Shown: positions 1 to 40,384 of the stretch, one piece after another
Numbering within the stretch: position 1 is the first letter of the stretch
Layout of the letters: every line of letters begins with the position of its first letter
Assembly (NCBI GenBank): GCA_021807595.1
Contig: JAKBCS010000002.1
Span: 66,178-106,561, forward strand
Reading direction: 5' to 3'
DNA length: 40,384 bases
DNA from: Planctomycetota bacterium
GTDB taxonomy: Bacteria > Planctomycetota > Planctomycetia > Gemmatales > Gemmataceae
Translations under genes and position numbers: made by a program
The notes under the pieces: model-generated
Seen by the model: the letters and a program-made list of their open reading frames with translations, nothing else
Databases searched by the model: none
Told to the model about the DNA's origin: nothing

Positions 1-2
1 CC

Positions 3-686
3 GTCTTGCCCTACTACGGCTACGCCCGCCAAGACCGCAAGGATGTGGGTCGCGTGCCGATCTCGGCCAAACTCGCCGCCGATCTCCTTTCCACGGCCGG
101 TGCCGACCGCGTTCTCGCCCTCGATTTGCACGCCGCGCAGATTCAGGGCTTTTTCAACATCCCGGTCGATCATCTTCACGCCAGCCCGGTCATCAACGAG
201 TACATTCGCGGTCTCAACATCCCCTCGAGCGAACTCGTCGTACTCAGCCCCGACGAAGGGAGCATCAAAAAAGCCTTGATGTATCAAAAGAAACTGGGCG
301 GCGCGATTGCCATTGTGGACAAGCGCCGCTCCAGCGCCACCGAGACCAAACAAGCGAATCTCATCGGTAGCTCCCTCGAAGGCAAGGTCGCGGTCATTTT
401 CGACGACATGATTTCGACGGCGGGAAGCGTTGTCGGCGCGGCGCACGTTGCCAAACGAAACGGGGCCCGCGAGGTTTATGCGTGTGCCACGCACGCCGTT
501 CTGTGCGGCCCCGCCATCGAACGCTTGCGCGACGCGCCGCTGCGGCAGGTCGTCGTCACCGATAGCATCCCCGTGCCGCCAAACAAGCAGCTGACCAATC
601 TAACCGTGCTGAGCGTGTCACGCCTCTTGGCCGACGCCATCGAACGCATACACTTCGATCGTTCGGTCAGCGAGTTGTTCGAGTGA
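3..686 (+). CDS. prs: Ribose-phosphate pyrophosphokinase (PRPP synthase), 5' truncated by the window edge
   Basis: The enzyme makes PRPP from ribose 5-phosphate and ATP in the cytoplasm, feeding purine, pyrimidine, His and Trp synthesis. The visible 227 residues are the C-terminal two thirds of a protein that is normally about 315 residues; the frame is open to the window start, so the TTG at 6 is an internal Leu and not a start. Seen in order: the ATP-site motif RQDRKDVGR near the left end, the class I signature DLHAAQIQGFF, the SPDEGSIKKA segment with the following KRR, and the PRPP-binding loop VIFDDMISTAGS. It ends at TGA and faces the next gene convergently, with a palindromic repeat between them. 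The family call is firm. Confidence 0.95.
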   Translation, partial: VLPYYGYARQDRKDVGRVPISAKLAADLLSTAGADRVLALDLHAAQIQGFFNIPVDHLHASPVINEYIRGLNIPSSELVVLSPDEGSIKKALMYQKKLGGAIAIVDKRRSSATETKQANLIGSSLEGKVAVIFDDMISTAGSVVGAAHVAKRNGAREVYACATHAVLCGPAIERLRDAPLRQVVVTDSIPVPPNKQLTNLTVLSVSRLLADAIERIHFDRSVSELFE

Positions 687-702
687 TCCGCCTCCATACG
701 AA

Positions 703-787
703 CCGTGCGAGATTTCAGAGCCGCGACGGTGAGGGAGCGGGGACAAAGCCTCGGAAAACCGCTCTCTGCCGGTTGCGGCTCGCACGG
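703..787. repeat. Palindromic intergenic element (GAGCCGCGAC family), possible bidirectional terminator
   Basis: Outer arms of 9 bp match perfectly (703-711 with 779-787). Inside them, inner arms 718-740 and 759-781 pair at 18 of 23 positions. The element fills most of the gap between two convergent genes. Its left inner arm and flank (711-746) recur, reverse-complemented, at 24361-24396 with about four differences, so this is a dispersed repeat and not a private terminator. No T-run follows either arm. Confidence 0.7.
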
Positions 788-819
788 ATCGACACGACGG
801 CGAGGGAGGATGTGGGCCA

Positions 820-1455
820 TTAGGGATAGGGTGCCGTCCATCGCGCCGGAGATATAGGAACCGGCGGCAGCACGGCCGCTTCGACGATGCGCGCGGCCGG
901 TATGCGCAACGGAATCGGGCGCTCTAAAGCCGGTGGCACGAAGTTGATCGTTACCCGGTTGCCCGACAAGGCCCGGACGCGGAGACTCTTTTCAACGGTG
1001 ATCCCGTCCTCGGTCCACTTCGCTTTCACGAGATAATTGTAGACGCGATTGGGGTCTAACTCCGGGGTTTCATACTCGCGGATGGAGCCGGTCGAGGTTG
1101 TCTTCCTGCCGTCGATGCTGACTTCGGCGTTGGCTGGCAGACGAACGCGGATGCGCGCCGGCAACTTCTGATCCGGTTTCTCCTCTTCGGCCCGTGGATT
1201 GTCTTCGCTGTAGTAATTCGGTTCGCCCGGTTGTTGGGCCGAGCCATAGGCCGGAGCGGCATCCGGAGCGGCGGCGCGTACAACCGGCGCGGCTGGAGTC
1301 GCGGCGTAGACCGGGACGTAACCCGTGCCCGGCACGAAACAATAGTAAAGAGTCGTTCGTGGCGGCGTTTGAGCCACGACGGGAGACGCGGCCCAAGCGA
1401 GAACGCAAGCCGCGAATCCAAGCCAAATCATCGCCGTCCGTTTGCTTCGCCACAT
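820..1455 (-). CDS. Secreted protein with TIGR03000-type planctomycete domain
   Basis: 211 residues. The ATG at 1455 is chosen over an upstream frame because GGGAGGTG lies about 7 bases before it and the product then starts with a clear signal peptide (MWRSKRTAM, then a hydrophobic stretch ending near VVAQ). A Pro/Ala-rich spacer follows. Residues of about 95-178 look like the TIGR03000 domain: a motif of the type RIRVRLPANAEVSIDG, then TGSIREYETPEL, an aromatic segment with KAKWTEDG, and a closing GNRVTINF. In this family the domain is small, probably beta-rich and of unknown function, and is largely restricted to planctomycetes. The C-terminal 30 residues are Pro-rich. Likely exported; no partner gene is evident. 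Confidence 0.8.
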   Translation of the reverse strand: MWRSKRTAMIWLGFAACVLAWAASPVVAQTPPRTTLYYCFVPGTGYVPVYAATPAAPVVRAAAPDAAPAYGSAQQPGEPNYYSEDNPRAEEEKPDQKLPARIRVRLPANAEVSIDGRKTTSTGSIREYETPELDPNRVYNYLVKAKWTEDGITVEKSLRVRALSGNRVTINFVPPALERPIPLRIPAARIVEAAVLPPVPISPARWTAPYP

Positions 1456-1659
1456 GATGGCACCTCCCTTTTGGCGTGCCTGGCTCGGCCTACCGCGCTG
1501 CAATCGGGGCGGGGTCGTGTCAGGTGGTTCTTCTCTATCCCCATTCTAAGTATACTTCGGAAGTTACCCGATGAACACTTCTTTTCTAAATCAATTCTTC
1601 ACAATTCTTGGGTATCCTACTTCACTCCTACACTGTTTTTCACCTACAGGGCAGGGTTT

Positions 1660-2181
1660 ATGAAGTTTCGCATTCGTCTCTTGGGAGTGATTCTTGCAAC
1701 TTTCGCGCCGTCTTTTGCCCAAGCGGATGTTCCCATCGAGCGTTCCGACCGCGTTCACGACAGGTGGGGCGACCGTTGTGGCTGGTGTGCCTTGGAGACG
1801 ATGGCCAACTATTTCGAAATCACCGAGTTGCATCAGCTGGCCGACAAGCACGCTGGCCCCGCCACACTGGCCGATTTAGAGTCAACCCTCGACGGTGTCA
1901 ATGTCAATTATCGCGCGCAAGATGCCGGTTGCCGCAACAAGCAGATCCTGAGCTACGCCGTGCGCGAGAATCTCGGTGCGATCGTTGGCTTTCGAGAGCG
2001 AACGCCCGGCGGGCAAAGGCATCTCGTCATCCTCGTCGATTATGGTCCCGACGCAGTGCGCGTTCTCGATTCCCAAGACGCCGACGGACGAGTCCGCACG
2101 ATGCCGCTGAAACGCTTCCTCTCGTGGTGGGACGGATCGGCTCTGGTTATTGAACCCGAAGAGGCCCAACGAATTAAATGA
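1660..2181 (+). CDS. Secreted cysteine-peptidase-like protein (C39-like or papain-like fold)
   Basis: 173 residues with a signal peptide (MKFRIRLLGV, then a hydrophobic run to about residue 21). The start is the ATG just after GGGCAGGG; the open frame extends much further upstream but only as antisense to the neighbouring gene. Candidate catalytic residues are Cys40 or Cys43 in RCGWCALETM, His121 in QRHLVILVDY and Asp137 in VRVLDSQD, the Cys-His-Asp order of C39 bacteriocin-processing and papain-like peptidases. The family's usual Gln ahead of the Cys is not obvious. No ABC transporter or bacteriocin precursor lies nearby, so a stand-alone periplasmic role is inferred. Substrate unknown. Confidence 0.65.
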   Translation: MKFRIRLLGVILATFAPSFAQADVPIERSDRVHDRWGDRCGWCALETMANYFEITELHQLADKHAGPATLADLESTLDGVNVNYRAQDAGCRNKQILSYAVRENLGAIVGFRERTPGGQRHLVILVDYGPDAVRVLDSQDADGRVRTMPLKRFLSWWDGSALVIEPEEAQRIK

Positions 2182-2183
2182 TC

Positions 2184-2522
2184 TCAGTGGGGATTGGGTA
2201 AGTACTTGATAACATGGACGGGGGCGATTGTTACCATTCCCTCGCCGATCATCGCGTCCAATTCCGTCAACAGTGGATCGACGCGCTCCGGAATGTCCAC
2301 GATCTCGATGCGAACGGGCAGATTCTCGCTCAATTCCAACAGGCGCGCGGTGTGCAAGCGATGGTGCGCCCCATAGCCTTCGACGCAGCGCATCACGGTG
2401 GCTCCGGCGATCTGTTTATTCTGGCAGAGTTGAACGATGGCGGAATACAGTGGGCGTCCGTGCCATTGATCCGTACCGTTCAGGTAGATGGTAACGAGAC
2501 GAGCCTCGATTTCAATCTTCAT
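2184..2522 (-). CDS. DUF190 family protein, partner of CrcB
   Basis: 112 residues, a typical length for DUF190. GAGG lies about 8 bases before the ATG at 2522, and the gene begins 14 bp after the crcB stop, so the two are almost certainly co-transcribed. Visible family features are an N-terminal beta strand (RLVTIYLNGTDQW), a conserved GATVMRCVEGYG segment, and the LPVRIEIVD strand followed by a helix. DUF190 proteins resemble small PII-like ferredoxin-fold proteins and are repeatedly found next to or fused with CrcB, which suggests an accessory or regulatory role in fluoride export. That role is inferred from context. Confidence 0.85.
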   Translation of the reverse strand: MKIEIEARLVTIYLNGTDQWHGRPLYSAIVQLCQNKQIAGATVMRCVEGYGAHHRLHTARLLELSENLPVRIEIVDIPERVDPLLTELDAMIGEGMVTIAPVHVIKYLPNPH

Positions 2523-2536
2523 GGCTGCAACCTCAC

Positions 2537-2929
2537 TCAGCGCGGCCAAAGCGCGTGGATCAGCGTAACGGCTAAGAGTACGGCGACAAAACCGGCCAAC
2601 ACACTCCCGGCGACATTTGCCAGGGCGAGCAGCCAGCTGCCGTCCCGGATGAGTTTGAACGTCTCCCACTCGAAAGTTGAAAACGTCGTGTAACCTCCGC
2701 AAAAGCCGGTACCGACGAGGAGATACCATTGCTGATGCTGCGGCGGCAGCCGTTCCAGAATGAGAACGGCGGCAATTCCAAGAATGAACGATCCGCTGAC
2801 GTTGATGACGAACGTACCCCAAGGCAACCCGCGCGCCCACGGCTGAACGGCAAACCAATTGCCGAGCCACCAGCGGGCGCACGTCCCCAATCCGCCGCCG
2901 AGAAAGAGCAGGAGCGTTTTCAAACTCAT
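2537..2929 (-). CDS. crcB: Fluoride-specific ion channel CrcB/Fluc
   Basis: 130 residues, the usual length of a single Fluc subunit that forms an antiparallel dimer in the inner membrane and lets fluoride out of the cell. Four hydrophobic segments are visible. Family signatures are GGGLGTCARWW in helix 1, WGTFVINVSGSFILG in helix 2 (with the conserved Asn), and GFCGGYTTFSTFEWE in helix 3, which carries the TTFS motif and the pore Phe. The Shine-Dalgarno is weak. The gene is upstream of, and nearly touching, a DUF190 gene. No crcB-motif (fluoride) riboswitch is recognisable in the leader, which is occupied by a repeat. Confidence 0.93.
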   Translation of the reverse strand: MSLKTLLLFLGGGLGTCARWWLGNWFAVQPWARGLPWGTFVINVSGSFILGIAAVLILERLPPQHQQWYLLVGTGFCGGYTTFSTFEWETFKLIRDGSWLLALANVAGSVLAGFVAVLLAVTLIHALWPR

Positions 2930-2938
2930 TCCCCGTGG

Positions 2939-3014
2939 CAGTAGTCAGCAGTCAGTAGAAAAGACGCAGATACCTGATTCCCACAACCTTCTAACTATTT
3001 CCTTCCGACTACTG
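2939..3014. repeat. CAGTAGTC-type intergenic repeat with inverted ends
   Basis: The left end reads as near-direct copies of a CAGTAGTC/CAGTCAGTAG phrase (2939-2958), and its 8-bp end pairs with GACTACTG at 3007-3014. It begins 10 bp upstream of the crcB start codon. The same phrase family, again with inverted ends, recurs at 30011-30068. Confidence 0.55.
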
Positions 3015-3154
3015 AGAGTCTGTTCCGAAAGCTCCCCTCTCCCCTGTACGCAGGGGAGAGGGGCTGGGGGGTGCGTTTTTGCGTGGGTTCTCGCCCCCTC
3101 ACCCCAACCCCTCTCCCCTCAGTACGGGGGAGAGAGGCTTCTGGAACGGACTCT
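3015..3154. repeat. MITE-like palindromic element with GGGGAGAGGGG core
   Basis: Imperfect terminal inverted repeats (3015-3032 with 3137-3154, about 15 of 18 paired) enclose two hairpins built from CCCCTCTCCCC/GGGGAGAGGGG, joined by a G-rich and a complementary C-rich strand (CCCTCACCCCAACCCC). There is no coding capacity. It lies between the 5' end of crcB and the 3' end of glgP. The core is shared with elements at 10824-11023, 23298-23369 and 35431-35459. Confidence 0.7.
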
Positions 3155-3170
3155 GAGTACCGACCTCATC

Positions 3171-5759
3171 TCATCCCCAACAGACGAGGCCCGGTTCGTA
3201 GGAGTTCGCTAAGTCGCCGTGACGCGGTAGGACGCGCACCGAGAAGCCGTGTTGTCCGCTCGTTTGACAAGGGAGGTTGGCATGAAATTCCCAAACGTGG
3301 TTCTTAGCCGCCCCCTGGGGGGTCATGCTGACGACACTCGCCTGTGCGATTTCGCCCATGGAATCGACCAGTCCGTGGAAGAGTTGCACCTCGACATCCT
3401 CTGGCGAAATGCGTCCGAGATTGACGCGCACCGTGACGGGCAGTTCCGCTCCGACGTGCATCGGATCCGCCGTGTTGACCTCGACGCCCTCCACTTTGAT
3501 CTGACTCCAACCCCGTTGGATTCCCTGACGCCATTGGGCAAGGGTATTGGCTTTCTGCAAGTTGTCGGCGCTTAGGCGCGTAAAGCGTTGGGCAGACGGG
3601 AGATAGCACGTCGAGAGATACTCGGCGACCATGCGGCCGGTGCTGAAGACGGGGCACAGGGTCATCATGGATCGCTTCATGCGTTTGAGCCAGCCGCGCG
3701 GCAATCCGTCCGACGAACGGGTGTAGAACAACGGGACGATCTCCTGTTCCAGCAGATCGTAAATGGCCCGCGATTCCACGTCGTCTTGATACGTCAAGTC
3801 GGTGTATTCTTCGCCCGCGCCGATGGCCCAGCCGTTTTCGCCGTCGTAGCCCTCGCACCACCAGCCATCGAGGATGCTTAAATTGAGTCCGCCGTTGCAG
3901 CAGACTTTCATGCCGCTGGTTCCCGATGCTTCGAGCGGACGGCGCGGATTGTTCAACCAGACATCGACGCCTTGCACCATGTAACGGGCGACATTGATGT
4001 CGTAATCTTCGAGGAAGACGATGCGGCGGCGCAACTCCGGACGGCGGGCGAACTGTAAAATCTCGGCGATTAGTTCCTTGCCGCCGTTGTCCTTGGGATG
4101 GGCTTTGCCGGAGAAGATGAATTGCACCGGGCGGTCTTTGTTGTTGACCAGCGCGACCAAGCGTTCCAGGTTGCGAAACACCAAGGTGCCGCGTTTGTAG
4201 GTGGCAAAACGGCGGGCGAAGCCAATGGTCAACGCTTCGGGGTCCAGCACTTCGTCGGCATGGGCGATCTCGGTGGGCAGGGCGGCGCGATTCTTCAATT
4301 GCAGCTTGAGGCGGGTGCGGGCGAAAGCGACCAGGCGTTCGCGGCGGCGTTCGTGGGTTCGCCACAATTCGGCATCGGGAATGTTTTCGACGCGCTTCCA
4401 CATGCCGGCTTCGCTGGGACGGCCATCGTGTGAGATGCCCATGTAACGATCGAACAGCTGAGCCATATCCGGCGAGACCCAACTGGCCGTATGGATGCCG
4501 TTCGTGATGGCCGCGATCGGTGCCTCGCTGACGGGCAGTTCCGACCAAATGTTCTTCCACATCTTGCGTGAGACGACGCCGTGCAGTTGGCTGACGGCGT
4601 TGGTGTTGTTGGCCAAGCGAATGGCCAAGACCGTCATCCCAAACGGCTCGTTTTGATCCGCCGGATTCTGCCGGCCCAAGCCGATAAACTCGTCGCGGCC
4701 GATTTTGAACGCGCCGATGTAACTACTGAGATAGTGTTCGATCAGTTGCGGCGCGAACACATCGTTGCCTGCGGGAACCGGGGTATGGGTGGTAAAGACG
4801 GTCCCAGCGGCCACGGCCTCGCGGGCCACTTGGAACGAGAGATTCGATTCCTGCATCAGCGCGCGGATGCGTTCCAAACCGCAAAAGGCACTATGCCCCT
4901 CGTTCATGTGGCAAACGGTAGGAGGTTTGCCCATGGCGCGCAGCGCCATCACCCCGCCGATGCCGAGGACCATCTCTTGACGGATGCGCATGTCGTTGTC
5001 GCCGCCGTACAGACGGGCCGTAATGGCGCGATCCTCCGTCGAATTGCGTGGAATGTTGGTATCGAGCAGATACAACGGAACCCGCCCCACCTGAATGCGC
5101 CAGACGCGCACATACACGTCGCGGCCAGGCATGGGCAAACGGATCGTCAACGGAGCGCCGTCATTCGTGGTCTCGGACAGCAGTGGAAGGTTGAAGAAAT
5201 CGTTTTCGGGATAGCGCTCTTGCTGCCAGCCGTCCACCGTTAGATATTGGCGGAAATAGCCTTCGCGGTACATCAAGCCGACGCCGACGAGCGGCAAGCC
5301 AAGATCGCTGGCACTCTTGAGGTGATCGCCGGACAGTACGCCGAGGCCGCCGGAATAGACGGGAACGCTCTGATGAATCCCGAATTCGGCGCTGAAATAG
5401 GCGATGCGCAACTCGCGCGCTAGTGCGCCGATGCCGTTGCGGCCCGGAGCGGCGTAGGTCTCTTGATACCAAGTATCGGCACTCATGTAGTTGTCGAACG
5501 CTTCTTCGACGCGATCCATGTGAGCCAAGAAGCCGTCGTCGTGAAGCAGTTCTTGAACGCGAACCGAACTGAGCGCGCCGAGCAGTTTGACGGGGCTATG
5601 ATCGAGCGTTTCCCAGGCTTCCACGTCGATGCGTCGAAACAGCGTGACCGCCTCATGGTTCCAGCACCACCACATATTGTAGGCGAGTTTGTGGAGCGGT
5701 TGGAGGCGTTCGGGTAAATGGGGCAGAACGGTAAACGTGCGAATCGGTCGAGACGCCAT
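3171..5759 (-). CDS. glgP: Alpha-glucan phosphorylase (glycogen/starch phosphorylase, DUF3417-containing type)
   Basis: 862 residues, matching the alpha-glucan phosphorylase subfamily of about 850 residues. It releases glucose 1-phosphate from glycogen-type glucans with a PLP cofactor. The N-terminal DUF3417 region opens with LPERLQPLHKLAYNMWWCWN (about residues 11-30). The PLP lysine is Lys618 in the motif EASGTSGMK, followed by NGGLNLSILDGWW. The HMNEGHSAF and AITNGIH segments are also family hallmarks. The C-terminus (HGFSVRVLPRH, then EPGLVCWG) is the usual ending. The ATG at 5759 is chosen because AGGA precedes it and DUF3417 starts there; an in-frame extension upstream has no family match. 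No other glycogen gene is in the window. Confidence 0.93.
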   Translation of the reverse strand: MASRPIRTFTVLPHLPERLQPLHKLAYNMWWCWNHEAVTLFRRIDVEAWETLDHSPVKLLGALSSVRVQELLHDDGFLAHMDRVEEAFDNYMSADTWYQETYAAPGRNGIGALARELRIAYFSAEFGIHQSVPVYSGGLGVLSGDHLKSASDLGLPLVGVGLMYREGYFRQYLTVDGWQQERYPENDFFNLPLLSETTNDGAPLTIRLPMPGRDVYVRVWRIQVGRVPLYLLDTNIPRNSTEDRAITARLYGGDNDMRIRQEMVLGIGGVMALRAMGKPPTVCHMNEGHSAFCGLERIRALMQESNLSFQVAREAVAAGTVFTTHTPVPAGNDVFAPQLIEHYLSSYIGAFKIGRDEFIGLGRQNPADQNEPFGMTVLAIRLANNTNAVSQLHGVVSRKMWKNIWSELPVSEAPIAAITNGIHTASWVSPDMAQLFDRYMGISHDGRPSEAGMWKRVENIPDAELWRTHERRRERLVAFARTRLKLQLKNRAALPTEIAHADEVLDPEALTIGFARRFATYKRGTLVFRNLERLVALVNNKDRPVQFIFSGKAHPKDNGGKELIAEILQFARRPELRRRIVFLEDYDINVARYMVQGVDVWLNNPRRPLEASGTSGMKVCCNGGLNLSILDGWWCEGYDGENGWAIGAGEEYTDLTYQDDVESRAIYDLLEQEIVPLFYTRSSDGLPRGWLKRMKRSMMTLCPVFSTGRMVAEYLSTCYLPSAQRFTRLSADNLQKANTLAQWRQGIQRGWSQIKVEGVEVNTADPMHVGAELPVTVRVNLGRISPEDVEVQLFHGLVDSMGEIAQASVVSMTPQGAAKNHVWEFHANLPCQTSGQHGFSVRVLPRHGDLANSYEPGLVCWG

Positions 5760-5946
5760 GCTTCCTACCTCGTTATCAACGTTTCCATCAATCGCGGACA
5801 TCCAATCCGTTTTGCGCGGCGATGCGGAACCACGGCGTCGTGGCCGTCTCGCAACTCTTTTCTCCGTCCTTGGAGAGAAAAGCCAACGCATTTGCTCAGC
5901 ATACCGCGATCCCTCAGATTTTCAATCGCGGTTTCCCCAACTCGTC

Positions 5947-7683
5947 TCAACGACCCATTTTCTCACGCTTGCGGTCGGGGCCGCGCAACTTCTCGAAGTA
6001 GCCTCGCGCCATGTCGCTCGCCGAACGGGGAAGCCGTTGGCGATCCAAGGCTTCCGGCTCCTCTTGCGCGGCGCGGCGGATCTCTTCGGTCATCTCCGCC
6101 GGTTTGCGCGGTCCTTTGAAACCGTCGCCGGGAACGTGGTCGATCACTTGAAGCCGTCCCTTGTCCAGGCTGGAGTGCGCCCATTCTTCCTTGACCGCGG
6201 TGTCGCCGTCTTTCGATTCGGGCCTACTCCCGGCTCCCGGCTGCGGTTTGCCGTCGAGAGCCTGACAAACCGCCTTGCGCGCTTGTTGCAACTGCCGCAC
6301 CTGGCGTTGCATTTCTTGGCATTCACCGTTGGGATCGAGCTGGGCCAGTCTTTCGGCGGCTTCGCCCAACTTCTTCGCCGCCTCGTCTTCTTTGCCTTCG
6401 TTGAGACACTTCCGACATTCGCCGAGTTTATTCGCCAGTTCTTGCAATTGCTCCCGCGTCTGTTCGTCGATTTTAGCGAGGTTCTTGTCGATCCGGTCCA
6501 GTTCGCGCTCCAGTTCCTCCTGGTTGAGCGCGCCTTTCCGCTGCATTTCCCGCAATCGTTCTTTCGCCTCATCGGAGCGCGTCAATCGTTCCAGTTTGTC
6601 CTTGATGTCTTGTAGTTGCTCGTCCATTTGCTCTCTTTGCTCTCGGCTTAGTTCCTGATCCTTGAGCTTGTTGAGCCGTTCGCGCATCTCCCGCTTTTGA
6701 TCCTCTGTGAGTTTGTCTTCCTTCATTTTTTTGCGAAGACGAGCAACCTCCTCATCCGCCTGCAACCGTTTACCGAGCCTCTCGGCTTCGTCGCGCGCTT
6801 GTTTTAGATCGCCGCGATCGAGTGCATCGTCGAGTTTTTTGGCGGGACCGTCCAGCTTCTCCTTATGGCCGAGTCGTTCGATCTGCTTCATCTGTTCCTT
6901 CAGAGCTTCGGCGCGGTCGGCCAATTCTTTCTCGCGTTTGCGTACTCTGTCCTCGGCTTCGGTCAGGTCCTTCACCAACGCCCTCGCTTGCTCCTGAGTG
7001 TCGCGAGGCTTCTGGGACAGCTTGTCCAACTCTGCTTCCAGACGTTGCAACTCCTCGGACTTGGGCCGTTCTCCCGGCTTTTTCTGGGTAGGGCGTTGCA
7101 AAGGACGAAACGCTTTGTCGATCTGTGCCTTGGCGAGGGGATTATCGACGAGCAGCGGATGAATGCTGGGGTGTGTCGGTGGGCGGTTCGGTTGAGAGAA
7201 GCAGACCAGTAACACCGACCCGGCAGCGGCGAACGGGAGCAGAACGGCCAATCGTGGTATGCGCAAGGGGAAGCGATCGCGCACACGCAACGGTTCGAGG
7301 CGAGCGTTGGCATCGGCGAGCAGCGCCTGTCCCGCCGGCGTGGCCGATTCTTTCGCGGACAGCAGCGCCGCGGTCGTCGTGCGCTCTTTGAGGAGAAAAC
7401 GCTCATCGAGAGCCAGTGCCGCCGCGACTCGCGATGGAATCCGCCTCAGGGTCAACAACAAGGCCAACGCGCTTCCCGCAGTGACGAAACCTCCTGCTAC
7501 CAACCAGCGCGAAGGCATCCCGGCATGCCGAACAACATACGGCTCCAGCAAAAACCAACCCGCGGCGCAAACGAGCGAACCGAGCCAGCAGCCCATCGTC
7601 CTCTCGACCAGGTTCTGCAGGAACAATCGTCGACGAACGCGATTGATTTGACGATCCAGCGGAGTAGACGATGTACGGGCCAC
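5947..7683 (-). CDS. Membrane-anchored coiled-coil protein, unrecognised function
   Basis: 578 residues starting at a GTG with GGGAGGAA about 8 bases upstream. Two hydrophobic segments (about 33-50 and 62-80) and a third (about 143-163) place the N-terminus in the membrane. Residues of about 190-480 are almost entirely charged heptad sequence rich in Glu, Lys, Arg, Leu and Gln, predicting long coiled coils outside the membrane. A short CRKC pair sits near residue 435. The C-terminal 100 residues are less helical, with Gly/Pro and an ARGYFEKLRG-like end. Similar proteins in planctomycetes often lie beside MoxR/VWA gene clusters (recalled, not tested here); no such cluster is present. Structural or scaffold role is a guess. 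Confidence 0.75.
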   Translation of the reverse strand: MARTSSTPLDRQINRVRRRLFLQNLVERTMGCWLGSLVCAAGWFLLEPYVVRHAGMPSRWLVAGGFVTAGSALALLLTLRRIPSRVAAALALDERFLLKERTTTAALLSAKESATPAGQALLADANARLEPLRVRDRFPLRIPRLAVLLPFAAAGSVLLVCFSQPNRPPTHPSIHPLLVDNPLAKAQIDKAFRPLQRPTQKKPGERPKSEELQRLEAELDKLSQKPRDTQEQARALVKDLTEAEDRVRKREKELADRAEALKEQMKQIERLGHKEKLDGPAKKLDDALDRGDLKQARDEAERLGKRLQADEEVARLRKKMKEDKLTEDQKREMRERLNKLKDQELSREQREQMDEQLQDIKDKLERLTRSDEAKERLREMQRKGALNQEELERELDRIDKNLAKIDEQTREQLQELANKLGECRKCLNEGKEDEAAKKLGEAAERLAQLDPNGECQEMQRQVRQLQQARKAVCQALDGKPQPGAGSRPESKDGDTAVKEEWAHSSLDKGRLQVIDHVPGDGFKGPRKPAEMTEEIRRAAQEEPEALDRQRLPRSASDMARGYFEKLRGPDRKREKMGR

Positions 7684-7718
7684 GAGCGTGTTCCTCCCGA
7701 TAGGTATCCGGTGAGGGT

Positions 7719-7748
7719 ATTATAATCGTCGGCGGTTGGAGGTTGCAA
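7719..7748 (-). promoter_or_regulatory. Candidate sigma70-type promoter for the coiled-coil gene
   Basis: On the minus strand TTGCAA (7743-7748) and TATAAT (7719-7724) are separated by 18 bp, with the predicted start about 30 bases before the GTG at 7683. The -10 box is perfect; the -35 box matches the consensus at four of six positions. No operator is evident. Confidence 0.45.
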
Positions 7749-7916
7749 CAAAAGTACGGTCGTGCCCGACGAGAGACGAGGGATCAACGAACTTCCAACG
7801 AGTATTCGGGACCGCCAAGATCGGTTACGGCCTTCGTCCGACGAAAAGACCCGCCGAACGCCTGAGGCAAAACTGCGCGGGTGAAGAGGTACGTCTCGTT
7901 TGTGAAGCGAGGGGAA

Positions 7917-8834
7917 TCAATCGGGGAGATTTACGGCTTCTCCTCCATTGCGGGACGCGAGCGCGGGCATAAGTGGAGCGGTCGAATAGGGAAGAAAACG
8001 AACCGAGCCTTCGGCAACTAGAAAATTGGCACCTCCGCCCATGTGAGGGCTCCAGAAGTGGAACATGTCGCATTGGTTGTCGAACTTACCTGGACCAAAG
8101 ACGGAGGAGAACGGAGGGCACATCTGGATCATGTAAAGATCTCGCTCGCGCACCCCTAATACCATGGCTGTGGAGCCATTCAGAAGAAGCAAGGGATTCG
8201 TGCTTCCCGGTGGAGGCATCTGCCCCATGCCCGCATACCACCACCCAAACGAACCATCGGCGCTTGGCGGACGCTCGCCGACCAGGAGAGTATTGCTGGT
8301 CCCATCGCGAATGTCCGTGAGTCGAATCGAGGAGTTCAAAAATAGGCATCCATTCTTGCGTACCTGATTGACTCCTTCCACACCGAGATAAGAGGTGAAA
8401 GCGACACGAAGTCCGCTTGACGTGAGTCCGGCTCGATACGAACGCGGGTCAGCGGGGCAGGCGTACAGCGGTACGACAGTGGCGAACGGGTGCGGAGGAT
8501 CATCATGAAAATTCGGATCAATTCCGTACGCTTGCATCGCTTGCGTCCAGAGAGATCCTTGCTCAACGTAGGGTAAGATTTCCGTAAGCCAACTCATGAA
8601 AGGGTAACGCGAATCGATTCCTCGAACTCCCGGAGGCAAAGAGCCTTGCGTGTCGTGGTACAAATGAAGCCCAATACCGATCTGCCGAAGATTATTTTGA
8701 CAGCACGCGCGAGCAGCCGTTTCTCGAACTCTCTGTATGGCGGAAAGTAACAAGCCTAAGAGGATGGCAACAATGCCGATCACCACGAGCAACTCAACCA
8801 GTGTGAAACCGCCATGTGGAGCCTTAGACTTCAT
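7917..8834 (-). CDS. DUF1559 domain protein with type IV pilin-like N-terminus
   Basis: 305 residues. The N-terminus has the prepilin-type cleavage motif GGFTLVELLVVIGI (about residues 8-22), followed by one hydrophobic helix and a globular DUF1559 domain. Conserved points of the family seen here are CQNNLRQIGIGLHLYHD, a LPPGV segment, the DIRDGTSNTLLVGE motif and a C-terminal FLVAEGSVRFLPY. The family is heavily expanded in planctomycetes and is thought to be processed by a prepilin peptidase and assembled or displayed at the cell envelope; its function is unknown. The ATG at 8834 is preferred over one at 8852 because AAGG lies upstream and the leader becomes the expected short basic one. 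Confidence 0.9.
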   Translation of the reverse strand: MKSKAPHGGFTLVELLVVIGIVAILLGLLLSAIQRVRETAARACCQNNLRQIGIGLHLYHDTQGSLPPGVRGIDSRYPFMSWLTEILPYVEQGSLWTQAMQAYGIDPNFHDDPPHPFATVVPLYACPADPRSYRAGLTSSGLRVAFTSYLGVEGVNQVRKNGCLFLNSSIRLTDIRDGTSNTLLVGERPPSADGSFGWWYAGMGQMPPPGSTNPLLLLNGSTAMVLGVRERDLYMIQMCPPFSSVFGPGKFDNQCDMFHFWSPHMGGGANFLVAEGSVRFLPYSTAPLMPALASRNGGEAVNLPD

Positions 8835-8947
8835 GTGATCTGGCCTTTGCATAAAAGTCTGGATCCGGTGAAAAAGTCACTGTGAACGATTTCAAAGATA
8901 GTTCGCGCTAGCAAGCTGTTGCGAGTCGAGGCCCCCACTTCCCGGAG

Positions 8948-9046
8948 AGGACTACCGGACCAAACCTTTACTTCCCAGTCCAAATTCCAGCAAACAAAAC
9001 AGTCATCCTTGCTTGCGCCCCGGACAGCTTTTTTTCCGGTAGTCCT
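8948..9046. repeat. 99-bp stretch bounded by 12-bp perfect inverted repeats
   Basis: AGGACTACCGGA at 8948-8959 is the exact reverse complement of 9035-9046. A smaller CCGGA/TCCGG pair around a T-run lies inside the right half. The stretch sits between the pseudopilin-like gene and the small secreted protein gene, both on the minus strand. No target-site duplication is visible. It could be a MITE-like remnant or a structured leader. Confidence 0.45.
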
Positions 9047-9082
9047 ATCATCGGTCCATCCCCAATACTTACAGCTTGGTAA

Positions 9083-9511
9083 TTAGCAAGTGTTCCGGTT
9101 AACATTTCGATTGAATTTAGGAGGAGGGTTTGCCGGAGTCACAACTTGGGGTGAAGGCCAGCCTGCTGGACCTGCGGCACAAGAGCCAGTGCTGTTTGGC
9201 CATATCCAATTGTCGTAAGTACCTGCCGGGTTTAGTTTGCACCCTCCCGGAGTTGGTGCCGGTACGAAAATCGTGACAATTGCGTTTGTCGTATTGTCCC
9301 CCGGCGCGAAAGGCCAAGCAGCACCCGTTACTTGGGCGGAGAAGACCTGCGTACCTCCGGGAACGCCGTTGATCCACCAACTGTAAGGATTTTCGCAACA
9401 AGAATTCACGCAGTTATTCACCTGTGCTGGAGCTTCTCTCTGTCCCAGGCCGAAGCAGAAGCTGCATGCCGTTGCTCCGAACAAAACAAATACCAATCTT
9501 GCTCTCACCAT
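9083..9511 (-). CDS. Small secreted Cys-containing protein, unrecognised
   Basis: 142 residues. The ATG at 9511 is chosen because GGAGGA sits about 8 bases upstream and the product then starts with a signal peptide (MVRARLVFVLFGATAC, ending near APAQ). The mature part begins NNCVNSCCENPYSWW, has Pro/Gly/Asn-rich beta-type sequence, further Cys residues in GGCKLNP and TGSCAAG, and ends NRNTC. Seven or so mature Cys suggest disulfides in the periplasm or outside. I do not recognise the family. It starts 55 bp after the stop of the upstream minus-strand gene, so the two probably form an operon. Confidence 0.6.
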   Translation of the reverse strand: MVRARLVFVLFGATACSFCFGLGQREAPAQVNNCVNSCCENPYSWWINGVPGGTQVFSAQVTGAAWPFAPGDNTTNAIVTIFVPAPTPGGCKLNPAGTYDNWIWPNSTGSCAAGPAGWPSPQVVTPANPPPKFNRNVNRNTC

Positions 9512-9566
9512 CGCACTCGTCCTCCAAACAGGATGCAAAAGGCAACCCAATCCAGTTCGAGAGGCG

Positions 9567-10760
9567 TCACGACGCCACCCGTCTATTTCGCCGATGTAAG
9601 AGGTAGAAAAGAAAAGAACAGGCTACGACTAGAAAGATAATGGTCCAAACAACCCATTTTCCCGAGCGTTCCGGGGGTAATTCTTTGCCCTCCAACGTAG
9701 TAAATCCTGTCGCCGATACTTCGTTCCAAGAGCCGGAGGCAGAGATTACATAGGTTTTTATAGCAGGCTTGGTGGGATCCAATCCCTTCCCAAGCGGAGG
9801 GTTCTCACCTACGGTAACTTTCATTCCAGGTTTTACGGGGAGGGTGAAGTCGTTGTCTAATACTTTGGGATTCGGCTCAAATGTTTCGACGTGCAGACGA
9901 TTAATTCGGCGGACCCGCCCACTAACGTTCCAGGTTTCAGTCCATTCATCAACCCACCACCCGTGGTCCGTGTTTTTCCAAGTGAGGTCAAGGACAGACC
10001 ACGGATTGGAACCAGTAAAAAAGACATACCGCTGGATCGCGCTTTTCTGTCTTGAATTGATCCAAAACTCATCGAAAGTTGTTCCATCTTGGCCTGGCGA
10101 ACCGCTGGAGAGAGGTTCCGTTCGGACCAATAAGCAATTCTGGTTTCGCAGCATTTGTTGGCCCGCGACGTCAAAGTCATCGGAGTCATGACTCAAAGGC
10201 AACTTGTCCACGCGGAGTGGTGTGTGAATGGTCGGAACGATGCCATGAGCGAAGAAAATCGGCCACACCTCATTTCCGAAACAGGCCGCCGGCCCAAGCT
10301 CTCCCTTGCCGATAGCAAGATCCGCCACATCGTCATCTATACCGTTCAACTTCCGATGACGAAGAGATTGAAGAGATTTCCCATCGTATGCCGACGTGTT
10401 GATACGCTTTCGATACTCCATTTTTGCCGTCGGCTCCAAGCTTTCGGCGTGGATAATCTCTTGCGACGATTCTAACCGATAACGTTTTTTTTCCACGTCG
10501 AAAAGAAAATCAAAGCGAAGTGGCCTTATCGGGTTTCCTGGAGGTAGATTCTCGTCCTTGAATTCGGTTGTTCCCACGAGTACATAGTGGGCGCTTTTCA
10601 AAACGTTCTGTCGATCTTTCCAATCGTTGAAAATGTTTGCCAAGGAATTATTCTTTCCGGGTTCTTGAGCAAACGCCGGCGCGCCGAATATCCACACTTG
10701 CACTATGGCGAACACCCAGCACCCAGCGCGCGCCTGCCAACTATGTATTTTGTAAGACAT
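9567..10760 (-). CDS. Exported protein with C-terminal membrane anchor, unrecognised
   Basis: 397 residues from the ATG at 10760 (weak GAGAT ribosome site). A signal peptide ends near PAFAQEPG. The large central part is soluble mixed alpha/beta sequence with a region resembling outer-membrane lipoprotein-carrier-like folds (FLFDVEKKRYRLES, then AYDGKSLQSL), but the match is too loose for a family call. A single hydrophobic segment near the C-terminus (WVVWTIIFLVVACSFLFYLL) followed by HRRNRR predicts an anchor with a cytoplasmic basic tail. It is followed 55 bp later by the small Cys-containing secreted protein; both may act together at the envelope. Function unknown. Confidence 0.6.
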   Translation of the reverse strand: MSYKIHSWQARAGCWVFAIVQVWIFGAPAFAQEPGKNNSLANIFNDWKDRQNVLKSAHYVLVGTTEFKDENLPPGNPIRPLRFDFLFDVEKKRYRLESSQEIIHAESLEPTAKMEYRKRINTSAYDGKSLQSLRHRKLNGIDDDVADLAIGKGELGPAACFGNEVWPIFFAHGIVPTIHTPLRVDKLPLSHDSDDFDVAGQQMLRNQNCLLVRTEPLSSGSPGQDGTTFDEFWINSRQKSAIQRYVFFTGSNPWSVLDLTWKNTDHGWWVDEWTETWNVSGRVRRINRLHVETFEPNPKVLDNDFTLPVKPGMKVTVGENPPLGKGLDPTKPAIKTYVISASGSWNEVSATGFTTLEGKELPPERSGKWVVWTIIFLVVACSFLFYLLHRRNRRVAS

Positions 10761-10823
10761 TATTATCTCACATGTAGGAGCCAGTTGCATTCGCAGTAAC
10801 AAGATGCCAATAGGATTCGTTAG

Positions 10824-11023
10824 CCGTACAGCGCTGCTTTTCGCTTCTGAAGCCGGGAAAGAAAGTCTTTTCTTCTCCCCTCTCCTCTGCTTCGGGGGAG
10901 AGGGGTTGGGGGCGAGGGGGAAAGCAGGCCCTCACCCCCAACCCTTCTCCCATGAGTAGATCGGAGAGGGGAGCATTTTTCCTTTTCCCCCGCTTCGGAG
11001 GAGAGAGGAGATGCGCTGTACTG
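10824..11023. repeat. MITE-like element, GTACAGCGC terminal inverted repeat
   Basis: CCGTACAGCGCT at 10824-10835 is mirrored by GCGCTGTACTG at 11013-11023. The interior has two CCCCTCTCC/GGGGAGAGGGG hairpins joined by complementary G-rich and C-rich strands (TTGGGGGCGAGGG with CCCTCACCCCCAA). The right end abuts the TAA stop of the DUF1573 gene, read on the minus strand as TAA then CAGTACAGCGC. The same termini and core, in shorter form, occur at 23298-23369. Confidence 0.75.
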
Positions 11024-12118
11024 TTAGCGCGATCCGTTCTGTCCATAGTAGCGGACTTCCACCGTAACGGTCTCCAACTGTTTATTCGGTTTACGCACCA
11101 CGATGCGAATCGTCGAAACGCCATCGCCTGGCCGCTTAATTTGTTGCGCGATGTGGAGACGCGGACTCTCTTTTGTTTCTCCCTCGGCCTGCGTTACAAG
11201 CGTTTCCGTCGAGTCGGTTTCAAGGTGATCGATTTGCCAATCCGATGAGGGTAACTTCAGAGTGACATCCGCCTCCGCCTCAGAAGGAATCGTGTACTCC
11301 CCCAATAGCACCATGCGCGGTAGGACGCGCGAAGCGGGTTGCATCCCGCCAAACGCCTCAATCGTCGTACACTCATGCGACACATCGTCGAGCGTCACGG
11401 CCCGTAGTCTCACCTCAAAGCGGAATGCCCCGAGAGGCAGAGACGGATTGGGTGAAACGAAAAGGAAGTAGTCTTCAGGACTTGTCGGGCTGGTTTCGAT
11501 GCGGACCGCGGCGCAATTCGGATGAACCGTTGCCTGCAAGCGTTTTAACGGCACATGAGCCTTAACTCGAACTTTACTCCAAACGCGAACCCCGTCGCGA
11601 GAACAACGATCCGCAAATGGAATTTGCGTCCTGTCGGTGCTTACGCGGCTTCGGACAACGGCTTTCATTTCCCAACCGAGCGTGGCCGTCAAGTCGCCCT
11701 CAAAAACGGGATCGAGACGCACCACCTTAGGCCACTGGGCCAAGCCGATTTGATAAGGGAGTCGGTGCATGAGATCGAGACGCGCGTTGAATTCGGCTTT
11801 CTCTCCCGGTGCAACGAGCCGACCAGGTGGATCGAGTTGGAGGCAACCGCAGGTCGTTTGAAAACGCGAGATGGAGCGAACCACCTTGCCGGCGTTCTGA
11901 ATCGTCAGGCGGAAGGTGTGGTCTGGCGTCTCCCAGACTTCGCCTAAATCCAGCGCTTGCGGTTCGATGTACAATCCGTTGATGGTGGCTAAAGGGGAAC
12001 TCTGTTCTTTTTGTCCTAAACCGAGAGCGGTCAGGGAACCAAGATGATAGGCCGCCAAACTTGCTGCCGGCGCTACCAATAGAAAAAAGAACCAATGCTT
12101 CCATCGTCCCAAACTCAT
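11024..12118 (-). CDS. DUF1573 domain protein, membrane-anchored or exported
   Basis: 364 residues starting at the ATG at 12118 with AGAGGTAC upstream; the frame continues upstream only through a simple repeat. An N-terminal hydrophobic segment (WFFFLLVAPAASLAAYHLG) acts as a signal or anchor. Residues of about 50-115 are a DUF1573 domain: LDLGEVWETPDHTFRLTIQNAG, then the hallmark TTCGCLQLDP, and VAPGEKAEFNARLDL. DUF1573 is an Ig-like fold common in planctomycete and Bacteroidetes exported proteins. The rest is beta-rich sequence that may hold further Ig-like repeats (a second weak GAFRFEVRLRAVTLDD stretch). Role unknown; protein-protein contact at the envelope is likely. Confidence 0.8.
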   Translation of the reverse strand: MSLGRWKHWFFFLLVAPAASLAAYHLGSLTALGLGQKEQSSPLATINGLYIEPQALDLGEVWETPDHTFRLTIQNAGKVVRSISRFQTTCGCLQLDPPGRLVAPGEKAEFNARLDLMHRLPYQIGLAQWPKVVRLDPVFEGDLTATLGWEMKAVVRSRVSTDRTQIPFADRCSRDGVRVWSKVRVKAHVPLKRLQATVHPNCAAVRIETSPTSPEDYFLFVSPNPSLPLGAFRFEVRLRAVTLDDVSHECTTIEAFGGMQPASRVLPRMVLLGEYTIPSEAEADVTLKLPSSDWQIDHLETDSTETLVTQAEGETKESPRLHIAQQIKRPGDGVSTIRIVVRKPNKQLETVTVEVRYYGQNGSR

Positions 12119-12143
12119 GATGTGTACCTCTTGCGCCCTCAAT

Positions 12144-12171
12144 AGAGTTGAGAGTTGAGAGTTGAGAGTTG
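12144..12171. repeat. Tandem repeat, four copies of AGAGTTG
   Basis: The heptamer AGAGTTG occurs four times without interruption just upstream of the DUF1573 gene start. It is of the same kind as the short-phrase repeats near 28881 and 30011. No coding or regulatory role is visible. Confidence 0.8.
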
Positions 12172-12340
12172 ACATTAAACTAACTTTGCTTGCCTGTCAA
12201 GTGCAATTCGTTTTTTCGGTTCTCCAGTTCTCCGGCGTTGCGCGCTGTAATGGCCAAGGACGCGGCGGTCTCCACCGGCATAAACTTGGAGAACAAGTCC
12301 ACGGCACGCAACGCTTCGACAAAACCGGAGGCCGTACTCA

Positions 12341-12689
12341 TCAGCGCGGCCGAGGATCACCGCGAGTTGAGACAGAATCGTCCCGTCCATTCGCTCTATT
12401 CACCGTCGCCAACTCCTTTGGGTGAGTGAAGATCCGCTCTCTGCTCACGTCGACGCACACCTTCCCTCCGATGTAGTCCACCCGTACTGGATCGGAAAAA
12501 TCCCCGTTATCCTTCCAACTGCGGTAGGACTCCGAATCCGTTACCCGCTGGGGCATCCTGTAGGGATCGAGTAATCGGTCCCAACCGAGCAAAGACAACG
12601 CCATAACCCAACCATTTTCCCTCTTCCTTACTGCGCGTGGCCTCGTACTGCCTATCGCGAACGAATTGTGCAAATGTGAGCCAACCCAT
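12341..12689 (-). pseudogene. Frameshifted and truncated remnant, probably Uma2-family nuclease
   Basis: The N-terminal part is read in one frame from an ATG at 12689 (MGWLTFAQFVRDRQYEATRSK). After the A-rich run near 12614-12630 the sense continues in another frame as ENGWVMALSLLGWDRLLDPY, then PVRVDYIGGKVCVDVSRERI. The second part resembles the start of planctomycete Uma2 (DUF820) proteins, in which a YIGGEVYVDxSPE-type strand opens the PD-(D/E)xK-like nuclease domain. The match fades after ...RIFTH and the frame stops at 12341, so the catalytic core is missing. Joining the two frames needs one base skipped. The 12175-12340 stretch beyond it holds nothing I can assign, and 12690-12747 is the short hemE leader. 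The Uma2 identity is from memory. Confidence 0.5.
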
Positions 12690-12747
12690 CCGTGGACGAT
12701 TCCCATAGAATACATGGACTCGCCCGAGAGCGTGGATTGAACGTACC

Positions 12748-13785
12748 ATGACGAACGCTGTCCTTTCGACTTCCTGTTCCCATCATCTTCTCGTCCGTGC
12801 CGCGCGCGGTGAGGCAGTCGAGCGACCACCGGTTTGGGCGATGCGCCAGGCTGGACGCTGGGATCCCGAATTCAATCGCGTCCGAAACGGTCTGTCTTTT
12901 TACGAGTTCTCGGAGAACGTCGAGCGGAGCGCCCAGGCGTCGCTGTTGCCGCGTCGCTTCGGCGTCGATGGCATCATTCTCTTTTACGACATCACGACAT
13001 TGCCGGTGGCGATGGGGCAGCGCTACGTTCTTCAACCGTCGCAAGGTCCAGTGCCGGATCACCCGATCCGCACCCTATCGGATGTGGAACGGTTGGAGAT
13101 TCAGCCGGATCCGAAACGATTTCAGCACATTCGCGATCTATTGAATCTTGTTCGTCAAGAACTGTGCGGCGAGCTTCCGGTCTTGGTCTTCGCCGGGGCA
13201 CCGTTCACGGTGGCGACCTACGCTATCGGCACCGGCAAGGACATTGCCGCCACCCGCCGTTTCGCCGCCGAAAAGCCGCACGTTTGGGAGGCGTTGCTCG
13301 ACCGTCTGACGACGGCGACGATTCATTTTTTGCGCACGTTGATCGCCGACGGAGCCGATGTCTATCAACTCTTCGATTCGTGGGCGGGGCTATTGGAACG
13401 CGAGGAGTACGAGAGATGGGCGCAGTGTCGGCATGAGGTTATTTTCCGCGAGGCCGTCGGCGTTCCGCGCATTTTATTCGTCAAAGAGGGACCGTATCTG
13501 TCCGCGATGGCGGCGTCGGGGGCGGACGTGATCTCGTTGGGAGTGCGACACGATCTGGCGGCGGCGCGGCGCGACTATCCGCAGCTGGTCTTTCAGGGCA
13601 ATGTGGACGAAAAGATTCTGCGCGGCGGCACGCCGGAACAGGTGTACGCGGCGACGGGCGCTTGCATGGCGGCGGGCGGCGGCAACCGGCACATCGTCAA
13701 TCTCAGTCATGGCGTCGACCGCGCCACTCCCGTTGCCAACTTCGAGGCGTTCGTCCGCGCGGCGCGCGGCGAACCGGCAGCGTAA
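12748..13785 (+). CDS. hemE: Uroporphyrinogen decarboxylase
   Basis: 345 residues, the normal length. It removes four acetate carboxyls from uroporphyrinogen III to give coproporphyrinogen III in the haem pathway, in the cytoplasm and without cofactor. Visible signatures are PPVWAMRQAGR (residues 28-37, with the substrate-binding Arg residues), LFYDITTLPVAMG with the catalytic Asp81, VFAGAPFTVATY, FDSWAG, FQGNVDEKIL and the C-terminal NLSHGVDRATP. The ribosome site is weak. The last five codons and TAA lie inside one arm of a perfect 19-bp inverted repeat, so the C-terminus GEPAA appears to be supplied by a repeat element. No other haem gene is nearby. Confidence 0.96.
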   Translation: MTNAVLSTSCSHHLLVRAARGEAVERPPVWAMRQAGRWDPEFNRVRNGLSFYEFSENVERSAQASLLPRRFGVDGIILFYDITTLPVAMGQRYVLQPSQGPVPDHPIRTLSDVERLEIQPDPKRFQHIRDLLNLVRQELCGELPVLVFAGAPFTVATYAIGTGKDIAATRRFAAEKPHVWEALLDRLTTATIHFLRTLIADGADVYQLFDSWAGLLEREEYERWAQCRHEVIFREAVGVPRILFVKEGPYLSAMAASGADVISLGVRHDLAAARRDYPQLVFQGNVDEKILRGGTPEQVYAATGACMAAGGGNRHIVNLSHGVDRATPVANFEAFVRAARGEPAA

Positions 13786-13834
13786 GGTGCCGGATGCGTC
13801 TTTCCTACCCAGCAGCTTACGCTGCCGGTTCGCC
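13768..13834. repeat. Perfect 19-bp inverted repeat spanning the hemE stop codon
   Basis: GGCGAACCGGCAGCGTAAG at 13768-13786 is the exact reverse complement of 13816-13834, with a 29-bp loop. It could fold as a terminator-like hairpin (no T-run). Repeats of this wording are, to my recollection, scattered in planctomycete genomes. The left arm encodes the hemE C-terminus and stop. Confidence 0.8.
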
Positions 13835-13888
13835 TTGTTGGCGACGACGAGTCATATGCTCTGGACAGGCCGCGGATTGCTATCGACA

Positions 13889-15148
13889 ATGAACAGCATG
13901 AGTACCAAGCCGTTAACCTGTCCCTATTGCAACGCTTCCATCGCCGCGCCTGCCGAAACCTCGGCCAGTGGGTGCATCGAGTGTCCGCTCTGCGGCGATT
14001 CTTTTGCGATTCCACCGGCGGACGCGCTCGCGAATCGGCTGCCCCAATCGATCTCGTCCTTCGCCTCGGAACTGGCAGCTTCCTCCGATTCGTCGCCCGT
14101 TCCTGCCATCGATTTGCCCTCGCGGCGGTCGAACGGGCGTCTGGCGGCAATCGCGGTCGGCGTTATGCTGTTAGTGGCAGGCGTCGGTTTGACGTTCATG
14201 CTGATGACGCAGGCGCAACGGCGGATACAGGACACTGTCAGTCCCGCACGCCGCCCCTTCAAGCAACCCGGCATTCCCGAACTCTCGGGCGCACCGGCCG
14301 TCGAAAGCGTCGCCCCCGACCGACTGGAAGCGCTCGGCTATTTGCCTGCCGATGTCAATCTGCTGGTTGCCGCGCGCATCCCCGAATTAGCAGCCAACTC
14401 CACCGGCTCACAGATGCTGCGCGAACCGCTAAAGATAGGCGGCGCGGAGCAGCGTCTGACCGATCTCCCCTCGTGGATAGGCCTCCAAGCGGAAGACATC
14501 GATCACTTGGTTTTGGGGGTGCGCATTAAAGACGACCTTATACCTCCCTTTTATCTCGTTATTCGAACGGTGCGACCCCACGACGCCGAGGAGTTGCGGA
14601 AGCGCCTCAACAAGGGCAAGCGCCTGGCCAGCGCGTCCAAGAAAAAGCTGTTTGAATTTCGACCGCTGAAGCGCGACTTCCCCATCCACGCCTGGCTCGC
14701 CGACGAACGTACCGTCGTGTTGGCGTTGATCGCCGAGCAATTGGAGGCGCTACCGAACGAACCCGTCGCGGACCTTCGACAATTCGCGCCGGAACTGCGC
14801 CGAGTGTTGCGCGAACGGCGCGAACTGGTAGCGCCGATCTGGATGGCCGGTCATTCGCCCGATTGGACCAAGACGTTGGCGGCCAAGCTCTCGATCGGAG
14901 TGAAGAAAGACGATTGGCGAAAGCTGGCGTCTTTAAGAACTTTCGGCATCTGGATTGTTCCCGATGAATCCGTGGCCGTCAAAGGCGTCTTTTCTTGTAA
15001 GGACGAGGCCGGCGCGCGAGTGCTAGATACCTACTTTCGATCGCTGAGCGTCCCCGATTCCAACTTCAAATCGGCGCTGGACGATGCTTGGCTCACGGTA
15101 CAATTTCAGGCCGGGCCGGGCTTTCTCGTGCGGGCGTTCCATCGCTGA
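13889..15148 (+). CDS. Zinc-ribbon and single-pass membrane protein, unrecognised
   Basis: 419 residues from the ATG at 13889 (an ATG nine bases later is equally possible; neither has a good ribosome site). The N-terminus has a CPYC...CPLC pair (CPYCNASIAAP, then IECPLCGDSF) that should bind zinc. A low-complexity Ser/Pro linker leads to one membrane helix (LAAIAVGVMLLVAGVGLTFMLM, about residues 86-107). The remaining 300 residues are probably extracytoplasmic alpha/beta sequence with repeated LGYLPADVNLLVAARIPEL-like and AWLADERTVVLALI-like strands. Zinc-ribbon plus helix plus unknown domain is a common planctomycete layout; function is not known. It follows hemE by 103 bp on the same strand. 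Confidence 0.7.
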   Translation: MNSMSTKPLTCPYCNASIAAPAETSASGCIECPLCGDSFAIPPADALANRLPQSISSFASELAASSDSSPVPAIDLPSRRSNGRLAAIAVGVMLLVAGVGLTFMLMTQAQRRIQDTVSPARRPFKQPGIPELSGAPAVESVAPDRLEALGYLPADVNLLVAARIPELAANSTGSQMLREPLKIGGAEQRLTDLPSWIGLQAEDIDHLVLGVRIKDDLIPPFYLVIRTVRPHDAEELRKRLNKGKRLASASKKKLFEFRPLKRDFPIHAWLADERTVVLALIAEQLEALPNEPVADLRQFAPELRRVLRERRELVAPIWMAGHSPDWTKTLAAKLSIGVKKDDWRKLASLRTFGIWIVPDESVAVKGVFSCKDEAGARVLDTYFRSLSVPDSNFKSALDDAWLTVQFQAGPGFLVRAFHR

Positions 15149-15194
15149 AGTCTCGCGTCTTTTCCTTCTCGGCTTAGGGAATAAGGGACAACCG

Positions 15195-16376
15195 ATGTCA
15201 CACACTTGCGACATCTTGATTGTCGGCGGGGGCGTGCTTGGCGTCAGTATCGCCTTCCACCTGGCCCAGCGCCGAGCCGGCCGCGTGGTGTTGGTCGAAA
15301 AAGCCTATCTTGGGGCGGGGGCCAGCGGGAAATCGGCGGCATTGATCTATCAGGCCCACCGCCACCCGCCGACCGCCGCGCTGGCGCGACGCTGTCTGCC
15401 GGTCTACGAGCATTTTTCCGATCTCATCGGCGGCCCGCCCGTTTTCTGGCGCACCGGCATGATTCAGATGACCGCGCGCCGAGACAGTTCCGAATGGGAC
15501 GCGCAACTTGCCCGCCATCTCGCCTTGGGCATCGACGTTCGCCGCATCGACGAGCAGGAAATGATGGAAGTCGATCCCAGCGCGCGATTGACCGAGGACG
15601 AGTTGGCTCTATTCGAGCGGGAGGCTGGGTACGTCGAGCCGGTGCAGACCGTGGCCTCCTTCGCCGAGGCGGCGCGGCACGCGGGGGCGGACCTGCGCGA
15701 AGGCGTTGAGGTCCGCGCCCTGGTACTCGATAAAGGTAAAATTGGCGGCGTCGAAACCAACGAAGGTACCTACGTCTGCGGGCGGCTGGTCTTGGCAACG
15801 GGGGCCTGGGCGGAACATTTGCCGAAAACGGTCAAGCTGGAAGTGCCGGTGGAGGCGCATCGCGTGCAGGCGGCGCTGTTTCGACGACCCGCCGGCAGCG
15901 GCCGCCGCGGCGCGGTCTTCGCCGACTTCGTGCAAGGGTTGTATGTGCGGCCGGCGCAGGGCGATCTACTGCACGTTGGCGAGCTGACTCCCATACAGAG
16001 CGATGAAGTCGTTGATCCCGATATGTACGACGAGGCCGCTGGGGGAGAGTGGCTGCCGAGCATTCGCCAACGCCTGATCCGGCGCTGTCCGGCCATGTAT
16101 TGCTGCTACGGTCGCGGCGGCTATGCTCTCCTCGCGGCCCATACGCCGGACGGTCTACCGATCCTCGACCGTCTACCGGGACTTGAGGGCGCTTTCTGCG
16201 CCGTCGGCTTCGGCAGTGAGAACTTTCTCCTTGCCCCCCTGGTTGGACAAGCCATGGCGCAATGGATCGTCGACAATTCCGTTGCCGATGTCGATTTGTC
16301 GCCCTATGCGCTGGCTCGATTCGGTGCCGAGGACAACCCCTCGAACGAGACGAGTGCGGACGCGTCGAAAGCGTAA
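15195..16376 (+). CDS. FAD-dependent oxidoreductase, DAO family (glycine/sarcosine-oxidase-like)
   Basis: 393 residues; the start at 15195 has AAGGGA about 8 bases upstream and puts the FAD motif in its usual place. The N-terminal Rossmann dinucleotide motif is DILIVGGGVLGVS, with the ribose-binding acid at the end of VVLVEK and the GASGKSAAL segment. A mid-protein LVLATGAWAEHL is the second FAD contact. The C-terminal block GYALLAAHTPDGLPILDRLPG followed by GFGSENFLLAPLVGQAMA is the typical DAO-family ending. The family oxidises secondary or primary amines of small amino acids; the substrate cannot be read from the sequence. About 20 residues of low-complexity tail follow. No electron-acceptor partner is adjacent. 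Confidence 0.85.
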   Translation: MSHTCDILIVGGGVLGVSIAFHLAQRRAGRVVLVEKAYLGAGASGKSAALIYQAHRHPPTAALARRCLPVYEHFSDLIGGPPVFWRTGMIQMTARRDSSEWDAQLARHLALGIDVRRIDEQEMMEVDPSARLTEDELALFEREAGYVEPVQTVASFAEAARHAGADLREGVEVRALVLDKGKIGGVETNEGTYVCGRLVLATGAWAEHLPKTVKLEVPVEAHRVQAALFRRPAGSGRRGAVFADFVQGLYVRPAQGDLLHVGELTPIQSDEVVDPDMYDEAAGGEWLPSIRQRLIRRCPAMYCCYGRGGYALLAAHTPDGLPILDRLPGLEGAFCAVGFGSENFLLAPLVGQAMAQWIVDNSVADVDLSPYALARFGAEDNPSNETSADASKA

Positions 16377-16525
16377 GAATCGGGTCTCGACCTCGCATCG
16401 AGCGGGTCTCGCGGCGATCTCGACCGCGAGGAACGAGGATTGCCTTCCCGTTTCCAAGCAACCATAATGATCTTGCCTTCCTTACGACTTGGTTCGTTGT
16501 CCTCATTCTTTTAGGAGAACGGTGC

Positions 16526-18457
16526 ATGTCCTCGCCTTTTCTCAGAGGCTTGTTCCTCTTCGCTGTTTTCGTGGCCGCGAATCGAGCGAGTTTTGCCGGT
16601 ACTTCCAACAGTCTCTTGGATGTCACGCCCGATGGCAAACGCTTACTCGTCGCCAACTCCGACAATGGCAGCGTCACCGTCGTCGATGCGACAACCCAGA
16701 AGGCTCTCCGCGAAATCGCCGTCGGCGACAAACCCGAAGGCGTGGCCTGGATCGGTAACGGACCCCTTGCGCTCGTCGCCGTCTACAACGAAGACATCAT
16801 CGCCTTTGTCGATACGGATAATGGCAAAATCGTCGAAAGGCTCTCGGTCGCCGACGAACCCTACGGCATCGTCGCGGTCGAGGACGGCAGTATCGCCTAC
16901 GTCACACACGAGTATCCCGGCATCGTCAGTGAGATCGACGTGGGCAAGCGCAAAGTTCTCCGCCAGATGAAAGCCGGCTCCATGCCGCGCGGCTTGGCGC
17001 TCAGTCCGGACGAAAAACGCTTGTACGTCACCGAGTTTTACACCGGCGTGCTGAACGCGCTCGACCGAACGAGCGGCAAGCTCGTCGATAGCTGGACCGG
17101 CCATTCCAGCGACAATCTGTGCCGCAACGTCATCGTGCATCCGCGCCGTCCGAAAGCCTATTTGTCGCACATTCGGTCGAAAATCGAAGTGATCGACGGC
17201 AGCGGCTCCATCTTCCCGCAGCTGAGTATTTGCGATCTCGTCCCGGCGAACCAGGAAGGCGGCAAACGGCGCAAGTCGATCGGCATGGACAGCTACAACG
17301 GCGTCTACGTCGTTACCAATCCTTGGGAGGCGGCGTTGTCCCCCGACGGCAAGCGGCTTTACACCATCTACGCCGGCACCAACGACATGAACGTCTCCGC
17401 GACGATCGACGACGATTACCGCGAAATTAAGCGCGTCGGCTACGCCGTCCGCGTCGGCCAAAATCCGCGCGCCGTTCGCGTCAGTCCCGACGGCAAGAAG
17501 GTCTATGTAGCCAACGCTCTCGATTTCGACGCGATGGTTCTCGACGCCCAGAGCCTGGAACGTCTGGCTCGAATCAAGTTGTGCGACCCGCCCAAGTCGC
17601 CGGAATGGGTGCGCGGCAAGATTTTGTTTAGCACCGCCGACCGCCCACTTTCGGGCCGTCGCTGGATTGCGTGTTCGTCGTGCCACCCCGATGGCCACAG
17701 CGACGGCCGCGTCTGGCAGAACCCGGAAGGATTGCGAAAAACGCCCCCCTTCATGGGGTTGGCCCATACGCATCCGCTGCATTGGTCCGCCGACCGCGAT
17801 GAAGTGCAAGACTTCGAATACACCATCCGCGGTCGGCTGATGCAAGGACCGGGACTCTTTCGCGGCCCGCTCAAACCGAAGAACGGCTTCGAACCGACAG
17901 AACTGAGCATGGACCTCTCGGGACGCTCCAAAGATCTCGACGCCCTGGCCGTGTACAGCAATTCGTTCGACTTCACGTTGTCGCCGCACATCCCCGCGCC
18001 GGGAAAGCTGTCTCCCGAAGCCGAGCGCGGCAAACGCTTGTTTTTCGCCGATGCCGTCGGCTGCGCGAAGTGCCACGGCGGACCCTATTACACCGACAGC
18101 ACTCTCAAAAAGCCGTTTAACCTGCACGACGTTGGCACGGGCGGAGACGATCCGTCCGAAAAGAATGGACCAAAGTACGACACACCGACTTTACTGGGCA
18201 TCTATCGCAGCGCACCCTACCTCCATCACGGCAAGGCCAAAACGCTGCGCGAAGTGTTGACGACGTGCAACCGAGCCGACAAGCACGGCAAAACGAGCCA
18301 TCTCAAGGGCAACGACCTCGACGATCTGGTTGCGTTTCTCAAGTCGTTGCCGTATGAGACGCCGCCGCAGCGGACGCCGAACACCGTGAAATATCGCTAC
18401 GACAAGAACGAGCATCGAGAACCGGCCGCCGGCGGAGGAGCGCAAGGGGTGAAGTGA
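16526..18457 (+). CDS. Exported beta-propeller and di-haem cytochrome c peroxidase-like fusion
   Basis: 643 residues; the ATG at 16526 follows AGGAG and gives a signal peptide (FLRGLFLFAVFVAANRASFAG). Residues of about 30-360 are YVTN-type propeller repeats, for example TPDGKRLLVANSDNGSVTVVD and SPDEKRLYVTEFYTGVLNALD. The C-terminal part has two c-type haem sites, CSSCH at 383-387 and CAKCH at 513-517, with HTHPLHW between them and the APYLHHGKAKTLREVL segment typical of CCP/MauG-like proteins. The family acts in the periplasm as a peroxidase or redox enzyme; substrate unknown. It starts 150 bp after the FAD oxidoreductase on the same strand; co-function is only a possibility. Confidence 0.85.
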   Translation: MSSPFLRGLFLFAVFVAANRASFAGTSNSLLDVTPDGKRLLVANSDNGSVTVVDATTQKALREIAVGDKPEGVAWIGNGPLALVAVYNEDIIAFVDTDNGKIVERLSVADEPYGIVAVEDGSIAYVTHEYPGIVSEIDVGKRKVLRQMKAGSMPRGLALSPDEKRLYVTEFYTGVLNALDRTSGKLVDSWTGHSSDNLCRNVIVHPRRPKAYLSHIRSKIEVIDGSGSIFPQLSICDLVPANQEGGKRRKSIGMDSYNGVYVVTNPWEAALSPDGKRLYTIYAGTNDMNVSATIDDDYREIKRVGYAVRVGQNPRAVRVSPDGKKVYVANALDFDAMVLDAQSLERLARIKLCDPPKSPEWVRGKILFSTADRPLSGRRWIACSSCHPDGHSDGRVWQNPEGLRKTPPFMGLAHTHPLHWSADRDEVQDFEYTIRGRLMQGPGLFRGPLKPKNGFEPTELSMDLSGRSKDLDALAVYSNSFDFTLSPHIPAPGKLSPEAERGKRLFFADAVGCAKCHGGPYYTDSTLKKPFNLHDVGTGGDDPSEKNGPKYDTPTLLGIYRSAPYLHHGKAKTLREVLTTCNRADKHGKTSHLKGNDLDDLVAFLKSLPYETPPQRTPNTVKYRYDKNEHREPAAGGGAQGVK

Positions 18458-18599
18458 GCGAAGGACGATTCGGCGAGTGTCCGCGCGCTCGTTCTCTCGT
18501 TGTCGTGGATAGTCGCCCTGCAATCGTCTAAACTAACGCTGTTGTCGCGCCGCGCGGGCTACGAGTGCCTCAACTGGACTACGCAATAGGAGTGATCCC

Positions 18600-18962
18600 A
18601 TGCCGGTTACATTGCACGAGGAAGCGGGCGGGAAATATGTGGCCATCGACCTGAGTGGCAAGTTGACTGCGGCAGATTATCAGCACTTCGGCGGCGAAAT
18701 TGACCGGCTGGTGCAGCGGGACGGCAAGATCCGCATGCTTTGTCTCATGCACGACTTCCACGGCTGGACTGCCGGGGCGCTGTGGGAAGACGTGAAGTTC
18801 GATTTCAAACATTTCAACCATCTGCATAAGATCGCATTGGTCGGCGAATCGAAATGGGAAGAGGGCATGGCCGTCTTTTGCAAGCCCTTTACGACGGCCA
18901 AAATACGCTACTTTGACCGTGCGAAAGTAGACGAAGCGAAGGCTTGGCTCGAAGCCGATTGA
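18600..18962 (+). CDS. SpoIIAA-like (STAS-fold) protein
   Basis: 120 residues with AGGAGTG ahead of the ATG. The layout matches the SpoIIAA-like family: an N-terminal GGKYVAIDLSGKLTAADY strand and helix, a KIRMLCLMHDFHGW core strand, then WEDVKFDFKHFNHLHKIALVG and a final KIRYFDRAKVDEAKAWL helix. These cytoplasmic single-domain proteins are relatives of anti-anti-sigma factors but usually lack the phosphorylated Ser, and their role is unclear. Its stop is 12 bp before the next gene start, so co-transcription with the M81 peptidase gene is very likely. Confidence 0.85.
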   Translation: MPVTLHEEAGGKYVAIDLSGKLTAADYQHFGGEIDRLVQRDGKIRMLCLMHDFHGWTAGALWEDVKFDFKHFNHLHKIALVGESKWEEGMAVFCKPFTTAKIRYFDRAKVDEAKAWLEAD

Positions 18963-18974
18963 GCGAGGTGGGCC

Positions 18975-20435
18975 ATGCGCATCGCCGTCGCCGGATTCAT
19001 GCACGAGTCGAATACGTTTCACCCCGTCCTCACCGGCCGCGCCGCTTTCGTCGAACAGAGTCTCACTCGTGGGAACGAGCTACTCGACGAGTGGCGCGAT
19101 TCGCCTCACGAAATCGGCGGCTTCCTGGAAGCCTCGCGCGTCGAAGGGTTTGAACCCGTCCCTCTAGTCGTCGCTTGGGCGACTCCCGGCGGTCCCGTCG
19201 CCGACGATTTCTTCGACGAAATCGCGGCGGAACTGTGCGACGCGCTCCGCGCTAGCCAAGCGGACGGACTTCTTTTGGCGCTGCACGGCGCGATGGTGAC
19301 TCCGTCTCAATGGGATGCCGACGGCGAGTTCTTGGCGCGGGTGCGTCGCGCTGTCGGCCCAGAGTTGCCGATCGTCGTCACGCTCGATCTGCACGGCAAT
19401 ATCTCGCAGCGACTCGTCGATGGTTGCGACGTGGCCGTGGCCTATCGCACCTGCCCGCACATCGATCAGCGCGAGTGCGGCCTGCGCGCCGCGTCGCTGC
19501 TCGTTCGACAGTTGCGCGGCACGATTCGACCGCGCATGGCGTTGGCCAAACCGCCGATGCTTCTCAACATCATGGCCCACGATACCTCGTTGCCGCCCTT
19601 ACGCCCGTTCGTGGATGCGATACGCGCGCTCGAGCATCAGTCGGGCATCCTCGCCGCCAGCCTGCTGCCCGGTTTCGCCTATGCCGACGTGCCGCACATG
19701 GGGCCGTCTGTCCTCGTGGCCGCCGACGGCGATCCCGCATTGGCGCACCGCGCCGCGGACACGCTGGCCGACGATCTATGGCAAGCGCGCGAGAGCTTCC
19801 TCAAGCCGCTGCCGGATCCGGCGAGCGCGGTGGCACAGGCACTTCTCGCCGAGCGACTTCCCGTCGTCCTCGTCGATACCGGGGACAATGTCGGCGGTGG
19901 GTCCGCTGGAGACGGGACCACCCTATTGCGCGAACTTCTGCGACAGGGAGCGAGCGCCAGCGTGGTCTGCTTGTTCGCTCCCGATGAAGTACGGCTATGT
20001 TCCGCCGTTGGCGTCGATGGCGAGGTGTCACTCATCGTTGGGGGCAAAGTAGATCGCCTGCACGGCGAACCCCTGCCCGTGACTGGCCGCGTCCGCTTGC
20101 TCCACGAAGGCACTTATATCGAGCCGGAGGTGAGACACGGTGGCCGGCGCGTCAATCGTATGGGCGCGACGGCCCTCGTCGAACTTCCCGGACACAATCT
20201 GTTGGTTCTTCATTCCCTTCGCCATCCTCCGTTTAGCCTGGGGCAGTTGACCTGTCTGGGGATTCGACCGCGAGAGCAGCGCATCCTGGTCGTCAAAGCC
20301 GCCATTGCCTATAAGGCGGCTTATGCTCCCCTCGGCGGCACCATCGTCGAAGTCGATACGCCCGGTTTAACCGCCGTCAATCCCGAACGCTTCTCCTATC
20401 GCCACGTTCGCCGACCGCTCTATCCCCTCGACTAA
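18975..20435 (+). CDS. M81 family metallopeptidase (MlrC/microcystinase C-like)
   Basis: 486 residues, the typical size of MlrC-type proteins. GAGGTGG lies before the ATG. Metal-site motifs of the family are visible: HESNTF (His10, Glu11), ALHGAM (His104) and TLDLHGNIS (His140). Later blocks are the RTCPHIDQRE segment, the glycine-rich GDNVGGGSAGDGT in the C-terminal MlrC domain, and the closing FSYRHVRRPLYPLD. MlrC was named for a microcystin-degrading gene, but most relatives have unknown substrates, so a general metallo-amidohydrolase role is the safe reading. It overlaps in transcription with the SpoIIAA-like gene (12-bp spacer). Confidence 0.88.
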   Translation: MRIAVAGFMHESNTFHPVLTGRAAFVEQSLTRGNELLDEWRDSPHEIGGFLEASRVEGFEPVPLVVAWATPGGPVADDFFDEIAAELCDALRASQADGLLLALHGAMVTPSQWDADGEFLARVRRAVGPELPIVVTLDLHGNISQRLVDGCDVAVAYRTCPHIDQRECGLRAASLLVRQLRGTIRPRMALAKPPMLLNIMAHDTSLPPLRPFVDAIRALEHQSGILAASLLPGFAYADVPHMGPSVLVAADGDPALAHRAADTLADDLWQARESFLKPLPDPASAVAQALLAERLPVVLVDTGDNVGGGSAGDGTTLLRELLRQGASASVVCLFAPDEVRLCSAVGVDGEVSLIVGGKVDRLHGEPLPVTGRVRLLHEGTYIEPEVRHGGRRVNRMGATALVELPGHNLLVLHSLRHPPFSLGQLTCLGIRPREQRILVVKAAIAYKAAYAPLGGTIVEVDTPGLTAVNPERFSYRHVRRPLYPLD

Positions 20436-20469
20436 CCTTCCGCTTGCGCCGTCGTCCTGGAGTGGCGCG

Positions 20470-20499
20470 TTGTCCTGTTTCAGCCTGCTTGCGTATAAT
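20470..20499 (+). promoter_or_regulatory. Candidate sigma70-type promoter for trxA
   Basis: TTGTCC (20470-20475) and a perfect TATAAT (20494-20499) are 18 bp apart. The start would fall about 110 bases upstream of the thioredoxin ATG, leaving a leader with no obvious structure. Confidence 0.5.
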
Positions 20500-20618
20500 G
20501 TCGATAGGAGTTACCGGACAAAACCCGTCGGAAGGCAGGTAATCCATCCCGACATTCGATCGGTTGGGTAGGAAAGCCCGACTTTCGGTAGAGACAAGCT
20601 ATTTGAAAGGCGAGACGC

Positions 20619-20957
20619 ATGGCGAGCGCGAATGTGATCGAGTTGACTTCGGCGAATTGGGAAAAGGAAGTCGCGCAGAGCGAGATCCCCGTTCTAGTGG
20701 ACTTTTGGGCCGTCTGGTGCGGCCCCTGTCGCATGTTGGCACCGACGATTGATAAGGTCGCCGCCCAGTTTGCGGGCAAGGTCAAAGTCGGCAAGCTGAA
20801 CACCGATGAATCGCAGGACATCGCCATTAAGTACGGCATCTCCGCCATCCCGCAGATTCTTCTGTTCAAGGGAGGCGATCAGCCCGTCGACAAACAGATC
20901 GGCAATCAGCCGATGGACAACATCGTAAAGATGCTCAATCGCGCGCTCGAATCCTGA
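20619..20957 (+). CDS. trxA: Thioredoxin
   Basis: 112 residues, normal thioredoxin length. A general cytoplasmic protein-disulfide reductase, reduced by thioredoxin reductase. The active site is WCGPC (Cys34, Cys37) within VLVDFWAVWCGPC, the cis-Pro is Pro78 in ISAIPQILLFKGG, and the KVGKLNTDE strand is standard. AAAGGCGAG precedes the ATG. It has its own probable promoter and stands apart from the flanking genes; no reductase is adjacent. Confidence 0.95.
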   Translation: MASANVIELTSANWEKEVAQSEIPVLVDFWAVWCGPCRMLAPTIDKVAAQFAGKVKVGKLNTDESQDIAIKYGISAIPQILLFKGGDQPVDKQIGNQPMDNIVKMLNRALES

Positions 20958-21093
20958 GCGAGCCGGAGTGCCGTCCCGAATCGCCGACGAGGACTTCTCT
21001 TTCCGGCGTTTCGGGACGCCTCATTCAAGTATGCGGGGATAGTTGGCCGATCTAGGAGGAGACTTCGAATCGCGCCATGTGAGGATCCCCCGA

Positions 21094-23298
21094 ATGGACT
21101 CTGCTCCCGTCTCCGCATCCTCGTTGCCAATCGAGACATCTCCGGGCGCGTTGGGTGAACTGGTCGTTCAGAACGGGCGGCAGAAGGGCGCGCGCCGCGC
21201 CCTGGTATCGGCGTTGACGCTCCTCGGCAGCGATGCCCAATGTGAGTTTCATTTGAACGTCGAGGGGGTCGAGCCGTTGCATTGCGCCATCGTACAAGGC
21301 AGCTCCGGCTTGCTCTTGCGCGACCTGGACACGGCCTCCGGCTCGTTCGTCAACGGCGAGTCGGTTCGTGAAACCCTGTTACAAGACGGCGACATCCTCG
21401 CTGTCGGCCCGTTTCAATTTGCGATTTTTCTTTCCTCACGCGCCGAACCGGCGAATGCAGCGTCGCTTCAGGCCGAGCGCGATGCGCTGCGCATTCAGGC
21501 TGCGGCGGTGGCAGCTCAACAGGCCGCCTTGGCCGATGAAGAAGCACAGCTGCAACAAAGACGCAAGGCGCTGGTTCGACAAAAAGAACAATTGGCCTCG
21601 CATCTCGACGAACGCCGCAAACAGCTTCTCGGGCTGCGCGAGCAAGTACGACGAGATCGAGCGACCCTGAAAGCCGAGACGGAAGATGCGAGGCGACAGA
21701 GCGAGGAGATGCGCGCGGCAATCGACGTGGAGCGCGAAGCCGTGCGCGCCGAGATGCAGCGGGCCGAAAAAGAACGACGACGATTCGCGGAGTTGCGCAA
21801 ACGTCTTAAAAAACGGTGGAAGAAGCATTGGCACCTCCACGAGAAAGCCTTGGGGCAGCGCGAACAAGAGGCGATCGCAGAACGCGCGACAATCGAACGG
21901 GATGCGGAAACGCTGAGGCGGGAGCGCGTGCTGTTGACGCAGATGCAATTGCGATTCAACGGAGAGATGGAACTGGGCCGACGCCAGCTTCACGACGAAT
22001 GGCAGCAGCTTGGTCTGGCTCAACAACAGTGGGAAGTCTGTTTGAATCAGGAGCAGATGGAGCGCGGCCATCGGCTGCGCGAACTCGATCGGAAAACGGC
22101 GGCGACGGCGACGGCGGAGCAAGCGTTGGCCGAGCAACGCCGACTCGCGGAAGAGCTTCATTTGAGACTATGCAGGGAAGCGGAAGGGTTGGAGTGCCGC
22201 ATCAACAATCGGCGAGCGAAACTCTTGGAATGTGAAAAGCAAGCGACAGAAGGTACGCCGCGGGTATCGGTCGAGGAGCCAACGGCGATGATTGTCTCCC
22301 GTCGCCCTGAACCGGAGACGCCGCGCGTCCTGGAGCGTCTGGCCGGCGATTTGGCGGACCAACGACGCCGACTGCTCGAACAGTGGCAGTGTTTACTGAA
22401 ACTCCATGAAGCGTGGGAGCCGGAACGATCTGCCCTACTCGCACAATTTGAGGCGTCGGCGAGAGAATTGGTCTTGGTCGAGCAACGGCTGACGGAGCGC
22501 GAAAAAAATCTGATGGTTGCCGAGGACTATATCGGCCGTCGTCATCAGGCTCTGGCCGATGTTCGGTATTCGCTGGAAGCCTGGCAAGCGCGGTTGACGG
22601 CACGCGAAACCTTCTTAGACAACGAGCGCGCGATGCTCCTTGCCGACGTGAGGGCGCGCGAAGAATTGGCCGAGACTCGGATGCAGCGCTTGGAAGACAT
22701 GCGGCAACGGCGGGCCCGGCGGCGCAGTCAAGAAATCGAAGAGTTGCGCGCGGCCCGCAATCTGCACGAACGGATGCGCCGCGATTACGCACTGTTGTGG
22801 CAGGAATGCCAAGATCGACGCAGCGCACTGATTCTCGAGCAGCGCGAGTTTGCCGCCAAGGCCATGGCTTTGGAGCAATTTCGTCAGGAGTTGCTCGGTC
22901 GAGCCGCCGACTCGCCGGAAGTCGAGAAGCGTCTGGAACGCCTTCACCGCCGCCATCGGGACCGGCTTCAGGCGGAGCAACACGATCTGAAGCGCGAACG
23001 GGACGCCGTCGTGGCAGACACCAAACGACTCGATCGCCGTGCGGCAAGTCTCGTTGAACGAGAAGAAAAGCATGTCGATCAACACGAGGAATGGATGCGG
23101 CAAATGGCCGATTGGGAAGATCGGCACGAAGCGGCTACCGATTTGGAAGAGCAGCGACGGCAAGAGTTACAACATTGGCAAATGCTTCACGAAGTGGATC
23201 GGCGTCAACTGCTCGAATTGCGCGAGGAGGTGGAGCGCATCGCTCGTCTGTTGCTGGAAGAAGGTGACAGTCCGACCCCCGAATCGCTCGCGGCTTAA
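21094..23298 (+). CDS. FHA-like domain plus very long coiled coil
   Basis: 734 residues from the ATG at 21094, which has GAGGAT about 8 bases upstream; a TTG at 21043 in the same frame precedes a strong GGAGGAG and is the main alternative. Residues 21-112 have the FHA fold pattern (LLGSDAQCEFHL, then a RDLDTASGSFVNG turn and LLQDGDILAVGPFQFAIF). The phosphothreonine-binding residues are largely replaced: GS for GR, EPLH for SRxH and ASG for TNG, so phosphopeptide binding is doubtful. Residues of about 120-725 are continuous charged coiled coil with a short break near 400-430. No membrane segment. Likely a cytoplasmic scaffold; function unknown. A palindromic element begins at its stop codon. 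Confidence 0.8.
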   Translation: MDSAPVSASSLPIETSPGALGELVVQNGRQKGARRALVSALTLLGSDAQCEFHLNVEGVEPLHCAIVQGSSGLLLRDLDTASGSFVNGESVRETLLQDGDILAVGPFQFAIFLSSRAEPANAASLQAERDALRIQAAAVAAQQAALADEEAQLQQRRKALVRQKEQLASHLDERRKQLLGLREQVRRDRATLKAETEDARRQSEEMRAAIDVEREAVRAEMQRAEKERRRFAELRKRLKKRWKKHWHLHEKALGQREQEAIAERATIERDAETLRRERVLLTQMQLRFNGEMELGRRQLHDEWQQLGLAQQQWEVCLNQEQMERGHRLRELDRKTAATATAEQALAEQRRLAEELHLRLCREAEGLECRINNRRAKLLECEKQATEGTPRVSVEEPTAMIVSRRPEPETPRVLERLAGDLADQRRRLLEQWQCLLKLHEAWEPERSALLAQFEASARELVLVEQRLTEREKNLMVAEDYIGRRHQALADVRYSLEAWQARLTARETFLDNERAMLLADVRAREELAETRMQRLEDMRQRRARRRSQEIEELRAARNLHERMRRDYALLWQECQDRRSALILEQREFAAKAMALEQFRQELLGRAADSPEVEKRLERLHRRHRDRLQAEQHDLKRERDAVVADTKRLDRRAASLVEREEKHVDQHEEWMRQMADWEDRHEAATDLEEQRRQELQHWQMLHEVDRRQLLELREEVERIARLLLEEGDSPTPESLAA

Positions 23299-23369
23299 CC
23301 GTACAGCGCTACTCCCCTCTCCCCTGCATTCAGGAACGAGGGGAGAATCCAAGAGTATCGCTGTACGGT
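23298..23369. repeat. Short MITE-like element, GTACAGCGC terminal inverted repeat
   Basis: ACCGTACAGCG at 23298-23308 is the exact reverse complement of 23359-23369. A single CCCCTCTCCCC/GAGGGGAG hairpin lies inside. It begins on the last base of the TAA of the FHA/coiled-coil gene and ends 22 bp before the convergent pyrD stop. The termini match those of 10824-11023, and in both cases the element directly follows a TAA. Confidence 0.75.
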
Positions 23370-23390
23370 GAAGCTCGATCGGCGGCAATG

Positions 23391-24299
23391 TTAGGTTCGC
23401 AAGGTTCCCACGATGTCGTGGACGCTGGAGGCCCCCAAGAGTTCCAGGGCTTCGGGGAGTCGATCGACCGCGCGCATCGACGCGGTCGGATCGTAGAAAT
23501 TGACCGTTCCCATCTGGACCGCGCTCGCCCCCGCAACGAGAAACTCCATCGCATCGTCCACGGTGGCGATTCCGCCTATGCCTACAATCGGCACGCTCAG
23601 CTGCCGCGCCACTTGATAAACGATCCGCAACGCCAAAGGCTTGATGGCCGGGCCGCTCAAACCGCCGGTTACGTTGCCGAGGATCGGCCGCCGCCGCCGC
23701 CAATCGAGCGCCAGTCCGACGAAGGTGTTGACCAGCGAAAGGGCATCGGCTCCCGCCTCGACCGCTGCGCGGGCGATGGGAACGATGTTCGTGACGTTCG
23801 GCGTTAGCTTGGCGAGGATCGGCAAGGGGCAGACGGCGCGCACGCGCTGGACGACGCGCCGCGTGGCCTCCGGCTCAATGGCGAAGTCGATGCCGCCCGC
23901 CACGTTCGGACACGACAGATTCAGTTCCACCGCCGCGATACCGACCTCTTGCCCCAACAGGGCCGCCATGTCCACGAAATCGTCTTCGTTCTCGCCGGCG
24001 ATGTTGGCGATAATTGCGGTCGGCAAAGTGCGCAAATAAGGCAAGTGATGGTGAATAAAATGCTCGATGCCGTCGTTGTCGAGTCCGATGGCGTTGAGCA
24101 TGCCGGAGGGGGTTTCGACGGTTCGAGGCGGTGCGTTGCCGGCGCGCGGATGGCGCGTCACGGTTTTCGGCACGACGCCGCCGAGGCGAGAGAAATCCAC
24201 GACGCCGGACATTTCACGCGCGTAGCCGAACGTACCCGAAGCAACGAGGATCGGATTCTGCAGAGACAGACGGCCCAAACGAACGGATAGGTCGATCAT
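23391..24299 (-). CDS. pyrD: Dihydroorotate dehydrogenase, class 1B-type catalytic subunit
   Basis: 302 residues. It oxidises dihydroorotate to orotate in pyrimidine synthesis with FMN. Seen: [15 protein letters not shown] near the start, the [14 protein letters not shown] block, the substrate/catalytic motif ELNLSCPN with Cys130 (Cys as catalytic base marks class 1 enzymes), [10 protein letters not shown] and the phosphate-binding [28 protein letters not shown]. The ATG at 24299 gives the family's usual MIDLSVRLG start; a longer frame to 24359 runs into a repeat. Class 1B normally pairs with a PyrK electron-transfer subunit, which is not in the window, so use of another acceptor or a distant pyrK cannot be separated. 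Confidence 0.93.
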
Positions 24300-24360
24300 C
24301 GCGCCACGTCTTCTTGGACGACGGGTAAGAGACTGCCCCGAACGGGTATTTCCAGCCATT

Positions 24361-24396
24361 TCGCCCCCGCTCCCTTACGGTCGCGGCTCTGAAATC
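24361..24396. repeat. Second copy of the GAGCCGCGAC-family arm
   Basis: Read on the minus strand this 36-bp stretch matches 711-746 with about four differences. Here only one arm is evident. It lies upstream of pyrD, between pyrD and the AraC-type gene, both on the minus strand. Confidence 0.6.
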
Positions 24397-24503
24397 ACCC
24401 TCGTGGGACAGGCACTATGGAGGTTCTCCAAATCACCGTTCCTGTTTTATGGAGAAACCCGCCTCGTCGCCAAAGGAGAAATGGACCGGAGGAAGGGGGC
24501 GGT

Positions 24504-25379
24504 CTATGCGTCGTCGGATTCGGCGCAGCGTCTTCGCCAAGTGTGCGGGGGCATGGCTCGGTGGCGTTTGAAGGCGCGGTAGAAACTCGATAAATCCTCG
24601 TAACCGGTCTCGAAGGCAATGGTCAAAATGCTGCGCGACGATTCGGCCAACAATCGACAGGCATAGTCGATCCGGAGCTTTGTAAGATAGGAAGACCATG
24701 ATTCTCCGGTTATTTCCCGAAAGAGCCGCGTGAAGAGACGGCGACTCACGGCCAGTTCGGAGGCCACATGGTCCAAGTCCGTAGGCTCAAAAAAGCGATG
24801 GGTAAGCTCGGCGATGTACTGAGCAACCGCCTTTCGATGGTCGGACGACGCATCGGTGAGCGCGGCGGGGGGAAGCATCTCTAAATGAGACCGTGCCAGT
24901 TTGGTCAGAAGTTGCAGCGTGAGTCCCAGCATGAGCGTGTTGCGTCCGGGGCGAGAGAGCGTCTGCTCGAAAAGCAGCTGTCGAAGGTCGGCCCGAACCT
25001 GAACGGCCAACAGCTTGCCGTTGGGCAATACGCCCGGTGGAAGGTGTTGCAACAACGGCGGTTCGTGCTGCAATACGGCCGGGGCGATGCAGATGCCGTA
25101 GAGCGCCAACGGTTCGGAAGGGTTATCCTCAATGCGATGAACCCGGCCGGGCGGCACGAAGAGAATGTCTCCCTCTTGGGCCGGATGGCGGCGGTCGTCG
25201 ATAGCGAGTACGCCGATCCCCTTTAGGACGTAGAAGATCTCCATGAAGTCGTGACGTTGCGCGCTCATGCGAAAGTCGGGAGCGTGATGGCTTTCCAGCA
25301 CGAATACGCCGTGCGCTGGAAGAGCCACCTCGACGGGTCGACGTTGATAGGTTTGCTCCACGACTTCGTCTCCGCACAC
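24504..25379 (-). CDS. AraC-family transcriptional regulator with cupin sensor domain
   Basis: 291 residues if started at the GTG at 25379; a GTG six codons later (25361) has a better spaced GGAG and may be the real start. The N-terminal half is a cupin-like sensor (FMEIFYVLKGIGVLAIDDRRH, then EGDILFVPPGRVHRIED), which in the family binds a small ligand. The C-terminal 100 residues hold two helix-turn-helix units: LDHVASELAVSRRLFTRLFR and SILTIAFETGYEDLSSFYRAF, followed by the FKRHRAMPPHTWRRR ending. The target genes are not evident; the adjacent SDR gene upstream (71 bp, same strand) is a possible partner. Ligand unknown. Confidence 0.88.
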   Translation of the reverse strand: MCGDEVVEQTYQRRPVEVALPAHGVFVLESHHAPDFRMSAQRHDFMEIFYVLKGIGVLAIDDRRHPAQEGDILFVPPGRVHRIEDNPSEPLALYGICIAPAVLQHEPPLLQHLPPGVLPNGKLLAVQVRADLRQLLFEQTLSRPGRNTLMLGLTLQLLTKLARSHLEMLPPAALTDASSDHRKAVAQYIAELTHRFFEPTDLDHVASELAVSRRLFTRLFREITGESWSSYLTKLRIDYACRLLAESSRSILTIAFETGYEDLSSFYRAFKRHRAMPPHTWRRRCAESDDA

Positions 25380-25450
25380 AGGAGAGATGACCGATATCGG
25401 ACTCTTTTTTCGTCCTCGACGACCGGGGAGAGGGGAATCTCGCGGCGCGA

Positions 25451-26263
25451 TTAGGTCGCGGCAGGATCGATCTCCTCCGGACGATACAACACCCGCCCTT
25501 CCATGCCGCCGGACACGGTGAGAATCTGCCCGCTGACGTGGCCGGAGAGGTGGCTCGACGCCAAGTACACCACGGCCATCGCCATGTCGTGCGTTCTACC
25601 GATTTTGCGGAGAGCGATTGTCTGTTTGGCGCGTTGGAGCGCCGCCGGATCGAGTCCCGATTGCAGTTTTTTCGCCGTCAAAGTCCAGCCGGGACAAACG
25701 ACGTTGACCCGGCCGCGCGGGGCGAGAAGGCAGATCTCGTTCTTCAAAGTCCGCGCCAAACCGTAGATCGCTCCGGCTTTGGCAGCCGCATAATCGGCGT
25801 GGCCGGACTCGCCGAATATACCCGCCGTCGAACCGATCAAAACGGCAGCGGGATCCGCGATCTGGTGCCGCGCGATGCCGCGAAAGAAGGCACGCGCGCT
25901 CAAGAAGACCGAAGTAAGGTTGACGGCAAGTGAATCGTTCCACTGGTCGAGCGACATTTCGTGCAAAGGGACATTGGCGGTCGGCCAGAATCCGGCATTG
26001 GCGACCAGGATCTCGACGGGACCAAGCCCCGACTCGATCTCGGCGAACAACCGCTCGACATCGTCTTCCCGCGTGAGATCCGCGCCCACGGGTACGCAGG
26101 CGGACCCCAACTCATTCGCCAGCGAGCGGACGGCGTCGCCGTGTTCGTTGTAATGAGCTGCCACCCGCGCCCCCTCTATGGCGAAGGCGCGCACCAACTC
26201 ACTACCGATGCCGCCGGACGCTCCCGTCACCAGCACGACGCGATCGGACAGTTTGCTTTCCAT
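25451..26263 (-). CDS. Short-chain dehydrogenase/reductase (classical SDR)
   Basis: 270 residues; the ATG at 26263 follows GGAGAG and begins the family at its normal point. The NAD(P) motif TGASGGIG is at residues 13-20, NAG at 89-91, the catalytic Asn114, Ser145, Tyr158 and Lys162 (YAAAK) are all present, and VNVVCPGWTLT and the C-terminal SGQILTVSGGM are standard. Tyr-Lys-Ser chemistry on a carbonyl or alcohol is assured, the substrate is not. FabG-like and sugar or steroid dehydrogenases share this layout. It shares strand with the AraC gene that follows, suggesting a small regulator-enzyme unit. Confidence 0.9.
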   Translation of the reverse strand: MESKLSDRVVLVTGASGGIGSELVRAFAIEGARVAAHYNEHGDAVRSLANELGSACVPVGADLTREDDVERLFAEIESGLGPVEILVANAGFWPTANVPLHEMSLDQWNDSLAVNLTSVFLSARAFFRGIARHQIADPAAVLIGSTAGIFGESGHADYAAAKAGAIYGLARTLKNEICLLAPRGRVNVVCPGWTLTAKKLQSGLDPAALQRAKQTIALRKIGRTHDMAMAVVYLASSHLSGHVSGQILTVSGGMEGRVLYRPEEIDPAAT

Positions 26264-26474
26264 GCGTTTCTCTCCACGGAAAAGTGGGGTTGCGACTCTC
26301 GCTATTGTCGTCAAAATCGTTCGTTTCGACACGGCAATAATTTTTTCAACTTCTCTCCGCCTTCCCAAGTGCTATCCTAATTAATAGGCAGCCTCACGGA
26401 CGAGCGCCGGGGCGAGAGATCGCGATCCGAATTCCTTACGGTCCACGGACCAGAAAGCTCTCAAATACGCGAAT

Positions 26475-26945
26475 ATGGAATTGGCCCGCAACCTAAAAGT
26501 CGATAGCGTCTCTCGCTTGCACCCGACGCCGCCGTGGCAAGTCCGACCGGATCAGAGCGTGGCGGAGGCCTTGGCTCTGATGCGGCAGCATCGGGTGGGC
26601 TGCGTTCTCGTCTGTCCCAACGAAGACGAGTTGCTCGGCATCTTTACCGAGCGCGACCTGATGCGGCGCGTCTTGGCCGTGGGTTTGCCGTTGAGCGTGC
26701 CCGTGGCCAGGTGCATGACCCGCAACCCCGTTGTCGTGCATCCCAAAGATTCCATCGGCGCGGCCGTGCGCCGCATGGAAGAGGGCGGTTATCGGCATCT
26801 GCCCGTGGTCGATCCGGCGGGACGACCTCTGGGCGTTTTGTCCGTTAAGCGTATCGTCCACTATTTGGCGGAGCATTTTCCGTCGATCATATATAACCAG
26901 CCTCCCGATCCCAACGTCGTGCCCCTCGAAGCGGAGGGAGCCTGA
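26475..26945 (+). CDS. Tandem CBS domain protein
   Basis: 156 residues. Two CBS motifs form a Bateman pair: [24 protein letters not shown], ending [14 protein letters not shown], and [27 protein letters not shown], ending [14 protein letters not shown]. Such pairs bind AMP, ATP or related adenosyl ligands. A short tail with [11 protein letters not shown] follows. Its stop is 35 bp before korA, and korA has GGAGG in that gap, so the genes appear co-transcribed. A role as an energy-state sensor acting on the oxidoreductase is inferred from position. The start is uncertain; no strong ribosome site is seen. Confidence 0.88.
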
Positions 26946-26980
26946 GACGAGAGGCCATCCCGCCCGGAGGCTTCCTTTCA

Positions 26981-28882
26981 ATGACGGTTGCGAATCTCTC
27001 CACCCCGCGATCCCACTCACCCATCCCCGTTGAAGAAGTAACTGAGGCGACGATTCGATTGGCCGGCGACTCCGGCGACGGCATGCAGTTGGCCGGGACG
27101 CAGTTCATGCAAACCTCGGCGATGCTCGGCAACGACATTAGCACCCTCCCCGACTTCCCCGCCGAGATTCGCGCTCCGGCGGGAACTCTTGCCGGCGTCT
27201 CCGGTTTTCAGATTCATTTCAGCAGTACCGAAATTCACACGCCCGGCGACCAGCTCAACACCCTCGTTGCCATGAATCCGGCGGCGTTGAAATCCAACCT
27301 GAAAGATCTCGAACCCGGCGGCATCCTCATCGTCAACGCCGACGCCTTTGCGGCCGGCGATCTCCATAAAGCCGGCTACTCCGTCAATCCACTCCAAGAC
27401 GACTCCCTCAAGGGCTATCGTCTCTTCGCCGTGTCGATTACCAAGCTCAACCGCGAAGCCGTGTCCGAGTTGAAACTCAGCACGCGCGAAGCGGATCGCT
27501 GCAAAAACTTCTTCGCGCTCGGACTGGTGTATTGGCTGTACGAACGTTCGCTGGAACCGACGCTGAAATGGATCCAGTCGAAGTTCGCCAAAAACCCCAG
27601 CGTCAGAGAAGCCAACGCCCGCGCTCTGAAGGCCGGTTACAACTACGGCGACACCACCGAGGCCATGCCGGTACATTACCGCGTGTCCAAAGCCGCCATC
27701 GCGCCGGGCCGCTATCGCAAAATCACCGGCAACGAAGCGCTGGCCATCGGCTTGGTAGCGGCGAGCAAGCAGGCAAATTTGCCCTTAGTTTACTCTACCT
27801 ATCCTATAACTCCAGCATCGGACATCCTGCATCAGCTGGCGGAATTGAAACGCTACGGCGTGCGCACCTTGCAAGCCGAAGACGAGATCGCCGCCATCGG
27901 CGCGGCCATCGGCGCTTCCTTCGCCGGCGCGCTCGGCGTCACCGGCACCAGCGGCCCCGGCATCTGTCTGAAATCGGAGGCGATTGGCTTGGCCGTGATG
28001 ACCGAGTTGCCTCTCGTCATCGTCGACGTGCAACGCGGCGGGCCGAGTACCGGATTGCCCACGAAGACCGAGCAAGCCGACCTCCTGCAAGCCATGTTCG
28101 GACGCAACGGCGAATGTCCCGCCTGCATCCTCGCGCCGTGTTCCCCTTCGGACTGCTTCCACATCGCATTCGAGGCGGTGCGCCTTGCCGTGGGCTTTAT
28201 GACTCCGGTATTCGTGTTGTCCGACGGCTATCTGGCCAATGGAGCAGAGCCGTGGCCGATCCCCGATCCCGCGAAATTGCCGCAGATTCCCGTTCGCTTC
28301 GCGCAAGCGCACGTCGGTGGCAACGGCACATCCAACGGGAACGGAGAAACCGTTTTTCACCCTTACGAGCGCGATGCGCGCTTGGTGCGTCCTTGGGCTG
28401 TACCCGGCACTCCAGGGTTGGAGCATCGCATCGGCGGACTGGAAAAGGAAGACGTGACCGGAAACGTCAGCTACGATCCCGCCAATCACGAACACATGAT
28501 CCGCACGCGCGCTCAAAAGATCGCCAATATCGCAAATGATATTCCGGAGTTGTCGGTCGTGGGACCGGCCGAGGGCGACGTACTCGTTCTCGGTTGGGGT
28601 GGAACCTACGGCTCCATCGTGACGGCTTGCCAACGGGCGCAGCGTAAAGGCTTGAAGGTAGCCCACGCCCACTTGCGCTACCTCAACCCCATGCCGCGCA
28701 ACACCGGCGAGGTTCTCAAACGCTACCGCAAGGTGTTGATCCCAGAGTTGAACGGCGGACAACTGCGCATGCTGATCCGCGCGACGCATCTCATCGACGC
28801 CATCGGACTCAACAAGATCCAAGGCAAACCGTTCCTGGTCGGCGAAATCGAGGCGAAAATCGCAGAAGTGCTGAAGTACTAA
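26981..28882 (+). CDS. korA: 2-oxoacid:acceptor oxidoreductase, fused gamma-alpha subunit (KorA type)
   Basis: 633 residues, the usual size of the fused alpha subunit of 2-oxoglutarate:ferredoxin oxidoreductase. With the beta subunit it decarboxylates a 2-oxoacid to acyl-CoA and reduces ferredoxin, an alternative to 2-oxoglutarate dehydrogenase in the TCA cycle. The N-terminal gamma domain has [17 protein letters not shown]. The alpha domain begins near residue 260 and has the pyrimidine-binding motif [10 protein letters not shown] (Tyr274 onward) and [20 protein letters not shown]. The C-terminal transketolase-C-like region ([17 protein letters not shown]) is present. 2-oxoglutarate is the likeliest substrate, not proven. 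korB follows by 99 bp, across a repeat-rich spacer. Confidence 0.93.
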
Positions 28883-28951
28883 GTTCTGAGTTCTGAGGTT
28901 CTATAGTGCTGAGTTCTGGGTCTTTGTTCTTTCACTCAGCGCTCGGAACTT
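28881..28951. repeat. Short-phrase repeat (GTTCTGAG) with inverted ends in the korA-korB gap
   Basis: AAGTTCTGAG at 28881-28890 (starting in the korA stop codon region) repeats directly as further GTTCTGAG-like phrases and pairs with CTCGGAACTT at 28942-28951, one G-U apart from perfect. It may fold as a hairpin between the two subunit genes and affect their relative expression. Confidence 0.5.
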
Positions 28952-28981
28952 CTTGAGTCTCTCGATCGAAAGGTAACGCAA

Positions 28982-30004
<1,023 letters not shown>

Positions 30005-30010
30005 AAAAAG

Positions 30011-30068
30011 AGTAGTCGGTAGCCAGTAGCGACGAGCCATCAGTCGTTGAAACGGACTACCGACTACT
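30011..30068. repeat. GTAGTC-type intergenic repeat with 12-bp inverted ends
   Basis: AGTAGTCGGTAG at 30011-30022 is the exact reverse complement of 30057-30068. The sequence continues with GACTGCT right up to the start codon of the next gene at 30076, leaving no recognisable ribosome site. Related to 2939-3014. Confidence 0.6.
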
Positions 30069-30075
30069 GACTGCT

Positions 30076-30594
30076 ATGAATTGTCCTCATTGTGCTTACG
30101 ATAACCTGCCGGGGAGCGAACAGTGCGGTCACTGTCTCGCCGATCTGACGCAACTCGATCGCCCCGTGGCGCAAGATCGGGTCGAGCGCAGTTTGATGGA
30201 AGATACGGTGCGCGATTTGCACCCATCCCCGGCGATCACCCTACCGCCGACAGCGTCCGTCCAACAAGCCCTCGACCTGATGTTGCAACACCAAATCGGG
30301 GCGATTCCGATCGTTGACGGCGGCGCGCTTGTGGGGATTCTCACCGAGCGCGATCTGCTGACGAGCGCGAGCGATCCGAGCGTTGCGTCCACGCCGCTGC
30401 CCGTGGGCGACCTGATGACGCCGAATCCGGCGACGGTGCGCGCGGGCGATTCGCTGGCCTTCGCACTCCATCAAATGGACGTTGGCGGCTACCGACATCT
30501 CCCGGTCTTGGAAAACGGCCAATTGCTCGGCATCATCTCCGTGCGCGATATGCTGCGTCGTATCATGCGCGTGTGCAAAACGCGCGGGTGGTGA
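30076..30594 (+). CDS. Zinc-ribbon plus tandem CBS domain protein
   Basis: 172 residues. The N-terminus has MNCPHCAYDN and SEQCGHCLADL, a CxxC pair that should bind zinc. Two CBS motifs follow: LPPTASVQQALDLMLQHQIGAIPIV, ending LVGILTERDLL, and [25 protein letters not shown], ending LLGIISVRDMLRRI. It is a paralogue-like relative of the CBS protein at the head of this cluster, and both flank korAB, supporting a shared regulatory function. The start codon is preceded by a repeat element, and the lack of a Shine-Dalgarno raises the chance of leaderless or coupled translation. Confidence 0.85.
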   Translation: MNCPHCAYDNLPGSEQCGHCLADLTQLDRPVAQDRVERSLMEDTVRDLHPSPAITLPPTASVQQALDLMLQHQIGAIPIVDGGALVGILTERDLLTSASDPSVASTPLPVGDLMTPNPATVRAGDSLAFALHQMDVGGYRHLPVLENGQLLGIISVRDMLRRIMRVCKTRGW

Positions 30595-30786
30595 GAACAA
30601 GCGAAGATCACAAACCATCGATTCGAACTCGCGTTTGGAATCGCGAAAGCGGGATAAGCTGCGAGAGAATTCGCGTATCCTGGATGCGTCTTATTGAAGG
30701 CCCGCAGGACTTCGCCGTCCAAGTACGAAGTGAAAACGGCTACGGAACTGCCTCGGAAGAGGAGATGGAGGCGAACGGGGGGCGGA

Positions 30787-32949
30787 CTATTTCGCCGTGG
30801 GAACTCTCGTCGTTTGGGATGTCGATCTCCGTATCTGTATCTCGTCGTGTCCCAGTTTCTTTTGCAATCTAATCGGCCAGTCCCAGGCATTGGCTTCCTT
30901 GTCGTCTTTCACATGGAGGCGGACCTTGCGCGGAAGGGCCAACGCCACCGCCTGCGGCGCATCGAGGACGCGCAACACGTTGAGAAAAATCGGTCCCTGC
31001 CGATGGGACGCGGGCAGCTGCCACAAATCCAGACGTGCCACCTCCGGCTCGAACAAGGTGGCATAAAGAGCGATGCCGGCCATATCGTTTTTGCCTTGCA
31101 ACCAACGCGGTACGCCCTTGAGTTCCGGCACCCCGCGCAGACAAGCCAGCGCTCGCCGGGCGTCCCATACGCGCTGGCCGTCGAGCGTTTGGCCGAGTAG
31201 AGCGAAGCGACGGCGTATTTGTTGTCCGCAGGGCTTGCCGTCGAATCGGCTGACCTCGGACCAGCGAGTCGGCCCGATGCCGCGCGGCGTTATGGCAGCG
31301 AACGCCCACTTTCGCGTTTCCAGCGACTTGCGATTTTCGGCGAACCGCACTTCGTCGCGCTTGGGCGCGTCCGTGGTTTGCAGCGCCTCCTGGAACGCGG
31401 AACCGAGATCGGCGACCCATTCCTTCCACCCCGCTTCATCGAGGACATTGACGATAACGATTTTAGGTTTGTCTCCATTGTCCGCCGTCATCAGCCACAG
31501 GCGCAGTTCGACCTGCTCCTCACTGACGAAATCGTAAGCCCGCAGCCGAATGCCATCGCGTTTGACATCTTGTGCGAGGCGGGCGTTCAGTGCCGGGGGC
31601 CGATCCGGCCAGTTACGGAAGACGCGGCTACGCAGCTCTTGCATTAGCTCCGGCGCGCGCCCTTTCCACCACTCTCGGGCCACCTCCGCGGATTGCGGTT
31701 GTTCGATCTTCGCGGCCTGAACGAACGATTCGTGGATTGCGGCGTTCATCGCGTCGGCGGGCGGGCGGTCGAACACCTTCAGTTGTTGCGGCATCAGCTT
31801 CGCCGGTTCGTCGTCGCGGACTTCGCCGAGATCGTTTTTCAACCAACGATTCATCCACCGAAAGGCACCGACGCGCAGTTCCGGAGTGTCCTTGTGCGGC
31901 CCCTTCGTTTCGAGCAGCTGGAAGCGATCGGCCGCACCGTATAGCTCGTAGATTTTCCGCGTCTTATCGGCGAGGCGTCGATACCCCGCTACGGGGAAAA
32001 TATCGTCCGCGTCGCTGTTGCCCAACAGCACCGGACGAGGGGCGCACAATGCCGCCACATGGCCAAAATCCCAGCGATAGGTGTTCACCGGATACATGCA
32101 ATCGCAGTGCCCGGAAATCACGCCGTCGCGCAGACGGGGCACGACGCCTTCGAGAACGTGACATTGCAGATCGGTGATGCCCGCCACGGGCACAATACAC
32201 TGCACGCGATCGTCTGCCGCCGCCACCCACCACGATGTCGCTCCACCGCCGCTCCGTCCCGTGATGCCGAGTTTTTTGGCATCCACCTCCTTGCGTGTCT
32301 GTAAGTAGTCGAGACCGCGCATGGCGTTCCAGCACTCGACCCCCGCCGGGGTATAGCCTAGCGCCTGCCACCACCACATCCCTCGGCTATAGGTTCCGTG
32401 ATGCTCGCCCGGCACCTCGCCCAACTCCAGGGTATCGAGAATCAAACAAACGTATCCGTGTTCGGCAAACCACGCTCCATGACGCTGATAGTAGACCTTG
32501 CTGCCGTAGGACACTTTGTCGAGGACGACATTGGCGTGTCCGCAAACGTACACCACGGCCGGGGCGGGCAGTTTGGCTCGTTTGGGAACATACAAATTGG
32601 CCGTGACGTACAGCCCAGGACGCGATTGAAAGTGCAGCTTCTCGACGGTAAACAAATCCGTCTCAACCTTGCCGGTGACTGTGGCATGAAGATCGGTGCG
32701 CGGCGGCAATGGCCACAGTCCGATCGAATCGAGAAACTGTTGGCGATATTCCGGACGCTTTTTCTCCCATTCGGCGCGCGTTTGGAACTCTGCAAGATCG
32801 GCTTCGGCGATGCGCTTCACCTGCGAGCGGAAATAGCCGTCGAGCAGACGGTCGCCGCGATCGGTCGCCGAGGCGGGCGTTGCTTCGCCTCGCAGCGACG
32901 GAACGAGAAATAGAAGCGGAAGGAACAGCAAGCAGCATCGAGGAGACAT
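30787..32949 (-). CDS. Exported alpha/beta hydrolase (acetyl-xylan-esterase-like)
   Basis: 720 residues; GGAG lies 10 bases before the ATG at 32949, which opens a signal peptide (CCLLFLPLLFLVPSLRG). The hydrolase core occupies about residues 100-400: nucleophile elbow GITGRSGGG (Ser233), HGYVCLILDT, the acid strand APRPVLLGNSDADDIFP, and the catalytic-His candidate in KGPHKDTPE. The region matches the AXE1/prolyl-oligopeptidase-like branch. The C-terminal 300 residues look like a second, possibly degenerate alpha/beta hydrolase or a lid module (KIVIVNVLDEAGWKEWV, WAFAAITPRGIGP). Ester hydrolysis of a polysaccharide is inferred, not shown. It is divergent from the next gene. Confidence 0.75.
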   Translation of the reverse strand: MSPRCCLLFLPLLFLVPSLRGEATPASATDRGDRLLDGYFRSQVKRIAEADLAEFQTRAEWEKKRPEYRQQFLDSIGLWPLPPRTDLHATVTGKVETDLFTVEKLHFQSRPGLYVTANLYVPKRAKLPAPAVVYVCGHANVVLDKVSYGSKVYYQRHGAWFAEHGYVCLILDTLELGEVPGEHHGTYSRGMWWWQALGYTPAGVECWNAMRGLDYLQTRKEVDAKKLGITGRSGGGATSWWVAAADDRVQCIVPVAGITDLQCHVLEGVVPRLRDGVISGHCDCMYPVNTYRWDFGHVAALCAPRPVLLGNSDADDIFPVAGYRRLADKTRKIYELYGAADRFQLLETKGPHKDTPELRVGAFRWMNRWLKNDLGEVRDDEPAKLMPQQLKVFDRPPADAMNAAIHESFVQAAKIEQPQSAEVAREWWKGRAPELMQELRSRVFRNWPDRPPALNARLAQDVKRDGIRLRAYDFVSEEQVELRLWLMTADNGDKPKIVIVNVLDEAGWKEWVADLGSAFQEALQTTDAPKRDEVRFAENRKSLETRKWAFAAITPRGIGPTRWSEVSRFDGKPCGQQIRRRFALLGQTLDGQRVWDARRALACLRGVPELKGVPRWLQGKNDMAGIALYATLFEPEVARLDLWQLPASHRQGPIFLNVLRVLDAPQAVALALPRKVRLHVKDDKEANAWDWPIRLQKKLGHDEIQIRRSTSQTTRVPTAK

Positions 32950-33110
32950 AGAGACGACTCCAAGAAAAATCGGTAGGCAGGCTTCCATCAGATTGTAGAG
33001 GCGAGAGGAGTTGCGTCCAAGTCCGCGTTTGCGAGTGGAGAGGCCGACGGCGATCCGCTCGCCGGCAAGAACTTGACGTCGGCGTCTCTGCTCCAGCGCG
33101 GCATCGCCCA

Positions 33111-33116
33111 TATAAT
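33111..33116 (+). promoter_or_regulatory. Possible -10 element of the aldolase-like gene
   Basis: A perfect TATAAT lies 41 bases ahead of the ATG at 33158 in the divergent gap. No -35 match sits at 16-18 bp, so this is only a candidate; TTGACG at 33073-33078 is too far away (32 bp). Confidence 0.3.
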
Positions 33117-33157
33117 TGTGGCACGCGGCGATTGGCCTTCCCCCACGAGTACATCCC

Positions 33158-34276
33158 ATGAACCTTCATTACCTTATCCGCGACACCTCGTCCATCTTCA
33201 GCCCCGCACTGCTGTTTTACAAAGATCTCATTCGAGCCAACCTTGCGCGGGCAATCGAGGTGGCCGGCGATCCGCTGCGCCTGTGCCTCCACGCGAAGAC
33301 GCATAAAACTCCGGAGATCATCCGCATGGCCCTGGACGTTGGGATTCGCAAGCACAAGTGCGCCACCATTGCCGAGGCGGAGATGCTCGCTCGCTGCGGT
33401 GTCGTGGACGTTTTGATCGCCTATCCTCTCGTCGGTCCCAATTGCGGCCGTCTCGTGCAGTTAATGCGCGCCTTCCCCGCTTGTCGATTTTCGGTTCTCG
33501 CCGATCATCCCATAGGAATCTCCGCCCTGTCGCAGACGCTTGACGCCGAGGGACTGCAGGGAGATGTTTTGCTCGACATCGACGTGGGCCAACATCGCAC
33601 GGGCATCGCTCCTGGCGGCGAAGCCATCGAACGGTACGAGCAGATTCATCGTTCGCCGGGTCTACGCGCCGGAGGGTTGCACGTTTACGACGGCCACAAT
33701 CATCAAGAGAGTTTTGTCGAACGGCAATGCGCAGTGCAAACGCAGTTGCAGCCCGCTCTCAAATTGCGCGAAGCGCTGATGCAGAAAGGCTTGCCCGTAC
33801 CGCGATTCGTCGCGGGAGGAACGCCGACCTTCCCGATCCACGCTCGCCTCGAAGTGCCCGGCCTCGAATGCTCGCCCGGCACGCTCGTTCTACACGACGA
33901 CGGCTACGGCAGCCGTTTTCCCGATCTGGCTGGATTCACTCCCGCCGCGCTGCTGTTGACGCGGGTCGTCAGCCGACCGACGCCGACGCGAGTAACTCTC
34001 GATCTGGGTTACAAAGCGGTCTCGGCCGATCCCCCCGCGGGTAAACGCTGTCTCCTGCTCGACGTTCCGGAGTATCGAGCCGTGGCCCAGAACGAGGAGC
34101 ATCTTGTCGTCGAAACCCCCGCCGCCGACCGCTATCGCCCCGGCGACACAATCTTCGCCATACCGACCCACATTTGCCCCACGGTGGCCCTCCATCAACA
34201 GGCATACGTCATCGAAAAAGGCGAGGTGGCCGACAAGTGGCTCATCGCGGCGCGCGATCGCATCTTGACGGTCTAA
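33158..34276 (+). CDS. PLP-dependent D-threonine aldolase / D-serine dehydratase-like enzyme
   Basis: 372 residues, the right length for this fold-type III family (alanine-racemase-like barrel). The PLP lysine is Lys47 in LHAKTHKTPEI. A mid-protein LLDIDVGQHRTGI and GGLHVYDGHNH are family blocks. Near the C-terminus His338 and Cys340 (PTHICP) sit where metal ligands lie; His-x-Cys is the pattern of zinc-dependent D-serine dehydratases, while D-threonine aldolases usually have His-x-Asp, so dehydratase-type chemistry is a fair alternative. Start chosen at the ATG at 33158, where the family begins. It is divergent from the hydrolase, 208 bp apart. Confidence 0.85.
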   Translation: MNLHYLIRDTSSIFSPALLFYKDLIRANLARAIEVAGDPLRLCLHAKTHKTPEIIRMALDVGIRKHKCATIAEAEMLARCGVVDVLIAYPLVGPNCGRLVQLMRAFPACRFSVLADHPIGISALSQTLDAEGLQGDVLLDIDVGQHRTGIAPGGEAIERYEQIHRSPGLRAGGLHVYDGHNHQESFVERQCAVQTQLQPALKLREALMQKGLPVPRFVAGGTPTFPIHARLEVPGLECSPGTLVLHDDGYGSRFPDLAGFTPAALLLTRVVSRPTPTRVTLDLGYKAVSADPPAGKRCLLLDVPEYRAVAQNEEHLVVETPAADRYRPGDTIFAIPTHICPTVALHQQAYVIEKGEVADKWLIAARDRILTV

Positions 34277-34368
34277 CCAGCCCGGAGCGCCTGCGGCGGG
34301 AACCCACAAACCCAGAGATTAGCGCGGCATTCTGCACCGCGATCTGAAACCGGCAAATCTCCTGCTTT

Positions 34369-34431
34369 CGGTTAGCCGCGACACGGAGCGGAGCGCGGGT
34401 TTCGCGCTCCGCTGCGCGTCGCGGCTAACCG
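34369..34431. repeat. GTTAGCCGCGAC palindromic repeat
   Basis: Arms of 29 bp (34369-34397 and 34403-34431) pair at all but two positions, one of those a G-U pair, with a 5-base loop. It lies between two convergent genes and could act as a two-way terminator, but no T-run follows. No clear second copy is in the window. Confidence 0.75.
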
Positions 34432-34449
34432 GACGAATCGCCGGAAACG

Positions 34450-35364
34450 TTATGGGCGCGGCTCGGCGAGGAAGCCGAGAAGGGTGAGCCAAAACCGTTC
34501 GTAATACTCGCGGCGATGTTGGCGCAGTCGCCAGACTTCGCCGGAGCCGAGGTAAACCACCCTACCCTTCTTGGCGTCTCCAATTACGAGAAACGGCTGG
34601 TCCTTGCCATCTTTCAGGCGCGCTTTGTCGTCGTCGAGCGCAGCCAATACGACGCCGGCGGGCTTGACGCTTGCCGCCGGATAATAGCTATAAAAACCAT
34701 TCCGAGTCTCGCCGGGGGGGGGCTGGTCGAAGAAGTCGCGCCAGCCTGCCGTTCTCTCGTTGACTTTGCCGTTCAGTCGGAGAAAAGGATAAACAACCTC
34801 GGTTTGAGGGAAAATAAGACGGCGCGGCTTGCTGGTGTCGATGTCCTTGTCGAGAAGTCGGGGATCGCCAAGGACGACGGGAAGGAGATCGAGTAGCGGA
34901 TCGAGTTTGCGATCCGCGTCCTTACGAACGAGTTGGCGCGCGTTGACTGGACCTGGGATTGAGATAAGTCCGCCGCCCTTTTCGCACACCCAATTGTGGA
35001 GGGATTTGTGCGCTTCGCCGGAAAGGAGCGTCCAATCCGGATCGAAGGCCACGATGGCGTCGTAGGCATCGAGCTTGGCGGGGAATGTATTGAGTAAGCG
35101 TTCCGGTGGGACATCCTGATCCACGCCGGGGCGACGCTTCTCTCGGCCCGGTGGCGGTTGCAAGAGGATCGACAGCGCAACGTGTTTCCGTTCGCTCTCT
35201 TTGACCAGGAGCGAACGAAGGAATTGATACTCGCGCGTCGGCGAACCGGCGAACAACAGGACGCGAACGAAGCGAGGCTCGCGCTCTTTTTGCGGAGCCG
35301 GGGCGGAAACAGCGAAGACGGTGAAGGTTAGGGAGAATCCAAGAGACAGGACGCAACGAACCAT
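34450..35364 (-). CDS. Exported protein with glutamine-amidotransferase-like fold
   Basis: 304 residues; GGAGG lies five bases before the ATG at 35364. A signal peptide ends near SAPAPQ. The rest resembles the class-I-GATase-like domain that planctomycetes often attach to VWA membrane proteins: VRVLLFAGSPTREYQFLRSLL at the start, AYDAIVAFDPDW, SLHNWVCEKGGGLISIPGP, and GRVVYLGSGEVWRLRQ at the end. The catalytic Cys of true amidotransferases is not visible at the expected place, so it is probably a non-catalytic relative. It is transcribed after the S53 protease gene on the same strand, separated by a strong hairpin. Confidence 0.65.
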   Translation of the reverse strand: MVRCVLSLGFSLTFTVFAVSAPAPQKEREPRFVRVLLFAGSPTREYQFLRSLLVKESERKHVALSILLQPPPGREKRRPGVDQDVPPERLLNTFPAKLDAYDAIVAFDPDWTLLSGEAHKSLHNWVCEKGGGLISIPGPVNARQLVRKDADRKLDPLLDLLPVVLGDPRLLDKDIDTSKPRRLIFPQTEVVYPFLRLNGKVNERTAGWRDFFDQPPPGETRNGFYSYYPAASVKPAGVVLAALDDDKARLKDGKDQPFLVIGDAKKGRVVYLGSGEVWRLRQHRREYYERFWLTLLGFLAEPRP

Positions 35365-35430
35365 AAGTGCCTCCATTGGCCGATGAACCGTCGAACGAAG
35401 GACGCGAAGTCGGTCTCCGAGGCAGACGCC

Positions 35431-35459
35431 CCCCTCTCCCTTAGGTACAGGGAGAGGGG
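35431..35459. repeat. CCCCTCTCCCT hairpin downstream of the S53 protease gene
   Basis: A perfect 11-bp stem (35431-35441 with 35449-35459) with a 7-base loop. It is the half-size version of the GGGGAGAGGGG core found at 3015, 10824 and 23298. Lying between two minus-strand genes, it may end transcription of the protease gene. Confidence 0.65.
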
Positions 35460-35472
35460 AGCAGATGCAGAG

Positions 35473-37515
35473 CTACTCACTGCCTCCCTCGCCGGTACCC
35501 ACACCGGCCGCGGCGAGGGCCATCTCGGTCTTATTTAGAAAAATGTCCTCCCATGGCGCGACCTTCGCTTCGGTGCCGGACGAATCGTCTCGAACGATCG
35601 CGTCATTCTCCGCGTTGGACGAATCGTCGAACGCAACAGCGTTGGGACTCTCGTTGACTGGTTCGGCTAAGCTATTCGCCAACTCCTCAATCGACGAGCC
35701 GGGCAGCCCCACGCTGCTCAGCCGCATCGACGTACTCTCCCCCACCCACCCAGTCGCGCCGAAGACGTTGCTGTTCTGGATGGGGACGAGACTCGATGCG
35801 GTGGGCGCGAAAGCGGTTCCGGTCGTGGTCGGGGCGGGCGAGGCCGACGCGGTAAAGCTGAAGGAGACGAAACCATTGGCCGCGCCGCCGATTGTTGGAA
35901 GCGAGACGACCGGCACGGCAGGCGTGCCGGCCGATGCGGGTGGTGCTGCGCCGGGTGGAACGCCCACTTGCACGGAACCCGGCGGGAAGCTGAGGGTGCC
36001 GGACCCCGCGTACAATCCGCCGCCCGCCCGCCCGCCGGCGGACATGGCGAAGTAGCTGCCCGATGAGCGCGAAAAACTACTGGAACGAGAAGAGCCACTG
36101 GAACTGGTTCCGAGGCTGAGACCACCGTACCCCGAACCCTGAATCGTGGGAAGCAGCCCGATCGGGATGGTGGACTTGGCCAAGAACGGGACGAGTGTAT
36201 TGGCGATAGGCGATCCCAAGCCGGTGGCAATGTCGTAGCCGGTTCCCGCCGAGTATCCGTTCGAGCCGGTTGTGATGTCGTGGAAGAGCTTGCTGTAGTT
36301 GCCGTTGCTCAACGAGTTGTACAACGTTGTTTGCACTTCGTTGGTGTCGAGCGCCTTTCCGCCTTGGGCAATGCGTTGCTGATCGGCCAATGCGATAATC
36401 GATGCCCACTGCGGGGAGCCAGCGCTGGTGCCGCCTACTTCGGTCCAGCCGCCGCTCAGTCCGTAAGCCGGACTGGGGGTGCTGTCGTAGACGGCGTATC
36501 CGGTGTTGGGGTCGGCGTTGTAGGCCACATCGGGCGTCATGCGCGAGTACGAGTAGGCTCCGGTAGAGGGGTTGTAGACGTTGGGGAAGCCGTAGGTATT
36601 GTTAATCGAGGCCTGATTGGATTGATACGACGGCTCGCCTTCGTAGGCCGCCGCACCCCCGCCGCTGCCGGACCAAGCCGATTCGCTCCCGTAGACGGCT
36701 CCTCCCGACGAGGTGGACGTGGTGGACAGCGTCGTTCCTCCCACGGCCAGCACATACGGAGACGTTGCCGGATAAATGGGACCGTTATAGGCTCCATTGT
36801 CTCCCGATGCGGCGACGAACACCACGCCGGGGTTGGTGCTTGGGGGGATGAAATACGAATCGTAGCTGCTTTCGGTGCTGAATTCGTTTTGTCCCCAGCT
36901 CATGGAGACGGCGACTACCCCCTTTTGAGACGCGGCGTACTGCACGGCGGTGAGAAGACTGCCGGAACCGGATAGATTCTGGTTGCCCGCCTCGACGAGG
37001 AGAATGTTGGCCTGCGGAGCGATGGCATGCGCCCATTCCACGTCCAGCGAGGTTTCAAGCGCCCAACCGCCGGTAGAGTCTTGACTCAGACTGGAAGCCG
37101 AACCCCCGTTGTACGAGACGACCTTCAACGTCGGTCCGTTGGTGGTGTTGAACGCTTGCAGGTTGAATTGGGTGTTAAACTGCTTCACGTCGCTGACGAT
37201 GTTCGGATCGTAGTAGGCGTCCACGATAGCGATCGTCTCGCCGGCTCCGGTGATGCTTACCCCGTTGACCTGCGGAATGGAATTGAAGCCGTAGGCTTGC
37301 TGGATCTGCTGGGGCGTGTAGCCGGACACGGCGGGGCCGGTCATCGGCGCGGTCTGCGGCACCACCGCCAACATCGGCTCCACCACGCCGTTGGCCGACA
37401 GTAACGCGCGCGTCTCCAATTCCTCCAGTTCGAGCAGCGTGCGCCGCTCTGGACGCTTCTGCTTCTCGACGACATAGGGCGAAAACCATTTCTTGAGATT
37501 GCGCGGCAATCTCAT
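35473..37515 (-). CDS. S53 family serine-carboxyl protease (sedolisin) with LEPR-XLL-like N-terminal motif
   Basis: 680 residues. The N-terminus has the basic, then LELEELETRALLS motif that marks many exported planctomycete proteins. The catalytic core spans about residues 65-445: Glu154 and Asp158 (ALETSLDVEWAHA), oxyanion Asp239 (AASGDNG), nucleophile Ser364 (GGTSAGSPQW), and the calcium-site end DITTGSNGYSAGTGYDIATGLGSP. No long pro-domain is visible, unlike classical sedolisins. The last 230 residues are Ser/Gly/Pro-rich and probably form a flexible surface or attachment part. A GTG at 37533 with an ideal GGAGG is a possible alternative start. Acid-active extracellular proteolysis is the family norm. 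Confidence 0.85.
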   Translation of the reverse strand: MRLPRNLKKWFSPYVVEKQKRPERRTLLELEELETRALLSANGVVEPMLAVVPQTAPMTGPAVSGYTPQQIQQAYGFNSIPQVNGVSITGAGETIAIVDAYYDPNIVSDVKQFNTQFNLQAFNTTNGPTLKVVSYNGGSASSLSQDSTGGWALETSLDVEWAHAIAPQANILLVEAGNQNLSGSGSLLTAVQYAASQKGVVAVSMSWGQNEFSTESSYDSYFIPPSTNPGVVFVAASGDNGAYNGPIYPATSPYVLAVGGTTLSTTSTSSGGAVYGSESAWSGSGGGAAAYEGEPSYQSNQASINNTYGFPNVYNPSTGAYSYSRMTPDVAYNADPNTGYAVYDSTPSPAYGLSGGWTEVGGTSAGSPQWASIIALADQQRIAQGGKALDTNEVQTTLYNSLSNGNYSKLFHDITTGSNGYSAGTGYDIATGLGSPIANTLVPFLAKSTIPIGLLPTIQGSGYGGLSLGTSSSGSSRSSSFSRSSGSYFAMSAGGRAGGGLYAGSGTLSFPPGSVQVGVPPGAAPPASAGTPAVPVVSLPTIGGAANGFVSFSFTASASPAPTTTGTAFAPTASSLVPIQNSNVFGATGWVGESTSMRLSSVGLPGSSIEELANSLAEPVNESPNAVAFDDSSNAENDAIVRDDSSGTEAKVAPWEDIFLNKTEMALAAAGVGTGEGGSE

Positions 37516-37640
37516 GCCCGTACCCTCGAACACGGTACAATCCTCCAAAAGTGGCGACGAATAGGATGAGGAGAGGAATGGGCGGACTTTACCCGAATGG
37601 AGCTATTTTGATAACTTGGTAAAGTCAAGTAAAGGAAATA

Positions 37641-38822
37641 ATGATGAAAATGTTATTTTTTTCTCAACTCGTCAGCTGGCATCTCGTGAGAGCGAGGGGC
37701 TTTTTCAAGGCGGGGATATTCGTCGCATGCCTGTCGGGATTCGGCTGTTCGTCGAAACCGTCGCCCGAGCCGTTGTGGATAGGCCATCTCGTGCCGTTTG
37801 AAGGCGCGAACCGCACGGTTGGCCAGCACGCGCGGCAAGGCATCGAAGTGGCCGTCGCCGAGGCGCGAGGCAACGAACAGGCGATGTCGGGGCGCGCGTG
37901 TGCTTTCCTGCACGTCGATAGTGGAGAAGAATCCAAGACGATGCGTGCGGAGACGGTGCGGCTGCTAACCGTGAATCGAGTCGTCGCCTTCCTGGCCGGG
38001 TTCGACGCCGCTTTGACGGAAACCTTGGTGCGCGAGAGCCGATCCTACGGCGCGCCGGTTGTCGTACCCGGCGAATGGCCTGACCCTTCGGACAGCGACA
38101 TCGTCTTTCCTCTGGGAATTCCGCCGTCCACGCGGGGTAGATTGCTGGCGCGCCATGCCGCAAACAATTTGAAACTCCTTCGGGCTGCCGTGTTGACCGA
38201 TAGCCGTCGTCCCATCGCTTCCGCCGTGGCCAGCGCTTTTCTCAAAACCTGGCCGCGCGACTCCGGTCGAGCCGCCGAGGAATGGACCTTCACCACCGCC
38301 GACGAACGCGACGAACGCCTTGGCCGCATTCTGGCCTCCCATCCCTCGGTCGTCGTGTTGGCTTGTTCCGCAGCCGATTTTCGTCTGCTCCGTCCGCGAC
38401 TGGCCGAAGTGCTGCCGAAAATCCCTCTTCTCTACGCGGGGGAAGACGAAGGCATCGGCGCTCTCCAAGCCGAGCTGGAAATGCGCTCCGAGGTGTATCT
38501 CGCCACCGCCTACTGCGCCGAAGGGTTAACGGAGGCCGGCCGGGCCTTTGCCAAGCGCTACGAGGAGCGCTTCCACGAGTCGCCCGATCTTTTCGCCGCC
38601 CAGAGCCACGATGCCGCACGCCTGCTTCTCGAAGCGCTCCAACAGACCGCCCCTCCGACCCGAGACGCCCTCGGCAAGCAACTCGCCCAACTGGAATCTT
38701 TCGAGAGCGTGACGGGGCCGATCCATTGGAAAGACCGTCGACCTCGACGTCGCGTATTTTTGGTATCGCTCCGCGACAATAAGCCCAAACTTATCTCCAC
38801 CCTGGAGCCGGAAGAGAATTAG
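37641..38822 (+). CDS. ABC-type periplasmic-binding-protein-like lipoprotein (Leu/Ile/Val-BP type)
   Basis: 393 residues; AAAGGAA precedes the ATG. The N-terminus has a hydrophobic stretch and a lipobox-like LSGFGC, giving an acylated Cys36. The fold is the Peripla_BP_6 type: IGHLVPFEGANRTVGQHARQGIEVAVAEA at the start, the CAFLHVDSGE and VVAFLAGFDAALTETLV blocks, and a second lobe with VVVLACSAADFRLLRPRL and TAYCAEGLTEAGRAFAKRYEERFHESPD. The sequence ends SVTGPIHWKDRRPRRRVFLV. No permease or ATPase gene is nearby, so it may serve a distant transporter or act as a sensor. It is divergent from the protease, 125 bp apart. Confidence 0.75.
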   Translation: MMKMLFFSQLVSWHLVRARGFFKAGIFVACLSGFGCSSKPSPEPLWIGHLVPFEGANRTVGQHARQGIEVAVAEARGNEQAMSGRACAFLHVDSGEESKTMRAETVRLLTVNRVVAFLAGFDAALTETLVRESRSYGAPVVVPGEWPDPSDSDIVFPLGIPPSTRGRLLARHAANNLKLLRAAVLTDSRRPIASAVASAFLKTWPRDSGRAAEEWTFTTADERDERLGRILASHPSVVVLACSAADFRLLRPRLAEVLPKIPLLYAGEDEGIGALQAELEMRSEVYLATAYCAEGLTEAGRAFAKRYEERFHESPDLFAAQSHDAARLLLEALQQTAPPTRDALGKQLAQLESFESVTGPIHWKDRRPRRRVFLVSLRDNKPKLISTLEPEEN

Positions 38823-38916
38823 CCCGAATAACTCTCCGCAGAGTTCGCAAAGAGCGCAGGGAATACCAAGAGTGAACTCTACAAGCGATAATCGTGTTGT
38901 GAATCTCCTCGTCTCC

Positions 38917-38989
38917 TCGTTCCCACTCAGAAGCGTAGGAACGAGACAGACGAGAGAGCAGGTGGGTCTCGCTCCGCTTCGACCCACCC
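38917..38989. repeat. Two adjacent intergenic hairpins
   Basis: CTCGTTCC at 38917-38924 pairs with GGAACGAG at 38939-38946, and GGTGGGTC at 38962-38969 pairs with GACCCACC at 38982-38989. Both lie between convergent genes and could stop transcription from either side. Both wordings are familiar as dispersed bacterial repeats. Confidence 0.6.
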
Positions 38990-39036
38990 TACGGAACTCG
39001 CCGTCGCCTGGAAGGAAGGTTGCGAGGAAAGGATGG

Positions 39037-39567
39037 TTAGTACGCCTTTCTGCCGTTGAATCCGCCCATGCCTTTGCCGGCGAATCCACCGCCCATCATC
39101 ATGCCGCCCATGCCCATGCCGCCCATGCCCATACCACCCATGCCGCCCATGCCCATCATACCGCCCATGCCCATGCCGCCCATGCCCATCATGCCGCCGC
39201 CCATACCCATCATGCCGCCGCCCATACCCATCATGCCTCGCATGCCCATCATGCCGCCGCTCATGCCCATCATGCCGCCGCTCATGCCCATCATTCCCAT
39301 CATGCCGCCACTCATGCCCATCATTCCCATCATGCCGCCGCTCATGCCCATCATTCCGCCACTCATTCCCATCATGCCGCCACCGGAACTGGCCATCATG
39401 ATCTGCTGCTGGGCCATCGACACGGCCTGCATGAACATGGGATTGGGCAGCTGTGGAGCGATGCTGGCTCGCTGCGCCCGAATGGGGGCCGGTCGAGATA
39501 AGACCACGACCGTGGTTGCGAGCGCGAGAACATAGGAGAGATTGAGAAAGCGTTGGACAGAAAACAT
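39037..39567 (-). CDS. Secreted Met/Gly-repeat protein, copy 1
   Basis: 176 residues from the ATG at 39567 with GAGGG upstream. A signal peptide runs from MFSVQRFLN to about RPAPIRAQ. A short spacer with PQLPNPMFMQAVSMAQQQ follows, then about 110 residues made of GGMMGMx units (7 residues, 21 bp), sometimes contracted to GMGG, and a C-terminal GGGFAGKGMGGFNGRKAY. Beyond Met and Gly almost only Ser or Arg occur in the repeats. No family is recognised. Met clusters in exported proteins can bind Cu(I)/Ag(I), but no Cys or His is present, so that is only an idea. It lies 379 bp from a near copy upstream on the same strand. Confidence 0.75.
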   Translation of the reverse strand: MFSVQRFLNLSYVLALATTVVVLSRPAPIRAQRASIAPQLPNPMFMQAVSMAQQQIMMASSGGGMMGMSGGMMGMSGGMMGMMGMSGGMMGMMGMSGGMMGMSGGMMGMRGMMGMGGGMMGMGGGMMGMGGMGMGGMMGMGGMGGMGMGGMGMGGMMMGGGFAGKGMGGFNGRKAY

Positions 39568-39945
39568 GACGAAACCCTCTTGTAAGGAGAGAAGCGAAAT
39601 AGTATGCAGTCGTTCCGCCGTCGCGTACCGAGTGACCTCCGCTCGATCCCTGAGCCAATCCCTTCGGCAACGGTTTTTAATCGCTAATACCGAGAGATTG
39701 CTTCCGTCGTTTGGGTTGTTTGGTTCGCCCGAATATCGGGAGAAGGTTTGGAATGTTGGAGGGGATAGATCCTCCAAAAACTCCTAACAATCATGTTAAG
39801 TATGGCATCGCGAGAAAAAGCCGTCAAGCAGGAAAATCGGAATCTTGCGAAGAATTAAGAAATGACTCGATCGGGCATACAGACCTCCGAGGGAAGAGAT
39901 CTCTCCCCTCGGAGAGGAAAGCGAAGCGGGCGAGTAAGAGCTACA
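39568..39945. other. Spacer between the two Met/Gly-repeat genes
   Basis: 378 bp without a convincing gene. An in-frame upstream extension of copy 1 exists from a TTG at 39777, but its sequence lacks any signal-peptide or family trait. A possible minus-strand promoter (TTGACG at 39822-39827, 17 bp, CATACT at 39799-39804) would give a leader of about 225 bases. A small CTCTCC/GGAGAG hairpin (39902-39914) sits just after the stop of copy 2. Confidence 0.4.
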
Positions 39946-40384
39946 TCACAGAGCCTTTTTGCCGTTGAATCCACCCATGCCCTTGCCGGCAAATCCACCG
40001 CCCATCATCATGCCGCCCATGCCCATTCCACCCATGCCCATACCACCCATGCCCATACCGCCCATGCCCATCATGCCACCGCCCATGCCCATCATGCCGC
40101 CGCCCATGCCCATCATGCCACCGCGCATGCCCATCATGCCGCCCCCCATGCCCATCATACCGCCGCTCATGCCCATCATGCCGCCGCCCATACCCATCAT
40201 GCCTCGCATGCCCATCATGCCGCCGCTCATGCCCATCATGCCGCCGCTCATGCCCATCATTCCCATCATGCCGCCGCTCATGCCCATCATTCCCATCATG
40301 CCGCCGCTCATGCCCATCATTCCGCCACTCATTCCCATCATGCCGCCACCGGAACTGGCCATCATGATCTGCTGCTGGGCCATC
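39946..40384 (-). CDS. Secreted Met/Gly-repeat protein, copy 2, 5' part beyond the window
   Basis: The visible 145 residues start within the stretch equal to MAQQQIMMASSGGG of copy 1 and run to the stop. The first 60 or so visible residues are identical to copy 1 and the DNA differs there by a single base, which points to a recent duplication or gene conversion. The repeat region is 19 residues longer, with extra GGMMGMx units (Ser, Gly or Arg in the seventh place). The tail GGGFAGKGMGGFNGKKAL differs from copy 1 only in its last few residues. The signal peptide and start must lie outside the window. Confidence 0.75.
   Translation of the reverse strand, partial: MAQQQIMMASSGGGMMGMSGGMMGMSGGMMGMMGMSGGMMGMMGMSGGMMGMSGGMMGMRGMMGMGGGMMGMSGGMMGMGGGMMGMRGGMMGMGGGMMGMGGGMMGMGGMGMGGMGMGGMGMGGMMMGGGFAGKGMGGFNGKKAL

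Follow-up and report, generated by a model that had tools for sequence, protein, structure and literature searches.

Gly-Gly-Met repeats form the C-terminal tail of GroEL, where they are short and sit on a cytoplasmic chaperonin, and hydrophobic residues spaced by glycine make up the repeats of exported proteins such as silks and the glycine-rich proteins of plants. CusF, SilE, CopM and the N-terminus of Ctr1, which offer Met to Cu(I) or Ag(I) outside the cytoplasm, have either a defined fold or His/Met sites. CopM is reported to be encoded with a copper-responsive two-component system (PMC4335983). In yeast Pbp1, droplets of a Met-rich low-complexity region melt on oxidation by H2O2 and are restored by Msr (PMC8394241).

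The proteins encoded at the right end of the window studied here, a stretch of 40,384 nucleotides, have Gly-Gly-Met repeats in common with the GroEL tail but no chaperonin domain that gave a Pfam hit, and their likeness to silks and plant glycine-rich proteins is one of design, with Met as an unusual main hydrophobic residue. Like the Met-motif copper proteins they have Met available outside the cytoplasm, whereas no defined fold, His/Met sites or linkage to a copper-responsive two-component system was seen. The Pbp1/ataxin-2 region is likewise of Met-rich low complexity with a possible oxidisable weak self-association, although it is part of a larger cytoplasmic protein, unlike the exported window proteins, and we claim no homology.

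Gene 1 and its protein

Contig C27, one of the 282 contigs of a 5.67-Mb genome from an uncultured planctomycete (here called G000), is 106561 bases long. The window takes up positions 66178-106561 of this contig, and its right edge is therefore the contig end. Two genes of a Met-Gly array are located there, which we refer to as gene 1 and gene 2.

39037..39567, minus strand: gene 1 (array position c), full open reading frame including the stop codon, encoding an exported Met-Gly repeat protein of 176 amino acids
39575..39581, minus strand: AAGAGGG, likely ribosome-binding site of gene 1 as read from the sequence, 7 bases ahead of the ATG
39475..39567, minus strand: predicted signal peptide, residues 1-31 (sequence pattern, AF2 helix at 2-24, pattern kept in aligned members)
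39385..39474, minus strand: non-repeat head QRASIAPQLPNPMFMQAVSMAQQQIMMASS, residues 32-61, with a helix predicted at 43-60
39091..39384, minus strand: repeat body, residues 62-159, GGMMGMx heptads and then GGMGM pentads (21-bp and 15-bp tandem repeats), predicted to be disordered
39040..39090, minus strand: C-terminal tail GGFAGKGMGGFNGRKAY, residues 160-176, with 11 invariant columns over 16 aligned tails of Met-rich and non-Met-rich proteins
39946..40384, minus strand: gene 2 (array position b), cut off before its start where the contig stops, with tail GGFAGKGMGGFNGKKAL
40172..40384, minus strand: outermost 213 bases of gene 2, differing from gene 1 at one base; the contig is probably chimeric at this end

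The signal peptide of gene 1 is likely cleaved after IRA and before QRAS, and the mature start fits the ..A|QR or AQF pattern seen in the sequences and alignment of the genus family described below. The mature protein consists of 34.7% Met and 38.2% Gly and contains 9 GGMMGM units. It has 5 basic residues but lacks Cys, His, Asp and Glu altogether. The AF2 model had a mean pLDDT of 51.8, with helices only at residues 2-24 and 43-60, and the repeat body is accordingly predicted to be disordered. Neither Pfam nor NCBIfam profiles gave a hit to the Met-Gly proteins at E<=1, and Pfam gave none to 4 relatives, which supports the earlier description of exported, repeat-built, tandem proteins that belong to no named family. 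A match to the phi92 gp138 spike among PDB sequences (E 0.0033) was rejected because the alignment was compositional. In literature searches, the letters GGMMGM appeared only in an alginate hydrogel context, no paper joined methionine-rich, glycine-rich and planctomycetes, and none on Gemmata and glycine-rich was relevant.

As DNA of low complexity leaves several reading frames open on either strand, gene 1 might be a spurious frame in decaying repeats, or a Pro/Ile/Met frame on the opposite strand might be the real gene. We regard this as extremely improbable, because the changes between gene 1 and its orthologue in the sister genome G003 (94% identical) altered 16 of 54 Gly third positions and only 2 of 49 aligned Met codons, with 47 kept, and because the signal peptide and tail were conserved across 3 species. 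By simple difference counts per site, for which the alignment of repeats is a caveat, pS was 0.340 and pN 0.044 for gene c, so that synonymous differences were about 8 times as frequent as non-synonymous ones; the corresponding values (pS/pN) were 0.337/0.073 for gene b, 0.336/0.062 for gene a, 0.289/0.047 for the pair on C63 and C118, and 0.679/0.148 for the pair on C136 and C112. As judged from these sequence comparisons, it was confirmed that the frame of gene 1 is under purifying selection and not open by chance, and the excess of synonymous change together with the retained Met codons indicates that the Met-Gly genes are real.

Near-identity at the contig end

The 2 genes had been described as consecutive and near-identical, carrying the mark of a recently duplicated, slipping repeat. 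Gene 2 is, however, truncated. Counting from the end of C27 inward, its first 213 bases corresponded to gene 1 with one mismatch, while bases 206-324 (119 bases) were identical to the truncated gene in which another contig, C226, ends; the switch from the gene-1-like to the C226-identical sequence took place within a few bases. In G003, contig C171 carried 3 diverged genes in the order a-b-c, with 82-94% amino acid identity to gene 1. C226 aligned with the half of C171 that contains gene a, the 5' part of gene b and the left flank, and C27 with the half that contains the 3' part of gene b, gene c and the right flank. The flanking genes were syntenic between G000 and G003 on both sides.

Because the switch falls at a contig end within a repeat and the array in G003 is cleanly diverged, the simplest reading of the sequences is that both species probably contain a single three-gene array, and that the tip of C27 was wrongly extended with gene 1 sequence by the assembler; a fourth gene copy is a less simple alternative. 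Recent gene conversion between near-identical tandem genes, with the end of C27 correctly assembled, would also yield 213 bases with one mismatch in 2 genes of one array, but the position of the switch and the divergence of the 3 copies in G003 make this doubtful. The near-identity is thus probably an assembly artefact, and the array itself predates the split between G000 and G003, so that a recent duplication is not supported. The case illustrates how repeats on which a contig breaks off may mimic such an event.

Repeat numbers were fairly stable between orthologues, with sizes of 176/173, 170/169 and 234/234 amino acids in G000/G003, and fast slippage was therefore not general among them. 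The exception was the contracted gene a, of 94 amino acids in G000 versus 162 in G003.

A genus family with a common tail, and its wider counterparts

At least 6 Met-Gly loci were counted in G000, on C27 (2 genes), C63, C226 (2 genes), C103 (cut at the contig start) and C136, with one of the C226 genes probably being the same gene as the truncated copy on C27. G003 contained 5, G001 contained 2 and G002 a single fragment; these counts come from draft assemblies that tend to break at the repeats. At the DNA level, 2 consecutive GGMMGMx heptads occurred 37 times in G000 and were absent from 391 further genomes sampled across the phylum, none of these being one of the other 3 genomes of the genus.

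Both window genes end in a 17-residue tail with the consensus GGFAGKGxGGFNGKKAL, and the pattern GGFAGKG[MF]GGF[ND]G[KR]K[AP][LY] forms the end of every Met-Gly protein with a readable C-terminus, with the exception of the contracted gene a in G000. The same tail, more variable in its last 4 residues, was also identified at the end of exported Gly-rich proteins with Phe- or Leu-rich bodies, encoded on G000:C140 and G003:C89 (GFNGFG repeats), G001:C135, C319 and C363, and G002:C152. Since proteins with non-Met bodies end in it too, the genus family is defined by its tail and not by Met.

A different ending, GGKIGFxG, was absent from all 4 genomes of the genus and matched 20 of 95 genomes in the taxonomic family; outside this family the pattern alone matched 2 of 115 sampled genomes of the class. 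Most of the loci encoded exported Gly-rich repeat proteins with the motif at the very end and GGI, GGQ/GGF or Met-rich bodies, often in tandem (3 genes each in G073 and G035, 2 each in G034 and G004). A handful of matches, among them L125, L126, L127, L131, L133 and L144, were unrelated frames, and about a sixth of the genomes is therefore a fairer share for a similar architecture, that is, a signal peptide, an FRG-like head, Gly-rich repeats and a short Lys-containing tail. Like the window proteins, the GGKIGF-tail proteins combine a signal peptide and Gly-rich hydrophobic repeats with a short tail containing Lys and GF-G, occur in tandem copies, and gave no Pfam hit where tested. They differ in that their bodies are mostly Ile, Phe or Gln, and in the FRG-like head, which is missing from the protein of gene 1. 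Two of the GGKIGF-tail proteins, in G010 and G101, resemble the window proteins in having Met-rich bodies: L151 (G010:C5) and L152 (G101:C208) are Met-rich in the second half, with 19% and 29% Met overall, possibly through an independent event in another genus.

The head motif, [FYL]R[GPN] after the signal peptide, was picked after inspection of the sequences and was present in 10 of the 11 heads of the wider set (one of these proteins, in G090, being cut before its tail), in 7 of 10 genus proteins, including those on C136, C112, C140 and C89, and in 2 of 44 control ORFs, with 1.7 and 0.6 expected from shuffles. When a profile was built from the genus tail, the GGKIGF tails scored no better against it than shuffled sequence or protein bodies did. 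Because the profile fails on these ends, the head motif is post hoc and the window protein lacks it, we claim a common architecture for the genus family and the GGKIGF set, not proven homology.

In other genera, sequences that differed from the genus tail at one position belonged for the most part to response regulators or to unrelated frames. It was also noted that a protein in G020 ends in KGFGGF, similar to the genus tail. Matches in G043 and G009 were MG-rich stretches in large, different proteins. In G043, which belongs to another family of the same order, GGMMGMGG repeats (L017, C13, ~103809-104042) were located inside an open frame of 1538 amino acids with stretches that looked TPR-like and secretin-like by eye. 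In another genus of the taxonomic family, L042 (G030:C52, 2-511) encodes an exported protein with GGGFQMMGG repeats, cut at the contig edge.

Candidate roles of the Met-Gly proteins

The proteins are disordered by prediction, hydrophobic with glycine spacing, exported and multi-copy, with a constant tail and seemingly interchangeable sticky residues, a combination that suggests self-associating material. Our preferred reading, to which we give about an even chance, is that they represent a genus-restricted, multi-copy family of exported disordered Gly-rich repeat proteins that self-associate as envelope, surface-layer or matrix material. They would be exported by the Sec pathway and would associate by many weak contacts among hydrophobic residues spaced by glycine, in the cell envelope, the surface layer or the extracellular matrix. 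The constant tail would probably serve in anchoring, assembly or sorting, and the body would be free to vary, with Met in this branch and Phe, Leu, Ile or Gln elsewhere, so that Met may be one of several interchangeable sticky residues. Of the 3 roles initially suggested, a structural matrix fits best, because the same-tail proteins of the genus include Phe- or Leu-rich ones; copper capture and a redox buffer found no positive support. It is thus more likely that the window proteins self-associate as a structural material than that they are dedicated to binding copper.

The retention of 47 of 49 Met codons means that Met matters in this branch and would also suit a Met-specific role, and such roles are therefore kept in play. 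In one of them, the dense MM, MGM and MxxM motifs would act as a sponge that binds Cu(I) or Ag(I) outside the cytoplasm and protects the cell. The composition of 35% Met without His or Cys and the strong conservation of the Met codons agree with this, as do the Met-only motifs of Ctr1, such as MxMxxM, which are reported to bind Cu(I)/Ag(I) (PMC9117721). We nevertheless consider a metal sponge quite unlikely, as the genus contains same-tail relatives that are Met-poor, one of which (C140/C89) adjoins genes named by eye as rpsB/tsf-like. Inspection by eye of the flanks on C27, C226, C63, C136, C171, C281 and C334 revealed no recognisable copper gene, with few of the window neighbours profile-scanned, and there was no match of the CusF/SilE/CopM type in Pfam or NCBIfam at E<=1.

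Alternatively, oxidation of Met to its sulfoxide could absorb reactive oxygen species or dissolve an assembly, as in yeast Pbp1. The protein of gene 1 does contain a Met-rich region that is predicted to be disordered, as judged by composition and low pLDDT, and the melting of Pbp1 droplets by H2O2 offers a precedent by analogy (PMC8394241). However, the single MsrA and MsrB found in each of G000 and G003 show no evident signal peptide, so that recycling outside the cell by these two enzymes is not evident, and the non-Met relatives keep the architecture; an oxidant sink or redox-switchable matrix is accordingly unlikely. Dedicated copper binding and a recyclable redox buffer are both less likely than structural material.

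A combined version, in which a Met-Gly extracellular or envelope material responds to oxidation or soft metals and is assembled through a new C-terminal tag common to non-Met relatives, we consider rather unlikely; if true, it would be the equivalent, among secreted proteins, of Met-rich low-complexity domains that are switched by redox state. To our knowledge, proteins dominated by Met and Gly under purifying selection are rare, and those described here are nearly three quarters Met and Gly. Under the structural reading, a constant tail on bodies of differing composition would provide a handle on surface building in these planctomycetes, and since one design occurs naturally with Met, Ile, Phe or Gln, the residues that drive assembly could be compared directly.

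No conserved operon was seen around the Met-Gly loci, for whose neighbours most names were assigned by eye. The only neighbour common to the C27/C171 array and the C136 locus was a peptidase-like protein. The gene at 37641-38822 on the plus strand, adjoining the array and syntenic in G003, encodes a periplasmic binding protein-like product (Peripla_BP_6, E 1.1e-29). An exported sedolisin/subtilisin-like protein with the motif GTSAGSPQWA and no Pfam hit is encoded at 35473-37548 on the minus strand, and a second such protein was located near a Met-Gly gene at L013 (1913-3925, minus strand), giving 2 such loci with the window copy. At 12144-12172 of the window, the sequence AGAGTTG forms a perfect short tandem repeat of 4.1 copies.
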